Assembly (NCBI RefSeq): GCF_000377765.1
Contig: NZ_KB898668.1
Coordinates: forward strand, 62,001 to 126,000
Direction: 5' to 3'
Source of the DNA: Gracilibacillus lacisalsi DSM 19029
GTDB lineage: Bacteria; Bacillota; Bacilli; Bacillales; Amphibacillaceae
DNA: 64,000 nt
Position numbers and translations under genes: made by a program. How positions within the stretch are numbered: position 1 is the first letter of the stretch; every line of letters begins with the position of its first letter. Below are positions 1-64,000 of this stretch, piece after piece. The notes beneath the pieces were generated by a model. It searched no databases, was not told the DNA's origin, and saw only the letters and a program-made list of their open reading frames with translations.

Positions 1-285
1 TATTCCAACATATGGTACAGGAAATTCTTCCTCTAATTCACCCTTATGAAGAACACTAATGATTGGTGTTGTAATCTCTACTTTTTGATTTAATAAAGTT
101 GAGAGTGTGGTTGCCGAGCTTCCAAAGGATATATTTCCAATTTCTCCCAAAGCATCTTCTTCAATAGATGATAGGCATTCATCTGTGGAAGGAGCCTCAT
201 TTGAATTCACATCTTCATTGGTATCATCAGAACCATTTAATAGCGCATCTATTTCGTCTTGGGATAACATTCCATCATTCATCAT
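1..285 (-). CDS. fliY: Flagellar switch protein FliY, N-terminal part
   Basis: FliY is the Bacillus-type FliN-like C-ring protein that also dephosphorylates CheY-P. Only the first 95 codons are present; the rest lies beyond the left edge. A FliM-like CheY-binding peptide (LSQDEIDALLNG, residues 7-18) is followed by an acidic linker and the start of a CheC-like domain (ALGEIGNIS, near residues 45-53), the usual FliY order. The ATG at 285 overlaps the end of fliM by 11 bases, and GGAGGGG lies just upstream inside fliM, so the two are translationally coupled. The C-terminal SpoA/FliN domain cannot be checked here. Confidence 0.93.
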   Translation of the reverse strand, partial: MMNDGMLSQDEIDALLNGSDDTNEDVNSNEAPSTDECLSSIEEDALGEIGNISFGSSATTLSTLLNQKVEITTPIISVLHKGELEEEFPVPYVGI

Positions 286-1276
286 CGTGATCCCCTCCCT
301 TAATTTCGTCTATTACTTGTACTGCAATCTTTTGTTTTTTCTTTCCTGGTTGTACAAGAAATTTAGGCTCTTGATCAACTTGTAATGTTAAAGCTTGATC
401 AATACTCTTATCCAGTACAATGGTGTCATCTATTCCTAAAAATAAAAATTCTTCTAATGTAATCGATGTTTCACCTAATATGGCTGTCATATCCAAACTT
501 GTCTGTTTGATATTATAAGAAATAGATTCATATTCTTCTGGTTTTCTCTCTTTAGAATTTTCATTTTGCATCCAATAATGAACAGATAATTTAGGTATAA
601 TCGGTTCAAGTACTACATGAGGGATACAAATGTTAATCATACCGCTACTATCACCAATGGTAGTATCCAGAGATACAACGACAACTGTTTCATTAGGCGA
701 AACGAGTTGTAAAAATTGTGGATTTACTTCAAAGTCCTCCAACATTGGATCAATATTAACTACTGAGCTCCAGGCTTCTTGAAGATTGTCTAAAGCTTTT
801 TCAAACAGTTGTGACATCAGAGTTGTTTCAATCTCGGTTAAGTTATCAATCTTATTAACACTGCTTCCTTTACCACCTAGCATACGATCCATCATGGCAT
901 AAGCTATATTTGGATTGAATTCAAAAATAATTCTTCCATCCAATGGTTCAACACTGTAGACATTTAAAATTGTTTTGCTTGGAATCGAGCGAATGAACTC
1001 TTCATAAGGAATTTGATCTACCGAAGCAACAGAAATATGTACATAAGTTCTTAACTGTGCTGAAAAATACGTTGATAACAATCTAGCAAAGTTATCATGA
1101 ATTCTGGAAATACTTCTAATTTGATCCTTAGAAAATCTTAATGCTCTTTTAAAATCATATACTTTTACCTTTTTATCTTTTTCTTCTTCTTTTAATTGAT
1201 TGGCATCCATTTCACCAGATGATAAAGCTGATAATAAGGCGTCAATCTCATTTTGCGAAAGAACTTCATCTGCCAT
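275..1276 (-). CDS. fliM: Flagellar motor switch protein FliM
   Basis: FliM is the C-ring protein that binds phosphorylated CheY and, with FliG and FliY, sets rotation direction. The N-terminal CheY-binding peptide (LSQNEIDALLSAL, residues 5-17) is clear. It is followed by the CheC-like middle domain, with the LGGKG loop near residue 133, and a C-terminal SpoA-like domain. At 333 residues it has the normal length. The ATG at 1276 follows a strong GGAGGTGG site. It lies between fliL and fliY in the usual fla/che order, and its stop overlaps the fliY start. Confidence 0.97.
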   Translation of the reverse strand: MADEVLSQNEIDALLSALSSGEMDANQLKEEEKDKKVKVYDFKRALRFSKDQIRSISRIHDNFARLLSTYFSAQLRTYVHISVASVDQIPYEEFIRSIPSKTILNVYSVEPLDGRIIFEFNPNIAYAMMDRMLGGKGSSVNKIDNLTEIETTLMSQLFEKALDNLQEAWSSVVNIDPMLEDFEVNPQFLQLVSPNETVVVVSLDTTIGDSSGMINICIPHVVLEPIIPKLSVHYWMQNENSKERKPEEYESISYNIKQTSLDMTAILGETSITLEEFLFLGIDDTIVLDKSIDQALTLQVDQEPKFLVQPGKKKQKIAVQVIDEIKGGDHDDE

Positions 1277-1301
1277 TTTTCCACCTCCATTCGGAGTAAA
1301 C

Positions 1302-1718
1302 TTACTGGATAACTTTACTTATAATTAAGACATCGACGATTTGACCTTCCGTCATATGTTTATTCATAGCTGTTTTCATATCACTTTCTAACTCCGATAA
1401 ATTGTCTTGAAAGTCATTTGCTGTTAAATCAACTGAAGATTTTATAAATTCATTTTTTACTTGGAATTCTCTTTTTTCAATTTCTTCTAATGCAGCTTTA
1501 CTATTTGTAATAAATTGAAATTGAATGAGAACGAAATTACCATCATTTAAATCTGTTCTTATTTCTTCGGTTGTATAAGAGTATTTCACCATATCATCAA
1601 TTGACATTGCCGCGCCTTCATCGGGGTTACTGTCTAATAGAAAATATAATGTTACAGCTCCTGCTATCGTAATGATTAATAAAACGACAACCAGTATTTT
1701 TATTAACTTAGGATTCAT
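1302..1718 (-). CDS. fliL: Flagellar basal body-associated protein FliL
   Basis: FliL is a single-pass membrane protein that sits by the stators and supports torque. One hydrophobic segment (about residues 4-26 from the chosen ATG) precedes an extracytoplasmic domain with the FliL-like TTEEIRTDLNDG and QFQF strands. Two starts are possible: GTG at 1730, which overlaps swrD by 23 bases, or ATG at 1718. I prefer the ATG because AGGTG lies about 8 nt before it, and because it gives a short positively charged N-terminus (MNPK) as in relatives. The product is then 138 residues. Confidence 0.9.
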   Translation of the reverse strand: MNPKLIKILVVVLLIITIAGAVTLYFLLDSNPDEGAAMSIDDMVKYSYTTEEIRTDLNDGNFVLIQFQFITNSKAALEEIEKREFQVKNEFIKSSVDLTANDFQDNLSELESDMKTAMNKHMTEGQIVDVLIISKVIQ

Positions 1719-1932
1719 TACCTTGTTCACCTACTTCTCTTTGAAGTTGAATGAGACCAATTTCCTTATAAAACTCTCTCACCATTTCCTTGACAGCTTC
1801 TTCTGATTCTTTCACAAACAATTTTTTCTGATTGGTCAAAGTGATCGTTGTATCTGGAAAAGACTCAATCCGTTCTATGTATATTGCGTTAATCGTAATC
1901 GTGTCACCTTTTAATTTGGTTAATGTAATCAT
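1708..1932 (-). CDS. swrD: SwrD/FlbD family swarming motility protein
   Basis: This small FlbD-family protein corresponds to B. subtilis SwrD (formerly YlzI), which raises flagellar motor torque for swarming. The 74 residues start with the family pattern MITLTKLKG, followed by INAIYIERIESFPDTTITL. It sits between flgE and fliL as in B. subtilis. Its translation signal is odd. The only good Shine-Dalgarno (GGAGG, 1971-1975) lies nearly 40 nt upstream of the ATG, separated from it by a perfect 12-bp hairpin listed separately. The stop overlaps fliL if the GTG start of fliL is used. Confidence 0.9.
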   Translation of the reverse strand: MITLTKLKGDTITINAIYIERIESFPDTTITLTNQKKLFVKESEEAVKEMVREFYKEIGLIQLQREVGEQGNES

Positions 1933-1938
1933 AGATTT

Positions 1939-1969
1939 AGAGAGTTAAGGATTAGAGCCTTAACTCTCT
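1939..1969 (-). promoter_or_regulatory. Hairpin between the swrD Shine-Dalgarno and start codon
   Basis: Arms at 1939-1950 and 1958-1969 are perfect 12-bp inverted repeats around a 7-nt loop. On the transcribed strand GGAGG ends one base before the hairpin, and the swrD ATG begins six bases after it. Folding brings the two to about 7 nt apart. There is no U-run after the hairpin on the coding strand, so a terminator is unlikely. The structure is seen in the sequence; its role in initiation is inferred. Confidence 0.7.
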
Positions 1970-1979
1970 TCCTCCTTTT

Positions 1980-2837
1980 TTATCGTTTTAAGTTCACCAG
2001 TTCCTGTAAAATTTCATCAGAGGTTGTAATAATTCTAGTATTTGCTTGAAAACCACGTTGAGCAGTAATCATTTCAGTAAATTCTTCAGAAAGATCGACG
2101 TTTGACATTTCTAATGCCCCTGCAACAATAGAAGCTGTTCCACCTTCTTCAGGTTGATAATAAATCGTATCATCTTCACCAGTTTCAAACTGACCGTCGT
2201 TAACAGTAGTCTGATACATATTTGACCCTACCTTTTCCAAGCCACCTTCATTAGCGAACTTACTTAAAGCAATTTGCCCGGCAACTCTTGTTTCTCCATC
2301 TTCAACATAATTAACTACTCCATTTCCTTCAATACTGAAACTTGAAGCAGTATCAGGGATATTAATAATCCCAACTTGACTATGGTCGATATCGTCAATG
2401 GACGAAGGCTCATCTCCTTGTGGTTGAAAACCCATTAAATATTGACCATTAGCATTTACGATATTACCATCATCATCTAGATACATATTACCTGCACGTG
2501 AGTACTGTAATTCATCACCTTCTTGAAAAACAAACATGCCGTCCCCTTCTAATTGAAGATCCAATGGGCGCTCTGTCGTTTGACGATTTCCTTGTGTATG
2601 AACATTATCAATTGAACCTAATTGAGAGCCTGTCCCGACTTGAGCAGGATTGATCCCCCCACGATTAGCAGTTGGAGCACTTGCACCAGAGACAGTTTGA
2701 CTCATCATATCCTGAAAAGTTGCGCGACCTTTTTTAAAACCTGCTGTATTTACGTTGGCTATATTGTTACCTACTACATCTAATTTTGTTTGAAAACTCT
2801 TCATACCCGAAATACCAGCATACATTGAACGTAACAT
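1980..2837 (-). CDS. flgE: Flagellar hook protein FlgE (often annotated FlgG)
   Basis: This is an axial rod/hook-family protein, in Bacillus fla/che operons the hook subunit. It starts with the family N-terminal motif MLRSMYAGISGMKSFQ and contains the rod-protein signature VGNNIANVNTAGFKK. It ends with the conserved coiled-coil segment EFTEMITAQRGFQANTR. At 285 residues it is short for Gram-negative hooks but typical for Bacillus. Similar proteins are often named FlgG. It lies downstream of the capping protein gene flgD and the TIGR02530 gene. GGAAAGGAAG precedes the ATG. Confidence 0.92.
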   Translation of the reverse strand: MLRSMYAGISGMKSFQTKLDVVGNNIANVNTAGFKKGRATFQDMMSQTVSGASAPTANRGGINPAQVGTGSQLGSIDNVHTQGNRQTTERPLDLQLEGDGMFVFQEGDELQYSRAGNMYLDDDGNIVNANGQYLMGFQPQGDEPSSIDDIDHSQVGIINIPDTASSFSIEGNGVVNYVEDGETRVAGQIALSKFANEGGLEKVGSNMYQTTVNDGQFETGEDDTIYYQPEEGGTASIVAGALEMSNVDLSEEFTEMITAQRGFQANTRIITTSDEILQELVNLKR

Positions 2838-2863
2838 TTATAACTTCCTTTCCATTTTTTATT

Positions 2864-2889
2864 AAGCTATCGCTGTCGGTTGATAGCTT
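2864..2889 (-). repeat. Inverted repeat between the TIGR02530 gene and flgE
   Basis: AAGCTATC (2864-2871) and GATAGCTT (2882-2889) form an 8-bp stem with a 10-nt loop in the 76-bp gap before flgE. No T-run follows on the minus strand, so it does not look like a strong terminator. It may affect mRNA stability or access to the flgE ribosome site. Confidence 0.45.
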
Positions 2890-2913
2890 GTAAGCCTCCC
2901 TTGTGGGTCCAGC

Positions 2914-3273
2914 CTAATCCATTACGATCGTTCCATTAATATTGGTAAAGATTTTACTGCTTAACTCACTTTTATCCAATGCAGTTATCACTTTCTTACT
3001 TTCTGCATTAACAATAAATGCTGCATCACCCATTATCACTAATGACTCTTTTACACCTTTATCCTTAGCTTGATCTAGTTTCTCGTTCATCTTGTTCCAA
3101 TCTGTATCACTCAAATGAATATCTCGCTGAATCATTCTGTCACTAGCATGTTTACTTATTTCAATTTCCTGTTGTTGTTTTAAGACTTTAGCAAAATCAC
3201 TAGATTTATTTTGTTGAACTGTTAAGTTTTTTGGAACAAGTGGATGATGATAAGCATGAATCCGATTATCCAT
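2914..3273 (-). CDS. TIGR02530-family flagellar operon protein
   Basis: This 119-residue protein matches, from memory, the small flagellar-operon family TIGR02530, found between flgD and the hook gene in many Firmicutes but not at this place in B. subtilis. The conserved core (ISKHASDRMIQRDI, then DAAFIVNAESKKVITALD and a C-terminal FTNINGTIVMD) is visible. No membrane segment or signal peptide is seen. GAGGAGGG precedes the ATG. The position suggests a role in hook assembly, but no biochemical function is established. The family assignment is fairly sure; the function is unknown. Confidence 0.8.
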   Translation of the reverse strand: MDNRIHAYHHPLVPKNLTVQQNKSSDFAKVLKQQQEIEISKHASDRMIQRDIHLSDTDWNKMNEKLDQAKDKGVKESLVIMGDAAFIVNAESKKVITALDKSELSSKIFTNINGTIVMD

Positions 3274-3288
3274 AGTATCCCTCCTCTT

Positions 3289-3741
3289 TTATTCCGCGGA
3301 AGGATCATTGATTCTGAGTACCTCATCGGTAAATATGTTCGTTTCATTCTCTAACTCTATTACAGCATATCCATTCTTTTGGGAGATAGCTTTTACTTCA
3401 CTAGTTAGTATCTCTTTTGGTTCTGCCACTTCACCTGTTTTCTCATCTATCCGATAATAACTAACTTCTTTTCCGATTAAATGACTGTATTGTATAACTG
3501 GAGAAACGGTTTGATTTTGTACTAACGTATCAATAGAATTAGACATGTTCATCATTTGCTCTAACGATGAAAAAGTTGTCATTTGTGAGATAAACTCTTT
3601 ATCCTCCATCGGATTTAGTGGATCCTGATTTTTTAGTTGTGTCATTAAAATTTTTAAAAACTCATCTTTCCCTAAACTATTGTTAACCTCTCTTGATTGA
3701 TTTTGGTTAGATAAATAATAGGATGGATCAATAGAAGTCAT
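3289..3741 (-). CDS. flgD: Flagellar hook capping protein FlgD
   Basis: FlgD forms the temporary cap under which hook subunits polymerise. The N-terminal hallmark LGKDEFLKILMTQLKNQDPL (about residues 24-43) is followed by NPMEDKEFISQMTTFSSLEQ, the diagnostic FlgD_N segment. The rest is a short beta-rich region. At 150 residues it is about the size of Bacillus FlgD and lacks the long C-terminal domains of proteobacterial forms. It lies directly after fliK. Confidence 0.96.
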   Translation of the reverse strand: MTSIDPSYYLSNQNQSREVNNSLGKDEFLKILMTQLKNQDPLNPMEDKEFISQMTTFSSLEQMMNMSNSIDTLVQNQTVSPVIQYSHLIGKEVSYYRIDEKTGEVAEPKEILTSEVKAISQKNGYAVIELENETNIFTDEVLRINDPSAE

Positions 3742-3751
3742 TGTTTATCAC

Positions 3752-5164
3752 CTACACTTTCGCGTCCATCAAGATGTCGTGGAAACTTAGATTTTGATGT
3801 TCTGCATTATTCTCTTCCTGCTCCTGATCGTTCGTCTGTTCCTGCTGATCTTCTCCTTGAGAATTCAGGTTGTCATCCGTTAATTCTTCTTGGTTAACCT
3901 GACTAAAGTTTTCTTGTTTTTCAATGATTACTTGTTGTGGCGAGAACATATGACGAAGCTGCTTTAAGTTCCCTTCTAACAATTCCTTAGCACCTTGTGT
4001 ACTAGCAATCATTTTAACTGTCATTTCGCCATTGATTTGCGTTAATTTAACCGTAATATCGCCTAAATGTTCTGGTTGAAGCTTTAACATCAGCTGATTA
4101 GTCCCACTTGCTAGTTTCATGAAATTGCTTTTTTGCATGACTTGCTGAAATTGATCAATAAGTTGTTTCTGTACTATTTGTTGATCACTATTTGTTTGGG
4201 ACAAATGAATCACATATTGTTGTACCTTCGATTGAACTTGTTGAGTACCAGTATCATTTCTAACGATTTGCGCTTGCTCCTGCTTCATTACAGGTTCTAT
4301 TCTTTCCATTGCACCTTCAATCCACCGCTTTACATCTTGTTGCGTAACTTTTTGCGTACTTCCATAATGTTGTTGCATGGACGTGCGATTTTGAAAGTTT
4401 GCTAATAACTTAGACCATATTTCATTACTTTTCTCATTGGTAGCTTCTGTTAGAAGGTTCTGTGCTGCATGCAATGACTGATTATTCATTTGTGACCATT
4501 GCTTCAACAATTGTAAGATTTGTTTGTAATCACGACTACTAATAGTTTGATTTTGAATTTGTTGTAGCATTTTTTCTGTTTGTTCTACTAATGATTTTGC
4601 TTTTTCAGTTAAAGCATCTTCTCTGCTTTGGTTTTTTTGAACTATATTATTTTGTACAAGAAAGCTATCGCTAAAATAAAAATTAGTATATTGTTCTGGT
4701 GTCTTTTGAGTTTCACCAAATTTACTCTCGCCTATGTGATCGATTTCTAGCAACTTCTTGATCAAGTCCATTAATACTTCTTGATCCTCTACCTCAAGCT
4801 GCCCTTCTAATAAATCTATCTGATCATCATTTAGGTTCTCCGTGATAAATGTCATTAATTCCCCTTGTGATAAAGCTTTATTGTCAGTGTTCTCAAGCTT
4901 ATTGTTGATCATGTTGAGTATGTCAGCTATTCCATCCAACTGTTCTTCTGATAAACTTCCTAAGGACTCTCGTAGCGATTCTGTATCAATTAGATTTACT
5001 AACCTTTTATCAGCTTCGGGTTCCGATATACTAGCTAGTTGTCTATTGTTTATCATATTGGATGACATAAGATCAGAAAAACCTTTTCCCTCTACTTTAT
5101 CTCTTATAGTATTAAGTGCGGAAACAGCTGAGCCATTTGCAAACCATTCAGGTGCTACTATCAT
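3752..5164 (-). CDS. fliK: Flagellar hook-length control protein FliK
   Basis: FliK measures hook length and triggers the export switch to filament substrates. A long, poorly conserved, Gln- and Asn-rich N-terminal region precedes the FliK C-terminal domain. That domain carries LKLQPEHLGDITVKL (about residues 360-375), the conserved Flg_hook signature, and a Gln/Glu-rich tail. An in-frame start exists at 5200 inside ylxF, but the ATG at 5164 has AAAGGGGGT 6-8 nt upstream and is the better start, giving 470 residues. It sits between ylxF and flgD. Confidence 0.9.
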   Translation of the reverse strand: MIVAPEWFANGSAVSALNTIRDKVEGKGFSDLMSSNMINNRQLASISEPEADKRLVNLIDTESLRESLGSLSEEQLDGIADILNMINNKLENTDNKALSQGELMTFITENLNDDQIDLLEGQLEVEDQEVLMDLIKKLLEIDHIGESKFGETQKTPEQYTNFYFSDSFLVQNNIVQKNQSREDALTEKAKSLVEQTEKMLQQIQNQTISSRDYKQILQLLKQWSQMNNQSLHAAQNLLTEATNEKSNEIWSKLLANFQNRTSMQQHYGSTQKVTQQDVKRWIEGAMERIEPVMKQEQAQIVRNDTGTQQVQSKVQQYVIHLSQTNSDQQIVQKQLIDQFQQVMQKSNFMKLASGTNQLMLKLQPEHLGDITVKLTQINGEMTVKMIASTQGAKELLEGNLKQLRHMFSPQQVIIEKQENFSQVNQEELTDDNLNSQGEDQQEQTNDQEQEENNAEHQNLSFHDILMDAKV

Positions 5165-5192
5165 TTTTTCACCCCCTTTCAAATTCGTTTCA

Positions 5193-5777
5193 TTATTCAT
5201 TCACTAATAAATCTGAATATTCTGCCGCTATTTCCGGGTCCATCTCACCTAAGATTTCTCCTCTAACTTCTGAATCTAATTGACGTAACAATGGAACAGC
5301 GATGCTAGTCTCCATTGTTTCCATTATAGGTGCTGCCGTCTTTGATTTCATTGCCGTAAAGGAAGCAGCAAGCTCCTCATATGAATCTGAACTTTCGGTA
5401 TCACTCTCTTGAGCTTCTTCCAATTCTACTATTTGTGAAGACAAATCTGATATTTCTTCTTCCAATTCAGAAATAGTTCCATCTTTGGATTGAACGTCAT
5501 ATTGCAAGGCATCGATCTCTTCTTGAAGGCTATCAATTTGTTGATCCTTCTCAGCCATCTGATTAGCATGTAATTCTTCTTGATCCGTTGTCACATGCTC
5601 GTCTATAAATGGAACCTTATTCAATGTTTCCTTGGTATATTTACCAACATCCACGCCCATAAAGTATAGGATGACTACCGCAAACAGTAATGCAACAATT
5701 AACGGTACAACTATAACTATTAACCACTGAAAAATACTCGGTTTTTTTTCTTTATTTTTCTTTGGATTGGTCGCCAT
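5193..5777 (-). CDS. ylxF: YlxF/MotE-family flagellar protein
   Basis: YlxF is a conserved flagellar-operon protein related to MotE, a putative chaperone or stator partner. A basic N-terminus is followed by one membrane segment (about residues 17-41). A coiled coil of E/Q/L heptads (about residues 70-125) leads to a C-terminal helical domain with PLLRQLDSEVRGEILGEMDP, like the MgtE N-terminal fold of the family. The topology suggests a membrane anchor with an extracytoplasmic or periplasm-like coiled coil. The precise role is unproven. Confidence 0.82.
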   Translation of the reverse strand: MATNPKKNKEKKPSIFQWLIVIVVPLIVALLFAVVILYFMGVDVGKYTKETLNKVPFIDEHVTTDQEELHANQMAEKDQQIDSLQEEIDALQYDVQSKDGTISELEEEISDLSSQIVELEEAQESDTESSDSYEELAASFTAMKSKTAAPIMETMETSIAVPLLRQLDSEVRGEILGEMDPEIAAEYSDLLVNE

Positions 5778-5791
5778 TTCTTCACCTATCC

Positions 5792-6232
5792 TTACTTTTC
5801 TATATACTTACGAATGGAAATTTCATCCATTAACATTAAGTTTTTTTTATCTTCTAATTGTCTATACTGCTGTTCTTTTTTGTCGATAATTTTTTCTATT
5901 TTTTTTACTTCGATATAATGCTCGGTTACATACTCTTGTACTTGGTCCATATACTTTCTTGCTGCATCTACTTTTTTTTGAACATTTACTATCGCGGGCA
6001 TAAGAAAGTCTAAATATTGATGATAGGATTTGATTGTTTCAATTTGGGACTTGTCTGACAATGACTGCTTATAGCTTTCTTCAATCTTCTCTTTCTTTTT
6101 CAGCAAATCATATAAGTGACTTGCATGCTTTTCAAATTCCGCTGTGGCTTCTTGAAATTTAAGTTGGGCGTCGTTTTTTTCATTTTCTCTTATCATTCTG
6201 ATCTTTTCATAACCATGTAATTGATTCATCAT
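5792..6232 (-). CDS. fliJ: Flagellar export chaperone FliJ
   Basis: FliJ is the coiled-coil stalk of the flagellar export ATPase and helps couple FliI to the export gate. The 146 residues are almost entirely heptad-like, lysine- and glutamate-rich helix, as in the family. The ATG overlaps the fliI stop (TGATGATG), with AAAGGAGT inside the end of fliI as ribosome site. A second ATG follows immediately. Position between fliI and ylxF supports the call, since sequence motifs are weak. Confidence 0.9.
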   Translation of the reverse strand: MMNQLHGYEKIRMIRENEKNDAQLKFQEATAEFEKHASHLYDLLKKKEKIEESYKQSLSDKSQIETIKSYHQYLDFLMPAIVNVQKKVDAARKYMDQVQEYVTEHYIEVKKIEKIIDKKEQQYRQLEDKKNLMLMDEISIRKYIEK

Positions 6233-7548
6233 CAGAAATTACTCCTTTTTGCCAGTTCTTGTAATTGTTGAAGCGCCGTTTTTTCATCTGCGTTTTCATT
6301 CATATCCTGCTTCAAGACGTTTAAAATCCCTGGTTGAAGTTGAATCGCCTGGTCAACGGATTTATTAGAGCCTCTTTTATAAGCCCCTATTTGAATTAAC
6401 TCTTGATTATCATCATAGGTAGCTAGAATAGAACGAATTTTCTGCGTTAATTCCAGCCTTTCTTTTGAAACAATCTCAGGCATTACCCTGCTTACAGACT
6501 GCAGAACATTGATCGCTGGGAACTGCCCTTTTTCAGCTAATTTACGATCCAAAATATAATGACCATCCAAGATACCTCTTGTTGTATCAGCAATTGGTTC
6601 GTTAAAGTCATCACCATCCACAAGAACGGTATAAAAAGCTGTAATTGAACCATTTTTACTAGTACCTGTCCGTTCCAACAGAGATGGTAGCATCGCAAAA
6701 ACGGATGGAGTGTACCCTTTTGTTGTTGGTGGTTCTCCAATGGCAAGTCCTATTTCTCGCTGTGCCATAGCTACCCTTGTAACGGAATCCATCATCAAAT
6801 TCACATCATAACCCAAATCCCGAAAGTATTCGCTAATTGCTGTTGCTGTATATGCACCTTTAATTCGCATTAAAGCAGACTGATCAGAGGTGGCAACCAC
6901 CACAATAGATTTCTTTAAACCTTCCGGACCTAACTCGCGTTCAATAAATTCTTTTACTTCTCTCCCACGCTCGCCAATCAGAGCAATTACATTGATATCG
7001 GCATTACTATTTCGAGCAATCATACCTAACAGCGTACTTTTCCCTACACCACTTCCTGCGAAAATTCCAATTCTTTGGCCTTTTCCAACTGTTAACATCG
7101 TATCAATTGCTTTTACGCCAATCTGAATTGGTTCTTTAATTCTAGGTCTTTCAATTGGATTAGGTGGAGCTTGCTCTGTTGGATACTCTTTTAACCCTTT
7201 AGGTAAATGAGAACCATCTAGTAAATTACCAGTTGAATCAATTACCTTGCCGATTAATGCTCTACCTACCTTGATTTGCAATGCATTTTTGCTTGCTTCT
7301 ACTAAACAACCTGCCGCAATATTATGCAGTGTCGAATAAGGCATTAAAAGGACTTTTTTTTCGTAAAAACCAATTACTTCTGCCATGATTTTTTCATTCT
7401 TCTTTTTCGTGTGGATATAGCACACTTCACCAATGCGTGCTTCAGGGCCTCTTGCTTCAATTAATAGCCCAATTACACGGTCTACTTTTCCATATCTTTT
7501 ATAGGCATCTAAATCATGAATTTCATTCAGTATCATTTGTGTTTTCAC
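6232..7548 (-). CDS. fliI: Flagellum-specific ATPase FliI
   Basis: FliI is the cytoplasmic hexameric ATPase that energises unfolding and delivery of flagellar export substrates. It resembles the F1 beta subunit. Walker A (AGSGVGKST) lies near residue 165, the Walker B strand NLMMDSVTRVAMAQREIG near 250, and the signature PSVFAMLPSLLERTG near 285. The 438 residues match B. subtilis FliI. The start is a GTG at 7548 that overlaps fliH by 26 bases; AGGAG about 8 nt upstream supports it over later ATGs. Confidence 0.97.
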   Translation of the reverse strand: MKTQMILNEIHDLDAYKRYGKVDRVIGLLIEARGPEARIGEVCYIHTKKKNEKIMAEVIGFYEKKVLLMPYSTLHNIAAGCLVEASKNALQIKVGRALIGKVIDSTGNLLDGSHLPKGLKEYPTEQAPPNPIERPRIKEPIQIGVKAIDTMLTVGKGQRIGIFAGSGVGKSTLLGMIARNSNADINVIALIGERGREVKEFIERELGPEGLKKSIVVVATSDQSALMRIKGAYTATAISEYFRDLGYDVNLMMDSVTRVAMAQREIGLAIGEPPTTKGYTPSVFAMLPSLLERTGTSKNGSITAFYTVLVDGDDFNEPIADTTRGILDGHYILDRKLAEKGQFPAINVLQSVSRVMPEIVSKERLELTQKIRSILATYDDNQELIQIGAYKRGSNKSVDQAIQLQPGILNVLKQDMNENADEKTALQQLQELAKRSNF

Positions 7549-8299
7549 GTGTGATCTCCTCCACTACATGAAAAAGTCTCGTTCTAATCTCTTCTAATTG
7601 GCTGTCAACAGAAGCATCAATTCTTCCAGACGGTGTTTCGATAATAATTTGTTCTCCTTGCAACTCAACCGACGGATATATTCTAAATTCTATATCATCA
7701 TGAATGATCGAACTTAACTCATCCTTATTTTCGATAAGAAATGGATAATAATTACTGGAGACAAATAATTTAATGTTTGACTGGTCTTTTACCTGCTCTA
7801 TCAAAGATTGCGCAATTCCAACAAATTTCGCATGATCTTGTTGGATAGACTGTTTCAAAACTTTTTCAGCTACAGCCATTGCAATTTGTAAAACTGTCTC
7901 ATCACTCTCTGCAACAATTTTGTGATATTCCTGGTTAGCCGTCTTCAGTACGTCTTTAGCTTCTTTGACTATCTTCTGAAATTGTTGAATACTATCTTCT
8001 TGCCCTTGTTTAAAACCCTGTTGATAGCCTTCTTGTTGGGCCTGTTCCATATAGTGTGCTTTTTCTTGCTCCCACTCCTGGCGCCATTGATTGATTTCTG
8101 CTTGTACTTCTTCTTTCCGTTGTTCTGTTTTATTTAATGTTTCTTGATACTTCTGTTCTGCATCCTCTATTTGCTGGTAGATATTATGTAACGTTTCTTG
8201 ATCATCTTGTTCAGTTGAATGTTGGTTTGTTTTCGGTGTTTCTATTTTTCGTAACTGTATTTTCCTTGGTGGTAAGGAGCGATTAGACAATAATATCAT
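7523..8299 (-). CDS. fliH: Flagellar assembly protein FliH
   Basis: FliH binds and regulates FliI and links it to the C ring. The N-terminal half is a long Gln/Glu-rich coiled coil containing the family GYQQGFKQGQEDS glycine-repeat segment. The C-terminal half resembles the V/F-type ATPase delta/E subunit, with the AMAVAEKVLKQSI stretch and EGEQIIIETPSGRIDAS-like strands. I chose the ATG at 8299 over an upstream start at 8332 because GGTGGAGGAG lies right before it. It overlaps the fliG stop by 17 bases. The product is 258 residues. Confidence 0.92.
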   Translation of the reverse strand: MILLSNRSLPPRKIQLRKIETPKTNQHSTEQDDQETLHNIYQQIEDAEQKYQETLNKTEQRKEEVQAEINQWRQEWEQEKAHYMEQAQQEGYQQGFKQGQEDSIQQFQKIVKEAKDVLKTANQEYHKIVAESDETVLQIAMAVAEKVLKQSIQQDHAKFVGIAQSLIEQVKDQSNIKLFVSSNYYPFLIENKDELSSIIHDDIEFRIYPSVELQGEQIIIETPSGRIDASVDSQLEEIRTRLFHVVEEITRENTNDTE

Positions 8300-9293
8300 C
8301 TCCTCCACCTCTAGCAATGACAATCTCGCCAACTTCTTCTAATCTTCTTATAACAGATACTATACGCGATTGTGCTTCTTCTACATCACGTAATCGAACT
8401 GGCCCCATAAATTCCATTTCTTCTTTGAATGTTTCTGCCATTCGTGTAGACATATTATTAAAGACAATTTCTTTCACTTCATCACTCGCAACTTTTAAGG
8501 ATAAGCGTAAATCATCATTTTCAACTTCACGAATAACACGTTGGATAGCACGATTATCAAGTGTAACAATATCTTCAAATACAAACATTCTTTTCTTGAT
8601 CTCTTCTGCTAATTCTGGATCATCAATTTCAAGCGTATCTAAAATCGTTCGCTCCGTACTTCGATCCACACCATTTAACACTTCTACAACTGCTTGAATA
8701 CCACCAGTTTGTGTATAATCCTGTGAAACAGTAGTAGATAGCTTTCGTTCAAGAATTTGCTCTACCTCGGATATGATTTCCGGAGATGTAGAGTCCATAA
8801 CTGCTATCCGTCTTGCAATATCAGCTTGCATTTCTTGTGGTAATTCTGACAAAATCTGAGCAGATTGTTCAGAATCCAAGTAAGATAAAACAAGTGCAAT
8901 TGTCTGAGGATGTTCATTTTGAATAAAATTTATTATTTGATTAGGTTCAGCTTTCCTTGCGAAATCAAACGGTTTTACTTGTAAGGAGGAAGTCAGTCTG
9001 TTTAGGATATCACCTGCTTTTTCCTCTCCTAAAGCTTTTTCAAGAACGGTTTTTGCATAACTGATACCACCTTGAGAAATATAATCCTGAGCCATCGCTA
9101 TCTCATGGAATTGCTCCAAAATCTCATCCTTTTGCGTCCCATCAACTTTCTTAACAGATGAGATTTCTAATGTGAGTTTTTCAATCTCTTCTGGCGTTAA
9201 ATGCTTATACACTTGGGCAGAAACATCCGGACCTAGAGAGATTAATAAAATAGCAGCTTTTTGTTTTCCGGTCAGTTGTTGTCTTTTAGCCAT
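8283..9293 (-). CDS. fliG: Flagellar motor switch protein FliG
   Basis: FliG mounts the C ring on the FliF ring and carries the torque helix that meets the stators. The N-terminal FliF-binding domain is followed by the EHPQT motif (residues 127-131), armadillo-like repeats and a C-terminal charged helix (EEIKKRMFVFEDIVTLDNRA, about 245-265). Length (336) and order are normal. It lies 15 bp after fliF, and its end contains the fliH start. Confidence 0.98.
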   Translation of the reverse strand: MAKRQQLTGKQKAAILLISLGPDVSAQVYKHLTPEEIEKLTLEISSVKKVDGTQKDEILEQFHEIAMAQDYISQGGISYAKTVLEKALGEEKAGDILNRLTSSLQVKPFDFARKAEPNQIINFIQNEHPQTIALVLSYLDSEQSAQILSELPQEMQADIARRIAVMDSTSPEIISEVEQILERKLSTTVSQDYTQTGGIQAVVEVLNGVDRSTERTILDTLEIDDPELAEEIKKRMFVFEDIVTLDNRAIQRVIREVENDDLRLSLKVASDEVKEIVFNNMSTRMAETFKEEMEFMGPVRLRDVEEAQSRIVSVIRRLEEVGEIVIARGGGDDIIV

Positions 9294-9308
9294 GATTATT
9301 AACCTCCT

Positions 9309-10907
9309 TTAATCCTCTGTAATCCAGCTTCTTAATAGTTTCGCGAATTCTTCTGGCTTTTCCTGAGCGTATTTCTCTAATTGTTTTCTTCTCATCGAGG
9401 AATCTGAGTCATCTGTATGTGTGATTGGCGGAACTTCCTGTTCTTGAATTTCCGAGGTTTCTACCTCTTCAATCACTTCTTCCTCTTCTGAACGCCTTCT
9501 TCTTAACATCCATATCAATACAATAATTGCTATTAGCAACAAGGCTCCTACTATGTATACCCACGCTGGAATAGTTGGACTAACTGCAGGATTTGCTATA
9601 GTATCCGTTCCTTCAAATGGCTGAAATACGATTGATACTTTTTCCTCTGGTGCAATGTCACCATATGATTTATCAATAGAAGTAGATATAATCGAGTTTA
9701 AAATAGAAGCGACACTTTCCTCTACATTCGCTTGTTCCTGTGCAGTAAGTTGTTCAACTTCTCCATCACCTATTACTCTCGTATTATCTATCGCTACTTG
9801 GATACCTAAATCTCTGATTTTATATGGACTTTCTACAATGTCTCTTTGAATTCGATTAAATTCATTATTAACGGATTCTTTGACAAGTTCGTAGTCTCCT
9901 ACGTTCCCTTCTAGCCCTGCCGGATAGTTAGCAATTTCTCCTTCTTCAACTCCAACTGCACCATCTTCTGGTTGCGCACCTGTAAATGATTCAGTAATGG
10001 TTTCAATGCTGACTGGTAACGTGTCATTTTCTTCATCAACCGGTTCTACTAATTCTTCCACTCGTTGTTCTTGCGTAAAATCAACATCAGCAGTAGCTGA
10101 AATAGCTACTTTATTCATCCCTATCATAGAACCTAACATTTTTTGAACATTTCTCTCGATATCTTTCTCAATATCGCTTTTAATTTGTTGTTGTGAAGTG
10201 TATGTATCACCATTCCCTGAAGCATGTTGATTATTTAAATCAAAATACTCAAAATGTTGGTTCATAATTACGATATCATCTGTAGAGAGATTAGGGATTG
10301 ATTTTGAAACAAGATGATACAAAGCATTGACATTACTCGGTTCAAATTGATATCCAGGTGCAGTTTCAATCACGATTGATGCTGTCGATGGTTGTTGTTG
10401 ATCACTAATAAAAACCGGTTCTTCTGGTATATTAAGATTTACTTGCGCTCCATTAATCCCATCAATTTGCGTAATTAAATTTGCTAATTCCGTCTGCATT
10501 GCATCCAGTTTCATTACTTCAAATTCATTGTCAGTTACTCCCCATGAACTGTTCTCAGCAAAAAAAGAATAGTCAATACTTCCGCTATCTGGTATCCCTT
10601 GTGCAGCAAGGTCTACTAACAACGAATCCGCCATTGTTTCCGGAACTTTAACTCCAGTGCCGGCGTCGGTAATTTCATATTTAACACCACGAGCATCTAA
10701 TTCTTCTGTAATCTGCCCTACTTCCTGTATGGACAAATCATTATATAGTGCTACCATATCACTTTTGGCAGATGTCATTACTGTGACGAGAACGATGACA
10801 GCTATAAGTGCTGCAATTCCACCGAAAATTAACCCTTTTTGCTTTTTTGACATCGATGTGTAATAGCTAGATACTTTATCCTTGTATTGTTTGAATTTCT
10901 CGTTCAT
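9309..10907 (-). CDS. fliF: Flagellar MS-ring protein FliF
   Basis: FliF forms the membrane MS ring on which the basal body is built. A transmembrane helix near residues 25-46 is followed by the YscJ/FliF ring-building domains, with the conserved LDARGVKYEITDAGTGVKVP segment. A second transmembrane helix lies near 450-470, just before an arginine-rich stretch and the acidic FliG-binding C-terminus. The length of 532 is normal for Bacillus. It lies between fliE and fliG. Confidence 0.97.
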   Translation of the reverse strand: MNEKFKQYKDKVSSYYTSMSKKQKGLIFGGIAALIAVIVLVTVMTSAKSDMVALYNDLSIQEVGQITEELDARGVKYEITDAGTGVKVPETMADSLLVDLAAQGIPDSGSIDYSFFAENSSWGVTDNEFEVMKLDAMQTELANLITQIDGINGAQVNLNIPEEPVFISDQQQPSTASIVIETAPGYQFEPSNVNALYHLVSKSIPNLSTDDIVIMNQHFEYFDLNNQHASGNGDTYTSQQQIKSDIEKDIERNVQKMLGSMIGMNKVAISATADVDFTQEQRVEELVEPVDEENDTLPVSIETITESFTGAQPEDGAVGVEEGEIANYPAGLEGNVGDYELVKESVNNEFNRIQRDIVESPYKIRDLGIQVAIDNTRVIGDGEVEQLTAQEQANVEESVASILNSIISTSIDKSYGDIAPEEKVSIVFQPFEGTDTIANPAVSPTIPAWVYIVGALLLIAIIVLIWMLRRRRSEEEEVIEEVETSEIQEQEVPPITHTDDSDSSMRRKQLEKYAQEKPEEFAKLLRSWITED

Positions 10908-10951
10908 TTTGTGCCCCCAAAAATCATTACTTGCTTACAACAATCAATGTA

Positions 10952-11251
10952 TTAAACTTGCATTCTCATTACTTCGTTGTATGCATCCACCATTTTTTTC
11001 TGAACTTCTACACCGGTTTGTAGCATAATACTTGCTTTTTGCGCTGTGATCATAACGTCGTGTAGGTCATCGATTTCTCCCTTAGCAAGTGCTTCTGTTT
11101 TTTGATCTGACTCGTGTTGTGCCTTATTAATACTGTCGATTGCTTTTTTAAAACTATCAGCAAATTGTTGTTGTGATTCTCCTACTGTTTTCTTTTTGTT
11201 CACAGTCTCAGCCGTATTGGGCTGAATGTTTTCTAATGAGTAAATATTCAT
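10952..11251 (-). CDS. fliE: Flagellar hook-basal body protein FliE
   Basis: FliE joins the MS ring to the proximal rod. The 99 residues show the family pattern: FADSFKKAIDSINKAQHESD in the middle and the C-terminal helix HDVMITAQKASIMLQTGVEV, which closely matches FliE proteins. It follows flgC and precedes fliF, as in the canonical operon. Confidence 0.96.
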   Translation of the reverse strand: MNIYSLENIQPNTAETVNKKKTVGESQQQFADSFKKAIDSINKAQHESDQKTEALAKGEIDDLHDVMITAQKASIMLQTGVEVQKKMVDAYNEVMRMQV

Positions 11252-11274
11252 TTTATGTATTCACATCCTTTTTA

Positions 11275-11730
11275 CTATTTGCCAATTTCCAGTGCTTTCA
11301 TCAACATTGTTTTAGAAGCATTCAAAGAAGTGACATTTGCTTCGTAGGACCTTGTAGCACTCATCATGTCAACCATTTCTTTTAATGGATCGACATTAGG
11401 CATTTCTACATAACCATCTTCATTTGCGTCAGGATGATTAGGGTTATACACTTGTTTGAACGGTTCTTCATCATCTACAATTTGAGATACTTTCACTCCA
11501 TCCCCAGTGGTTTCTCCTCTTTGGGTAGTCCGATTAAGAATGGATGAAAAACTTTGATCTTTAGGACTGAACACTGTCATTTTTCTTCGATATGGTTCAT
11601 ATTCCCCATCTGCATTGACAGTCGCTCTTGTTGTGTCTGCATTGGCAATATTGGAAGAGATCGTATCCATTCTTAGACGTTGAGCGGTCAGACCACTTCC
11701 GCTTGTATTAATCGCATTAAATATGGACAT
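11275..11730 (-). CDS. flgC: Flagellar basal body rod protein FlgC
   Basis: FlgC is a proximal rod subunit. The N-terminus IFNAINTSGSGLTAQRLRMD and the signature DTISSNIANADTTR are typical. The C-terminus has the conserved PNVDPLKEMVDMMSATRSYE segment of FlgC. The length of 151 is normal. Two bases separate it from the flgB stop, so the two are co-translated. Confidence 0.97.
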   Translation of the reverse strand: MSIFNAINTSGSGLTAQRLRMDTISSNIANADTTRATVNADGEYEPYRRKMTVFSPKDQSFSSILNRTTQRGETTGDGVKVSQIVDDEEPFKQVYNPNHPDANEDGYVEMPNVDPLKEMVDMMSATRSYEANVTSLNASKTMLMKALEIGK

Positions 11731-11732
11731 GG

Positions 11733-12125
11733 TTAACTACCTCCTCTTATAACACTTTGTAAACTATTAAACTTGCCATTCATCCGGTCTACTAATCCCT
11801 GATAGTAGATTTGATTTTTGGCTAATTCTGTCATTTCCTTATCGATATCTACGTTGTTTCCATTGTGGTTATACATGGTGCTGCGATCTGTTGTTATATG
11901 TATATTCGATTTGTCTGCTGAAAAAGGAATATGTCGTTGATTCGTTCTTGTTGCTTGAAATTGTTCCGATAATTCATTTTTCAATACATCATTGAATTGA
12001 ACTCGTTTCGCTTTAAAATTCGCTGTGTCTGCATTCGATATATTATGTGCTATCGTTTTATTCTTTACAGAAGCATATTCAAGTGAATTTTCCAGCGTCT
12101 GAATAGTCCCACTAAAAAAAGACAT
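11733..12125 (-). CDS. flgB: Flagellar basal body rod protein FlgB
   Basis: FlgB is a proximal rod subunit and the first gene of the fla/che operon. The rod signature KTIAHNISNADTANFKAKRV (about residues 22-41) and the C-terminal DKEMTELAKNQIYYQGLVDR segment identify it. It is 130 residues long. The ATG at 12125 follows GAGAGGAA, and a sigma-A-like promoter lies about 60 bp upstream. A palindromic repeat element separates this operon from codY. Confidence 0.97.
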   Translation of the reverse strand: MSFFSGTIQTLENSLEYASVKNKTIAHNISNADTANFKAKRVQFNDVLKNELSEQFQATRTNQRHIPFSADKSNIHITTDRSTMYNHNGNNVDIDKEMTELAKNQIYYQGLVDRMNGKFNSLQSVIRGGS

Positions 12126-12184
12126 TTAAAAAATTCCTCTCTTTTTTTATTTTAACCGCCATAAAAATCATTTATCTATCGAAT

Positions 12185-12213
12185 ATTGTAAAGTAAATGA
12201 TCTACACTGTCTA
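12185..12213 (-). promoter_or_regulatory. Probable sigma-A promoter of the fla/che operon
   Basis: On the minus strand TAGACA (12208-12213) and TACAAT (12185-12190) are separated by 17 bp, about 60 bp before flgB. This fits a sigma-A promoter. In B. subtilis this operon also has a sigma-D promoter; no convincing TAAA-N15-GCCGATAA pair was found here. Confidence 0.6.
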
Positions 12214-12383
12214 TGACTTATCGTCATATTCTGACTAAAGTAGGGTATATTTTTTATCCGAGCAGGACTTTAGTCTTATTATTTGATTGGTAAATTTGTT
12301 ATTTTATGTGTTTTTATGTCGGATTAAATCATAAGACTTGATTCATAATTCATACAAATCGCGTAAAAAAATACAAAATCAAC

Positions 12384-12900
12384 CTTTTCATATCTTGCTT
12401 TTGTATAAAAGTTATGATTCGGGTGGTTATACACTTTCCTTAAAAATTAAGAAAAACCAGCTAACCCCCGCCGGTCCTTTATTACTTTAGTAGTAATGAT
12501 GAAATATTTGAACAGCTCGACCACCGCTCCGGCCCCCTTCCCTTTCCGTGGGGTTTGTCCTTCAGCTAACTTTTTTGAGCAAAACCCGCTCAAAAAAGTT
12601 AGCTGAAGGTCAAACAATTCCCACAGGAGTTGAAGTGGGCGGTCTTCGCTAGTATCAGGCTCTACAACGCTAGCATGAAGTAACACAGATGCTTTTATAC
12701 TCACGTATAGCGGTCCATTGTAAAGAACGTCGACCTATTACTTATGACAAGAATTGTTGCACCTTCTCATAGCGGAGACTCTTCGGGAATAGCGCGAGTC
12801 AAAATCCACTTTGCAAAGTTAGTTGAGGTCATGAACGTGGAAAGCGAAGTAATTAGTCGTAGCGTTGCCAATATACATCAAACATCTCAAAATAACTACT
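12384..12900. repeat. Diverged two-unit palindromic repeat, fla/che-codY intergenic region
   Basis: The 861-bp gap between flgB and codY holds two inverted hairpin units related to those at 26, 31 and 46 kb. The plus-oriented unit (about 12520-12650) has CTCCGGC, CTTTCCGTGGGG, TTCAGCTAAC, an apical stem CTTTTTTGAGC (12570-12580) with GCTCAAAAAAG (12588-12598), and CCCACAGGAG. A degenerate minus-oriented unit (about 12766-12870) keeps GTGGAAAGCGAAGTA and CACTTTGCAAAG. A leading segment at 12384-12455 resembles 17318-17395. No protein-coding gene is credible here. Confidence 0.8.
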
Positions 12901-12950
12901 TGGCTTAACGCAGTCATTGCACTGATTTTATACTTTCTTGTCTGAGAACA

Positions 12951-12985
12951 AAAAAAGATCTCCTCATTATTTAGAGGAGACCGTT
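12951..12985 (-). terminator. Rho-independent terminator after codY
   Basis: On the minus strand a 7-bp stem (12959-12965 with 12974-12980) is followed by a T-rich run, directly after the codY stop. It would separate the xerC-codY transcript from the flagellar operon. Confidence 0.8.
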
Positions 12986-12986
12986 T

Positions 12987-13763
12987 TTAGATGCTATGAT
13001 GTTTGAGTTCGTTTAAGAATTTGTTGTTTAATACTTTAATATATGTTCCTTTCATTCCTAATGATCTGGATTCGATGACACCAGCACTTTCTAATTTTCT
13101 AAGTGCATTTACAATGACAGAACGAGTAATTCCAACACGATCAGCTATTTTACTAGCTACTAGTAATCCCTCATTGCCATCCAATTCTTCGAAAATATGC
13201 TCAATTGCCTCCAATTCACTGTATGACAATGAGCTTATCGCCATTTGTACTACTGCTTTACTGCGAGCTTCTTCTTCTATTTCTTCTGTTTTTTCATGTA
13301 ATATTTCCATACCAACTACAGTTGCACCGTACTCCGCCAACACTAGATCACCATCATCAAAACTATCTGACAATCGACTTAAAATAAGGGTTCCGAGTCG
13401 CTCACCACCACCAATAATTGGTACAATGGTCGTTAAACCTTGGGCAAACAAATCACGATTTTCTACTGGAAAAGCGGTGTATTCACTATCGATATCAATG
13501 TTTGTGGTTGTAGTTGAGATATTAAATAAATTATCTGTATACGTTTCTGGAAACTGCCTTTCTTCCAGCATTTTTTTCATTCGCTCGTTTTCAATCTGTT
13601 GATTAATCGCAAAACCTAATAACTTTCCTTTACGACTGACAATAAATATATTTGCTTCAATAACATCCCTTAACGTTTTCGACATATCTGAAAAATCAAC
13701 TGATTTCCCTTTGGTTTTTTGGAGCATAGCATTAATTTCCCTTGTTTTTTCTAATAATTGCAT
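12987..13763 (-). CDS. codY: GTP- and branched-chain amino acid-sensing repressor CodY
   Basis: CodY represses stationary-phase, nutrient-uptake and motility genes when GTP and Ile/Leu/Val are abundant. The N-terminal GAF domain ([15 protein letters not shown] onward) binds branched-chain amino acids. The C-terminal winged helix-turn-helix contains [20 protein letters not shown] (about residues 205-224) and the [12 protein letters not shown] end. I place the start at ATG 13763, matching the family N-terminus, with GGATGGTG upstream; an ATG four codons earlier has no good ribosome site. It is the last gene of xerC-hslV-hslU-codY. Confidence 0.98.
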
Positions 13764-13780
13764 ATTTTTCACCATCCATA

Positions 13781-15190
13781 TTATAAAATAAATTGACTTA
13801 AATCTTTGTTCGTTGCTATTGATTTTAATTTCTCATTCACATAGTTTTCTGTTATTTCAATATTTCCAATTCCAATTTCAGAAGCCTCATATGATAGTTC
13901 TTCCAATAATTTTTCTAAAATAGTGTGTAATCTTCTTGCCCCAATATTGTCCGTTTCCTGATTTACTTCATATGCAATTTCTGCTAAGCGATTAATTGCT
14001 TCCTCTGTATATGAAATAGTTATCCCTTCTGTTTCCAACAATGCTTTATATTGCTTCAATAGTGCATTGGAAGGCTCTGAAAGAATTCGTTTGAAATCTG
14101 CCACCGTTAACTTTTCAAATTCTACACGGATTGGAAAACGTCCCTGCAACTCAGGAATAAGATCAGAAGGTTTAGCCATATGAAAAGCTCCAGCTGCAAT
14201 AAATAACATGTGGTCTGTCTTAACCGCACCATATTTGGTAACAACCTGAGAACCTTCTACAATCGGTAATATATCGCGTTGTACACCCTCTCGTGATACA
14301 TTGGCAGATTGTTCCTGTTTAACTGCAATCTTATCCATTTCATCGATAAAAATAATACCCGTCTGCTCTGCCTTTTCGATCGCTTTTTGTGTGACATCAT
14401 CCATATCAATTAACTTTTGTGCTTCCTGCTGAGTTAAAACTTTTCTAGCCTCTTTTACTATTAAGCTTCGTTTCTTTTTCTTTTTAGGAAATAGCTGTCC
14501 TAAAGCATCTTGCATATTCATTCCCATTTGTTCCATACCAGAACCTTGTAACATATCGAACATATTTGATGCTTGTTCCTCAACTTCTATCGTTACCGTA
14601 CGATCTTCTAATTCACCAAGGTCTAATAATTTTTTTGTTTGCTGTCTTTGCTGTTTAATATTTTCTTTTTCTTGTGAATCATTCGTATCTTCTGTATTGT
14701 TTTGCTGCTGATTCGGGTTCATGAAAATGTCAAATGGATTTTTGGACGTAGTCGTTTTCTTCTTAGATGGAACCAGAATTTCGACTAGCCGTTTATTTGC
14801 TAGCTGTTCGGCTTTTTCTTTTACTTCTTCCATTGCATCTTCTTTCACCATTCGTACGGATGTTTCTACAAGATCACGAATCATTGACTCCACATCACGA
14901 CCAACATAACCCACTTCCGTATACTTAGTAGCTTCAATTTTAATAAACGGAGCACCGACTAGTTTCGCTAATCTTCTGGCTACCTCAGTCTTACCAACAC
15001 CAGTTGGACCTATCATTAATATATTTTTAGGAACAATCTCATTCTTTAGTTCTTCAGGCAATTGCATTCTTCGGTACCGATTCCTTAGAGCAACTGCCAC
15101 CGCTTTTTTGGCATCTTGTTGCCCAATTATGTACTCATTTAATCTTTCAACGATTTGTTTTGGCGTTAAACTGATAGACACGAGCATCAT
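13781..15190 (-). CDS. hslU: HslU/ClpY ATPase subunit of the HslUV protease
   Basis: HslU is the AAA+ unfoldase that feeds proteins into HslV. Walker A ([17 protein letters not shown], about residues 57-73), Walker B ([11 protein letters not shown], about 275), the pore motif GYVGRDVE (near 92) and the sensor segment NIGARRLHT (near 412) are all present. A Gln- and charge-rich I domain lies between. The C-terminus ends SQFIL, the short tail that docks into HslV. Two adjacent ATGs follow AAAGGATG; either may be the start. Confidence 0.97.
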
Positions 15191-15200
15191 TCATCCTTTC

Positions 15201-15743
15201 TTATTCCAATTCTTCTAACACAAGCTGGTTATTGGTAAACACACAAATTTCTCCTGCAATTTCAAGAGAGGCTTTTGCAATATCTTTCGCTTCCATACCT
15301 AAAGCATGTTTTTTCAACGCTCTTCCTGCACTTAAAGCATAATGACCACCTGAACCGATTGCAAGAATACCATCATCAGGCTCTATTACTTCACCAGTAC
15401 CTGACACTAATAGTATTTCCTGTTTATTCATTACGATTAACATCGCTTCCAGTTTTCGTAAATATTTATCATTCCGCCAGTCTTTTGCTAGCTCAACAGC
15501 AGCTCTTGATAAATTGCCATCAAATGTTTCCAGTTTTGTTTCAAAACTTTCAAACAGAGTAAACGCGTCTGCTACTGAGCCTGCGAAACCTGCTAAAACT
15601 TGATCGCGAAATAACCTTCTTACTTTTTTTGCTGTATGCTTCATTACCACTTGATTTCCAAATGTCACCTGCCCATCACCACACATTGCAGACTTCCCAT
15701 TGTGCTGGATAGCAAATATCGTGGTTGCATGAAATGAGTCCAT
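15201..15743 (-). CDS. hslV: HslV/ClpQ (CodW) peptidase subunit
   Basis: HslV is the proteasome-like threonine/serine peptidase that partners HslU. The motifs [20 protein letters not shown] and [16 protein letters not shown] are typical, and the length of 180 matches Bacillus ClpQ. The N-terminus reads Met-Asp-Ser-Phe-His-Ala-Thr-Thr. In B. subtilis the chain begins Met-Ser-Ser and uses an N-terminal serine; here Asp occupies position 2, so simple Met removal would not expose serine. AGGAGG precedes the ATG. It lies between xerC and hslU. Confidence 0.96.
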
Positions 15744-15755
15744 TCTTAATTCCTC

Positions 15756-16661
15756 CTACCGCTTCGCTCTCGGATGAGCTGTTTTATATACATTACTTAA
15801 TCGATCTTTTGAAACATGTGTGTAAATTTGAGTGGATGATAAATGAGAATGTCCTAATAGCTCTTGTACCGCTCTTAAATCTGCTCCATTATCAAGCAAA
15901 TGCGTGGCAAAGCTATGTCGTAATTTATGCGGATGAATATGTAATGTTATTGCTGCCTCTTCCACCAATTTATTGATAATTAACCTTATTCCTCTTGCTG
16001 TCAGCGGATTGCCTCTTGCATTCAGAAATAAAATATTTTGCGGTTGGCTTTTTTCCGTTATTAATGATGGTCGGCTTTCCTTGATATAAATTTGTAAAGC
16101 TTGATTAGCATAATCCCCGAAAGGAATATATCTTTCCTTGTTACCTTTCCCTGTTACTAAGATGGTTTGAAGATCAAAATCGATGCTGTCTAATTGTAAT
16201 TGAACACATTCACTAACACGAATCCCGGTACCGTATAAAACTTCCAATATAGTAATATTTCGTTTGCCAAGTGTAGTACTTTGATCGATCGACTCCATTA
16301 GTATCTTCATTTCCTCTTGGTAGACAAATTCAGGGATGGTATGAGCAGTTTTTGGTAAATGTAAATGAACAAAGGGATTCTCTAATACAATTTGTTCTCT
16401 CAGCAAAAACTTATAAAACGACCTTAACGTAGAAATACGGCGGTTAATCGACCTCTTAGATAACCCCTTATCATATAGAGTAGTTAAATATGTGCGAATA
16501 ATACTATAATCTACATCCTTTAATGACGAAATATTTTCTGAAGTCAAAAACTCAAAAAAGTCAGCTATATCTTTTTCATACGCTTCAATCGTCAGTTTGG
16601 ATGCATTTTTTTCGATTTGTAAGTAATCTAAATAAGCTAGCCAATTTTTAAAAAAGTTCAT
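15756..16661 (-). CDS. xerC: Tyrosine recombinase XerC (CodV)
   Basis: XerC acts with XerD at dif to resolve chromosome dimers. The N-terminal SAM-like DNA-binding domain is followed by the catalytic domain with Arg in GTGIRVSECVQL (about residue 150), Lys in TGKGNKERYIP, HxxR in HPHKLRHSFATH (about 240-251), the GHSHLSSTQIYTHV block and its nucleophilic tyrosine. The length of 301 is normal. It is the first gene of the codY operon. The gene usually upstream, trmFO, is absent. Confidence 0.95.
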   Translation of the reverse strand: MNFFKNWLAYLDYLQIEKNASKLTIEAYEKDIADFFEFLTSENISSLKDVDYSIIRTYLTTLYDKGLSKRSINRRISTLRSFYKFLLREQIVLENPFVHLHLPKTAHTIPEFVYQEEMKILMESIDQSTTLGKRNITILEVLYGTGIRVSECVQLQLDSIDFDLQTILVTGKGNKERYIPFGDYANQALQIYIKESRPSLITEKSQPQNILFLNARGNPLTARGIRLIINKLVEEAAITLHIHPHKLRHSFATHLLDNGADLRAVQELLGHSHLSSTQIYTHVSKDRLSNVYKTAHPRAKR

Positions 16662-16684
16662 AAGTCACCTCTAAATGCGTTAAA

Positions 16685-16713
16685 ATATTAACACAATAGA
16701 TTCAAGACTGCAA
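16685..16713 (-). promoter_or_regulatory. Probable sigma-A promoter of xerC-hslVU-codY
   Basis: On the minus strand TTGCAG (16708-16713) and TAATAT (16685-16690) are 17 bp apart, with a TG one base before the -10. It ends 24 bp before the xerC start. Confidence 0.65.
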
Positions 16714-16861
16714 TTAAATTTGCAAAATTGTCACTACTTTCTCCATTATTACATTGATTCCCTATTATTAGATGCTTTAAACCAATACAAATGAAGCCTT
16801 TTAGTTATAAATACACTATACTATTTTTATCGTAACATTCTTAGAACTTTTTAAAAAAGGA

Positions 16862-17400
16862 TAAGAAATTAGATTAAGAAAAACTGAGCAAAATTCGCTC
16901 AGCCCTTATGACTAAAAAGCTAAAGGTTTACCATTTCTCTAGCATCCATTTTGAAATATTTGAACAGTCTTACCACCACTCCGGCTGCCCACTTTCCTTT
17001 CCGTGGGGTTTGCCCTTCAGCTAACTTTTTCGAGCCAAAACCGCTCGAAAAAGTGGATCTTCAGGTCAAACAGTTTCCACAGGAGTGAAAGCGGGCGGCC
17101 TTCGCTATATATATGTACTACAACATTTGTCAGATTAGGCAATTTCAGTTGTTATCCCTGTGAAAGTACTAGGAAATTACTAATAAGGTCTATAAAACCC
17201 AATAACCTTTTTCTACTATTCGTCGTAGAAAAAGAATAGCGAAACGGCCAGCCATAGCGATTGACTTGCACTAGCTAGCTTTCAGCTATTCTTGCTTCTT
17301 AAAATATACGTATTGAATCACCTTTTCCTATTATACTTGCTTATAAAAGTTGTGATATCAATGGTTTTATACTTTCCTTACAAGTAAGAATAACTGAGCA
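16862..17400. repeat. Palindromic repeat region in the trmFO slot (xerC-topA)
   Basis: The 832-bp gap between xerC and topA contains no credible gene. A hairpin unit at about 16977-17107 is the sister of the 12.5-kb unit: CTTTCCGTGGGG, TTCAGCTAAC, apical stem CTTTTTCGAGC (17025-17035) with GCTCGAAAAAG (17043-17053), then CCACAGGAG and GGGCGGCC. A separate perfect hairpin has arms 17208-17216 and 17225-17233. The segment 17318-17395 resembles 12384-12455, including ACTTTCCTTA and TAAGAA. The rest is AT-rich with nothing recognised. Confidence 0.75.
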
Positions 17401-17445
17401 ATCCGCTTATTCCTTATCACTACATACTTTACATTCCAAGTAAAA

Positions 17446-17481
17446 AAAGGTGACTCCGCTTCATTTGTCGGAATCACCTTT
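17446..17481 (-). terminator. Rho-independent terminator after topA
   Basis: Arms at 17446-17458 and 17469-17481 pair with one mismatch, and a T-run follows on the minus strand just after the topA stop. Confidence 0.85.
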
Positions 17482-17493
17482 AACGTGGTTTAC

Positions 17494-19572
17494 TTATTTT
17501 TGTTCTTCTTCTTTATAGTCACATGTTGCACATTGAACTTGTACTTTCTTCTTTGACTTTTTCTCGACCAACATATTGTTACACTTCGGACAGTTTCTTC
17601 CGACTGGCTTATCCCAGGAAATGAATTCACAATCAGGATAATTGTCACAACCATAAAATGTTCTTCTTTTCTTGGTTTTTCTTTCTACGATATTGCCATC
17701 TTTACAATTCGGACATTTAACTCCGATTTCTTTTAAGATTGGTTTCGTATTTCGACAGTCAGGAAAATTAGAACATGCTAAAAATTTACCATAGCGCCCC
17801 ATTTTATATACCATTTCGTGACCACATTTTTCACAGTCAATGCCAGCAGGTTCATCACGAATTTCAACTTTCTCCATTTCCTTTTCAGCCTTTTGTAATT
17901 GTTTCTCAAACCCTGAGTAAAATTGGTCAATAATTTTAACCCATTCTGTTTTCCCTTCTTCGATCGCGTCTAAATCACCTTCCATTTTTGCGGTGAAGGT
18001 AACATCAATAATCTCAGGGAAAAATTCCTCTGTTAGTTTGATAACAATTTCACCTAACTCCGTCGGGACAAACCGGCGATTATCAAGAGCAACATAACCA
18101 CGTCTTTGAATGGTATCTAACGTAGGAGCATATGTTGATGGTCTGCCGATTCCTTTTTCCTCCATTGTTTTCACTAATCTCGCTTCTGTATATCTTGGAG
18201 GTGGCTGTGTAAAGTGTTGATTTGGTGTGATTTTTTCAGCTTTTACGGTTTCGCCCTCGGTTAAATCAGGTAACCATTTATCTTTTTGTTTTTGCTGATC
18301 ATCAGAACCCTCAATATATACTTCCATAAAACCTTTAAATTTGATCTTGGAACCAGTTGCTCTAAACTCTACACCTTGATTGGTTAAATGAACAGTCATA
18401 GTATCCATAACAGCCGGTGCCATTTGGCTGGCAATAAATCGTTCCCAAATTAACTTATATAACCTAAATTGATCCCTAGACAGGACTGATTTTAGTGATT
18501 GTGGATCTCTCAAGGCATTTGTTGGTCTAATCGCTTCATGGGCATCTTGTGCACCTTCAGCATTTTTAGATTTTTTTGTGAAACCGGTAAATTCTTTTCC
18601 ATATTTGTTTTCGATAAACTGACTTGCTTGCGATTTAGCAGTATCTGAAATCCTTGTTGAATCCGTACGCATATATGTTATGAGACCTGTAATACCACCT
18701 TCACGTTTACCTAGATCTATACCTTCATATAATTGTTGTGCTACCATCATCGTTTTTCTCGCTCGGAAATTAAGCTTTCTTGCAGCTTCTTGTTGTAATG
18801 AAGAAGTTGTAAAAGCTGGCGATGGATTACGTTTTCTTTCTCGCTTCGTAACTTTTTCTACTAAAAAATCTTTTCCTTTTAAAGTAGATAAAATATTATC
18901 GACATCTTCTTTGGAATGAAGTGCTTGTTTCTTACCATCTATCCCATAAAAAGCACCCTCAAAGGATTGTTTCCCCTTTTTAAAAATAGACTCGATACTC
19001 CAATATTCTTCTGGTTTAAAATTTTTGATTTCATTTTCACGATCAATAATCATTTTAACTGCAACAGATTGGACACGTCCGGCACTAAGACCTTTTTTCA
19101 CTTTTTGCCATAGTAGTGGACTGATATTATAACCAACTAAACGATCTAAAATTCTTCGCGCTTGTTGTGCGTCTACTAAATCCATATTGATCGTTCTTGG
19201 ATGTTTAAAAGAGTCCTTTACGGCATCTTTGGTAATTTCATTAAACACTACCCGACATTCAGAGTCTAAATCAATATTTAAACTATGTGCCAAGTGCCAT
19301 GCTATTGCTTCCCCTTCACGGTCAGGGTCGGCCGCGAGGAAGATTTTATCTGCTTTTTTAGCGGCGGTTTTCAACTCTTTTAATACAGGACCTTTTCCAC
19401 GGATCGTTATATATTTAGGCTCGTAGCCATTTTCAACATCCACACCTGTTTGACTTTTTGGAAGATCCCTTACGTGCCCCATCGATGCTTTCACCTTATA
19501 TTTTTTTCCTAAATATCTTTCAATAGTTTTGGCTTTTGCCGGTGATTCAACAATTACTAGATATTGCGCCAT
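17494..19572 (-). CDS. topA: DNA topoisomerase I
   Basis: TopA relaxes negative supercoils as a type IA enzyme. The Toprim domain starts with [18 protein letters not shown], has [13 protein letters not shown] (about residues 79-91) with its DxD metal site, and includes the catalytic tyrosine in [12 protein letters not shown] (near residue 300). The C-terminal 120 residues carry three C4 zinc-ribbon motifs (CEKCG, CPNCK, CPKCN and their partners), as in Bacillus TopA. The length of 692 is normal. It is downstream of dprA. A strong hairpin lies in its leader. Confidence 0.98.
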
Positions 19573-19636
19573 ATTACTTACACCCTCCCAAGAGGCAAAA
19601 TCATTTCGTATTAATTCATATTATAAAATAGGACTT

Positions 19637-19741
19637 TCATCAACAAGGTTACTTGTGACCGTTGATGATTGGCTAACTTATCAGGATATTAGTATCCGTA
19701 AATAAAACCTTGAAGTGATGGATTCACGGATGGTCGTCACC
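19637..19741 (-). promoter_or_regulatory. topA leader with two hairpins and a weak promoter
   Basis: In the 266-bp gap before topA, TCATCAAC (19637-19644) pairs with GTTGATGA (19661-19668), with a further inner stem. Further upstream on the transcript ATCCGTAAAT (19694-19703) pairs with ATTCACGGAT (19732-19741) with one mismatch. A TATAAT on the minus strand near 19620 has only a poor -35 (TTGTTG at 15 bp). A regulatory leader is possible; the function is unknown. Confidence 0.4.
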
Positions 19742-19838
19742 ATGATAAATGTTTGCTGTTAGATATGATAAATCTTCCCTATTATTAAATACTTTGTTAG
19801 TGTTTGTCAAACAAAGCAATAACAAAATTGCATAAATT

Positions 19839-20738
19839 TCATTTATTTTCCTTCTGATACTCCCTGTTTGGCTGGTATTCTTCTAAAATATCACGACTTG
19901 ATTGAACTAATTTTGCACCATCTTTAATCAGTTGATTACATCCTATGCTTGTTTCTGCTAGCACTGACCCAGGAACTGCAAACACTTCTTTCCCTTGCTC
20001 TAAGGCCTGATCAACGGTAATGAGGGTACCGCTTTTTTCTTTAGCCTCAATAACTAGTGTTCCAAAGCTTAATCCACTAATAATTCTATTTCTCTCAGGA
20101 AAATGATACTTTCTTGGAGGTTGATCTGGAGGATATTCCGATATAATTAAATTTTTTGCTACTAATTGGCTATATAAAGATATATGTTGCTTTGGATAGA
20201 TATGTTCAAAACCACTACCAAGTACAGCAATTGTTGGACTTTGATGCTGTAAGGCTAGCTGATGGGCAAATCCATCGATACCGATAGCCATACCACTCGT
20301 AATCAGAAAATCATTTTTGAATAATGGAGTAAGAATATTAGCCATGATGGACCTTGCGAATTTTGAAGGATATCTCGTTCCTACGACACTGAGGTTGGGT
20401 GAATGGGAAAGTAGCCTTTGATTTCCGTTGAGGTATAATACTAATGGAGGATCTGGAATTTCTCGTAGACTAGCAGGGTAATCTTCACTAAATATGGTTA
20501 TTACAAAATATGTCTTTACGTAGCCTACTATTTTCTGTTTGAGTGACTTATCCTGTAATCGTTCTACTAGGAAAGATGCCTTTCTATCATTAATATGAAA
20601 ATTTTCTTTCCATTGTTGTTTGTTCCATCGATATATCTGTTCCAGTTCTGGGTCCTTTTTCATTACACTCCATATCAATTTACGATTTGTACCAATAAGG
20701 TAATGCAAATGAATTAATCGCCATTCTTGTTTTTCCAT
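19839..20738 (-). CDS. dprA: DNA-processing protein DprA (Smf)
   Basis: DprA loads RecA on incoming single-stranded DNA during transformation. The Rossmann-like core is clear: SVVGTRYPSKFARS (about residues 115-128), ITSGMAIGIDGFAHQLAL, AVLGSGFEHIYP, FPERNRIISGLS and the KSGTLITVDQALEQGKEVFA block. The length of 299 matches Bacillus Smf, without a C-terminal winged helix. Only 27 bp lie between its ATG and the sucD terminator, so it may depend on read-through. Confidence 0.96.
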   Translation of the reverse strand: MEKQEWRLIHLHYLIGTNRKLIWSVMKKDPELEQIYRWNKQQWKENFHINDRKASFLVERLQDKSLKQKIVGYVKTYFVITIFSEDYPASLREIPDPPLVLYLNGNQRLLSHSPNLSVVGTRYPSKFARSIMANILTPLFKNDFLITSGMAIGIDGFAHQLALQHQSPTIAVLGSGFEHIYPKQHISLYSQLVAKNLIISEYPPDQPPRKYHFPERNRIISGLSFGTLVIEAKEKSGTLITVDQALEQGKEVFAVPGSVLAETSIGCNQLIKDGAKLVQSSRDILEEYQPNREYQKENK

Positions 20739-20764
20739 TCATATATACACCTCTTTCCATATAA

Positions 20765-20796
20765 GAAATAAGCTGAGAAGATTCTCAGCTTATTTC
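20765..20796 (-). terminator. Terminator-like hairpin after sucD
   Basis: A near-perfect inverted repeat of about 13-15 bp (20765-20779 with 20782-20796) is followed on the minus strand by TTATTTCTTA. It lies 7 bp after the sucD stop and directly before dprA. Confidence 0.8.
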
Positions 20797-20802
20797 AGAA
20801 AT

Positions 20803-21705
20803 TTAGTGTGTCTTACATTTATCATGTAGACCTTTCTCTTTTAAGACATTTATTAATGTTTCTCCCATGACAGAAGGTGTTTCCGCTACTTGTATGCCAC
20901 AAGCATTCATTGTTTTAATTTTTTCTTCAGCCGTACCTTTACCACCTGAAATGATCGCTCCTGCATGACCCATACGTTTACCTGGAGGCGCAGTAGCACC
21001 ACCAATAAAGCCAACTACAGGCTTTGTCATATTTGCTTTTACCCATTCGGCAGCTTCTTCCTCTGCTGTACCACCAATTTCACCGATCATCATCACTGCT
21101 TCTGTTTCAGGGTCTTCATTGAAGGCTTTAAGCGCATCAATAAAGTCAGTACCGTTGACAGGGTCACCACCAATACCTACAGCAGTAGACTGACCAAAAC
21201 CATTCTCTGATAGTTGGTGTACCGCTTCATATGTTAAGGTACCCGAACGAGAAACAACCCCAATATGACCTTTTTTATGAATATATCCTGGCATAATACC
21301 AATCTTACATTCTTCTGGCGTAATAACACCTGGACAGTTCGGTCCTACTAATCTCGTTTTCTTGCCTTCCATGTACCGTTTTACTTTGACCATATCCATA
21401 ACTGGAATATGCTCTGTAATACAAATAACAAGATCTAGTTCAGCATCCACTGCTTCCATAATAGCATCTGCAGCGAATGGAGCTGGTACATAAATAACCG
21501 ATGCATTGGCACCTGTTTCATTTACAGCGTCTGATACTGTATTAAATACAGGTACTCCTTCAACTTCTGTACCACCTTTTTTTGGTGTTACCCCACCAAC
21601 AATTTTCGTCCCATATTCTAGCATTTGTTTGGTATGGAAAAGTGCTGTTGAACCAGTTATACCTTGAACAAGCACTTTGGTATCTTTATTAACAAAAACA
21701 CTCAT
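20803..21705 (-). CDS. sucD: Succinate-CoA ligase (ADP-forming) subunit alpha
   Basis: SucD is the alpha subunit of succinyl-CoA synthetase and carries the phosphohistidine of the TCA-cycle reaction. The CoA-binding Rossmann start ([19 protein letters not shown]) and the [21 protein letters not shown] segment with the active-site histidine (near residue 244) are present. The length of 300 is normal. It lies 35 bp after sucC in a two-gene operon ended by a hairpin. Confidence 0.98.
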
Positions 21706-21740
21706 GTAAATGGATCCTCCTTTTTTCCTTAGAGATAAAT

Positions 21741-22907
21741 TTATGCTTCATTAACAAGTGCGACAATTTTCTCTGCACCGTCTGCCATTGACTCAGCTGG
21801 TGTAATGTTCAAGCCAGATTCAGCTAAAATTTTCTTACCAGCATCTACATTTGTACCTTCAAGTCGAACTACTAAAGGAATAGTTAAACCAACTTCCTTC
21901 GTTGCTTGGACCACACCTTCTGCAATAACGTCACATTTCATAATTCCACCGAAAATGTTTACAAAAATACCTTTTACATTGTCATCCGACAGAATGATCT
22001 TGAATGCTTCCGTTACTTTTTCTGCAGTTGCTCCGCCACCAACATCCAGGAAGTTAGCCGGATCTCCATTATAATGTTTAATAATATCCATGGTTGCCAT
22101 TGCAAGACCAGCACCATTTACCATGCATCCAATATTACCATCAAGCGCAATATAGCTTAGATCATACTTAGACGCTTCGATTTCTTTTTCGTCTTCTTCA
22201 TCTAAATCCCGATACTCGACAATATCTTTTTGACGGAATAGAGCATTATCATCAAAGTTAAGCTTTGCATCTAATGCTAAAACGTCACCATCACCTGTCG
22301 TAACAAGTGGGTTAATTTCCGCAATGGAGCAATCTTTTTCGACAAATACTTGGTATAACCCCATCATGAATTTAACCGCTTTCGACAAGTATTCTGCTGG
22401 AATATTAATATTAAATGCCAGACGTCTTGCTTGATATGGTAATAAACCAGTAACTGGGTCAATTACTTCTTTAAAGATTTTTTCAGGTGTCTTCTCTGCT
22501 ACTTCTTCGATTTCTGTACCGCCTTCTTCTGATGCCATCATGGTCACTCGTGAAGTAGCACGATCTAACACAAGGCCGACATAGTATTCTTTTTGGATGT
22601 CGCAGCCTTCCTCAATCAGTAAACGCTTTACTTCTTTGCCTTCTGGTCCTGTTTGATGTGTTACCAGCGTTTTCCCTAAAATTTCATCAGCATATGTACG
22701 GACTTCATCGATATTTTTAGCTACTTTCACACCGCCTGCTTTACCTCTTCCCCCAGCGTGAATTTGAGCTTTTACAACCGATACCGCTGAACCTAATTGT
22801 TCCGCAGCTTCCACAGCTTCATCTACTGTATAGGCTACTTTTCCGTTAGGTACGGCAACACCGTAACTGCGCAAAATCTCTTTGCCTTGATACTCGTGAA
22901 TATTCAT
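21741..22907 (-). CDS. sucC: Succinate-CoA ligase (ADP-forming) subunit beta
   Basis: SucC provides the nucleotide- and succinate-binding half of succinyl-CoA synthetase. The N-terminal ATP-grasp domain begins [20 protein letters not shown] and includes [16 protein letters not shown] (about residues 46-61). The C-terminal Rossmann-like part contains [28 protein letters not shown] and the [16 protein letters not shown] ligase signature. The length of 388 is normal. GGGAGGATG precedes the start, and a sigma-A-like promoter lies upstream. Confidence 0.98.
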
Positions 22908-22942
22908 CTTTCATCCTCCCATCAATTAATCACTGCATTCTC

Positions 22943-22972
22943 ATTGTATAAAAAAGTGCCTTCAATTGTCTA
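22943..22972 (-). promoter_or_regulatory. Probable sigma-A promoter of sucCD
   Basis: On the minus strand TAGACA (22967-22972) and TACAAT (22943-22948) are 18 bp apart, 36 bp before the sucC start. Confidence 0.55.
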
Positions 22973-23021
22973 GAAAAGACTATGCATATTTCTAGCTTTT
23001 TTCTAAAAAGAGATAGATTCA

Positions 23022-23303
23022 TTATTTTTCGGCTGCTTTTTGGTCTACTTGATAAATATAAGCAAACACTTCTGCCACTACTTGATATAATTCCTCCGGT
23101 ATCTGTTCATTTATATTTAATTCTGATAATAATTCTACAAGAGACGGGTCAGATTGAATCGGAATATGGTTCTTTTTTGCTCTATCCAAAATTTCTTCTG
23201 CCACATAACCTTTACCTGTTGCGGTTACTTTTGGGGCTACATCTGTTTCCGCATCAAACTGTAAGGCTGCTGCCCGTTTTCGGTATCTTTCTTGCTCTGT
23301 CAT
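23022..23303 (-). CDS. ylqH: FlhB C-terminal-domain-like protein YlqH
   Basis: This small cytoplasmic protein resembles the C-terminal domain of the export-switch protein FlhB. The 93 residues align with FlhB from just after its autocleavage site: RAAALQFDAETDVAPKVTAT, GYVAEEILDRAKKNHIPI and IPEELYQVVAEVFAYIY. No NPTH cleavage motif and no membrane part are present. It overlaps the ylqG stop by 4 bases. The pair is conserved near rnhB in Bacilli. A role in regulating flagellar-type export is plausible but unproven. Confidence 0.85.
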   Translation of the reverse strand: MTEQERYRKRAAALQFDAETDVAPKVTATGKGYVAEEILDRAKKNHIPIQSDPSLVELLSELNINEQIPEELYQVVAEVFAYIYQVDQKAAEK

Positions 23304-25369
23304 ACCCGATAATCAATCCCTTCCCTTTTAATAGGTTTATATGCTGTATGGTTACTATTTATTGCGTGCGGCTCTTTATCTGATAATGCCTTTTGTGTAA
23401 CAGAAGATAATTGATAATTTAAGTCGGACAGTTTCTCTTTTAATAAAGGTGTGAAAGTATCCATTAAAGCTTTTATACCTTGTTGGTCATTGTAGACCGA
23501 AATATGCACGATTCTTTTTTGAATCGACATGGTAATCATCGTTTCGCCTAATGTATGCAAATGTAGATGAAACAAAACACGACAAAATTCTGGATCAATC
23601 TCTTCACTATTCTGACGCTTTTTTCCTTCAAATTGCATACGAATATCCTCTGCTAAACCAAAGCGTTCACCAGGAATTTGAAAGCTTTGTTGGGTAATCG
23701 CTTGTTCATCTTGCACCATATTTAATTGCATTCCTGTTAAACTTTGAATCAAGCGTTGCATCTGATTATTGGCTATATCCGGATGCTGTTGATTTGCTAA
23801 TAATAGATTTTGCTTTAAAGAATGATCGATTTCTCTGGTATGACTCGTTACTTCTGCTTGTTGAATCACTTGACGAACCAATTGCAAAAATTGATCTTTA
23901 TTTACAACTTGATCATTTGCTTCTAATGATAGTAACAGCTGTCGAACTAGAGTTTGATCAGACTGAGGTATTTGTTGCAAATTGATTCGTTGCATCACTT
24001 CAGCTACCTGTTGATTTTGTGTCATTGTCGGTTGTGCTTGATTAATCCATTGCTCCATTACCTGCCGATCTTGTGGTGACATTGCCGTCATCAGGGCTTG
24101 CCATAATGGACTAGTACTATACGTCGTGCTACCCGAACGGATAGCTTGTGCTTGTTGTGCTTCATCTTGCAGTCCACTAGTTTGTACAAAATGCTTCATC
24201 AAATGTAAAAATTGATCTTTTACTTGTAGTGACTGTGGCTTTGCAGTATCTAGATGTAACAATAAGGCACGAAGCCTATTTTGCTCGGGTTGTGGCAACT
24301 GTTGTGCATCCAGTTGTTGTAACAAGGTTAGAACTTGTCGATCTTGACTCACATTTGGCTGTGATGATGACTGTAACCACTGTTGAACCATTTGCTGGTC
24401 TTGGCTTGGTATTATTTGCATTACTTTTTGAAAAAAGGATTGTTGCTGTACCATATTTTTAAAGGTGTTCGTCACCGATCCTTGTTGCACCATTCGTTCA
24501 AAACGTTGTAAAAATGATTGAAACGTGTGGCGTTCCCCTTGCTGAAATGGCAATTGTTGCTTTAGTGTTTGATTCAGTTGTTGTGCGATATCCTGTGTTT
24601 GATCATTCGTTAAGCGCACGCCATTAGTTACCTGTTGTATAGACGAGAGTTGATCAGGTATTGCTTTTGACAATACTTGTTCAAGCGCTGGTTGATTAGT
24701 ATACACAAACTGTTGTAACATCGATTGAGCTCGTGATGGTGATGGACCACCAAATAGTGAAAGTTGTTGTTGCAATTGTGATAACAAGGAATTACTTTGA
24801 TTAAATGGTGCTAATTGCTGATGCAGTTGGTTCATTTGTGTACCTATTGGAGTTGATTGAAATGCCTGCAAACTTCGAAACACTTGTTCTGTTAGGGGGA
24901 AATTTTGCTTTGTCATTACGAAAAGCAATTCCCGATTGGTACTATTCCCACCAAATTGCTCTAAAAGTTTAGCTAATGCTTGCCCATCTTTATGGGTAAA
25001 TGGTATGTTTTGAATAACAAGTTGTTGCATCAAGGTTTTTAGCGGTTGGTTATTATGTAATCCGAGTTGCTGCATGATTTGGTCGCTTAGTTGCCTATTA
25101 CTTTGAAGTGGTGAATCACTTATTTTTTTTAGGCGTAGCACATCCCCAACAGACGTTACTTGAAAGAGATAATCCTGTTTGGAGGTCAATGATGTTTCCA
25201 ATTGGGCCACCACTTGTGAACCACCTAACTGAATCGCCGCTCTTTGGTTAGGGTATAATTCGAGTACTTTTCCGGTTAACATTTGCCCTGGTTTTAGAGC
25301 ATTTTGTGTCACATTCATTCGTGTATTTTCAGAACGCAATACGTTTGAAAATGAAGGAATGCTTCGCAT
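23300..25369 (-). CDS. ylqG: YlqG-like, FliK-related glutamine-rich protein
   Basis: This 689-residue protein of unknown function sits where B. subtilis has ylqG. The middle is very rich in glutamine (QQL, QQQ runs; about residues 80-540). The C-terminal 100 residues contain a beta-alpha region (HLHTLGETMITMSIQKRIV, then ALMDTFTPLLKEKLSDL) similar in layout to the C-terminal domain of hook-length protein FliK. Together with the FlhB-like YlqH this suggests a secretion or length-control pair. No signal peptide or membrane helix is seen. The FliK relation is inferred. Confidence 0.7.
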   Translation of the reverse strand: MRSIPSFSNVLRSENTRMNVTQNALKPGQMLTGKVLELYPNQRAAIQLGGSQVVAQLETSLTSKQDYLFQVTSVGDVLRLKKISDSPLQSNRQLSDQIMQQLGLHNNQPLKTLMQQLVIQNIPFTHKDGQALAKLLEQFGGNSTNRELLFVMTKQNFPLTEQVFRSLQAFQSTPIGTQMNQLHQQLAPFNQSNSLLSQLQQQLSLFGGPSPSRAQSMLQQFVYTNQPALEQVLSKAIPDQLSSIQQVTNGVRLTNDQTQDIAQQLNQTLKQQLPFQQGERHTFQSFLQRFERMVQQGSVTNTFKNMVQQQSFFQKVMQIIPSQDQQMVQQWLQSSSQPNVSQDRQVLTLLQQLDAQQLPQPEQNRLRALLLHLDTAKPQSLQVKDQFLHLMKHFVQTSGLQDEAQQAQAIRSGSTTYSTSPLWQALMTAMSPQDRQVMEQWINQAQPTMTQNQQVAEVMQRINLQQIPQSDQTLVRQLLLSLEANDQVVNKDQFLQLVRQVIQQAEVTSHTREIDHSLKQNLLLANQQHPDIANNQMQRLIQSLTGMQLNMVQDEQAITQQSFQIPGERFGLAEDIRMQFEGKKRQNSEEIDPEFCRVLFHLHLHTLGETMITMSIQKRIVHISVYNDQQGIKALMDTFTPLLKEKLSDLNYQLSSVTQKALSDKEPHAINSNHTAYKPIKREGIDYRV

Positions 25370-25384
25370 ATGGCTACCTCCTCT

Positions 25385-26146
25385 CTACGAATAGGATTTC
25401 AGAAAGCTTTTGCGGTGATAAGGTGTTAAACCATGACCGTTTATTGCATCTAAGTGCTGTTTCGTTCCATATCCACTATTTTGATCAAAAGCGTATGCAG
25501 GATACTGTTGATGTAACTTTTCCATCATGTCATCACGTGTTACCTTGGCAATGATGCTGGCAGCAGCAATCGAAATACTTTTTTGATCTCCTTTTATGAT
25601 TGCATCACTAGGTACGTCTAATTTCTCCAGGTTTACTGCGTCGATAAGTACATAATCTATTTGTTTTAGCTTGTTTAACGCTTGATACATCGCTTTTTTT
25701 GAAGCTTGTAAAATATTGATCTCGTCAATTTCACCGGCATCCACAATTCCTACAGCATAGTCAATCGCATGCTTGGTGATATATTGATAAAATAACTCTC
25801 TTTTGTTCTTTGATAATTTTTTAGAATCATTTATTCCTAATAATTCGAAATCATTTGGTAAAATAACAGCAGCTGCTACAACTGGTCCAGCTAGTGGTCC
25901 TCTGCCAACTTCGTCTACGCCTGCAATATATGTAATGTCTTTATTCCATAACGCTTTCTCGTTTTGACACATTGTTTCAAATAGTTCTTGTTGAGCTTGT
26001 GCCTCTTGTTGTCTTTTTTCATATTGTTTAAGTAATTTTTGCACGCCTTTGCGCTGATCTTGGTACAGTACTTGTAATACGTCTTCAGCGGGTTGTTCTT
26101 TTGTTAAATAATGTTTAATTTCATTAATCGTCCATTTTTCCTTCAT
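25385..26146 (-). CDS. rnhB: Ribonuclease HII
   Basis: RNase HII removes ribonucleotides from DNA and RNA-DNA hybrids. The metal-binding aspartate and glutamate in YIAGVDEVGRGPLAGPVVAA (near residue 75) and the later aspartate in YVLIDAV are present, as are KGDQKSISIAAASIIAKVTRD and YPAYAFDQNSGYGTKQHLDA. The extra N-terminal 70 residues are usual for Bacillus RnhB. The length of 253 is normal. It lies just upstream of ylqG. Confidence 0.97.
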   Translation of the reverse strand: MKEKWTINEIKHYLTKEQPAEDVLQVLYQDQRKGVQKLLKQYEKRQQEAQAQQELFETMCQNEKALWNKDITYIAGVDEVGRGPLAGPVVAAAVILPNDFELLGINDSKKLSKNKRELFYQYITKHAIDYAVGIVDAGEIDEINILQASKKAMYQALNKLKQIDYVLIDAVNLEKLDVPSDAIIKGDQKSISIAAASIIAKVTRDDMMEKLHQQYPAYAFDQNSGYGTKQHLDAINGHGLTPYHRKSFLKSYS

Positions 26147-26170
26147 CGCTCAAAAACCTCGTTTCCTAAT

Positions 26171-26205
26171 TTATCGGCACTTTTTCAAAAAAATAAAGAA
26201 TTATA
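26171..26205 (-). promoter_or_regulatory. Possible sigma-D and sigma-A -10 elements before rnhB
   Basis: On the minus strand GCCGATAA (26171-26178) is a perfect sigma-D -10 element, but the base group 15 bp upstream reads TTTA instead of TAAA. A TATAAT (26200-26205) further upstream has no good -35. Sigma-D control would fit the flagellar-type genes ylqG and ylqH downstream. This is tentative. Confidence 0.3.
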
Positions 26206-26239
26206 ATTGCTTCTCTCAATAAAGAAAAACGTCATCTGA

Positions 26240-26730
26240 TTCGCAGTAGATAGATACTGCGAAGTAATGAAAGGAGAAAAAGTGAGGCTTTCTCCCATTC
26301 TGCTTAATGATGAGTGCTCACATACGCTCCGGCAGAATACTGCGCTTTCCGTGGGCTTGGCTTCAGCTAACTTGGTGAAGAAAGGCACTTCACCAAGTGG
26401 ATCTTCAGCTCTCGCTGTCCCACAGGAGTCTCCGTATTCTGCCTACGCTGTGTAAATAATTCTACCTTATATAAGAGGAAATACTCGGGAACCAGTACCC
26501 GTGTGTTACTTCTTTCAATAATCAGAACACTACGCAAAGCGGAGGCAAGATACGTAGACTCCTACGGGAACAGCGCGAGCCGAAGACCCCGCAGGAAAGC
26601 GATCTTTGCTTTCTGAGGAGGCTAAGGCCGTGCGCGTGGAAAGCGAAGTATCTTGCCGGAGCGCATGTAAGAACTCAGCAAAATGCAGTACAGGAAGAGA
26701 GCAAATTCTTGTCATGTTATTTCGCAGTAT
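26240..26730. repeat. Composite palindromic element, copy 1 (rnhB-rbgA)
   Basis: The 693-bp gap between rnhB and rbgA is mostly one composite element. The left end is a small palindrome (TTCGCAGTA and TACTGCGAA) followed by AAGTAATGA. The right end is the related inverted sequence ending TTTCGCAGTA. Two inverted hairpin units lie between: unit 1 (26326-26452, GGCAGAATACTGCGC type, apical stem 26371-26380 with 26388-26397) and unit 2 (about 26531-26663, the GGCAAGATACTTCGC type, inverted). A linker of about 80 bp separates them. Only chance reading frames are seen. Confidence 0.88.
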
Positions 26731-26756
26731 ATGTATTTTGTGCTTTCTTTTCATAC

Positions 26757-26810
26757 AAAAAGTATACACTCACTCGTTTCCATTGTAATTGAAACGGGGT
26801 GTATACTTTT
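26757..26810 (-). terminator. Rho-independent terminator after rbgA
   Basis: AAAAGTATACAC (26757-26768) pairs with GTGTATACTTTT (26799-26810), enclosing a second stem (GTTTC with GAAAC). T-runs flank both sides, so it may work in both directions. It lies 29 bp after the rbgA stop. Confidence 0.8.
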
Positions 26811-26839
26811 ATGGGCGCTTTGTACTTCTACATATCCTG

Positions 26840-27685
26840 TTACTCGGGCTGTTCAAGTGTTATCTTTCCTAATCTTCCGGATCGCAAGTCTTGGAGGATG
26901 ATATCTGCTGTTTTCTCAAAATTCACTCTGCCACCTGATTCAAGGCTACCTCTTCCTCTACCGATTTGTTCAAATATTTCGTTCATATCCTCATTATCTT
27001 CCGATATTTGATAACGTTCTATTAATAGAGAAGGATAAGTGGATTGTAAATACTCAATCACAAACGCAGCGATATCTTCTATTGGCAACAACTGATCCTT
27101 GATTGTACCAATAGCTGCTAATCGATAACCAACTACTTGCTCCTCAAATTTTGGCCAGAGTATTCCGGGTGTATCCAATAACTCAAAATCCTTTTTTACT
27201 TTGATCCATTGTTGGTTTTTAGTCACACCTGGTTTGTCTCCCGTTTTAGCTATTTTCTTCTGAACTAACCGATTGATTAAGGTTGATTTTCCTACATTCG
27301 GTATTCCAATAATCATGGCACGAGCGGGTCTTGGACGAACCCCTTTTTTCTTTAATCGATCCATTTTCTCTTTAGCCATGTCCTTTGCTGTTTGAATGAC
27401 ATGTTGGATATCTTTTCGTTCATTTACATTCACCGCAATGGCAACCATGCCTTGTGCCGAAAAATGGTTAAGCCAATCTTTTGTCGACTCCGGATCAGCT
27501 AAGTCATCCTTCATTAACACTACCATTTTTGGTTTTTGATTTAATATTTGCTGTAAAAGAGGGTTTTGTGAAGAAGCGGGCGCCCTTGCATCTACTAATT
27601 CAATCACAAAATCAACCAATTTTAATTTTTCTTGTACTTCTCTTTTCGCTTTGGCCATATGTCCAGGAAACCATTGTATTGTCAT
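26840..27685 (-). CDS. rbgA: Ribosome biogenesis GTPase RbgA (YlqF)
   Basis: RbgA is a circularly permuted GTPase needed for late assembly of the 50S subunit. The start MTIQWFPGHMAKAKREV is the family hallmark. The motif order is G4 (VVLMKDDLAD, residues 55-64), G1 (GIPNVGKSTLINRL, about 128-141), G3 (LLDTPGILWP). The usual Asn of the G4 NKxD motif is replaced by Met (Met58-Lys-Asp-Asp61), which is unusual. The C-terminal ANTAR-like domain is present. The length of 281 is normal. Confidence 0.96.
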   Translation of the reverse strand: MTIQWFPGHMAKAKREVQEKLKLVDFVIELVDARAPASSQNPLLQQILNQKPKMVVLMKDDLADPESTKDWLNHFSAQGMVAIAVNVNERKDIQHVIQTAKDMAKEKMDRLKKKGVRPRPARAMIIGIPNVGKSTLINRLVQKKIAKTGDKPGVTKNQQWIKVKKDFELLDTPGILWPKFEEQVVGYRLAAIGTIKDQLLPIEDIAAFVIEYLQSTYPSLLIERYQISEDNEDMNEIFEQIGRGRGSLESGGRVNFEKTADIILQDLRSGRLGKITLEQPE

Positions 27686-27708
27686 GTATCCACCTCATTT
27701 CTACTATG

Positions 27709-28260
27709 TTAATCTACGAAGCCAATCTTATCCACGGGCCAATACGTTACACCAGCAATTCCTACTACTTGATCTATCGGGATGAATCCCAAATGTCTAC
27801 TATCTGTAGAATTTGGTCTATTATCCCCCAAAACAAACACATGCCCCTCCGGTACTTCTTCAGCATTCCCCGGAATATCTCGCAAAGAAAAATTAGTTGT
27901 GTAATTCGATTGCTCATTGGCTATTTCATCTTCAATAAATGGTTCTTCAACTGGTTGTCCATTAATATATAACTGGTCATCTTGATAGACAATGGAATCA
28001 CCTGGTAAACCAATCACCCTTTTTATGTAATCCTTCTTCGTCGTAGCATGAAAAACAACAACATCAAAACGATCTGGCTCACCAAACATTACACTTATCT
28101 TATTTACAATCATTCGATCCTTATTTTCAAGAGTTGGTAACATGGAAGGACCATCAACAATAATCGGTACTGCAATAAACATGCGAAACAAAATCACGAT
28201 CAATCCTGTAATAATAATGGTTTTAATCCAATCAACCCAGTCAACCTTTTTTTCAGCCAT
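27709..28260 (-). CDS. lepB: Type I signal peptidase (SipT/LepB)
   Basis: This membrane-bound serine-lysine protease removes signal peptides from exported proteins. One N-terminal transmembrane helix (about residues 12-33) is followed by the catalytic Ser39 in DGPSMLPTL and Lys80 in DYIKRVIGLPGD. The C-terminal GHVFVLGDNRPNSTDSRHLG box is intact. The start at 28260 follows GAAAGGGATC; an in-frame ATG at 28284 has no better site. It lies between rplS and rbgA, as sipT-like genes do in related genera. Confidence 0.94.
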   Translation of the reverse strand: MAEKKVDWVDWIKTIIITGLIVILFRMFIAVPIIVDGPSMLPTLENKDRMIVNKISVMFGEPDRFDVVVFHATTKKDYIKRVIGLPGDSIVYQDDQLYINGQPVEEPFIEDEIANEQSNYTTNFSLRDIPGNAEEVPEGHVFVLGDNRPNSTDSRHLGFIPIDQVVGIAGVTYWPVDKIGFVD

Positions 28261-28314
28261 GAAAGATCCCTTTCCTTCATACACTCCAAGTGTTTCTAAA
28301 ATATTCTATAGAAG

Positions 28315-28346
28315 AAAAAGGAGCCTGACAATGCAAGCTCCTTTTT
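28315..28346 (-). terminator. Rho-independent terminator after rplS
   Basis: AAAAAGGAGC (28315-28324) and GCTCCTTTTT (28337-28346) form a perfect stem with flanking A and T runs. It lies between rplS and lepB. Confidence 0.88.
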
Positions 28347-28358
28347 ACACGATACTCA

Positions 28359-28703
28359 TTAGCGAATTTCTTTAATACGCGCAGCTTTACCACGTAGGTT
28401 ACGTAGATAATAAAGCTTAGCACGACGAACTTTACCACGACGACTTACTTCGATTTTTGCAATTCGTGGTGAATGCACAGGGAATGTACGTTCAACCCCT
28501 ACACCGTAAGAAATTTTACGAACTGTAAATGTTTCACTAATACCACCGTTTTGGCGTTTAATGACAACACCTTCGAATACCTGAATACGTTCACGGTTAC
28601 CCTCAACAACTTTCACGTGAACTTTTACTGTATCACCAGCACGGAACTCAGGTAAGTCAGTTTTTAGTTGATCTTTTGTAATTTCCTCGATTAAATTTTG
28701 CAT
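28359..28703 (-). CDS. rplS: 50S ribosomal protein L19
   Basis: L19 lies at the 30S-50S interface. [20 protein letters not shown] starts the family sequence, followed by [16 protein letters not shown]-like, [13 protein letters not shown] and [19 protein letters not shown]-type basic segments. The ATG at 28703 has GGAAGGAGTG upstream; an earlier in-frame start at 28727 is not needed. The length of 114 is normal. It follows trmD, with a likely leader RNA between them. Confidence 0.97.
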
Positions 28704-28727
28704 TCTGTTACACTCCTTCCAAACCAA

Positions 28728-28800
28728 TGCTCTTAACGAATTAGACCGCAGCGGAACATCGTTTATTCACCTTAAGCGTTCACTTAAGCACAACTATCAA
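28728..28800 (-). promoter_or_regulatory. Possible L19 leader RNA upstream of rplS
   Basis: The gap between trmD and rplS encodes a compact foldable leader. AACGA (transcript, 28763-28759) pairs with TCGTT (28739-28735) around an inner CCGC-GCGG hairpin (28746-28754). A CTTAAG inverted repeat lies upstream. Firmicutes rplS genes are known to carry an L19 autoregulatory leader; the match to that family is inferred from position and structure. Confidence 0.5.
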
Positions 28801-28823
28801 TATAGCATATCAATCACGGGAAT

Positions 28824-29567
28824 TCAACTATTTTCTTGTGAAGTTTCCCATTCTTTTATCCACGTTTTTTCTTTTTCGGTTAATTGCAGATGTTGTAATA
28901 AATCTTGTCTTCTATCATAAGTCCTTTTTAACGCTTCTTTTCTGCGCCATTCTTCAATATGGGCATGATTTCCTGATAACAATACATCAGGTACTTTTAA
29001 ACCGCGGAAATCAGCAGGTCTCGTATAATGAGGATGCTCTAATAACCCCGTTGAAAAAGAATCCTGAACCGCTGAATCTTCGTTACCTAATACGTCTGGT
29101 AACAAACGGACAACACTGTCAATGACGACCATTGCTCCTAATTCTCCACCTGTAAGCACATAGTCTCCGATCGAGATCTCATCGGTTACAAGCTCTGTTC
29201 TAATTCGCTCATCATAGCCTTCATAATGGCCACATATAAAGATTAAATGTTCTTCTTTTGCTAGTTCTTCTGCTTTTTTTTGCGAGTATGTTTCTCCTTG
29301 AGGACACATTAAGATGATACGGGGTTTTTGGGTGGTATTTTTTTCGATCGCCTCTACTGCATCAAAAATAGGTTGAGGCTTTAATACCATCCCAGCTCCT
29401 CCACCATAAGGATAATCATCTACTTTATTATGTTTATTATCCGTATATTCACGGAAATTCACATAATTATAGTGAAAAGCACCTGAGTCATGTGCTTTTT
29501 TTAAAATGGAAGATTGAAAAACACCGTTAAACATTTCTGGAAACAATGAGAGTATATCTATTTTCAT
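28824..29567 (-). CDS. trmD: tRNA (guanine-N1)-methyltransferase TrmD
   Basis: TrmD methylates G37 of tRNAs that read CNN codons and prevents frameshifting. The trefoil-knot SPOUT motifs are intact: [15 protein letters not shown] (about residues 51-65), [11 protein letters not shown] and [18 protein letters not shown] (about 131-148). The length of 247 is normal. Its ATG overlaps the rimM stop, as expected in a rimM-trmD-rplS operon. Confidence 0.98.
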
Positions 29568-30076
29568 CAGTCTAATAACCCTTCCATTGGTTCAATTTTA
29601 ATAAGTTGCTGATTTATATCTACTTCTTTCACTACTTGTTCAATATAAGGGATTAAATATTCCTTTCCCTTCTGCTTCACAACCCATACATCATTTGCGC
29701 CAGGTGAAAGAATTTCTGTAACCTTACCAATAAGTTCACCATCGATTGTTTCCACTTCACAACCAATAATCTCATGATAATAAAACTCGTTCTCTTCTAA
29801 ATCTGAAACTTCACTTGTTTTAATAACCAACAATGATTCTTTAAAGTGTTCTACTTCATTGATATTGTTAAATCCTTCAAAATGTAATAAATCAAAATTT
29901 TTGTGTACACGATGGCCATCAATAGTAACTGGTTTCAATTCCTGACTATCTTTTCCTTTAATCCATAAGGTAGTGCCAACTTCGAAGCGTTCATCGAAAT
30001 CGGTAATACGAACTACTTTTACTTCTCCTTTAATACCATGCGTATTGACAATTTTCCCTACTTTTAAATGATCCAT
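29567..30076 (-). CDS. rimM: 16S rRNA processing protein RimM
   Basis: RimM binds S19 and helps the 30S head mature. The N-terminal barrel has [16 protein letters not shown] and the C-terminal PRC-barrel has [20 protein letters not shown] and [20 protein letters not shown]. The length of 169 is normal. It overlaps trmD by the stop and start codons and follows ylqD closely. Confidence 0.96.
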
Positions 30077-30093
30077 TTATTTCATACCACCTG

Positions 30094-30480
30094 TTATGTA
30101 ATTTTCTTAATCATGCCATCCTTTATAATAATGGATTTTTGTTCTGTTAAGTCATCCCAGTTCATACCTTCTTCAATATCGATAACTGCTTCAACTTCTC
30201 CATCATTAATTTCACTTCCAATTGGTAATATTTCCAACTGTTCGAGTTTGTATTTATACCAATTAATATGGTCCTTCCGATTAGATAACTCTTTTTTGAA
30301 TTTGGCTGCGATATCAGCTTTTTTGTTGGCTGAGCGTTGTTCTAATTTTTTCTGCTCAAATTTTAATTGTTCACATTCCTGTTCAAGTTGAAAAATTTTA
30401 AATTGGTATTCTTCTCGCAATTGTTCTTTACTTTGATCAGTTACTATTTTTTTGACGGCTACTTTTTTAATAATTTTCAT
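30094..30480 (-). CDS. ylqD: YlqD family protein
   Basis: This conserved Bacillus protein of unknown function sits between khpA and rimM. From the chosen ATG (30480, with AGAGAGGCTG upstream) it has 128 residues. A basic N-terminus (MKIIKKVAVKKIVTD) is followed by a Gln/Glu/Lys-rich coiled coil (about residues 18-70) and a short beta-rich C-terminal part (LPIGSEINDGEVEAVIDI). A longer in-frame start at 30531 lies upstream of the probable promoter and is rejected. The ribosomal neighbours suggest a translation-related role. Confidence 0.85.
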   Translation of the reverse strand: MKIIKKVAVKKIVTDQSKEQLREEYQFKIFQLEQECEQLKFEQKKLEQRSANKKADIAAKFKKELSNRKDHINWYKYKLEQLEILPIGSEINDGEVEAVIDIEEGMNWDDLTEQKSIIIKDGMIKKIT

Positions 30481-30532
30481 TGTTTCAGCCTCTCTCTCAT
30501 CCCTATTAAAGAGTATGGAAACACCTATCAAA

Positions 30533-30562
30533 AGAATAGCATGTCACCAAACAAAAGCGCAA
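30533..30562 (-). promoter_or_regulatory. Candidate promoter of ylqD-rimM-trmD-rplS
   Basis: On the minus strand TTGCGC (30557-30562) and TATTCT (30533-30538) are 18 bp apart. They lie between the composite repeat and ylqD, where a new transcript must start because khpA has a terminator. Confidence 0.4.
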
Positions 30563-30604
30563 GTATACACTAGAAAACCCGCACACTAACCTCCCCTCAC
30601 CTGA

Positions 30605-31142
30605 TTCGTAGTAGATATATACTGCGAACTAGTAAAAATTTGTGGAGTGAAGCTTTCTTCCATTCTAACTTTAACTGAGTGCTTACTTACGCTCCGGCAA
30701 GATACTACGCTTTCCACGGGCACGGCCTTAGCCAGGGAACTACTTGAAATAACTTCTTTGCTCCCTTGCACCGAGGAAGCCTGCTACGAAGCATTACTAG
30801 AAGACGCAGGTGCATCACGGGGTCTTCGGCTCGCGCTGCGTCGTGAGGAGTCTACGTATCTTGCCTCCGCTTTGCGTAATGTCCTGAATTTTGAAAGAAG
30901 TAATAACAGGAAATGGTTACTGAGCAGTTCCAGGTAGAATTATCTAAATAGCGTAGGCAGAATACGGAGACTCCTGTGGGACAGCGAGAGCTGAAGATCC
31001 ACTTTGCAAAGTGATTTTCTTTGCAAAGTTAGCTGAAGCCGAGCCCACGGAAAGCGCAGTATTCTGCCGAAGCGGTTTGCATGCACTCTCAAAGTGAAGC
31101 ATGGTAGAGAGCAATTCCTTGTCCTCGTTACTGCGCAGTTTA
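30605..31142. repeat. Composite palindromic element, copy 2 (ylqD-khpA), interior inverted
   Basis: This element fills most of the 729-bp gap between ylqD and khpA. The left end (TTCGTAGTA, TACTGCGAA, then GTGAAGCTTTCTTCCATTCT) matches the left ends of the other two copies. The right end (GAGAGCAATTCCTTGTC ... CTGCGCAGTT) matches their right ends. The interior (30691-31074) is in the opposite order and orientation: the GGCAAGATACTACGC unit comes first and the GGCAGAATACTGCGC unit last, and the linker is also inverted. No credible gene lies in it. Confidence 0.9.
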
Positions 31143-31177
31143 TTAATACAGCGCTCTATTTATTTAACCGTTCTGCT

Positions 31178-31211
31178 AAAAAAAGAGGGGGCTTTTCGCC
31201 TCCCTCTTTTT
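31178..31211 (-). terminator. Rho-independent terminator at the end of khpA
   Basis: An A-rich left arm with GAGGGG pairs with CCCTC and a T-run around a GCGAAAAGC-type tip. It overlaps the khpA stop codon and separates khpA from ylqD. Confidence 0.85.
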
Positions 31212-31437
31212 ACATGATATCTAAATAGATTTTTTTATTAGATTTCATTCCAGCTGCATAAACAACTGTTCGTATTGATTTGGCAATGCGACCATTCTTG
31301 CCGATCACTTTACCTACATCATTTTCATGAACTTGCAGGTGATACACAACTTTGTTTTCCTCTTCTTGTTCGGTCACAACGATGTGCTCAGGATGATCGA
31401 CTAACGGCTCCACAATTGTTTCAATCAAAGATTTCAT
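31210..31437 (-). CDS. khpA: KH-domain RNA-binding protein KhpA (YlqC)
   Basis: KhpA is a small RNA-binding protein that partners KhpB/Jag in cell-elongation control. The 75 residues carry a single KH domain with the signature GKVIGKNGRIAKSIRTVVYA (about residues 38-57). It follows rpsP by 17 bp and is the last gene before a terminator. Confidence 0.95.
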   Translation of the reverse strand: MKSLIETIVEPLVDHPEHIVVTEQEEENKVVYHLQVHENDVGKVIGKNGRIAKSIRTVVYAAGMKSNKKIYLDIM

Positions 31438-31454
31438 CGAATCACATCACTTTA

Positions 31455-31724
31455 TTATTGATTTTTTGATTCGTGGAATTTCTTCATGATGCCTTCATTT
31501 GAGAATAAGTTACGTACCGTATCACTTGGTTTCGCACCTTTAGTCATCCAATCAAGTGCTTTATCTTCATCTAATTTCACTTCAACCGGGTTCACTACCG
31601 GGTTATATGTTCCAATTTGCTCGATAATACGTCCATCACGTGGAGAACGAGAATCAGCAACTACGATACGATAGAATGGATTTCTTTTAGATCCCATACG
31701 TTTTAAGCGAATTTTTACTGCCAT
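31455..31724 (-). CDS. rpsP: 30S ribosomal protein S16
   Basis: S16 is an early assembly protein of the 30S body. [20 protein letters not shown] and the [21 protein letters not shown] signature are diagnostic. The start at 31724 with GGAGGTGTT upstream is preferred; an in-frame start ten codons earlier would add an unrelated tail. The length of 89 is normal. It lies between ffh and khpA. Confidence 0.98.
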
Positions 31725-31802
31725 GTTTAACACCTCCATATAAATATCTAACACAAGATAGAATTGTATCAGATTTATTTTAGTCTGTAAAGGGTTTTTA
31801 CC

Positions 31803-33164
31803 TTACATGAATGGAAAATTAAATCCTTTTGATTTTTTTCCTTTTTTCCCTTTCTTTCCTTGCTGCGAATTCGTCATTTGCTTCATCATTTTCTTCATTT
31901 CTTCAAACTGTTTCAACAAACGATTCACCTCTGAAACAGAACGACCTGAACCTCGAGCAATACGTTTACGACGACTGGCATTAATCACACTTGGATCTTG
32001 ACGTTCTTTTGCAGTCATGGATTGGATGATCGCTTCCACATGGGAAATTTGCTTATCATCAAAATCGACATTTTTAAGACCCTTCATTTTGTTAGCGCCA
32101 GGTATCATATCAATTAATTCATCCAACGGTCCCATGTTTTTCACTTGGCCCATTTGTTCGAGAAAATCATCTAGTGTAAAGGAAGCAGACCGCATTTTCT
32201 CTTCTAATTCTTTAGCTCTTTTTTCATCAACATTTTCTTGAGCCTTCTCAATTAGTGAAAGAACATCTCCCATGCCTAAAATACGAGATGCCATTCGTTC
32301 CGGATGGAATACTTCCAATTCATCTAACTTTTCACCCATACCTGCAAATTTAATCGGCTTTTCTGTAACAGCTTTAATTGATAAAGCTGCACCACCGCGT
32401 GTATCTCCATCAAGCTTCGTTAAAACAACACCAGAAATATCTAATTGTTCATTAAAGCTTTCAGCTACATTAACTGCATCCTGACCAGTCATGGAGTCAA
32501 CCACTAAAAATACTTCATCCGGATTTACATTTTGTTTAATTTGAATCAATTCATCCATTAATTCATTGTCGACATGAAGACGACCAGCAGTATCAATGAT
32601 GACATAATCCAGATGTTCCTCTTTAGCACGTTCCATCGCTTTATTGGCAATATCCACTGGATTTGCATCGGTTCCCTCTGAATATACTGGCATATCTAAT
32701 TGTTTACCTAAGGTTTCCAGTTGATCAATTGCTGCGGGACGGTAAACATCAGCGGCAACTAATAATGGCTTACGATTATATTTTTTACGTAATAAATTGG
32801 CTAATTTACCAGTAGTTGTTGTTTTACCGGCACCTTGTAAACCAACCATCATGATTACAGTAGGAGGCTTATCTGCCACAGCGATTTTACTTTCATCGCC
32901 ACCCATTAATTCTGTTAATTCTTCTTTTACCACTTTGATAACCTGTTGACCTGGAGTTAAACTTTCCATTACTTCCTGGCCAACTGCACGCTCTTTCACT
33001 TTCTTAATGAAATCTTTTACGACTTTAAAGTTTACGTCCGCTTCTAGTAAAGCTAAACGAACTTCTCTCGTCATTTCTTTGACATCCTGTTCCGTTACTT
33101 TACCTTTTCCCTTAATTTTTTGAATGGTATTTTGCAGGCGGTCGGCTAAACCTTCAAATGCCAT
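31803..33164 (-). CDS. ffh: Signal recognition particle protein Ffh
   Basis: Ffh binds signal sequences and the 4.5S-type RNA and delivers ribosomes to FtsY. The NG GTPase domain contains GLQGAGKTTTTGKLAN (about residues 105-120), DVYRPAAIDQL, VIIDTAGRL and TKLDGDTRGGAALS. The methionine-rich M domain begins near residue 325 (FTLDDFLEQMGQVKNMG) and has the RNA-binding SRRKRIARGSGRSVSEVNRL segment. The length of 453 is normal. ylxM precedes it by 12 bp. Confidence 0.98.
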   Translation of the reverse strand: MAFEGLADRLQNTIQKIKGKGKVTEQDVKEMTREVRLALLEADVNFKVVKDFIKKVKERAVGQEVMESLTPGQQVIKVVKEELTELMGGDESKIAVADKPPTVIMMVGLQGAGKTTTTGKLANLLRKKYNRKPLLVAADVYRPAAIDQLETLGKQLDMPVYSEGTDANPVDIANKAMERAKEEHLDYVIIDTAGRLHVDNELMDELIQIKQNVNPDEVFLVVDSMTGQDAVNVAESFNEQLDISGVVLTKLDGDTRGGAALSIKAVTEKPIKFAGMGEKLDELEVFHPERMASRILGMGDVLSLIEKAQENVDEKRAKELEEKMRSASFTLDDFLEQMGQVKNMGPLDELIDMIPGANKMKGLKNVDFDDKQISHVEAIIQSMTAKERQDPSVINASRRKRIARGSGRSVSEVNRLLKQFEEMKKMMKQMTNSQQGKKGKKGKKSKGFNFPFM

Positions 33165-33176
33165 ACTATACGCCCC

Positions 33177-33494
33177 CTATTCGATTTCAATAATCTGTTC
33201 TACTTTTTCTTTCAGTACTTGGTCTTCTGTCAATGTAAGCAATTCCTGAAGTAGACTTTGTCGCTTTAAAAACTTCTGATAGAGACCAAGCTTTTCCTCA
33301 TATTCCTCTAACATTTGTTCTGTTCTGCGAATGTTATCATAAATTGCTTGTCTTGATACATTAGATGTCTCCGAGATTTCCCCTAATGAGAAATCTTCTA
33401 CATAATACATCTCCATATAATTTCGTTGCTTGTCAGTTAGCAATTGTTGATAAAAATCATAAAGAGCGTTAATCCTTGTCGTTTTTTCTAACAT
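33177..33494 (-). CDS. ylxM: YlxM family putative DNA-binding protein
   Basis: YlxM is a small helix-turn-helix protein encoded before ffh in Firmicutes and thought to modulate SRP function. The 105 residues hold [20 protein letters not shown] at the start and the sigma-70 region-4-like helix-turn-helix [20 protein letters not shown] (about residues 49-68), followed by a coiled-coil tail. It lies between ftsY and ffh. Confidence 0.93.
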
Positions 33495-33572
33495 AATAAG
33501 GACACCTCGTTAAGTAAAATACCTTTACACTCCAGTCTAATCATCTTAAAGCAATACTGTCAAGTCTCAAGA

Positions 33573-34571
33573 CTATTCTTCTTCTTCTAACAAATCTGCA
33601 AATAAACCGTACACAAATGCATGCGGATCAAAGGTTTGCAAGTCTGTTACCTTTTCTCCAAGTCCTACTAATTTTACTGGTGTGCCTAATTCATTTCGGA
33701 TTGCCAAGACGATACCACCCTTAGCTGTACCGTCTAATTTAGTTAATACGATTCCGGAAACATCTGTTGCTTCTGAGAATGTTTTCGCTTGGCTCAAAGC
33801 ATTTTGTCCAGTCGTGGCATCAAGCACAAGCAACACTTCATGAGGTGCATTGGGAACTTCCCGCTCGATTACCCGTTTTACTTTTGCTAATTCATTCATT
33901 AAATTAACCTTATTCTGCAAACGACCTGCGGTATCGCAAAGTAATACATCAGCATTACGGGATTTTGCCGCTTGAATACCATCGTAAATAACGGCAGCTG
34001 GGTCACTGCCTTCATTATGTTTAATAACATCAACACCGACACGTTTTCCCCATTCATTTAACTGTTCAATAGCTCCGGCACGGAATGTATCACCTGCAGT
34101 TAATAATACCTCTTTACCTTCTGATTTTAATTGATGTGCTAACTTACCAATCGTTGTTGTTTTTCCAACTCCATTAACTCCAACAAAAAGGATTACTGTT
34201 AAGTCATCTTGTTGCATATTTAATGAACTATCTTCTGATTCGTCATTATCGCCCTGGTAAATTTCGACCAGTTTTTCAGAGATCACTTGTTTTACTTCAT
34301 TAGTATCTTTAATATTTTGTCTTTTTACTTCCATTTCAAGTTCTTCAATTAACTCCATCACAGTTGTCACACCAACATCAGCTGCGATCAACACTTCTTC
34401 GAGATCTTCGAAAAAGTCTTCGTCCACTTTTCGATAGCGAGCAACTAAATCATTAATTTTTTCGGAGAATGACTTCCTTGTCTTACTTAAGCCATCTTTA
34501 TACTTATCTGATACTTCTTCTTGATTATCTGTTGCTTGAAATTTATCTTTCAGTTTTTTCAGGAAACTCAT
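33573..34571 (-). CDS. ftsY: SRP receptor GTPase FtsY
   Basis: FtsY is the membrane-associated receptor for SRP. A short charged N-terminal region is followed by the four-helix N domain and the G domain with GVNGVGKTTTIGKLAHQL (about residues 132-149), DTFRAGAIEQLNEW, LLCDTAGRLQNKVNLM and TKLDGTAKGGI. The ATG at 34571 follows AGGAGGT; an in-frame start six codons earlier lies on the ribosome site and is rejected. The product is 332 residues. It starts 18 bp after smc. Confidence 0.97.
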   Translation of the reverse strand: MSFLKKLKDKFQATDNQEEVSDKYKDGLSKTRKSFSEKINDLVARYRKVDEDFFEDLEEVLIAADVGVTTVMELIEELEMEVKRQNIKDTNEVKQVISEKLVEIYQGDNDESEDSSLNMQQDDLTVILFVGVNGVGKTTTIGKLAHQLKSEGKEVLLTAGDTFRAGAIEQLNEWGKRVGVDVIKHNEGSDPAAVIYDGIQAAKSRNADVLLCDTAGRLQNKVNLMNELAKVKRVIEREVPNAPHEVLLVLDATTGQNALSQAKTFSEATDVSGIVLTKLDGTAKGGIVLAIRNELGTPVKLVGLGEKVTDLQTFDPHAFVYGLFADLLEEEE

Positions 34572-34589
34572 TTTTCTACCTCCTCGCAC

Positions 34590-37500
34590 TTATGCTTCTA
34601 AAAGCTCTGGCGCTTCTTCTAATTTGACAGAAACTAAGCGTGATACACCTGATTCCTGCATGGTAACACCATATAATACATCTGATTCTTCCATTGTACC
34701 CTTTCTATGTGTAATCACAATAAATTGGGTGTTCTTACTATAATGTTTCAAATATTGGGCAAAGCGAGTCACATTTGCTTCATCTAGAGCAGCTTCCACT
34801 TCATCCAGTACACAGAATGGAACAGGACGCACACGTAAAATCGCAAATAATAAAGCAATAGCAGTTAATGCTCTTTCTCCACCGGACAATAGACCTAATT
34901 GTTGTAATTTTTTACCTGGAGGCTGTGCAATAATATCTACACCAGTTTCTAATAATTGATCCGGATCAGTTAACTTTAATTCAGCATGGCCCCCGCCGAA
35001 TAAACGTTGGAAGACTACCGTAAATTCTTCTTTAATTTGCGAAAAAGTTTCATTAAATCTTCTAGTCATTTCTTCATCCATTTCCGCAATAATTTCATAT
35101 AATGTTCGTTTTGCTTCCACTAAGTCTGTTTGTTGACTGGTAAGGAATTCATGTCGTTCTTTAATCCTATCATACTCATCAATAGCACCAATATTTACTG
35201 TTCCTAATTCATCAATCGATTTCTTAATTAATTTGACTTGTTCTTTCGCCTCTTCGAGATTGTCTGGTTGTGGGTAATCAGCTTTCGCCTTTTCAAAAGT
35301 CATAAAGTATTCACTCTCTAGTAATTGAAGACGATTTTCCAGCTCCAGATCTAATCGGTTTCGTTCAATCTCAATCGTTTGGATCTCCTGTTGTAACTGA
35401 TACTCCTCTTTTTTCGCTTGTTTAAGCGATTCTTCTAGAGTCGTAACTTTTTGCTGTGTTTCCGATCGTTGTTCACGTAATTGTTGCAACTCTTGCTGCA
35501 AAGCTGCTTTTTCTTGTGTTTTGAGATGAATCTCTTCGTCAATTTCTTCTGGTGTCTGTTGGCTATTTTTAACGTCGATCAATTGCTGTAACTGTTCTTG
35601 CTTTCCTTTAATCGTCTCGGAAATCTCTGATAATTCATTTTTTGAATTTGCAACCTTCTCTTTTTGATTGGACAGCTTACTTCTTAGCTCTGCTTGCTCG
35701 ACGTGCAATGTTTGTAATTCCTGTTTCAATTGTTCTTCTTTTGCTTCAAAATTTTGGTGCTGATCTGTTAATTCTTCAATTTCGTTATCTAATTTACTCA
35801 ATTTTGCTTGTGTTTTTTCAAGGTCTTGTTCAATTTGTTCCAATTGCTGTAACAATAGTTTTCGATCTTCTTCTTGTTGTAATTTGTCCTGATCATAAAT
35901 GGACAACTGATCATTTAAATGCTCTAAAGACAGTTTCCATTCTTTATAATTGCTTTGGTGTACTTGATATGTTGTGCGAACTTCTTCTAGTTGTCGATAA
36001 CTATTTTCTTTTTCTTCTTGAAGACTCGCTAATGCATCTTTTTGCTCCCTAATTTGCTTCTCATAGTCCGTTACACGAGTTTGGTATTCTTTATATTTCT
36101 TCGTTAATGTTTTTAGTTCACGATCTCTCGTAAATAATGATTGATTGTTTTTCTTTTTGGCACCACCAGACATGGAACCTCCAGGGTTCACCACATCTCC
36201 ATCGAGTGTCACGATGCGGAATCTTCGTCCAGTTTGCTGTGCAAATTGATTTGCAGCACTAAGTGATCTAGCTATAATAACATTACCTAACAATGCTTGC
36301 ATGACAGGTTGATATGTGGCTTCATAACGGATTAAATCCGCAGCTACTCCAACATACTCTTCTTCCTGCTCAAGCATTTGGATCAAATTTGCAGGTATCT
36401 GTTTCGGTTTCATCGCGTTAATTGGTAAAAAAGTTGCTCTACCTTTGTTTGTTTTTTTCAGCCATTGAATTGCCTCTCGTGCCGACTTCTCTGAATCAAC
36501 CACAATATGTTGAGCTTGAGCCCCTAAAGCAGTTTCCATTGCATCCACTAATTGATCATCGAATTCAATTAATTCCGGTATCGCACCATGAATACCTGTT
36601 AACTTCTGTTGTTCCCTTGCTTTTAGTACTTCTTTTACTCCAAAGTAGAAACCTTGAAAATCTTCTTTTAAGTCCTCGAGCATTTCTTTTTTTGACTTAA
36701 GATTTTCAACCATTTGATAACCTTTATATAATTTTTGTTGCATATCTTCTAATAGTTTCGACTCTACCGTTACTTTTCTTTCCAACTGTTCGTACTCTGA
36801 TTGGCATTTATGTAATTGTTCCTCATCTTGTTTACATTTTTCTTCTGCTTCTTGAACAGCTTGCTTTAACTGAAGACGTTCTTCATGTAGGTTTTCCCAT
36901 TTAGAAGATTTTGCATGTTGTTTCCCTTCCATCCTCTCCAATTGCTGCTCAATCGAGCTTTTCTCGTTTCGTTTAGCCGCTTGCTCATTTAACCATTCAA
37001 TATAATCACTCTTAAGTGTCTCGATGTCTTCTTCTATCGTATTTTTACCTTTTTCTAATTGCTCTTGGATATCAGTTACTTGTTCTGATAACTGATGATT
37101 TTTATCCTGGTACTTCCTAAGATTAGTTTGTTCATCTTCTAAGCTCTTTAAAAGTATTGCTTTTTTGTTTTCCGACTCTTCTATGTCCTGTTCTAGTTTT
37201 TCTTTATTCTCCTGGAAATGTTGAAGTCGTTCATGAAATATCTTTTTATTTCCTTCAAGACTTTCTAGCTTTTGAGTTTCCACAAGCAGTGTTTCTTGTA
37301 AGCTTGTGATTTGCTCATCCATTTCTTGTATCCGTGCTTTCAGTTGATCATTTTCTGTCTCTCTTGTCTCAACCCATTGTTGTTTTTCTTTTAATGCATG
37401 ATATTTATCATCTATTTGTCTTTTCGATGCTTCCCATTTTTCATTCAATAGTTCAATTTCTTTAGCTAACAAACCAACTTCCACATTAGTTAATCGATCT

Positions 37501-38156
37501 TTTTGGGCTAAGTACTCCTTGGCAATAGATGCTTGCTGTTCAAGTGGTTCTAATTGGCCGTCTATTTCATAGATAATATCTTCCACACGATTTAAATTTT
37601 CTTGTGTTTCTGCCAATTTATATTCGGCTTGTTTCTTTCTATTTTTATATTTTAAAACACCTGCCGCTTCTTCAAATATAACGCGGCGTTCCTCTGATTT
37701 TGAACTTAATATTTCTTCAACTTTCCCTTGACTTATAATAGAAAACGCTTCTTTACCCATACCTGAATCCATAAATAGCTCTGTAATATCTTTCAAACGG
37801 CATGGTTGTTTGTTCATCAAATATTCACTTTCGCCTGAGCGATATACTCGACGCGTTACACTGACCTCGTGATAATCAACAGGTAATGCATTGTCTGAGT
37901 TATCTAACACGAGTGTTACTTCAGCAACGTTTAACGCATTACGTGTATCACTACCTTGGAAAATTATATCTTCCATTTTGGAACCACGTAATGATTTTGC
38001 TGATTGTTCTCCAAGTACCCAACGGATCGCATCTGTAATATTACTTTTCCCACTACCGTTAGGCCCTACAACAGCTGTAACGCCTGGTACAAATTCTATT
38101 TTTACTCTTTCAGCGAAAGATTTAAAACCAATTGTATCTAATTGTTTTAAATACAT
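34590..38156 (-). CDS. smc: Chromosome segregation ATPase Smc
   Basis: Smc organises and segregates chromosomes with ScpA and ScpB. Walker A (GPNGSGKSNITDAIRWVLGE, residues 32-51) lies at the N-terminus. The hinge is near 510-650, with GAIPELIEFD and LDGDVVNPGGSMSGG, between two long coiled coils. The C-terminal head has the ABC signature LLSGGERALTAIALLFAI and the Walker B CVLDEVEAALDEANV. The length of 1188 matches B. subtilis. It heads smc-ftsY. rnc, usually adjacent, is separated by a DUF1128 gene and repeats. Confidence 0.98.
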   Translation of the reverse strand: MYLKQLDTIGFKSFAERVKIEFVPGVTAVVGPNGSGKSNITDAIRWVLGEQSAKSLRGSKMEDIIFQGSDTRNALNVAEVTLVLDNSDNALPVDYHEVSVTRRVYRSGESEYLMNKQPCRLKDITELFMDSGMGKEAFSIISQGKVEEILSSKSEERRVIFEEAAGVLKYKNRKKQAEYKLAETQENLNRVEDIIYEIDGQLEPLEQQASIAKEYLAQKDRLTNVEVGLLAKEIELLNEKWEASKRQIDDKYHALKEKQQWVETRETENDQLKARIQEMDEQITSLQETLLVETQKLESLEGNKKIFHERLQHFQENKEKLEQDIEESENKKAILLKSLEDEQTNLRKYQDKNHQLSEQVTDIQEQLEKGKNTIEEDIETLKSDYIEWLNEQAAKRNEKSSIEQQLERMEGKQHAKSSKWENLHEERLQLKQAVQEAEEKCKQDEEQLHKCQSEYEQLERKVTVESKLLEDMQQKLYKGYQMVENLKSKKEMLEDLKEDFQGFYFGVKEVLKAREQQKLTGIHGAIPELIEFDDQLVDAMETALGAQAQHIVVDSEKSAREAIQWLKKTNKGRATFLPINAMKPKQIPANLIQMLEQEEEYVGVAADLIRYEATYQPVMQALLGNVIIARSLSAANQFAQQTGRRFRIVTLDGDVVNPGGSMSGGAKKKNNQSLFTRDRELKTLTKKYKEYQTRVTDYEKQIREQKDALASLQEEKENSYRQLEEVRTTYQVHQSNYKEWKLSLEHLNDQLSIYDQDKLQQEEDRKLLLQQLEQIEQDLEKTQAKLSKLDNEIEELTDQHQNFEAKEEQLKQELQTLHVEQAELRSKLSNQKEKVANSKNELSEISETIKGKQEQLQQLIDVKNSQQTPEEIDEEIHLKTQEKAALQQELQQLREQRSETQQKVTTLEESLKQAKKEEYQLQQEIQTIEIERNRLDLELENRLQLLESEYFMTFEKAKADYPQPDNLEEAKEQVKLIKKSIDELGTVNIGAIDEYDRIKERHEFLTSQQTDLVEAKRTLYEIIAEMDEEMTRRFNETFSQIKEEFTVVFQRLFGGGHAELKLTDPDQLLETGVDIIAQPPGKKLQQLGLLSGGERALTAIALLFAILRVRPVPFCVLDEVEAALDEANVTRFAQYLKHYSKNTQFIVITHRKGTMEESDVLYGVTMQESGVSRLVSVKLEEAPELLEA

Positions 38157-38176
38157 GTTTAAAACCCCTATTTATT

Positions 38177-38209
38177 ATCATCTAACAACATAACTTGTAT
38201 GTTGATGTT
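38177..38209. promoter_or_regulatory. Palindrome in the smc upstream region
   Basis: CAACATA and TATGTTG flank a five-base centre (around 38186-38204), with weaker extension outward. It lies about 25 bp before the smc ATG in the divergent gap shared with the DUF1128 gene. An operator or a leader hairpin is possible; no regulator is recognised. Confidence 0.3.
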
Positions 38210-38219
38210 AATTTATCCT

Positions 38220-38247
38220 TTGCATTTCAACTTATTTATTTTATCAT
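38220..38247 (+). promoter_or_regulatory. Candidate promoter of the DUF1128 gene
   Basis: TTGCAT (38220-38225) and TATCAT (38242-38247) are 16 bp apart, about 58 bp before the TTG start at 38305. Confidence 0.35.
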
Positions 38248-38304
38248 AAAGAATAGAGTAAGAGAAGGAAGTTTCATAAAATACCGAAACAGGAGTGAAT
38301 TGAT

Positions 38305-38526
38305 TTGAATTTAGAAGAGAAATCCGAGGAAAATTTAGCACATATTATTCATGAGATGGGAAGAATGTTGCAAGTAGTCAATGATTCTATCATGGACCCT
38401 AAAGATTATGACCTTGATAATTATGAAGAATTAAAATCCTTATATGATCTCCTGCAACAGAAAGGAAAACTAACTGTTGCCGAAACCCAAGCATTTATCG
38501 CAGAGCTAAGAGAATACCGAAAATAA
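38305..38526 (+). CDS. UPF0435/DUF1128 family protein (YfkK-like)
   Basis: This 73-residue acidic, helical protein resembles the YfkK family (UPF0435, DUF1128) by length and by the pattern ENLAHIIHEMGRMLQVVNDS, then YEELKSLYDLLQQKGKLTVAE and a terminal AFIAELREYR. Its function is unknown. The start is a TTG at 38305, supported by CAGGAGTG 9 nt upstream. It lies on the plus strand between smc and rnc, an unusual place; in B. subtilis the relative is elsewhere. A hairpin repeat and a terminator follow. Confidence 0.8.
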   Translation: MNLEEKSEENLAHIIHEMGRMLQVVNDSIMDPKDYDLDNYEELKSLYDLLQQKGKLTVAETQAFIAELREYRK

Positions 38527-38528
38527 TT

Positions 38529-38690
38529 AAGAAAAGCGCAGAGCGCCCGTTTAGAAACATAGCGACTGGAACGAATTAACTGAGATAAAGGAATCACGGT
38601 AAGCTCGCGAACCGACGATGATTTATCGTAGGGCGATTCGTGAAGTCGTCTAGTTTTTGGCGCTCGAATCTGGACGTGGCTAGACAGGTT
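38529..38690. repeat. Long-hairpin intergenic repeat after the DUF1128 gene
   Basis: Of the 445 bp between the DUF1128 gene and rnc, about 160 bp form a nested palindrome. Outer arms are GAGCGCC (38541-38547) and GGCGCTC (38659-38665). Next come CGACT and CGAAT with ATTCG and AGTCG. Inner arms are GATAAA (38584-38589) and TTTATC (38622-38627), with AATCA and TGATT inside. From memory, similar AAAGCGC...GGGCGCT repeats are common between genes of Bacillaceae. Two terminators follow; no gene is seen. Confidence 0.7.
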
Positions 38691-38740
38691 GCCTACATGT
38701 TATCTACATCCGAAAATTTATAATATTTCCTAGATAAACA

Positions 38741-38776
38741 AAGTCTTAGGAGTATCTAAGAAAACTCCTAAGACTT
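38741..38776 (+). terminator. Rho-independent terminator after the DUF1128 gene
   Basis: AAGTCTTAGGAGT (38741-38753) and ACTCCTAAGACTT (38764-38776) form a perfect 13-bp stem with T-rich sequence on the plus side. Confidence 0.8.
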
Positions 38777-38904
38777 TCTAATTCTTACCTTCCAATTAAA
38801 AATACTGTTCAATCTTAAGAACATCTATATAATAATTGTAATATTTACCCTATATCCATTGTACCATTTTTAATCATATATACTTAATTTTCTTTTTAAT
38901 AAGA

Positions 38905-38941
38905 AACCCCCCGCTTCAACCTTAATTGAAACAGGGGGGTT
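38905..38941 (-). terminator. Rho-independent terminator after rnc
   Basis: AACCCCCC (38905-38912) and GGGGGGTT (38934-38941), with an inner TTCAA stem, are followed on the minus strand by TTTCTTATT. It lies 30 bp after the rnc stop. Confidence 0.88.
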
Positions 38942-38971
38942 CACCTTGTCAGACTATTTTATCAATAACTT

Positions 38972-39667
38972 TTAATGAGACAGAGCGTCTAATGCTTGTT
39001 TTGCAGCACGTTGTTCTGCTTCTTTTTTCGTCCGACCTACTCCTTTTCCAGCTGTCTTACCATTAATTGTAACAACAGCGAAAAATTCACGGTCATGTGC
39101 AGGACCTTTCTCGTCTACAATGTTGTATTCCACTAGTCTATTCTTATGTTGCTGTACTGTTTCCTGCAATTGACTTTTGTAATCCATCGTATGCGAAAAA
39201 GCACCGGTTGTAATCTCAGGGTACACATACTTCCTTAAGAAGCTAATAACTTGATCATATCCTTGATCTAAGTATAATGCGCCAATGAAGGCTTCAAAGA
39301 CATCTGCTAGTAATGCAGGGCGATTACGACCACCAGTCATTTCCTCACCCTTACCTAATAAAACGTATTTGCTAAAATCAAGTGTCTCAGCAAAGCGAAC
39401 TAAAGCTGGTTCACACACAATCGAGGCTCTCAGTTTTGTTAAATCCCCTTCCTCTAATTCATTATATTCACGATAGAGGTATTGAGAGACACCCAATTCT
39501 AGAACTGCATCACCTAAAAATTCTAACCTTTCATTATCTAGTAGATTCTTTTTCCGGTGCTCATTCACATAAGATGAATGAGTAAAGGCTTGTTTTAACA
39601 ATGTTTCGTTTTCAAAAAAAATCCCCAATTTTTCCTGAAGCTCTTTAAAATCAGACACATTCTTCAC
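38972..39667 (-). CDS. rnc: Ribonuclease III
   Basis: RNase III cleaves double-stranded RNA in rRNA and mRNA maturation and in 4.5S-type RNA processing. The signature [20 protein letters not shown] (about residues 44-63) and the second metal-site region [17 protein letters not shown] are present. The C-terminal dsRBD starts with [15 protein letters not shown] and ends in [16 protein letters not shown]. The length of 231 is near normal. It has its own promoter and terminator and is separated from smc, unlike in B. subtilis. Confidence 0.97.
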
Positions 39668-39696
39668 CTACCAACATGAAATCAATCATTGTCATT

Positions 39697-39725
39697 ATTA
39701 TAAAGGATACATAGCTTATCGCCAA
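39697..39725 (-). promoter_or_regulatory. Sigma-A promoter of rnc
   Basis: On the minus strand TTGGCG (39720-39725) and a perfect TATAAT (39697-39702) are 17 bp apart, 30 bp before the rnc start. Confidence 0.7.
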
Positions 39726-39805
39726 CCCTAAATTGTAAAGGTTTTAATAGTTTTAGTTTTGTCTTACTGGATCAGAAACACACAGCTAATGCATTATAAA
39801 GGACA

Positions 39806-39834
39806 AACCCGTTTCATGATGATTGAAACGGGTT
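39806..39834 (-). terminator. Hairpin terminator after acpP
   Basis: AACCCGTTTCA (39806-39816) and TGAAACGGGTT (39824-39834) pair perfectly. The better T-run is on the plus side, but position favours ending the fatty-acid operon. It may work in both directions. Confidence 0.65.
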
Positions 39835-39889
39835 ATCTTTTAAGACTGTACTCTTAGACAGCCAATACTTATTACTTGATTTAACAGTT

Positions 39890-40123
39890 CTATTGGTTGC
39901 TGTCTATGTAATTTACAGCATCACCTACTGTAGCAATTTTTTCTGCATCTTCATCAGCAATTTCCATGTCGAACTCGTCTTCTAATTCCATTACAAGTTC
40001 TACAACATCAAGAGAATCAGCTTCTAAATCATCTTTAAATGATGCTTCAAGCGTAACTTTATCTTCGTCTACATCAAGACGATCGACAACGATTTGCTTT
40101 ACTTTTTCAAAAGTCTCGGACAT
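39890..40123 (-). CDS. acpP: Acyl carrier protein
   Basis: AcpP carries growing acyl chains on a phosphopantetheine arm. The attachment serine is in [19 protein letters not shown] (near residue 37). The 77 acidic residues match Bacillus AcpP. It is the last gene of fapR-plsX-fabD-fabG-acpP, with GGAGGTG before its ATG. Confidence 0.98.
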
Positions 40124-40158
40124 TTCACGTCACCTCCTTTCAAAGTATATGTACCTTT

Positions 40159-40899
40159 CTACATAACCATACCTCCGTCTACTGGTATCGTTTGTCCGGT
40201 AACATAATTAGCTAGTTCAGAAGCTAAAAATAAAGCAACATTCGCTACATCTTTCGCTTCGCCTAATTTATTTAATGGAATTAATGCGAGCATTTGCTCT
40301 TTCTGTTCTTCTGTGAGTTGATCGGTCATATCTGTTGCAATAAAGCCAGGCGCAATAGCATTGACTAATATATTTCTCGCTGCTAATTCCTTGGCAGTTG
40401 TTTTCGTTAAACCAATAACACCCGCTTTGGCAGAGACATAATTTGCCTGTCCAGCGTTGCCGCTTATACCAACAACTGAAGATACATTAATAATCCGACC
40501 GCTTTTTTGCTTCATCATTTGACGAGTCACTGCTTTGGTACATAAGAATACCCCTTTTAAGTTAATGTCAATGACATCATCAAAATCAGCTTCACTCATT
40601 CGCATCAGTAAATTATCCCTTGTAATACCTGCATTATTCACTAAAATATCAAGACTTCCAAACGTTTTTGTCGTTTCTTTCACCATTGCTTTGACGTCAC
40701 TTTCATCACTGACATTTGCTTTGATTTTAATTGCTTCTCCTCCGTCAGCAATGATTTGATCCACTACTTCTTGAGCTTTATTTTCACTACCAGAGTAGTT
40801 TACCACTACTTTTGCCCCTTTACTAGCAAAAGTTAAAGCAATTTCACGCCCGATTCCCCTTGAGGCACCGGTTATCAATGCGACTTGATCCTTTAACAT
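40159..40899 (-). CDS. fabG: 3-oxoacyl-[acyl-carrier-protein] reductase FabG
   Basis: FabG performs the NADPH-dependent first reduction of fatty-acid elongation. It is a short-chain dehydrogenase with [13 protein letters not shown] (about residues 10-22), the [14 protein letters not shown] segment, catalytic Ser in INVSSVVG and the Tyr-x-x-x-Lys in [11 protein letters not shown] (about 151-155). The ATG at 40899 follows GAAGGAGG. This leaves 2 bp after the fabD stop; a longer start would overlap fabD. The product is 246 residues. Confidence 0.97.
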
Positions 40900-40901
40900 G
40901 G

Positions 40902-41846
40902 TTAATCCTCCTTCACCCATTCGATAAATTCAGCTAAAGTTGCTACGTCTTGAACAGCAAAAGTTTTCGCACGGCGATTTACTTTTTTCACGAGGCCTGT
41001 TAACACTTTGCCACTGCCTACTTCGACAATCGCATCGAGTTGCTCTTCCAATAGCTGTTCGATAATTTCTTCAAAACGTACTGGTGAATATAATTGTTCT
41101 ACTAGTAATTGTTGAATTTGGTCTTTTTCAATCACTTTTTCAGCGGTAACATTTGCATAAACAGGTATTTCCGCGTCAGACCAATTGATATTATGTACTA
41201 ACTGTTGAAACTCTTCAGCTGCTGGCTTCATTAGACTTGAGTGAAATGGCCCGCTCACGGGTAACGGTAATACACGTTTTGCACCAGCTGCTTTTAATTG
41301 ATCGGTCGCTGCATCAATTGCTGATTTCGTACCAGATACAACGATTTGTCCTGGGCAGTTAAGATTAGCAATCTCAATAACGCCATCCACTTGTTCACTA
41401 ATTTTTTGCAGTTCATTACGTAATGTTTCTTGATCCATTCCTAAAACAGCTGCCATGGAGCCTTTGCCTTCAGGATAGGCATTTTCCATTAACTTACCTC
41501 TTTGGTGAACTAAAGAAACAGCATCAGAGTAGGAAATAGCATTCGCTGCAACAAGTGCACTATATTCACCAAGACTATGCCCACTTGTAACTGATGGTGT
41601 AATACCATTTTCCGCTAATATTTTTGTAATGGCGGTACTAACTGATAACAATGCTGGTTGTGTATTTTCTGTTTTTGTCAGTAACTCTTTAGGACCTTCA
41701 AACATAATCGACGTTAAGTCATAACCTAAACGTTCATTAGCAATAGCGAAGAGCTCTCTTACTTGTGGAAACTCTTCATACAGGTCTTTTCCCATTTCGA
41801 CTACTTGTGATCCTTGACCAGGATAAACGAAAGCGACTTTTTTCAC
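40902..41846 (-). CDS. fabD: Malonyl CoA-acyl carrier protein transacylase FabD
   Basis: FabD transfers malonyl groups from CoA to ACP. The start [11 protein letters not shown], the nucleophile motif [11 protein letters not shown] (near residue 90) and the later histidine in [11 protein letters not shown] (near 200) are typical. The length of 314 is normal. It lies between plsX and fabG with 2-3 bp gaps. Confidence 0.98.
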
Positions 41847-41849
41847 GAT

Positions 41850-42854
41850 TTATTCCTCCTCAGTAGCAGCTTGCAATGTTTTTACGTCTGCTTCTATCTT
41901 TCCGATTACATCTTTCTCTACAATGTTTATTGTTTGTTGGATGGCACTGAAAATGGCTTGTTGATTGGATGAACCGTGTGCCTTAATCACTGGAGCAGCG
42001 AGACCAAACAATGCAGCACCACCGTACTCGGAATAATCAAGTTGCTCCTTTAAGCCTTTTAGATCTTTTTTCACAAGTGCAGCAGCGAGTTTAGTTTTGG
42101 TATTAGTCATAAATGTGTCTTTAATCATCGAAAACATCGTCAAAGCTGTTCCTTCCACTGTCTTTAATGCAACATTTCCACTAAAACCATCAGTAACAAC
42201 AACATCTGCCACACCATTTAACAGATCTCTCGCCTCGACATTACCAACGAAATTGATTGGTAGTTGTTGCAATAGCTCAAATGCTTTTTTTGTTAAGTCA
42301 TTTCCTTTTCCATCCTCTGTGCCAACATTTAAAAGTCCAACACGCGGATTCTTTACTTGACGAACTTTTTCCATATAAATGGATCCCATTAAGCCGTATT
42401 GTTGCAGGTGTTGGGCTTTAGCATCCACATTTGCTCCTACATCCAACAATAAGAACCCATCGCCATTAACGGTTGGAAGTGTTGGACTTAAAGCTGGGCG
42501 ATCTATCCCCTTGATTCTACCGACCACAAACAATCCAGCGCTCATTAAAGCACCTGTGTTCCCCGCAGAAATACAAGCATCTGCACGTCCAGACTTTACT
42601 TCGTTTGCCATGAGCACTAAAGAGGCATTCTTTTTTCGACGAACTGCTTTTACAGGTTCATCCTCACTCGTAATTTTTTCTTCTGTATGAATAATTTCAA
42701 TAGCATCATGTTTTTCCAAATACGGCGTTATTTTGGTTTCATCACCGATTAACGTAATTTCCAAATCATTAAAGTGGTTCACCGCTTTTAATGCACCTAA
42801 GACAATTTCCTTTGGTGCGTGGTCACCACCCATAGCATCGATTGCGATTTTCAT
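41850..42854 (-). CDS. plsX: Phosphate acyltransferase PlsX
   Basis: PlsX makes acyl-phosphate from acyl-ACP, the acyl donor for PlsY in phospholipid synthesis. The start [20 protein letters not shown] and the segments [16 protein letters not shown] and [15 protein letters not shown] are characteristic, and [17 protein letters not shown] lies in the C-terminal half. The length of 334 is normal. Its ATG overlaps the fapR stop by 4 bases. Confidence 0.98.
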
Positions 42855-43432
42855 GATTCGTTCCCTTCCTTCTCTTGAGTCGATCGAAACATTTCAAATA
42901 CTCCTGAAAAGACCGTTTCGTTATCTACATAGCTAAGCACTTCTACTACAGTCCGATTGTTTTTCTCTGAACCTACCACTCGTGCTTTAGCAATGACTCG
43001 TTCTCCCTGTACGACTTGACGGGTAAATTTAATATCAGCGTTTGTTGTTAAGGCTAGTTCATCATTGATAACGGCAACAGCAAGGGAGTTTGCCTGCGCA
43101 AATAAATGATGGCCCCGTGCAATTTTATTTCGTGAAAATACATGTTCCGCTGTAATATCCATAATCGAAATTGCTCGTTTATCTAATTCTAAGTCAATAA
43201 TTTCACCTATAACCTCATCAATCGGCAATGCCTTAACTGTTTCATTCCAATTATTCGTTGCAACAGATTTTATCCGTTCACGTAACTCCGGAATATTTAA
43301 CTCCATCCGATCTAAACGGATGGTCTGTATGCTAACATCAAATGATTTTGCTAGTGCCTCGTCCGTTATAAAAGGTTTTGCTTCAATCGTTTCTTTTAAC
43401 AGCGACTGCCGCTCTTTTTTATTTCTTTTCAT
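42851..43432 (-). CDS. fapR: Fatty acid and phospholipid regulator FapR
   Basis: FapR represses lipid-synthesis genes and is released by malonyl-CoA. The N-terminal helix-turn-helix ([20 protein letters not shown], about residues 19-38, followed by [12 protein letters not shown]) is joined to a C-terminal hot-dog domain with [17 protein letters not shown] (about 100-116), the malonyl-CoA site. The length of 193 is near B. subtilis FapR. It is the first gene of the operon, and a matching operator lies upstream. Confidence 0.97.
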
Positions 43433-43479
43433 GAATTACACCGTCCATCTGCAAGTCATCATTTATTCCAACGAAAAAA

Positions 43480-43498
43480 TTATGACTAGGTACTAATA
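43480..43498 (-). promoter_or_regulatory. FapR-like operator
   Basis: On the minus strand ATTAGTACCTAGTCATAA lies directly downstream of the -10 element of the fapR promoter. It resembles the known FapR box (TTAGTACCT with a partly palindromic right half). Autorepression would follow, as in B. subtilis. Confidence 0.7.
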
Positions 43499-43500
43499 GT

Positions 43501-43529
43501 AATATATAATACCATTAAAAATTATGCAA
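43501..43529 (-). promoter_or_regulatory. Probable promoter of fapR-plsX-fabD-fabG-acpP
   Basis: On the minus strand TTGCAT (43524-43529) and TATATT (43501-43506) are 17 bp apart, immediately before the FapR-like operator. Confidence 0.55.
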
Positions 43530-43535
43530 GTGAAT

Positions 43536-45569
43536 CTAATTTAATAATTGCTGATCTATTTCAATTTGAGAAAGCAAATACTTAATTAATGCTTGGAATT
43601 CGGCCTTTCTCCACCATTCATTTTCGACAATATCAACAGCATCGGCCCTTGCTGTTTCTAATGCACGATAATCATGAACCAAATCTGCTAATTTAAATTC
43701 TGGTAGTCCACTTTGTTTGACACCAAATATATCCCCAGGCCCTCGAAGTTCTAAATCTCGTTCTGCCAAAACAAAGCCATCAGTTGTTTCCGTCATAATT
43801 CGCATGCGTTCTTTCCCGGTTTCACCTTTAGGATCTGCTACTAAAATACAATAACTTTGCTTATCACCTCTTCCGACACGTCCTCTTAATTGATGTAACT
43901 GTGATAAACCAAATCGATCTGCGTCTTGAATCATCATCACCGTAGCATTCGGAACATTGACCCCTACTTCTACAACTGTTGTAGAAACTAATATTTGGAC
44001 TTTATTTTCGGCAAAGTCATTCATTACTTGTTCTTTTTCTTCTGTATTTAACCTTCCGTGCATAAGCCCTACCGAGGCTTTGCCTTGTAAAATCTCTTGA
44101 AGTTGTTGATATAGATCTAGTGCATTCTGAATATCTAATTTATCTGATTCTTCAATTAACGGACAAATAATATAAGTTTGATTACCTTTTTTTATTTCCT
44201 TATATATAAAATTAACGGTTCTTTCAAACATGTTATGCTTGACCCAATATGTTTCAATTGGTTTCCTGCCTTTAGGCATTTCATCTATTTTGGAAACATC
44301 CATATCTCCGAATGCAGTAATAGATAACGTTCTCGGAATAGGTGTTGCAGTCATAAATAAAATATCTGCTAAAATCCCTTTTTCACGTAATGTATTACGT
44401 TGTTGCACACCAAATCGATGTTGTTCATCGATAATAACATATCCTAAATTTTGAAAATTAACATCATCCTGAATAAGTGCGTGTGTTCCGATTACAACAT
44501 CACATGATCCATTTTCAATTTCTGTTAGCATTTCTTTTCGCTTTTTGCCCTTTATTGATCCAGTTAATCTGTGTACCCGAACATCATCCGGTAGTAACTG
44601 TTTTAAAGATTCTTCATGTTGTTCCGCTAAAATTTCTGTTGGTACCATCAAAGCAACTTGCTTTCCGGCTTTAACAACACCATAAAGACTAATAACAGCT
44701 ACAGCAGTCTTACCTGAACCTACATCTCCCTGTAATAATCGATTCATTCGGTATGGTGATTGCAGATCCTTAAAAATTTCTGCTAATGCTTTTTTCTGAG
44801 CAGAAGTTAAAGCAAAAGGGAATTGTTTAATCAACTGTTTTACTTTTTCCATGTTGATCTCTTTTGCATTACCTTTTGTAGCTTCCCGATTTCTCTTTCG
44901 ATAGAGCTGCATTTTTATTTGAAACAGCAATAATTCTTCATAGATAAACCGCCTCTTCGCGTGCTTTAATTGTTGGAATGAAGATGGAAAATGAATATTT
45001 TCCAAGCCATCGGTCCGATTTGGTAATTTGTATTTATCTAAATAAGAAGTTGGGAGAATTTCGGTAATTTGATCTCGGTAGGTAGACAATGCACTCTCGA
45101 TTATTTTTTGGAATTGAGCATTTTTAATGTCTCCTTTGGAAGAGTAAATCGGGGTAATAGGACTTGAGCCGTCTATTGTGCCCTTTTTATAATTATCAAT
45201 TGTGATTTGCAACCGGTGTTGATCCCATTTTCCATTTACCGATACTTCCTCACCTGGAATAAAGTGCTTTTTGGCAAAGGCACGGTTAAAGAGAACACCC
45301 TTTACAACTGCTCCATCAACACGTAAAGAAACAACCATCCGGGATTTTTTTCTTTGATAAAATTGTACAGTTGGCTCATGGATAACTTCACCAACTATTG
45401 TCACTTTTTCATTATGTATCAGTTCGTGAAGTGGTTTTTGCTCATAATGATCATATCGGTTCGGAAAGTAATATAGCAGATCTTCAATTGTATAGATGCC
45501 AATTTGCTCGAGTGTTTCAGCAAGCTTCGGTCCGACACCTTTCACTTCTTGAACAGAAATATTATTCAT
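43536..45569 (-). CDS. recG: ATP-dependent DNA helicase RecG
   Basis: RecG remodels stalled replication forks and branched DNA. The N-terminal wedge/OB domain (VKGVGPKLAETLEQIGIYTI) precedes helicase motifs I (LLQGDVGSGKTAVAV, near residue 285), II (VIIDEQHRFG), III (FMTATPIPRTL), and the C-terminal QILVSTTVVEVGVNVPNA and QLRGRVGRG blocks. The length of 677 is normal. The ATG at 45569 has GAGAGTG upstream; a GTG three codons earlier lies on that site. A composite repeat precedes it, and no clear promoter was found. Confidence 0.97.
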   Translation of the reverse strand: MNNISVQEVKGVGPKLAETLEQIGIYTIEDLLYYFPNRYDHYEQKPLHELIHNEKVTIVGEVIHEPTVQFYQRKKSRMVVSLRVDGAVVKGVLFNRAFAKKHFIPGEEVSVNGKWDQHRLQITIDNYKKGTIDGSSPITPIYSSKGDIKNAQFQKIIESALSTYRDQITEILPTSYLDKYKLPNRTDGLENIHFPSSFQQLKHAKRRFIYEELLLFQIKMQLYRKRNREATKGNAKEINMEKVKQLIKQFPFALTSAQKKALAEIFKDLQSPYRMNRLLQGDVGSGKTAVAVISLYGVVKAGKQVALMVPTEILAEQHEESLKQLLPDDVRVHRLTGSIKGKKRKEMLTEIENGSCDVVIGTHALIQDDVNFQNLGYVIIDEQHRFGVQQRNTLREKGILADILFMTATPIPRTLSITAFGDMDVSKIDEMPKGRKPIETYWVKHNMFERTVNFIYKEIKKGNQTYIICPLIEESDKLDIQNALDLYQQLQEILQGKASVGLMHGRLNTEEKEQVMNDFAENKVQILVSTTVVEVGVNVPNATVMMIQDADRFGLSQLHQLRGRVGRGDKQSYCILVADPKGETGKERMRIMTETTDGFVLAERDLELRGPGDIFGVKQSGLPEFKLADLVHDYRALETARADAVDIVENEWWRKAEFQALIKYLLSQIEIDQQLLN

Positions 45570-45615
45570 TTCAATCACACTCTCTTAATTCAAATATGTA
45601 ATCCAATCCACCAAG

Positions 45616-46162
45616 TTCACAGTAGATATATACTGCGAAGTAATGAAAATTTTGTGAAGTGAGGCTTTCCTCCATTCTTTCCATAGGAAGTACTGGAATA
45701 CCGCTCCGGCAGAATACTGCGCTTTCCGTGGGCTCGGCTTCAGCTAACTTTGCAAAGAATACCACTTTGCAAAGTGGATCTTCAGCTCTCGCTGTCCCAC
45801 AGGAGTCTCCGTATTCTGCCTACGCTGTGTAAATAATTCTACCTTATATAAGAGGAAATACTCTGGAACCAGTACCCGTGTGTTACTTCTTTCAATAATC
45901 AGAACATTACGCAAAGCGGAGGCAAGATACGTAGACTCCTCACGACGCAGCGCGAGCCGAAGACCCCGTGATGCACCTGCGTCTTCTAGTAACGCTTCGA
46001 AGTGGCTTCCTCGGTGCAAGGGAGCAAAGAAGATACTTCCAAGTAGTTCCCTGGCTAAGGCCGTGCCCGTGGAAAGCGAAGTATCTTGCCGGAGCGCATG
46101 TAAGAACTCAGCAAAATGCAGTACAGGAAGAGAGCAAATTCTTGTCATGTTACTTCGCAGTT
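45616..46162. repeat. Composite palindromic element, copy 3 (recG-fakA)
   Basis: This element fills most of the 652-bp gap between recG and fakA. It has the same order as the rnhB-rbgA copy: left palindrome (TTCACAGTA, TACTGCGAA), unit 1 (45703-45830, apical stem 45748-45757 with 45765-45774), a nearly identical linker, and inverted unit 2 (about 45908-46096) with a longer, branched apical part. The right end is TACTTCGCAGT. Unit 2 is about 55 bp longer than in copy 1. No credible gene is present. Confidence 0.88.
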
Positions 46163-46186
46163 TATGATTTTGTGCTCAAATTGGAT

Positions 46187-46217
46187 AAAAAGCTCTATCG
46201 CCTTGGATAGAGCTTTT
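46187..46217 (-). terminator. Rho-independent terminator after fakA
   Basis: AAAAAGCTCTATC (46187-46199) pairs with GATAGAGCTTTT (46206-46217), and T-runs follow on both strands. It is 5 bp after the fakA stop. Confidence 0.85.
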
Positions 46218-46221
46218 GGTT

Positions 46222-47892
46222 TTATTCAATAGAAAAAATATAAGAGTAGATCGGTTGGTTCCCTTGATGAACTTCCACTTCTATATCTTCAAAATTATCC
46301 TCTATAAATGCAATAATCTCATTTTCTTCTTGATCAGTTGTTTCTTCCCCTCGAATAACAGTAACAATCTCATCTTCATCTGCTTCAATCATTTCAGTTA
46401 ATAATTCCTTAATAACTGTCATTTGATCAGCATTCGTTACTTTTATTTTTCCATCAGCAAGCCCCATATAATGACCATTTTCAATCGTCATGCCTTCTAT
46501 CTGAGTATCACGAACGGCATAGGTAACCTGGCCAGTTTTCACTTCCTGGCTTGCATCTGTCATGGCTTCTTTATTGTCAGCTAAACTAACCTCAGGATTA
46601 TACATTAACATAGCCGACATACCTTGTGGGATTGTTTTCGTTGGCACTACTGCTACATTAACTTCCGCTAGTTCTGCAGCCTGTTCAGCTGCCATCACAA
46701 TATTTTTATTATTAGGCAATATAATAACATTTTCAGCATTTGCCTCTGCAATAGCATTCGTTAAATCCTGTGTACTTGGATTCATCGTTTGCCCACCTTG
46801 AATCACAACTGTTGCACCTAAGCTTTTAAATAACTCTGTTAAGCCATCTCCCATTGCAACTGTTACTACTCCAAAAGGTTGCTTTGCTTTAGGCTTCTCT
46901 TCTTTCTGATCAACAATGTTGGAATGTTGCTCTCTCATATTCTCTGCTTTTAAATGAATAAAGCTACCAAATCGTTGACCTAAATTGAAAACATCACCAG
47001 GGTATTCTGCATGAATATGAACTTTAACGATCTCGTCGTCTGATACAACTAATAATGAATCACCGTGCTCACTTAATTCTTCTCTAAAAGCAGCTTCATC
47101 ATATGGATGATCTTTTAATTTATCTTCTTCAAAACGAACCATAAATTCTGTACAATAACCATACTCTATTTCGTCAGTACTCATATAGTCTTGTGCTAGT
47201 TTGTGATGCTCTGCACTGACAAGGTCATCTAAATCCATTGTGTCATCCTGAGAAGATTCCGGAACTTCTTCTCCTTTCAACGCAGCTAAAAACCCTTCAT
47301 AAATAACTACTAATCCTTGTCCACCACTGTCTACTACTCCTACTTCTTTTAGTACTGGTAACAGTTCCGGTGTTCTCTTCAAAGATTGTTTAGCAGCTTG
47401 AACAACTTGTTCCATAAAGGCAACAATATCCTGTTCCTCTTCTGCGATTTTCTTTGCTTCTACAGCTGTGTCTTTTGCAACTGTAAGAATCGTTCCCTCT
47501 ACCGGTTTCATTACTGCTTTATAGGCAGTATTCACACCACTATCAAGCGCTGTAACAAAACTTTCAATATCTAACTTATCTGTTCCTTCTAATCCTTTAG
47601 CAAAACCTCTGAATAATTGGGATAAGATAACTCCTGAATTACCTCTAGCACCCATTAGTAATCCTTTGGCAAATGCATTAGCTACTACTGAGACACTTTC
47701 ATGGTTTGCTTTTTTTACCTCGTTTGCCCCTGAGGTAATGGATAAATTCATATTTGTTCCAGTGTCGCCATCAGGTACTGGAAAGACATTTAATGCATCT
47801 ATTTTCTCAGCATTATTTGCTAAACTATGCGCACCAGCTAATACCATATTGGCAAACAATGCCCCGTCTATATTTTTTTGCGTCACTTGCAT
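46222..47892 (-). CDS. fakA: Fatty acid kinase catalytic subunit FakA (YloV)
   Basis: FakA phosphorylates fatty acids held by FakB proteins to give acyl-phosphate for PlsY. The N-terminal DhaL-type kinase domain has NVFPVPDGDTGTNMNLSI (about residues 35-52) and LLMGARGNSGVILSQLFRG (about 75-93). GGQGLVVIYEGFLAAL follows near 193. The rest is the FakA middle and C-terminal domains (IILPNNKNIVMAAEQA). The length of 556 is normal. It follows asp23, as in Bacillus. Confidence 0.95.
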   Translation of the reverse strand: MQVTQKNIDGALFANMVLAGAHSLANNAEKIDALNVFPVPDGDTGTNMNLSITSGANEVKKANHESVSVVANAFAKGLLMGARGNSGVILSQLFRGFAKGLEGTDKLDIESFVTALDSGVNTAYKAVMKPVEGTILTVAKDTAVEAKKIAEEEQDIVAFMEQVVQAAKQSLKRTPELLPVLKEVGVVDSGGQGLVVIYEGFLAALKGEEVPESSQDDTMDLDDLVSAEHHKLAQDYMSTDEIEYGYCTEFMVRFEEDKLKDHPYDEAAFREELSEHGDSLLVVSDDEIVKVHIHAEYPGDVFNLGQRFGSFIHLKAENMREQHSNIVDQKEEKPKAKQPFGVVTVAMGDGLTELFKSLGATVVIQGGQTMNPSTQDLTNAIAEANAENVIILPNNKNIVMAAEQAAELAEVNVAVVPTKTIPQGMSAMLMYNPEVSLADNKEAMTDASQEVKTGQVTYAVRDTQIEGMTIENGHYMGLADGKIKVTNADQMTVIKELLTEMIEADEDEIVTVIRGEETTDQEENEIIAFIEDNFEDIEVEVHQGNQPIYSYIFSIE

Positions 47893-47955
47893 GTTCCTCC
47901 CTCTGCTCCTTTTTCCGGAATAACGAATTTTGCATGATATAGTAGATAATCGTAA

Positions 47956-48318
47956 TTAATCTTGAATCACACGTACGCCTTGAATATAAATATTGATTGA
48001 CTTAATTTTTAAACCGAGTGTTTTTTCAAGATTATATTTCACCTGTGATTGGACGTTATGTGCAACTTCAGATATTTTTGTACCATAGCTTACAATGATA
48101 TACATATCAATGTGCACATCTTCCTCATCTTGTCGAACGACAACACCTTTGGCAAAGTTTTCTTTTCTCAAAATTTCTGCAATACCATCACGTAGTTGTT
48201 TTTTCGATGCCATACCAACAATACCATAACATTCGATGGCAGCACCACCAGCGATAGTTGCTATTACTTCATTAGTAATCGTTACATGACCATCTTCTGT
48301 TTTTAGTTCTATTGACAT
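47956..48318 (-). CDS. yloU: Asp23/Gls24 family envelope stress protein (YloU)
   Basis: Asp23-family proteins are abundant, membrane-associated proteins linked to envelope homeostasis. The 120 residues show ITNEVIATIAGGAAIECYGI (about residues 14-33) and the C-terminal VNIYIQGVRVI-like end (INIYIQGVRV). No transmembrane segment is seen. GAAGGAGG precedes the ATG. It is paired with fakA and is divergent from rpmB. Confidence 0.93.
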   Translation of the reverse strand: MSIELKTEDGHVTITNEVIATIAGGAAIECYGIVGMASKKQLRDGIAEILRKENFAKGVVVRQDEEDVHIDMYIIVSYGTKISEVAHNVQSQVKYNLEKTLGLKIKSINIYIQGVRVIQD

Positions 48319-48760
48319 ATTTTATCCTCCTTCTTAAATAAATAAAAGAAAAAGTTCCATCAGCGTCTACACCATTTTATAGTTGAGTTTTGATTTGATT
48401 ATTAGAAAAAATGGCTTATTACCAAGTTACTAGCGAAGTCTTTAATTATTTTATAATATGTAGGTTCTAAAGTTTCACTACGTCGAATCATTTCACTGCT
48501 AAAATTTTAAGTTCCTACAGCGTCAGAGAAATTAATTTAAGGGTATTCCATTATAGAATGTATGAAAATCACGTCTATGTCAAGCAATTATAAGAAATGC
48601 CTTGTACGACCTCTATAAAAACAGCGTGCCCCTATCGTAACTTACGCATCCCTCTCTATCATTAACTCGTAAATACTTTTCTAATTTGAAATTGCAAAAT
48701 CATAAAAACTATGATAAATTATATAAGTATGGATTGAGTTAGGTAGGAGGGAACGAAATA
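48319..48760. other. Divergent intergenic region asp23-rpmB
   Basis: These 442 AT-rich bases hold the rpmB promoter at the right end. An imperfect inverted repeat, GTAGG (48460-48464) with CCTAC (48514-48518), has partly matching flanks. No clear asp23 promoter, RNA gene or copy of the window's repeat families was recognised. Confidence 0.5.
48686..48715 (+). promoter_or_regulatory. Probable sigma-A promoter of rpmB
   Basis: TTGAAA (48686-48691) and TATGAT (48710-48715) are 18 bp apart, 45 bp before rpmB. GTAGGAGGG precedes the start codon. Confidence 0.6.
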
Positions 48761-48949
48761 ATGGGACGTAAATGTGTAGTAACTGGTCGTAAAACGACTT
48801 CAGGAAATAAGCGTTCACACGCTATGAATGCTAATAAGCGTAACTGGAAAGCAAACGTACAAAAAGTTAGAATCATGGTTGACGGCAAACCAAAACGTGT
48901 GTATGTTTCTGCTCGCGCGCTTAAATCTGGCAAAGTAGAACGCGTTTAA
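48761..48949 (+). CDS. rpmB: 50S ribosomal protein L28
   Basis: L28 is a basic 62-residue 50S protein. [20 protein letters not shown] and the end [16 protein letters not shown] are family hallmarks. Only one cysteine remains at the N-terminus, as in B. subtilis L28. It is one of only three plus-strand genes in the window and faces spoVM across a shared terminator. Confidence 0.98.
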
Positions 48950-48981
48950 TTTTATAATCAACTCTTAAAAGAAGAGAAGAG

Positions 48982-49010
48982 AAAAGGCTCCTGTATACAA
49001 GGAGCCTTTT
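48982..49010. terminator. Bidirectional terminator between rpmB and spoVM
   Basis: AAAAGGCTCC (48982-48991) and GGAGCCTTTT (49001-49010) form a perfect stem with pyrimidine-rich tails on both strands, between two convergent genes. Confidence 0.9.
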
Positions 49011-49014
49011 CTCT

Positions 49015-49092
49015 TTATTTCTTCCCTGAACCCAACAATGCCCGAATGAAACCACCGATAAACCGCGGGAGCTTAATTGTATAAAATTTCAT
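49015..49092 (-). CDS. spoVM: Spore morphogenesis peptide SpoVM
   Basis: SpoVM is a very short amphipathic peptide that recognises the convex forespore membrane and anchors SpoIVA during coat assembly. The 25 residues read MKFYTIKLPRF then IGGFIRALLGSGKK, matching B. subtilis SpoVM including Pro9. The ATG at 49092 follows GAGGAGGGG; another ATG lies one codon upstream. It sits between rpmB and thiN, as expected, and shows that the organism belongs to a spore-forming lineage. A mother-cell sigma-E promoter is expected but not convincingly seen. Confidence 0.93.
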   Translation of the reverse strand: MKFYTIKLPRFIGGFIRALLGSGKK

Positions 49093-49224
49093 CATACCCC
49101 TCCTCTTCACCATGAAGACATAACCTCATCATTATCATTACAACATCTGATTCTTTTACAGCTTATGAGGATACATGACTATAATTGCATACCTTTCCAT
49201 ATTTTCATAAGATTTTACGGAATT

Positions 49225-49863
49225 CTACTCCGTACTCTTTATCATTATTAATATGCCATCATTAAAGAAAAAAGTACCTTGTTCCTTAATTAATTGATTG
49301 GATATACAACGAGTACTTCCCCAAGTAACTGTATAATTATCTAACGGATAATAGAATCCATCTAAGGTCAGCCCCTTAACAGTAGGGGTTAGCGGTATAA
49401 ATGATATTAGTTCAGAACTATTCGCCTGGATATTGTATTGACCTGGCTTATAAATAGATAAGATATTTTTATGATCAATTATTTTGGCATTAACGTTTTT
49501 TTCCAATAGGCAATAAAGAAGCTGAATATTCGCTAATTCATGGTCCAGCCTACCAGCAGTAACACCAAACAAAAAAATGGAAGCAGGCTGATAGGAAAGA
49601 GCTGCTTCTACTGCTAATTCTAAGTCTGTTTCATTTTTTTCTGGAGGAAATTCACGAAAAATATTTGCCTGCTTTTTAATGACTAGTTTTTCTTCGTTAT
49701 CAAGTGAATCAAAATCACCTATTGCAATATCAATAGGTAATTGCTTCCTTAAAAGATAAGAAGCACCTAAGTCTGCACCTATCCAAATATCGATATCATC
49801 CCGATAGGAAAGTAAAGAGGCAAGTGCTTTTTCAGGTCCTCCTGCGACGATCCCGATATTCAC
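49225..49863 (-). CDS. thiN: Thiamine pyrophosphokinase
   Basis: ThiN makes thiamine diphosphate from thiamine and ATP. NIGIVAGGPEKALASL starts the fold. The conserved WIGADLGASYLL (about residues 28-39) and IAIGDFDSL (about 49-57) hold the acidic catalytic residues, and FGVTAGRLDHELANIQLL lies near 100. I choose the GTG at 49863, 9-10 nt after AAGGAAGG; an in-frame TTG three codons earlier is too close to that site. No TPP riboswitch was seen. It ends the coaBC-to-thiN gene string. Confidence 0.93.
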   Translation of the reverse strand: MNIGIVAGGPEKALASLLSYRDDIDIWIGADLGASYLLRKQLPIDIAIGDFDSLDNEEKLVIKKQANIFREFPPEKNETDLELAVEAALSYQPASIFLFGVTAGRLDHELANIQLLYCLLEKNVNAKIIDHKNILSIYKPGQYNIQANSSELISFIPLTPTVKGLTLDGFYYPLDNYTVTWGSTRCISNQLIKEQGTFFFNDGILIMIKSTE

Positions 49864-49907
49864 ATCAAACAACCCTTCCTTATTTAAATAATCAATACCG
49901 AAGAGAT

Positions 49908-50555
49908 CTAGTTTCTAAGTTTTTGAATAGCTGACGCCCGATCTTTTTCATTAAATATTGCACTTCCAGCTACTAGAACATCTACACCTGCTTCGACACA
50001 TTGTTTCGCTGTTTCTTCGTTTACTCCTCCATCTACTTCAATTTCAAATGATAAATCTAATTCTTCACGCCATTGTACAGCTTGTCTTACTTTATCTAAC
50101 ACTTCCGGGATAAATGTTTGTCCACCAAACCCAGGGTTAACGGTCATAAACAGAACAAGTTCGACATCTTTAATAATCGGTTTAATCATTTCCACTGGTG
50201 TTGCTGGATTAATAACAATCCCAGGTTTAACACCTGCATCTTTGATCATATGTATAGTTCGGTGTAAGTGGGTACAGGCTTCAACATGAACGGTTAAGAT
50301 ATCTGCACCAGCATCAATAAAGTCTTGGATGTAGCGATCAGGGTTTTCAATCATGAGATGTACATCAAGGGTTGCATCTGTTACAGGTCGAATAGCAGAT
50401 AAAACTACTGGTCCAATTGTAATGTTTGGTACAAAATGTCCATCCATCACATCAACATGTATATAGTCTGCCCCTCCTTTTAATACATCTTCAATTTCTT
50501 CTCTTAAACTGGAGAAATCAGCTGATAAAATCGATGGTGCTATTTTCGTACTCAT
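49908..50555 (-). CDS. rpe: Ribulose-phosphate 3-epimerase
   Basis: Rpe interconverts ribulose-5-phosphate and xylulose-5-phosphate in the pentose phosphate pathway. It is a TIM barrel with KIAPSILSADFSSL at the start, YIHVDVMDGHFVPNITIGP (metal-site His and Asp, about residues 32-50), LDVHLMIENP, MTVNPGFGGQTFIPEV and IEVDGGVNEETA. The length of 215 is normal. It lies between rsgA and thiN. Confidence 0.98.
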   Translation of the reverse strand: MSTKIAPSILSADFSSLREEIEDVLKGGADYIHVDVMDGHFVPNITIGPVVLSAIRPVTDATLDVHLMIENPDRYIQDFIDAGADILTVHVEACTHLHRTIHMIKDAGVKPGIVINPATPVEMIKPIIKDVELVLFMTVNPGFGGQTFIPEVLDKVRQAVQWREELDLSFEIEVDGGVNEETAKQCVEAGVDVLVAGSAIFNEKDRASAIQKLRN

Positions 50556-50556
50556 G

Positions 50557-51438
50557 TTAATACCTCGGCTTTCTATTTTTAATTTCTTCTACAAATTGTA
50601 AATAGTTTTGATAACGATCTTCTAAGATTTCTTGTTGATCTAAAGCTACTTTTACTGCACATTTAGGCTCTTTAATATGCATACATCCTCTAAATTTACA
50701 CTGATCTTGTAAATCAACGAACTCCGGAAAACAGCTTGGTAATTCTTCTAACGCAATTTCTTTAAAATCTAAGGCACTGAACCCAGGTGTATCCGCAATT
50801 AACCCTTGTTCAAATGGGATAAGTTCTACATGTCGAGTTGTATGCTTACCTCTGCCTAAACTTTCTGATATGTTATCTGTTTCTAATTGTAGACCAGGTA
50901 TAATTCGATTCAGAAGTGATGTTTTTCCGACGCCAGATTGCCCGGCAAAAACAGAAACTTTATTTTTTAGGTACACAGATAATTGTTGGTTTACTTCCTT
51001 ATCTTTCGTAGAGAGAAACTCCACTGTATAGCCGATCTTCTTATAATAAGCGAGCTTATCTGTAATAAGCACAGATTCTTGTTCCGTTAGTAAATCCATC
51101 TTAGTAAAAAACAATAATGGTCTGATCGCTTTGGACTCAACCAATACCAGAAATTTATCTAAAAGGTTAAGACTTAAATCCGGTTCTTTAACAGAGGTGA
51201 CAATAATAGCTTGATCCACATTGGCTACCGGTGGACGTGTTAATTGATTGTCACGTCCATCGATAGAAAGAATATAACCTTCTTTTTTATCGCGGTATTC
51301 AAATTCGACAAAGTCACCAACAAGAGGGGTAATCTTTTTTTGGCGAAAAACCCCTCTTCCCCGGCATTGGACAAGACCACCTTCATATTGCACATAATAA
51401 AAACCACTCAGTGCCTTGACAATTTTACCTTTTGGCAT
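50557..51438 (-). CDS. rsgA: Small-subunit ribosome biogenesis GTPase RsgA (CpgA)
   Basis: RsgA is a circularly permuted GTPase that checks late 30S maturation. An N-terminal OB fold is followed by G4 (FFTKMDLL), G1 (AGQSGVGKTSLLNRI, about residues 162-176) and G3 (LIADTPGFSAL). The C-terminal zinc site contains CKFRGCMHIKEPKC. In B. subtilis RsgA/CpgA is a target of PrkC and PrpC, encoded next door. The length of 293 is normal. It abuts the prkC stop. Confidence 0.97.
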   Translation of the reverse strand: MPKGKIVKALSGFYYVQYEGGLVQCRGRGVFRQKKITPLVGDFVEFEYRDKKEGYILSIDGRDNQLTRPPVANVDQAIIVTSVKEPDLSLNLLDKFLVLVESKAIRPLLFFTKMDLLTEQESVLITDKLAYYKKIGYTVEFLSTKDKEVNQQLSVYLKNKVSVFAGQSGVGKTSLLNRIIPGLQLETDNISESLGRGKHTTRHVELIPFEQGLIADTPGFSALDFKEIALEELPSCFPEFVDLQDQCKFRGCMHIKEPKCAVKVALDQQEILEDRYQNYLQFVEEIKNRKPRY

Positions 51439-53433
51439 TTACTCACCCTCTACATCTTCATATGTTAATGTTTTTTCTATGATGATTTCGTCGTCTTTAA
51501 TCACTTTATACGTCCCTTCGTCATCAGGTTCAATCGTTAATTCAATCGTGAATGTTTTATCTTCTGTAATCATTTCGACATCTTGATATAGTTCTGAAAT
51601 TTCGTTATTCATATCCCCTACATAAATACTGATTTCTTGAGGTTCAGGTTCATCTGTATCCTCATTATTCTCACCAGTATATGGTACGGTAAAGGATTCA
51701 GTATGCGTTATAGGTTCTTTGGGCTCAGGCCCTTTAGATACTGTTAGCTCAACAACTTCGCCCTTTTCAATCTCTTCATTTGCAGATGGGTTCTGCTCAA
51801 TGACATGACCTTCTTCCACTTCATCATGATGCACCTCTTTAACATCAGCTGAAAGATCTCTGTCTTTTAAATAATCGGTTGCTTCATCCACATGTAAGCC
51901 GATCAATCTGTTTAATGTTATTTTTTCTGGTCCTTTACTAATTTCAAAAATAACATTTGTATCTCGAGGTACTACTTCATCACCTGGTGAAGGTTGATAT
52001 TGAGCAATAATTTCGCCTACTGGACGATCCGAGAATTCCTCGTAAAACTTAACATCATTAAACCCTTCTTCAAGAAGAAATTCTTCAATACGTTCATAGT
52101 CCTTGCCAACATAATCATCGAAAACAATCGCCTCAGGTCCTAAACTGACATAGACCGTTATATCTTTCCCTTCTTTAACCGTGTCATTGGGACGCGGATA
52201 GGTTTCGATCACGTGGTTTTCTTCTACTTCTTCATCGTGCTCTTCTTCCTTCAACACATTCAATTTTAAATCTTCTAATTCTTGAAGTGCTTCTTCATAA
52301 CTTAATCCGGAAACATCCGGAACTTGTACATCTTTCGGTTGAAATAAACTAGGTAACACGAACAATGCTAATAAAATTGCCCCGAACAAGATCACAAATA
52401 AGCTAGTAACCCAAATAAACGTTTTTTTACGCTTTTTCTTTTTCTTTTCTTTCGGTTTATCCTGTTCTTCATTATTAGTACCATTCGTTACGATTGTTGT
52501 CTCTTCATCAACCGCATTGTTCTTTACACTGTCATCATCTTTCACAATCGGTATAGCCTTTGTAATCGTATCGTCAGTGTCTGGTGGCTCGTATTTAGCT
52601 ACATGCAATTGGTCTGGATCTAATGCATGTGTTAATTCAGCTTCCATTTCGAAAACTTCCTGATAACGATGAAACGGATCTTTGGCTGTTGACTTTAAGA
52701 CTATATTTTCTACAGATTGAGGTACTCTCGGATTAAATTCCTTGACTGACGGTGTTTCAGATTGTAAATGTTTAAGTGCAATCGAAACGGCTGATTGCCC
52801 CGAAAACGGCAACTGACCTGTTAATAATTCAAATAAAACAATTCCTAGGGAATATATATCTGATTTGCGATTAGCTTTGCCACCTCGTGCTTGTTCTGGT
52901 GACAAATAATGTACGGACCCTAACATCGAATTGGTTTGTGTTAAAGCAGTTGCACTTAATGCAATCGCAATTCCGAAATCAGTTACCTTGATTTGACCAT
53001 AAGGGTCGATTAATATATTTTGCGGTTTGATATCACGGTGAATTAAGCCATTTTCATGTGCATGTGAAATAGCAGAAGTAATTTGCGTCATAATTTCTAT
53101 GACTTCCTCTACTTCTATCGGTGCATGCAATTGTATGTATTGCTTTAACGTCATTCCATCCACATATTCCATCACCATATAATATATTTGATCTTCTTCC
53201 CCAACATCAAAGATATTCACGATATTTGGATGTGATAAGCTCGTAGCTGCTTGTGCTTCCCGATGAAATCTCGTAATAAACTCATCATCATTGGCATATT
53301 CTAAACGTAATACTTTAATCGCTACCTGTCTCTCCAGAATAGTGTCATTTCCCAGATAGACATTGGCCATTCCACCGCCACCAATTAATTTAATGATCTC
53401 GTATCGTTCATTTAACACTTTTCCTTCTAGCAT
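51439..53433 (-). CDS. prkC: PASTA-domain serine/threonine kinase PrkC
   Basis: PrkC is a membrane kinase that senses muropeptides and affects germination, cell wall growth and translation factors. The cytoplasmic kinase domain (1-270) has the glycine loop (18-25), Lys40, HRDIKPQN (132-139) and DFG (152-154). A basic linker leads to one transmembrane helix (about 335-360). Three PASTA domains follow (about 365-570) with a C-terminal acidic Ig-like tail. The length of 664 is near B. subtilis PrkC. It overlaps prpC by 7 bases. Confidence 0.98.
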   Translation of the reverse strand: MLEGKVLNERYEIIKLIGGGGMANVYLGNDTILERQVAIKVLRLEYANDDEFITRFHREAQAATSLSHPNIVNIFDVGEEDQIYYMVMEYVDGMTLKQYIQLHAPIEVEEVIEIMTQITSAISHAHENGLIHRDIKPQNILIDPYGQIKVTDFGIAIALSATALTQTNSMLGSVHYLSPEQARGGKANRKSDIYSLGIVLFELLTGQLPFSGQSAVSIALKHLQSETPSVKEFNPRVPQSVENIVLKSTAKDPFHRYQEVFEMEAELTHALDPDQLHVAKYEPPDTDDTITKAIPIVKDDDSVKNNAVDEETTIVTNGTNNEEQDKPKEKKKKKRKKTFIWVTSLFVILFGAILLALFVLPSLFQPKDVQVPDVSGLSYEEALQELEDLKLNVLKEEEHDEEVEENHVIETYPRPNDTVKEGKDITVYVSLGPEAIVFDDYVGKDYERIEEFLLEEGFNDVKFYEEFSDRPVGEIIAQYQPSPGDEVVPRDTNVIFEISKGPEKITLNRLIGLHVDEATDYLKDRDLSADVKEVHHDEVEEGHVIEQNPSANEEIEKGEVVELTVSKGPEPKEPITHTESFTVPYTGENNEDTDEPEPQEISIYVGDMNNEISELYQDVEMITEDKTFTIELTIEPDDEGTYKVIKDDEIIIEKTLTYEDVEGE

Positions 53434-54176
53434 GGCGGCTCACCAACTTCTTCGTGCTGTTTAATAATCGCTAGCGATATGTTATCTTCTCCACCGCGTT
53501 CATTAGCCAAATCAATTAAGGTTTGACTTAGCTTATCATCTTCTGTTCGCATAATTATTTCATGTAGTTCCTCATCCGTAATTTTATTGGTTAATCCATC
53601 GGAACAAATTAATAATCGCTGATATTCATCCCACTGAGCATGAAAAATATCCGGTTCTAAATCTGGTTCTGTACCTAAGGCCTTTAGAATAACATTCCTT
53701 TTTGGGTGTAATTGCGCATCTTCTTCTGATAATTGACCAGTGCGGACCAGTTCACCTACTAACGAATGATCAGCTGTTACTTGTTTCCAATTCGATTGAT
53801 TGAATAAGTATGCACGGCTATCCCCAATATGGCCAATTACAAGCTCTTGTGCAGTACAAATTGCAACCACTACGGTAGTTCCCATCCCTTGACAAGCAGA
53901 GTCCGACTGAGCTTTTTCAAATACCACGTTATTTACTTTCTTAATAGAATCTGCTAACCAATTTTCCAAATCTAGCTTTTCCAAAGGTTCATCTAATTCG
54001 GACCACATTTTTTCTATTTCTTCAATGGTGAGTTTACTAGCCACATCTCCCGCTTGATGTCCGCCCATGCCATCAGCTACCACTGCAAGCACCGCGTTTT
54101 CACTAGGGAAAACAGCTACAGCATCTTCATTTAACTTACGGACCTTACCTTTGTCGGATTGATATACGTATTTCAT
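53427..54176 (-). CDS. prpC: PP2C-family serine/threonine phosphatase PrpC
   Basis: PrpC is the metal-dependent phosphatase that reverses PrkC phosphorylation. VVADGMGGHQAGDVAS (about residues 35-50), GHIGDSRAYLF, LLICSDGLTNKI and RGGEDNISLAII carry the metal-binding aspartates of the PP2C fold. The ATG at 54176 with AGAAGAGGTG upstream gives 249 residues and the expected MKYVYQSDKGKVR start; an upstream in-frame start overlaps rsmB. The gene ends within the start of prkC. Confidence 0.97.
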   Translation of the reverse strand: MKYVYQSDKGKVRKLNEDAVAVFPSENAVLAVVADGMGGHQAGDVASKLTIEEIEKMWSELDEPLEKLDLENWLADSIKKVNNVVFEKAQSDSACQGMGTTVVVAICTAQELVIGHIGDSRAYLFNQSNWKQVTADHSLVGELVRTGQLSEEDAQLHPKRNVILKALGTEPDLEPDIFHAQWDEYQRLLICSDGLTNKITDEELHEIIMRTEDDKLSQTLIDLANERGGEDNISLAIIKQHEEVGEPPC

Positions 54177-54196
54177 TTCAACACCTCTTCTCCCAG

Positions 54197-55552
54197 TCAA
54201 CTATCCCTAACTAGTCTTGTCATGAAAAAGCCATCACTATTAATATCTTGAGGGAAAATCTGAATCCCCCACTCACTACGACCGCTACTGTCCTCCAATA
54301 CTTCTGGAAGTTCAGCAAAAAATGCCGGATCCACTCGATAAGCTGGGTGTTTTGCAAGGAAATCCTTGATAACTTCTTCATTTTCCTCTTGATCAACGGT
54401 ACAAGTGCTATACATCAGTTTACCTTCATTTTTTAATAATGGTTCTACATGGTGTAGAATTTCTTTTTGAATTGTTGCTAGCTTCCTGATGTCCTCACTT
54501 GTCTTATTATATTTTATATCAGGCTTACTCCGAAGTACACCAAGACCTGAACAAGGTGCATCAATTAGAATTCGATCAAATGTATGGTTAACGTGCTTTT
54601 CTTGTAGCTTTCGTGCATCTGATTGCGCTGCCTGAATAGATGTTAGTCCTAATTCTTTTGCTTTTTTGTTGACTAATGCTGCTTTTTTCGCGTGCAAATC
54701 ATACGCAAATACAGTCCCGCTATCATTCATTTTTTCAGCGATATGTGTTGCTTTTCCTCCAGGTGCACTACATGCATCAAGCACGGTCATTCCTTCTTTT
54801 AAGCCCATCAATTCTGCAACCAACATAGAGCTTTCATCTTGAATGGTAAATAAAGCTTCCTGAAACGTTTCATCTTTCAAAATATTACCTTCTTCAATGA
54901 CTAAACCTTGCTCTGAAAAATCGGACAATCTCACCCTTATATGACTATTTTCCAACCTTGAGAGTAATTGCTTTCTAGTTATACGAAGCGGTTGGACTCG
55001 AATAGACACTTGTTTATGTGTAATATTGGTTTGACACATTTGTTCGGTGGTTTCGATTCCGTATTGCTGATTCCATCGCTTTACCAGCCAGAGTGGATGA
55101 CTTGTTTCGATACTAACTCGTTTCACTGGATCATTTATAAGCTGATAATCAGGAAAACCGTCCCGTTGTGCCGAGCGTAAAATACCATTGACAAAGTTGG
55201 CAATTCCTTTATGTCCTTTTCGCTTAGCAATTTCAACAGATTCATGAATCACGGCATGATCTGGCACTTTGTCCAAATACTTCATTTGGTAGAAAGATAA
55301 ATAGAGTAACCATTTCACCCATGTATCGATCTTTTTGTTCGATTTAATAAACGTGTTCAAATCATATTCAAGTGTTAGCTTTCTTTGCAGTGTACCGTAG
55401 ACGATTTCAGTAAGTAATCCTCCGTCTCTTGGTTCAAGTTGGTGTTTTTTAAGCATTTGATCAATAACTAGGTGACTATATCCACCTTGATCACTTATGC
55501 GCATTAAAAGGTCGAGTGCTATGTTCCTAATGTTGTATAATTGTTTTGTCAT
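54197..55552 (-). CDS. rsmB: 16S rRNA (cytosine-C5)-methyltransferase RsmB
   Basis: RsmB methylates C967 (E. coli numbering) of 16S rRNA. The N-terminal NusB-like domain (NIRNIALDLLMRISDQGGYS) is followed by the SAM-binding fold with VLDACSAPGGKATHIAEKM (about residues 257-275), the first cysteine in IDAPCSGLGVLR and the catalytic cysteine in YSTCTVDQEENE. The length of 451 is normal. It overlaps fmt by 4 bases and precedes prpC. Confidence 0.97.
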   Translation of the reverse strand: MTKQLYNIRNIALDLLMRISDQGGYSHLVIDQMLKKHQLEPRDGGLLTEIVYGTLQRKLTLEYDLNTFIKSNKKIDTWVKWLLYLSFYQMKYLDKVPDHAVIHESVEIAKRKGHKGIANFVNGILRSAQRDGFPDYQLINDPVKRVSIETSHPLWLVKRWNQQYGIETTEQMCQTNITHKQVSIRVQPLRITRKQLLSRLENSHIRVRLSDFSEQGLVIEEGNILKDETFQEALFTIQDESSMLVAELMGLKEGMTVLDACSAPGGKATHIAEKMNDSGTVFAYDLHAKKAALVNKKAKELGLTSIQAAQSDARKLQEKHVNHTFDRILIDAPCSGLGVLRSKPDIKYNKTSEDIRKLATIQKEILHHVEPLLKNEGKLMYSTCTVDQEENEEVIKDFLAKHPAYRVDPAFFAELPEVLEDSSGRSEWGIQIFPQDINSDGFFMTRLVRDS

Positions 55553-56487
55553 TCGCCTAGTTTCTCTCCTACTGTCATATTGCTGCCTACACCTCTAAGA
55601 AAATCGGCTGTCGTCATTTTTTTCTTTCCTGCTGGTTGTACTACTGTTAATTGTATTGCTTTGTGATCACCTGTTGCAACAAGAAGGCCTTCTTCACTAA
55701 TGTTAATCACGCTACCTGCTTGCTCGTTAGTTGTTTTGTTTACCTTGGCTGCTTGATAAACTTTAAATACTTTGCCATTCCATGTTGTAAATGCAACCGG
55801 CCAAGGATGTAATCCTCGAATACGATTATAAACATCTTGTTGTGGCAGCATCCAATCAATTTCTTCTTGATCTCGAGTAATATTTGGCGCAAATGTTGCT
55901 TGACTATCATCTTGTGGCTTTCGATTAGCCTCCCCTGAAAATATCGAAGGAATCGTTTCTAGTAATAAATCTGCTCCCAATTCTGATAGTTTGTCATGTA
56001 ATGTTGCTACGTCATCATTGTCTTCAATGGTAACTTCTCTCTGACTAATGACATCACCAGCATCTAATTTTTCTGCCATATACATAATGGATATTCCCGT
56101 TTTATCATGCCCCTCCAGAATTGCATAATGAATCGGTGCACCACCCCTTAACTTCGGTAATAATGACGCATGAACATTAATACAACCAAACTTCGGGATT
56201 TCTAATAACCCTTTTGGCAGTAATTGACCAAATGCAGCGGTAACAATAAGATCAGGATTTCTCTTCTTAATTTCTTCATAGTCGTCTTTAATTTTTTCCG
56301 GTTGAAATACTGGAATATCATGCTTTTCTGCTGCCACTTTCACTGGTGGAGGTGTCAGGATTTTTTTTCTTCCACGAGGGCGATCAGGCTGTGTTACGAC
56401 TAAATCAATGTGGTAGTCTTCCTTAATCAATACTTCTAAAACTGGCACAGCAAAATCTGGCGTCCCCATAAAAATGATTTTCTTCAT
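55549..56487 (-). CDS. fmt: Methionyl-tRNA formyltransferase
   Basis: Fmt formylates initiator Met-tRNA. IIFMGTPDFAVPVLEVLI at the start, the catalytic Asn/His in INVHASLLPKLRGGAPI (about residues 104-120) and the C-terminal anticodon-side domain with GLHPWPVAFT are typical. The length of 312 is normal. It lies 15 bp after priA, but def, usual between them, is missing. Confidence 0.97.
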   Translation of the reverse strand: MKKIIFMGTPDFAVPVLEVLIKEDYHIDLVVTQPDRPRGRKKILTPPPVKVAAEKHDIPVFQPEKIKDDYEEIKKRNPDLIVTAAFGQLLPKGLLEIPKFGCINVHASLLPKLRGGAPIHYAILEGHDKTGISIMYMAEKLDAGDVISQREVTIEDNDDVATLHDKLSELGADLLLETIPSIFSGEANRKPQDDSQATFAPNITRDQEEIDWMLPQQDVYNRIRGLHPWPVAFTTWNGKVFKVYQAAKVNKTTNEQAGSVINISEEGLLVATGDHKAIQLTVVQPAGKKKMTTADFLRGVGSNMTVGEKLGE

Positions 56488-56501
56488 TTAAAAAACTCCT
56501 C

Positions 56502-58910
56502 TTACATTAATGAATATGGTTCAAAATCGACTTGTATCGTTAAATCATGTCGTTGAATATCATCATAATAATGTTCTTGTATTTTGCGAATAATTTCTCT
56601 TTGATTCGGTTCATCCTTATATTTTACCATGCACTGGTAGCGATATCTATTATTTATACGAACCATTGGTGAAGGAGTAGGTCCTAAAATAGTGGCATGA
56701 TCTGACAAATATTTATATAACAGCTTACAAATTGTTTTGGTTACTTCTTGTGCCTTCCATTGATTTGGATGTGAAACGGTAATTAATGTCAAAAAATAAT
56801 AAGGGGGATAATGAAAGCTTTTACGCATCTCCATTTCTTGCAAAAAGAACTGTTCATAATCATATTGACTAGCTAACTGTACACTGTAATGTTCAGGTGT
56901 ATAGGTTTGAATAATAACTTCTCCAGGTAAACGATGTCTTCCTGCTCGTCCACTCACTTGTGTCATCAGTTGGAATGTTTTTTCAGCAGACCTGAAATCC
57001 GGCAAATGCAACATCGCATCGACTGCTAAAACACCTACAAGCGTTACATTTTCAAAGTCTAGTCCTTTAGCAATCATTTGAGTACCTAATAAAATATTGG
57101 CTTGTCCATTTCCAAATTGCTCTAAAAGCTTTTTATGCGATCCCTTTCGTCTCGTTGTGTCAACATCCATTCGAATCACACTAGCCTCAGGAATATGTTC
57201 TTTTAAGGCTTCCTCAACTTTTTGCGTTCCTGTTCCAAAATAACGAATGGTTTTACTTCCGCATGTCTCACACTCTTTCACCATAGGTATCTGATGATCA
57301 CAATAATGGCATTTTAATTGGTGAGAGCTTTTATGGAACGTCAAGGCGATATCACAATTCGGACATTTCATCACATCTCCACATTCACGGCACATCACAA
57401 AAGTAGAATATCCTCTTCTATTTAAAAATAAAACAACTTGCTGGTTCTGATCGATCCTTTCTTTTATAGCATCAAGCAATTTTCGTGAAAACATGGTGCG
57501 ATTTCCTGCATATAATTCGTCACGCATATCGACAATATCGACAGGAGGCATCGTACCTTCATTCATTCGATCAGGCATTTCTAATAAGTGATAAACGCCT
57601 TTTTTTGCTCTAGCATACGATTCTAACATTGGTGTCGCACTCCCTAAGACTACAGGACAGTTATGATAAGCACCTCGTTTTTTAGCAACTTCTCGTGCGT
57701 GATATCGTGGTTGTTCATCTTGCTTATAACTGGTTTCATGTTCTTCATCAATGATGATAATACCAATATTCTCAAATGGCGCAAAGATTGCCGATCTTGC
57801 TCCCACAACAACTTTCACTTCTCGTTTATGAATCTTTGTCCACTCATCAAATTTCTCTCCTGGTGATAATGCACTATGTAAAACCGCCACTTCCGACCCA
57901 AATCTGCCTTTAAAACGTTGCACCATCTGTGGTGTAAGTGCAATTTCAGGAACCAATACAATGGCCTCTTTTCCTTGATTTAACACTTTTGCGATCGCTT
58001 GTAAATACACTTCTGTTTTACCGCTACCTGTTACACCATGTAATAGAAAGACTTGATCCTGTTTCTCTTCAATTGCTTGCCAAATTGGTTCGATCGCTTG
58101 TTGTTGTTGCTTACTTAATGGTAGTGGTTGTGTTCTTTCAAATTCGTTACCTTGATAGGGATCGCGATAAACCTTTTTTTCTATTTTCTTTAAGAGCTTC
58201 TTCTCGACTAATTGATTAATGGTAGCTGTCGTCGTTTTGAAATTAGTTAAAAGTTCTTTTTGTTCGATCGGATCAGGATGTTGAATAAAGTAATTAATGA
58301 TCTGTTTTTGTTTTTTCGCCCGGTTCGATATATCTTCTAATGCTTCCTCTAATAAGTATGTCTCTTTATCCGGTGCAATAAACAGTTTTGTTTTCTTCGT
58401 TTCTTTAGATTTAACGATATAATTGATTTGAACATGTCCGTTGCGTACCTCTTTTAATAATAGATGATAGTTACCATTTCTTTCGATAAATTCATCGTAA
58501 TCGATAACGGCTCTTCCTGCAAAAAGTTTTTGCAATTCATCTGGTAATTCGTAATCTGTTAATGCCTCAATTTCCTTTTTGTATTTTGCCTTTAATATCT
58601 GCGGTAACATCGCCTGAAATGTTTGGATATAAAAGCTAACCGTTTGCTCGCTAATCCATTTACCTAGTTGCAATAACTCCTCTGTTAAGACCGGTGTAAG
58701 ATCCATCACTTCATCAATAGATTTGAGTTTATCAAAATCAGAGTGATCAACAACGTCTAATACAAAGCCCATTATTTTTCGTGGTCCAAATGGAAGTGAT
58801 ACACGCATACCTTTTTGCACGAGATTCTCAAGCTTTTCTGGTATCAAATAATCAAACGTATGATTTGTCTGGTTTGAGGGGACATCCACAATAACTTTTG
58901 CTACTCGCAT
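56502..58910 (-). CDS. priA: Primosomal protein N' (replication restart helicase PriA)
   Basis: PriA recognises collapsed forks and reloads the replisome. The N-terminal 3'-end-binding domain (VDVPSNQTNHTFDYLIP) precedes the helicase core: LLHGVTGSGKTEVYLQAI (about residues 292-309), IIIDEEHETSYKQ and VLGSATPMLES. Between them and the C-terminal helicase motifs lie the zinc cysteines CRECGDVMKCPNCD and CHYC-CETCG. TQMIAKGLDFENVTLV and VSGRAGRHRLPG follow. The length of 802 is normal. Confidence 0.98.
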   Translation of the reverse strand: MRVAKVIVDVPSNQTNHTFDYLIPEKLENLVQKGMRVSLPFGPRKIMGFVLDVVDHSDFDKLKSIDEVMDLTPVLTEELLQLGKWISEQTVSFYIQTFQAMLPQILKAKYKKEIEALTDYELPDELQKLFAGRAVIDYDEFIERNGNYHLLLKEVRNGHVQINYIVKSKETKKTKLFIAPDKETYLLEEALEDISNRAKKQKQIINYFIQHPDPIEQKELLTNFKTTTATINQLVEKKLLKKIEKKVYRDPYQGNEFERTQPLPLSKQQQQAIEPIWQAIEEKQDQVFLLHGVTGSGKTEVYLQAIAKVLNQGKEAIVLVPEIALTPQMVQRFKGRFGSEVAVLHSALSPGEKFDEWTKIHKREVKVVVGARSAIFAPFENIGIIIIDEEHETSYKQDEQPRYHAREVAKKRGAYHNCPVVLGSATPMLESYARAKKGVYHLLEMPDRMNEGTMPPVDIVDMRDELYAGNRTMFSRKLLDAIKERIDQNQQVVLFLNRRGYSTFVMCRECGDVMKCPNCDIALTFHKSSHQLKCHYCDHQIPMVKECETCGSKTIRYFGTGTQKVEEALKEHIPEASVIRMDVDTTRRKGSHKKLLEQFGNGQANILLGTQMIAKGLDFENVTLVGVLAVDAMLHLPDFRSAEKTFQLMTQVSGRAGRHRLPGEVIIQTYTPEHYSVQLASQYDYEQFFLQEMEMRKSFHYPPYYFLTLITVSHPNQWKAQEVTKTICKLLYKYLSDHATILGPTPSPMVRINNRYRYQCMVKYKDEPNQREIIRKIQEHYYDDIQRHDLTIQVDFEPYSLM

Positions 58911-58912
58911 AC

Positions 58913-60112
58913 TTAAACCTTCCTTAGTTCAGATTCTATTAGTTGAATAATCTGTTTGGCAATGTTCTTTTTGCTGGCCTGTTCAATTGCCTGTTCTTTC
59001 CCATCTCTCGTCATAAATAAAACTTCATTTCGATCAGAAGCAAACCCGATATCTTTACGGCTAATATCATTGAGTACAATGGCATCAAGATTTTTCTTCT
59101 CAAGCTTTTTCCTTCCGTACCTCTCAATATCTTGTGTTTCTGCAGCAAATCCAACAATAAATTGCTTTGTTTTGTGTTGTCCAAGATAATGTAGAATATC
59201 CGTGGTCCGTTCCATTTCTAGTGTCAATGGTCCATCTTGCTTTTTCATCTTGTGTTCGTTTCTTAATGTTGGACGGTAATCTGCTACTGCAGCGGCCTTA
59301 ATAATAATATCCATATGCTCATAATGCCTTCTCACTTGTTCAAACATTTCATCCGCACTTGTTACCTCAATCGTTGTGACGTTTACCGGAGGGGTTAATG
59401 TTGTTGGTCCTGTTATTAAAATGACTTCCGCCCCGTTTTCCATTGCTGCTTGTGCTAGTGCATATCCCATTTTTCCAGAAGAATAATTGGTAAAAAAACG
59501 AACCGGATCTAAAGCTTCTCGAGTCGGACCCGCTGTAATTAATACTTTCTTTCCCATCCAGTTATTTGTTCGATTTGTTTCCATTTCTAATAGTTCAACA
59601 ATGTTTTCCGGTTCTTCCAATCGACCTTTACCAATATAACCACATGCGAGATAGCCATCACCTGGTTCGATAAAGCGGTAACCCCAATTCTCCAGTGTAT
59701 GTAAATTCTGTATCACAGCTGGGTGCTGATACATATGAACATTCATGGCAGGTGCGATATAAACAGGTGCTTGTGTAGCTAAAAGAGTAGTGGTTAACAT
59801 ATCATCCGCAATTCCATTTGCTATTTTGCCTAAGATATTTGCCGTAGCAGGAGCTAACAACACTAAATCAGCCCAATCTGACAAATCGATATGTGCTATT
59901 TTTGCAGGATCTTTTTCATCAAATGTGTCTGTATAAACCGGATTTCTTGATATCGCTTGAAAAGTAAGAGGTGTCACAAATTCAGTTGCATGTTCCGTCA
60001 TTATTACTCTCACATCTGCCCCAGCCTGCGTTAATTTACTAGTTAATGCAACTGCTTTATAAACAGCAATGCCACCAGAAACTCCTAAAACCACTTTCTT
60101 TCCGTTTAACAT
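58913..60112 (-). CDS. coaBC: Bifunctional CoaBC (phosphopantothenoylcysteine synthetase/decarboxylase)
   Basis: CoaBC performs two steps of coenzyme A synthesis. The N-terminal flavin-dependent decarboxylase has GVSGGIAVYKAVALTSKL, the PAMNVHMYQHP substrate loop (about residues 118-128) and CGYIGKGRLEEP with the active-site cysteine. The C-terminal synthetase begins near residue 186 with GKKVLITAGPTREALDPVRF and includes FVGFAAET and NDISRKDIGFASD. The length of 399 is normal. It starts the gene string to thiN. Confidence 0.98.
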   Translation of the reverse strand: MLNGKKVVLGVSGGIAVYKAVALTSKLTQAGADVRVIMTEHATEFVTPLTFQAISRNPVYTDTFDEKDPAKIAHIDLSDWADLVLLAPATANILGKIANGIADDMLTTTLLATQAPVYIAPAMNVHMYQHPAVIQNLHTLENWGYRFIEPGDGYLACGYIGKGRLEEPENIVELLEMETNRTNNWMGKKVLITAGPTREALDPVRFFTNYSSGKMGYALAQAAMENGAEVILITGPTTLTPPVNVTTIEVTSADEMFEQVRRHYEHMDIIIKAAAVADYRPTLRNEHKMKKQDGPLTLEMERTTDILHYLGQHKTKQFIVGFAAETQDIERYGRKKLEKKNLDAIVLNDISRKDIGFASDRNEVLFMTRDGKEQAIEQASKKNIAKQIIQLIESELRKV

Positions 60113-60136
60113 ATCGGTAACCCCTTTCCTGATATA

Positions 60137-60180
60137 GAAGAAACCCCCGCAAGCAGAAGCAATGCGAGGGAGTCTCTTCT
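60137..60180 (-). terminator. Terminator-like hairpin after rpoZ
   Basis: GAAGAAA-CCCCCGC pairs imperfectly with GCGAGGG-AGTCTCTTC across 60137-60180, and a T-rich stretch follows on the minus strand. It separates the gmk-rpoZ transcript from coaBC. Confidence 0.7.
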
Positions 60181-60194
60181 ATTCAACATCGATA

Positions 60195-61302
<1,108 letters not shown>

Positions 61303-61334
61303 CTCGAGCTCCCCCTTAAATTGTAAAGAACAAC

Positions 61335-62213
61335 TTATTCTACATTTTGTATTTGTTCTTTCATTTTTTCTGCTTCACCTTTTAAATAAACAATTTGCTC
61401 ACTGATCCACACGTCATTTGACTTAGAACCTATTGTATTTAACTCTCTGTTTAATTCTTGAACAATAAAATCTAATTTTCTACCAATCGGATCAGTCTCC
61501 TCCATTATTTGCTGAAATTGCTTAATATGACTTTTTATTCTCGTTAGCTCTTCAGAAACGTCGCCTTTTTCTGCAAGCAGTGCAACTTCCTGATAGAGTC
61601 TCGAATCTTCGGAAACAGGCGTATCTTCAAGATATCTGTTAATACGCTCAAGTATTCGCTCTTGATACTCTATTATAACAATTTTTCGTCTTTCACCCAA
61701 CTGTTTTATATTATGAAGTATATTTTCTGTTCTCATCAAGAGATCTTTTCTTAACTCAGCTCCCTCGGTTGTACGCATTTGATTAACTTTAGAGACCGCT
61801 TTTTCCAATGTTTTTTTCATATGTGTTTCTGTGTCAGAATTTATTTCTTCTTTTTCTTCAATGTGAAATATATCGGGAAACTGACTGATCATTTCCACTG
61901 AGATTTCTCCTGCCAACTGGTATTTTGTTTGTAATTGTTTTACATGATCAACGTATTGATCCACTAAGTCCCAATCTGTCTTTAATTGTTTACGGTGTGT
62001 ATAGGCACCAGAAATATGTATAGAAACGTTGATTTTCCCCCGTTTCATCTTATTTTGGATGATTTTTTTTAATTGATCTTCAATAGGCAATAAAAAATGA
62101 GGCATATGAAAAGTAATGTCGAGATAACGATGGTTAACCGCTTTAATTTCTGCACTAATTTCTAACTGTTCATTCCGAAACTCTTCTCTGCCAAAACCAG
62201 TCATGCTTAACAT
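61335..62213 (-). CDS. yicC: YicC/YloC family endoribonuclease
   Basis: YicC-family proteins are RNases that cleave structured RNA; the Bacillus member is YloC. The start [12 protein letters not shown], the [18 protein letters not shown] segment (about residues 21-38) and the C-terminal DUF1732 block ([26 protein letters not shown]) are diagnostic. A Lys/Glu-rich helical middle joins them. The length of 292 is normal. It is the first gene of yicC-remA-gmk-rpoZ, with a promoter upstream. Confidence 0.96.
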
Positions 62214-62264
62214 ATTTCATATCCCTTCCATTTACAGTATAAACACTAGTTTCTAACCATAATC

Positions 62265-62294
62265 ATCATATCAAAAATTCTATTCAATAGACAA
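62265..62294 (-). promoter_or_regulatory. Probable sigma-A promoter of yicC-remA-gmk-rpoZ
   Basis: On the minus strand TTGTCT (62289-62294) and TATGAT (62265-62270) are 18 bp apart, 52 bp before the yicC start. Confidence 0.6.
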
Positions 62295-62320
62295 ATAATT
62301 CTGTTACCTATGAAATTTGT

Positions 62321-62522
62321 GTTCAGAAAGTTGCCAAATAAGAAGCCAGAAGGTAAAGCGGTGTAGTTTCGAATCGCGAAACGTGTCCTTTTAAATACGT
62401 GAGCACAAAGAAAAGCTCCATAGAACTACATCGCACGCCGGAAAAGTGTTCTTTTTTTCCAAGGTACGGAGAAACAAGAAAACAAAGAGATTCGCCGCTT
62501 AACATTTGGTGACTTTTTGAAC
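62321..62522. mobile_element. MITE-like element between yicC and rqcH
   Basis: The element is bounded by imperfect terminal inverted repeats of 19 bp: GTTCAGAAAGTTGCCAAAT (62321-62339) and, on the other strand, GTTCAAAAAGTCACCAAAT (62504-62522), 16 of 19 identical. Inside, GCGGTGTAGTT (62358-62368) pairs with AACTACATCGC (62424-62434) around smaller hairpins. Another stem is GGAAAA with TTTTCC. No transposase is encoded, and no certain target duplication is visible. From memory similar repeats occur elsewhere in Bacillaceae. Confidence 0.72.
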
Positions 62523-62546
62523 AACTTCTATAAGAAATGGTATAAT
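62517..62546 (+). promoter_or_regulatory. Probable sigma-A promoter of rqcH
   Basis: TTGAAC (62517-62522) and a perfect TATAAT (62541-62546), preceded by TGG, are 18 bp apart and 20 bp before the rqcH start. The -35 box is the last six bases of the MITE-like element's right terminal repeat. Confidence 0.65.
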
Positions 62547-62566
62547 GAAAGAATGAGGTGATTGAA

Positions 62567-64000
62567 ATGGTTTTTGATGGAATTGTTACACGCGCAATAA
62601 CACACGAACTTCATCAGGAAATGGCATCAGGACGTGTATTAAAAATATATCAACCTACAGATACTGAATTACTATTTACAATTCGAAAGTTCGGTACCAA
62701 TAAACAACTTTTAATTAGTGCTCATTCAAGCTATGCTAGGATCCATTTTACAACAGATACATACGAAAATCCTCCAGAACCTTCGATGTATTGTATGATG
62801 CTTCGTAAATATTTAAATGGAAGTTTTATTGAATCGGTTGAGCAAATGGAAAACGAACGAATCATTCATATTCATTTTCAGACGAAAAATGAAATCGGAG
62901 ACCAAAGCGTAAAAACATTGATAGTGGAACTGATGGGGAAACATAGTAATATTATTTTAGTTGATCAAGAACGTCAGATGATACTTGAAAGTATTAAACA
63001 TGTTTCAAGTGCTCAAAATCGACACCGATCGATTTTACCTGGTAGCACGTATGTGCAACCACCTGATCAAGGGAAATACAATCCGTTAACCATTGACGGA
63101 GATACCTTTATTCGAAAATTGGATTTCAATGCAGGTAAACTTGATCAACAAATTGTCAATACCTATATGGGGGTTTCCCCTGTTTTAGCAAAGGAAATAG
63201 TAGCGCAAGCAGGGCTTGGAAAAACAGATGCATTTAAAGACGCATTTACAAGCATTCAACAACAAATACTAGAACATCAATATGAACCTTTTATATCGAG
63301 GAATAAAAAAGAAGGATTTTATGTTTTACCTTTATCGTTCAAAGATGGAGAGAAAGAGTATTTTAATTCTGTCAGCAGTATGTTAGATACGTTTTATTCC
63401 GGTAAGGCTGAACGTGACCGAGTAAAACAAAAAGCTGGTGATTTATTACGCTTTTTAACGAATGAACAAAAGAAAAACAAACGAAAGTTAGTGAAATTAG
63501 ACAAAACATTGGAGCAAGCGAAAAATGCGGACCGCTACCAACGAGATGGAGAATTGTTAACAGCTCACATGCATTTAGTGAAGAAAGGCGATAAAGAAGT
63601 CACAGTAGTCGATTACTATGACCCAAATCAAGCAGAAAGAACGATTGCTTTAAACGAGAATAAAACACCAAGTGAAAATGCGCAAGCTCTATTCAAAAAG
63701 TATCATAAATTAAAAACGTCGAAACAGATGGTTGAAGAAGAGAAAAAGAAAACCTATCAAGAAATGGAATATTTAGACCAAGTGATCGAACAAATTGACA
63801 CTGCTAGAGAACAGGATATCGAGGAAATACGCGAGGAGTTACAGGAACAAGGATATTTAAAGAAGCGACAAACAAAAACAAAGCAAAAAAAGAAAACGAA
63901 AAAACCAGTTCCGGAAACCTTTTATGCTTCAGACGGAACGGAAATTTTGGTTGGGAAAAACAATAAACAAAATGAATATTTGACCAATCGTATAGCACGC
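62567..64000 (+). CDS. rqcH: Ribosome quality-control protein RqcH, N-terminal part
   Basis: RqcH (YloA, NFACT family) binds peptidyl-tRNA on split 50S subunits and adds C-terminal alanine tails. The first 478 codons are present; the gene runs off the right edge. MVFDGIVTRAITHELHQEM and the MYCMMLRKYLNGSFIESVEQ segment mark NFACT-N. A long charged coiled coil (about residues 290-440) leads to FYASDGTEILVGKNNKQNEY, the start of NFACT-R. Position 97-98 is Glu-Arg, where B. subtilis RqcH has Asp-Arg. GAGGTG precedes the ATG at 62567. Confidence 0.95.
   Translation, partial: MVFDGIVTRAITHELHQEMASGRVLKIYQPTDTELLFTIRKFGTNKQLLISAHSSYARIHFTTDTYENPPEPSMYCMMLRKYLNGSFIESVEQMENERIIHIHFQTKNEIGDQSVKTLIVELMGKHSNIILVDQERQMILESIKHVSSAQNRHRSILPGSTYVQPPDQGKYNPLTIDGDTFIRKLDFNAGKLDQQIVNTYMGVSPVLAKEIVAQAGLGKTDAFKDAFTSIQQQILEHQYEPFISRNKKEGFYVLPLSFKDGEKEYFNSVSSMLDTFYSGKAERDRVKQKAGDLLRFLTNEQKKNKRKLVKLDKTLEQAKNADRYQRDGELLTAHMHLVKKGDKEVTVVDYYDPNQAERTIALNENKTPSENAQALFKKYHKLKTSKQMVEEEKKKTYQEMEYLDQVIEQIDTAREQDIEEIREELQEQGYLKKRQTKTKQKKKTKKPVPETFYASDGTEILVGKNNKQNEYLTNRIAR

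Follow-up and report, generated by a model that had tools for sequence, protein, structure and literature searches.

Intergenic repeat elements of Gracilibacillus with shared sites, changing contents and a core found in two orientations

In this study, we analysed a family of intergenic repeats, starting from three copies in a 64,000-nucleotide stretch of the Gracilibacillus lacisalsi DSM 19029 genome (the window). The elements are modular, non-coding and MITE-like, and they contain a directional core that lies in either orientation between asymmetric ends. Their sites look older than their contents: position and direction are shared between genomes, and the interiors have been replaced, reversed and reassorted. 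The usual view of intergenic repeats in bacteria is that copies are gained and lost by transposition. The explanation that we prefer, and to which we give an even chance of being correct, is that the sites are fixed, often downstream of a terminator-like hairpin, and that the cores are replaced in either orientation as dispersed copies recombine. Should data at the level of strains bear this out, the family would make concerted evolution and modular exchange of non-coding DNA accessible to study.

The three elements in the window follow one plan, in which a left end (L) of about 60 bp is followed by a hairpin unit, a linker of about 90–100 bp, a second unit placed tail-to-tail with the first and a right end (R) of about 40 bp; the limits of units and linkers were set by eye. 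In the 31-kb element, the L end (30605..30664, plus strand; L-end profile match 30607-30664) opens with the 24-nt hairpin TTCGTAGTAGATATATACTGCGAA in a single-strand fold, and a hairpin opens the L end in all three elements. Then come unit B in the left position (30696..30865, minus strand; hairpin GGCAAGATAC...GTATCTTGCC), the linker (30866..30955, minus strand, opposite to the 26- and 46-kb linkers), unit A in the right position (30956..31068, minus strand; hairpin GGCAGAATAC...GTATTCTGCC) and the R end (31106..31143, plus strand, matched by the R-end profile). Unit A adjoins the L end in the two other elements, both on the plus strand. The 26-kb element (26240..26733; L012) consists of L at 26240-26299 (profile match 26242-26299), A at 26330-26443, the linker, B at 26544-26657 and R at 26696-26733, and the 46-kb element (45616..46166; L004) of L at 45616-45676 (profile match 45618-45676), A at 45708-45820, the linker, B at 45921-46090 and R at 46129-46166. 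The initial annotation had proposed that the L ends and the R ends of these elements, which start at 26240, 30605 and 45616, are homologous. The profile matches bear this out and, being all on the plus strand, show one direction; the proposed coordinates are accurate within a few bases, as the 31-kb copy has an R end that extends to 31143. Few open reading frames are present in the three copies, and these are overlapping, 80–134 aa long and located on both strands, which is our basis for calling the elements non-coding. As a single strand, the 31-kb element folds with −105 kcal/mol (z −8.3; 0/100 shuffles as good). Across 88 elements the size ranges from 277 to 929 bp, with 82 of the 88 between 370 and 610 bp, and in the consensus aligned from 86 L and 87 R ends an inward-read ACTGCGAAGTAA is found at both ends, forming terminal inverted repeats. 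The window also holds two lone D-type hairpin units (12520-12672 and 16972-17125) that have no L or R profile match alongside and share 85–90% identity with the D unit that Gracilibacillus suaedae has at its counterpart of the 31-kb site.

The interior runs as A, linker and inverted B in the 26- and 46-kb copies, and as B, linker and A on the other strand at 31 kb. When the 46-kb modules were used as blastn queries, both ends of the 31-kb copy matched on the plus strand, and unit B (95.5%), the linker (75.6%; strand-test score 74 versus 19) and unit A (98.3%) all matched on the minus strand, so that the opposite interior that had been reported for this copy, linker included, is confirmed. The two cores are 91% identical in inverted orientation over 402–412 bp, and the 46-kb core, although of the opposite state, is the closest core to that at 31 kb.

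We built L- and R-end profiles and then scanned 126 loci from three genomes: the G. lacisalsi genome itself, which is a 4.41-Mb draft of 44 contigs, that of the nearest named relative found, G. suaedae LD4P30 (RimM 95%; about 93% at the DNA level), and that of a relative, G002, which is a single contig of 5.09 Mb. Correctly paired L and R ends define an oriented set of 88 elements (37 from G. lacisalsi, 27 from G. suaedae and 24 from G002), which includes orthologues, so that counts on it are not independent. The orientation state is undefined at the other 38 of the 126 loci (8, 14 and 16, respectively), because these have no detected L–R pair. Among them are ten loci, nine in G002 and one in G. 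suaedae, with L-type matches at both ends, so that some copies lack two distinct ends. Copy numbers for G. lacisalsi are lower bounds, 40 of 182 candidate places having been scored in the first search, and the BLAST matches (102 in G. lacisalsi, 116 in G. suaedae and 96 in G002) count pieces rather than elements. The outer arm served to assign each unit to type A (CGGCAGAATACT), B (CGGCAAGATACT), C (GCGGAAAAATACTC) or D (CGGCTGCCCACTTCC), with one unit untyped in 10 of the 88 elements. Given as L-side and R-side type, the combinations are DA 15, AB 6, AC 5, BA 4, AD 4, AA 2 and CA 1 in G. lacisalsi; DA 9, CA 5, BA 5, AC 4, CB 1 and three with an untyped unit in G. suaedae; and CA 8, AC 5, BA 2, AB 1, BC 1 and seven with an untyped unit in G002. 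Each of the three core types, A/B, A/D and A/C, is therefore present in both orientations among the 88 elements of the three genomes.

The strand of the linker could be scored in 68 of the 76 labelled copies (reference copies score themselves). It matched the order of the units in 14/14 scored A/B copies (18 labelled), in 27/27 scored A/D copies (28 labelled) and in 27/27 scored copies of the A/C type (30 labelled, with two B/C copies among the 27). This coupling in 68/68 scored copies indicates that the core reverses as one block. Independent assembly from single units had been offered as the alternative to an inversion, and it is disfavoured because linker strand and unit order are uncoupled in none of the scored copies. 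The states are mixed on core trees, where the minimum number of state changes is 5 for A/B (18 copies), 2 for A/D (28 copies) and 7 for A/C (28 copies). As few changes were obtained in 172/500 shuffles for A/B, 5/500 for A/D and 40/500 for A/C; the A/D states thus cluster, the A/C states do so somewhat, and the values for both show that the state is partly inherited, and flips may be few. The change counts are not flip counts, since conversion between cores of opposite state can mix the trees, and a single ancient inversion could lie behind every reversed core.

Loci were paired between genomes by their unique flanks, which gave 25 pairs of filled sites (16 G. lacisalsi/G. suaedae, 6 G. lacisalsi/G002 and 3 G. 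suaedae/G002); three further pairs with one matching flank were left uncounted, and an odd match between L012 and L071 was set aside (neighbouring 26-kb site, same locus). Flank identity between genomes that share sites is about 82–97%. The L-to-R direction is kept in all 25 pairs and is opposite in none. On both sides, the flank alignment comes within 10 bp of the element in 12 of the 16 G. lacisalsi/G. suaedae pairs; in all nine pairs with G002, a gap of more than 10 bp is left on one side or both. The contents of the same sites are different. By label, core type and state agree in 4/16 G. lacisalsi/G. suaedae pairs, to which L026/L152, with one untyped unit, may add a fifth, and in 1/9 pairs with G002. 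Unit A lies on the other side in 10/25 pairs (4/16 G. lacisalsi/G. suaedae, 4/6 G. lacisalsi/G002 and 2/3 G. suaedae/G002). The 31-kb site, which enters three of the 25 pairs, holds B..A in G. lacisalsi, D..A in G. suaedae and A..B in G002; the 46-kb site holds A..B, C-like..A and A..C in the same order; and the 26-kb site holds A..B in G. lacisalsi and A..C in G002, and in G. suaedae is cut by a contig end, with an A-type arm adjoining R. In only one of the 25 comparisons does the orthologous core rank first among the cores of the other genome, and there it is not inverted; by this measure no core lay both ways round at one orthologous locus, and an interior that is a turned copy of its orthologue is rare. 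In 22 of the 25, the best paralogue within the same genome outscores every core of the other genome.

Ten further G. lacisalsi elements were followed into G. suaedae by a search with one flank, which was found in 10/10 cases; both flanks align in seven and one in three. A search with concatenated flanks used 10 of 14 flanks, and five of the ten resulting G. suaedae sites were inspected. At three of the five, a GCGGACAT repeat takes the place of the core, with both element ends present in L254, R alone in L251 and L alone in L257. Of the other two, L250 has a collapsed core in which an A arm is joined directly to a C arm, and L253 has a broken D unit. The repeat itself (GCGGACAT...ATGTCCGC, near 1501-1698 in L259-L288) has at least 40 matches each in G. 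lacisalsi and G. suaedae; an L- or R-profile match, often weak, is located at one edge or more in 21 of these 30 loci, and on both sides in 8/30. In L257, which is the orthologue of the L003 site, the cut GCGGACAT repeat is followed (1880-2600) by an ORF that by eye resembles an IS3-type transposase, and the right flank of this locus does not align to the G. lacisalsi genome.

Replacement reaches well beyond the core. In the 16 G. lacisalsi/G. suaedae pairs, mean identity is 87% for the L flank, 93% for the R flank and 84–85% at the outer boundary of the element. The L ends of the same pairs are 70% identical versus 64% in the non-orthologous background, and the R ends 74% versus 71%, and these low values relative to the flanks indicate that much of the element, ends included, has little orthology. 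Partial replacement is also seen: in L006/L226 the L end and the A unit are kept (L segments 97–100% identical) and the right half and R end are changed, and in L021/L247 the left side is kept at 92%. Among pairs of G. lacisalsi cores that are at least 90% identical, L/R-end identity is 74/78% for same-state pairs (n=31) and 68/75% for opposite-state pairs (n=26), little above the background of 67/73% over all 666 G. lacisalsi pairs. Ends and cores reassort. They vary largely independently, which, if seen without a two-state pattern, had been named as evidence against the inversion; the two-state pattern of the core block holds. Some copying of whole elements is suggested as well by the slightly more similar ends of close cores in the same state and by L001 and L002, which have a common state and ends that are 98/86% identical.

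According to the explanation that we prefer, interiors would turn over through gene conversion and unequal exchange between dispersed copies, and the exchanges would end within the shared ends and within the units' inverted outer arms. A core could then be pasted in either direction, because its two arms resemble each other in inverted orientation, and two states would be the result. The 31-kb copy would be one product of such exchange rather than a switch in action. The exchange is inferred from sequence comparisons to proceed by recombination, which may involve conversion and RecA. The homology available for conversion looks poor, because the arms are short and diverged and replacement usually extends almost as far as the outer boundary, at which the sequence common to paralogues is only about 20 bp long.

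A different explanation, which we consider unlikely and still treat as a serious rival, is that a trans-acting transposase, working on the shared ends, removes pre-existing subfamilies, one for each state, and re-inserts them in a site- and direction-specific manner, the preferred targets lying downstream of terminators; one site would then hold different elements in different species. It owes its weight to the fact that unrelated interiors fit between the ends and that direction is so strict. The presence of the GCGGACAT repeat at three G. suaedae sites, the extension of replacement nearly to the outer boundary and the hairpin formed by the L end all speak in its favour, as do strong preferences for target and strand. 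The 31-kb element illustrates the target: it lies between ylqD on its L side (30094..30531, minus strand; Pfam YlqD, E 6.1e-34) and khpA on its R side (31210..31437, minus strand; Pfam KH_KhpA-B, E 9.9e-25), and just past the khpA stop a terminator-like hairpin with a T-run (31177..31209, minus strand) is aimed at the element. In the terminator scan (locus L001) this hairpin has −15.8 kcal/mol and lies about 40 bp outside R, with the T-run 41 bp outside R. The 26-kb element is flanked by genes for a ribonuclease HII and a ribosome-binding GTPase and the 46-kb element by recG-like and fatty-acid-kinase-like (FakA) genes (Pfam). Among the 88 elements, a terminator-like hairpin with a T-run, 21–65 bp outside R and pointing at the element, was found for 51; outside L, such hairpins are aimed at the element in 6/88. 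Hairpins that point away number 21/88 on the R side and 10/88 on the L side. The longest ORF on the R side is aimed at the element in 78/88, and the longest ORFs of both flanks run from R to L in 65/88 and from L to R in 6/88.

The strand preference is clearest in G002, where the element strand agrees with the inferred replichore in all 24 copies with both ends (L179-L208, L229-L238): 19 are on the minus strand between 0.01 and 2.42 Mb, where GC skew is positive, and five on the plus strand between 2.62 and 4.63 Mb, where it is negative, two of them near zero. On the L-to-R strand, flank GC skew is negative for 30/37 G. lacisalsi and 23/27 G. suaedae copies. Judging from GC skew, a replication fork would reach an element from its R side. 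These counts do not distinguish an effect of gene direction from one of replication direction. Both the strand rule, with the R end apparently toward the fork, and the address, downstream of terminator-like hairpins, are clear.

As to the enzyme that re-insertion calls for, the search covered the Y1 transposase family. Pfam PF01797 (Y1 transposase) is matched in 12 of the 17 genomes of the genus, in G. suaedae by a fragment only, and it has no match in G. lacisalsi, G002, G003, G004 or G011. Three Y1 genes of RAYT-like length in other members of the genus (L316, L317 and L318; 254–276 aa) have no element match nearby. Comparison of eight Y1 loci with the elements gave no match at seven, the eighth (L312, 166 aa, in G015) having related hairpin units about 1.1 kb away, and a partner of the IS200/RAYT type was rejected on these grounds. 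The solo palindrome CGYAGTA-N1-4-TACTRCG was considered as a target or footprint and has no exact match in the three genomes, so that an element targeting such a palindrome is unsupported. Re-insertion also leaves unexplained the reassortment of ends and cores and the half-element replacement in L006/L226, and it would demand high target precision, given the 12 of 16 G. lacisalsi/G. suaedae pairs in which position agrees within 10 bp.

The region around khpA is present in 17/17 genomes of the genus. By eye, the khpA/ylqD interval contains an element with similar ends in G. lacisalsi, G. suaedae, G002, G012, G001 and G013. In G011, it contains an 853-bp composite of similar hairpin units with quite different ends (GGATTATGTAAACTA...; L297), which suggests that the genus may have several types of end, and in G007 1227 bp of other sequence. 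The interval is nearly empty (55–186 bp) in G005, G008, G010, G004, G014, G003 and G006; ylqD was unmatched in G015, and the G016 site is near a contig end. No target-site duplication was seen by eye against these near-empty intervals, which come from seven more distant congeners and are too diverged to give the element a usable boundary. This distribution suits a gain within the genus followed by a change of contents, with losses possible.

The initial annotation had proposed that a core of the 31-kb copy was inverted in place by recombination between its inverted flanking arms; such a core might act as a slow switch between two states. The block structure on which this idea rests has stood up: the core behaves as a strict block in the scored copies, linker included, it occurs in two orientations, and inverted arms flank it. 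Two sites also look favourable at first. The B..A core of the 31-kb site faces A..B in G002, the inner part being 80% identical in inverted orientation over 254 bp between flanks of 88–90%, and the 46-kb core matches that at the G. suaedae site inverted, with 74% identity over 374 bp. In both cases the partner genome holds better matches elsewhere (L180 ranks 3/24 and L161 ranks 5/27), and orthologous sites hold other cores, so that the in-place flip at the 31-kb locus is not supported and in-place inversion as the main mechanism has been set back by the comparison of orthologous sites. The inverted outer arms within one element are only 70–73% identical over 47 nt, which would make them poor substrates for homologous recombination. 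Reversed D units keep their own outer flank (40 bp measured, 88–89% identical between the sides), and the A/D copies L032, L039 and L040, when their left side was read, have A-unit spacers that resemble those found around other A units in the left position; neither is expected from an inversion with two breakpoints. Because of these flanks and the divergence of the arms, a simple two-breakpoint inversion fits poorly, and we regard this explanation as improbable. An inverted interior alone is not evidence of a switch.

Slightly less probable still is a reading in which the ends and the terminator-proximal sites serve as docking sites, where a dedicated, replication-coupled recombination system swaps any of several hairpin cores, as non-coding cassettes, in either orientation; if it were true, genomes would keep such sites in the long term and continually reshuffle their contents. 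That short-read misassembly joined the wrong interiors to the sites is very improbable: the G. lacisalsi draft does have contigs that end inside elements (C23, C29) among its 44, and two copies with runs of N (L009, L033), but the single contig of G002 contains both states of A/C (8 CA, 5 AC) and of A/B (2 BA, 1 AB), for which reason the draft assembly is not a likely cause of the reversal, and the closest long cores differ at about 3–9% of positions, which makes many junctions unique.

Returning to exchange among dispersed copies as the preferred explanation, several known repeat families can be set beside the Gracilibacillus elements, although the titles and opening lines of abstracts in the open-access literature contained no description of this family. 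From the part of the account considered here, BOX elements of Streptococcus pneumoniae are non-coding, interspersed and strongly folding sequences of 67–637 bp with a boxA–boxB–boxC organization, of which one genome has 125; they have terminal inverted repeats and a strand distribution that mirrors coding bias (PMC3049150). The modular plan is alike, compared by description only, and the Gracilibacillus elements differ in that their core block lies in both orientations between asymmetric ends and that interiors differ at orthologous sites. The strand bias also differs, agreement with the inferred replichore being 24/24 in one Gracilibacillus genome and the leading-strand share of BOX elements 60.8% (PMC3049150). 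Correia elements and NIMEs of Neisseria are, in the text covered, likewise composite and present in many copies, with an interior bordered by inverted repeats, which are 26 bp long in Correia elements; a two-state core block goes unmentioned in that text, and the comparison is again by description. REPINs and BIMEs with their RAYTs, in the portion of the literature covered, share with the Gracilibacillus elements the inverted pairs of palindromic units, the intergenic location and the many copies, and long Y1 genes do exist in the genus. The Gracilibacillus units are larger (about 110–170 bp versus 20–40 bp for REPs), and unlike in REPIN/RAYT systems there is no Y1 match in G. lacisalsi or G002 and the long Y1 genes elsewhere are not flanked by elements.

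In invertible phase-variation switches, a block is found in two orientations between inverted repeats and is turned by a site-specific invertase. The Gracilibacillus elements are unlike these in being non-coding, in their imperfect arms and in having interiors that differ between orthologous sites.

Searches of other collections gave few matches. Phage records had none for the 46-kb core, and plasmid records had one, in Radiobacillus kanasensis, with 78% identity over 48% of the query. The only Rfam matches on the elements were sub-threshold ones to tsr24 (RF02577), one of which has 34.6 bits against a gathering score of 50. This match, at 26439-26681 (linker and unit B of the 26-kb copy), spans the whole family model (E 4.6e-06, 561 bases), and the sRNA tsr24 of Staphylococcus aureus shares with this region the blocks AGACUCC, AGCCGAAGACC and GGAAAGCGAA. 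As the score is below the cut-off, we do not identify the unit as tsr24 itself; the alignment suggests a repeat family spread more widely among Bacillales, which would include the hairpin unit and of which the S. aureus tsr24 RNA may itself be a member.

Two minor observations were made in G. suaedae. At L218, one flank matches the G. lacisalsi element L222 and the other a G. lacisalsi contig end (L220), which points to an element where the sequence was either rearranged or wrongly assembled. At L150 and L156, nearly identical sequence lies outside the L end and the cores are different.
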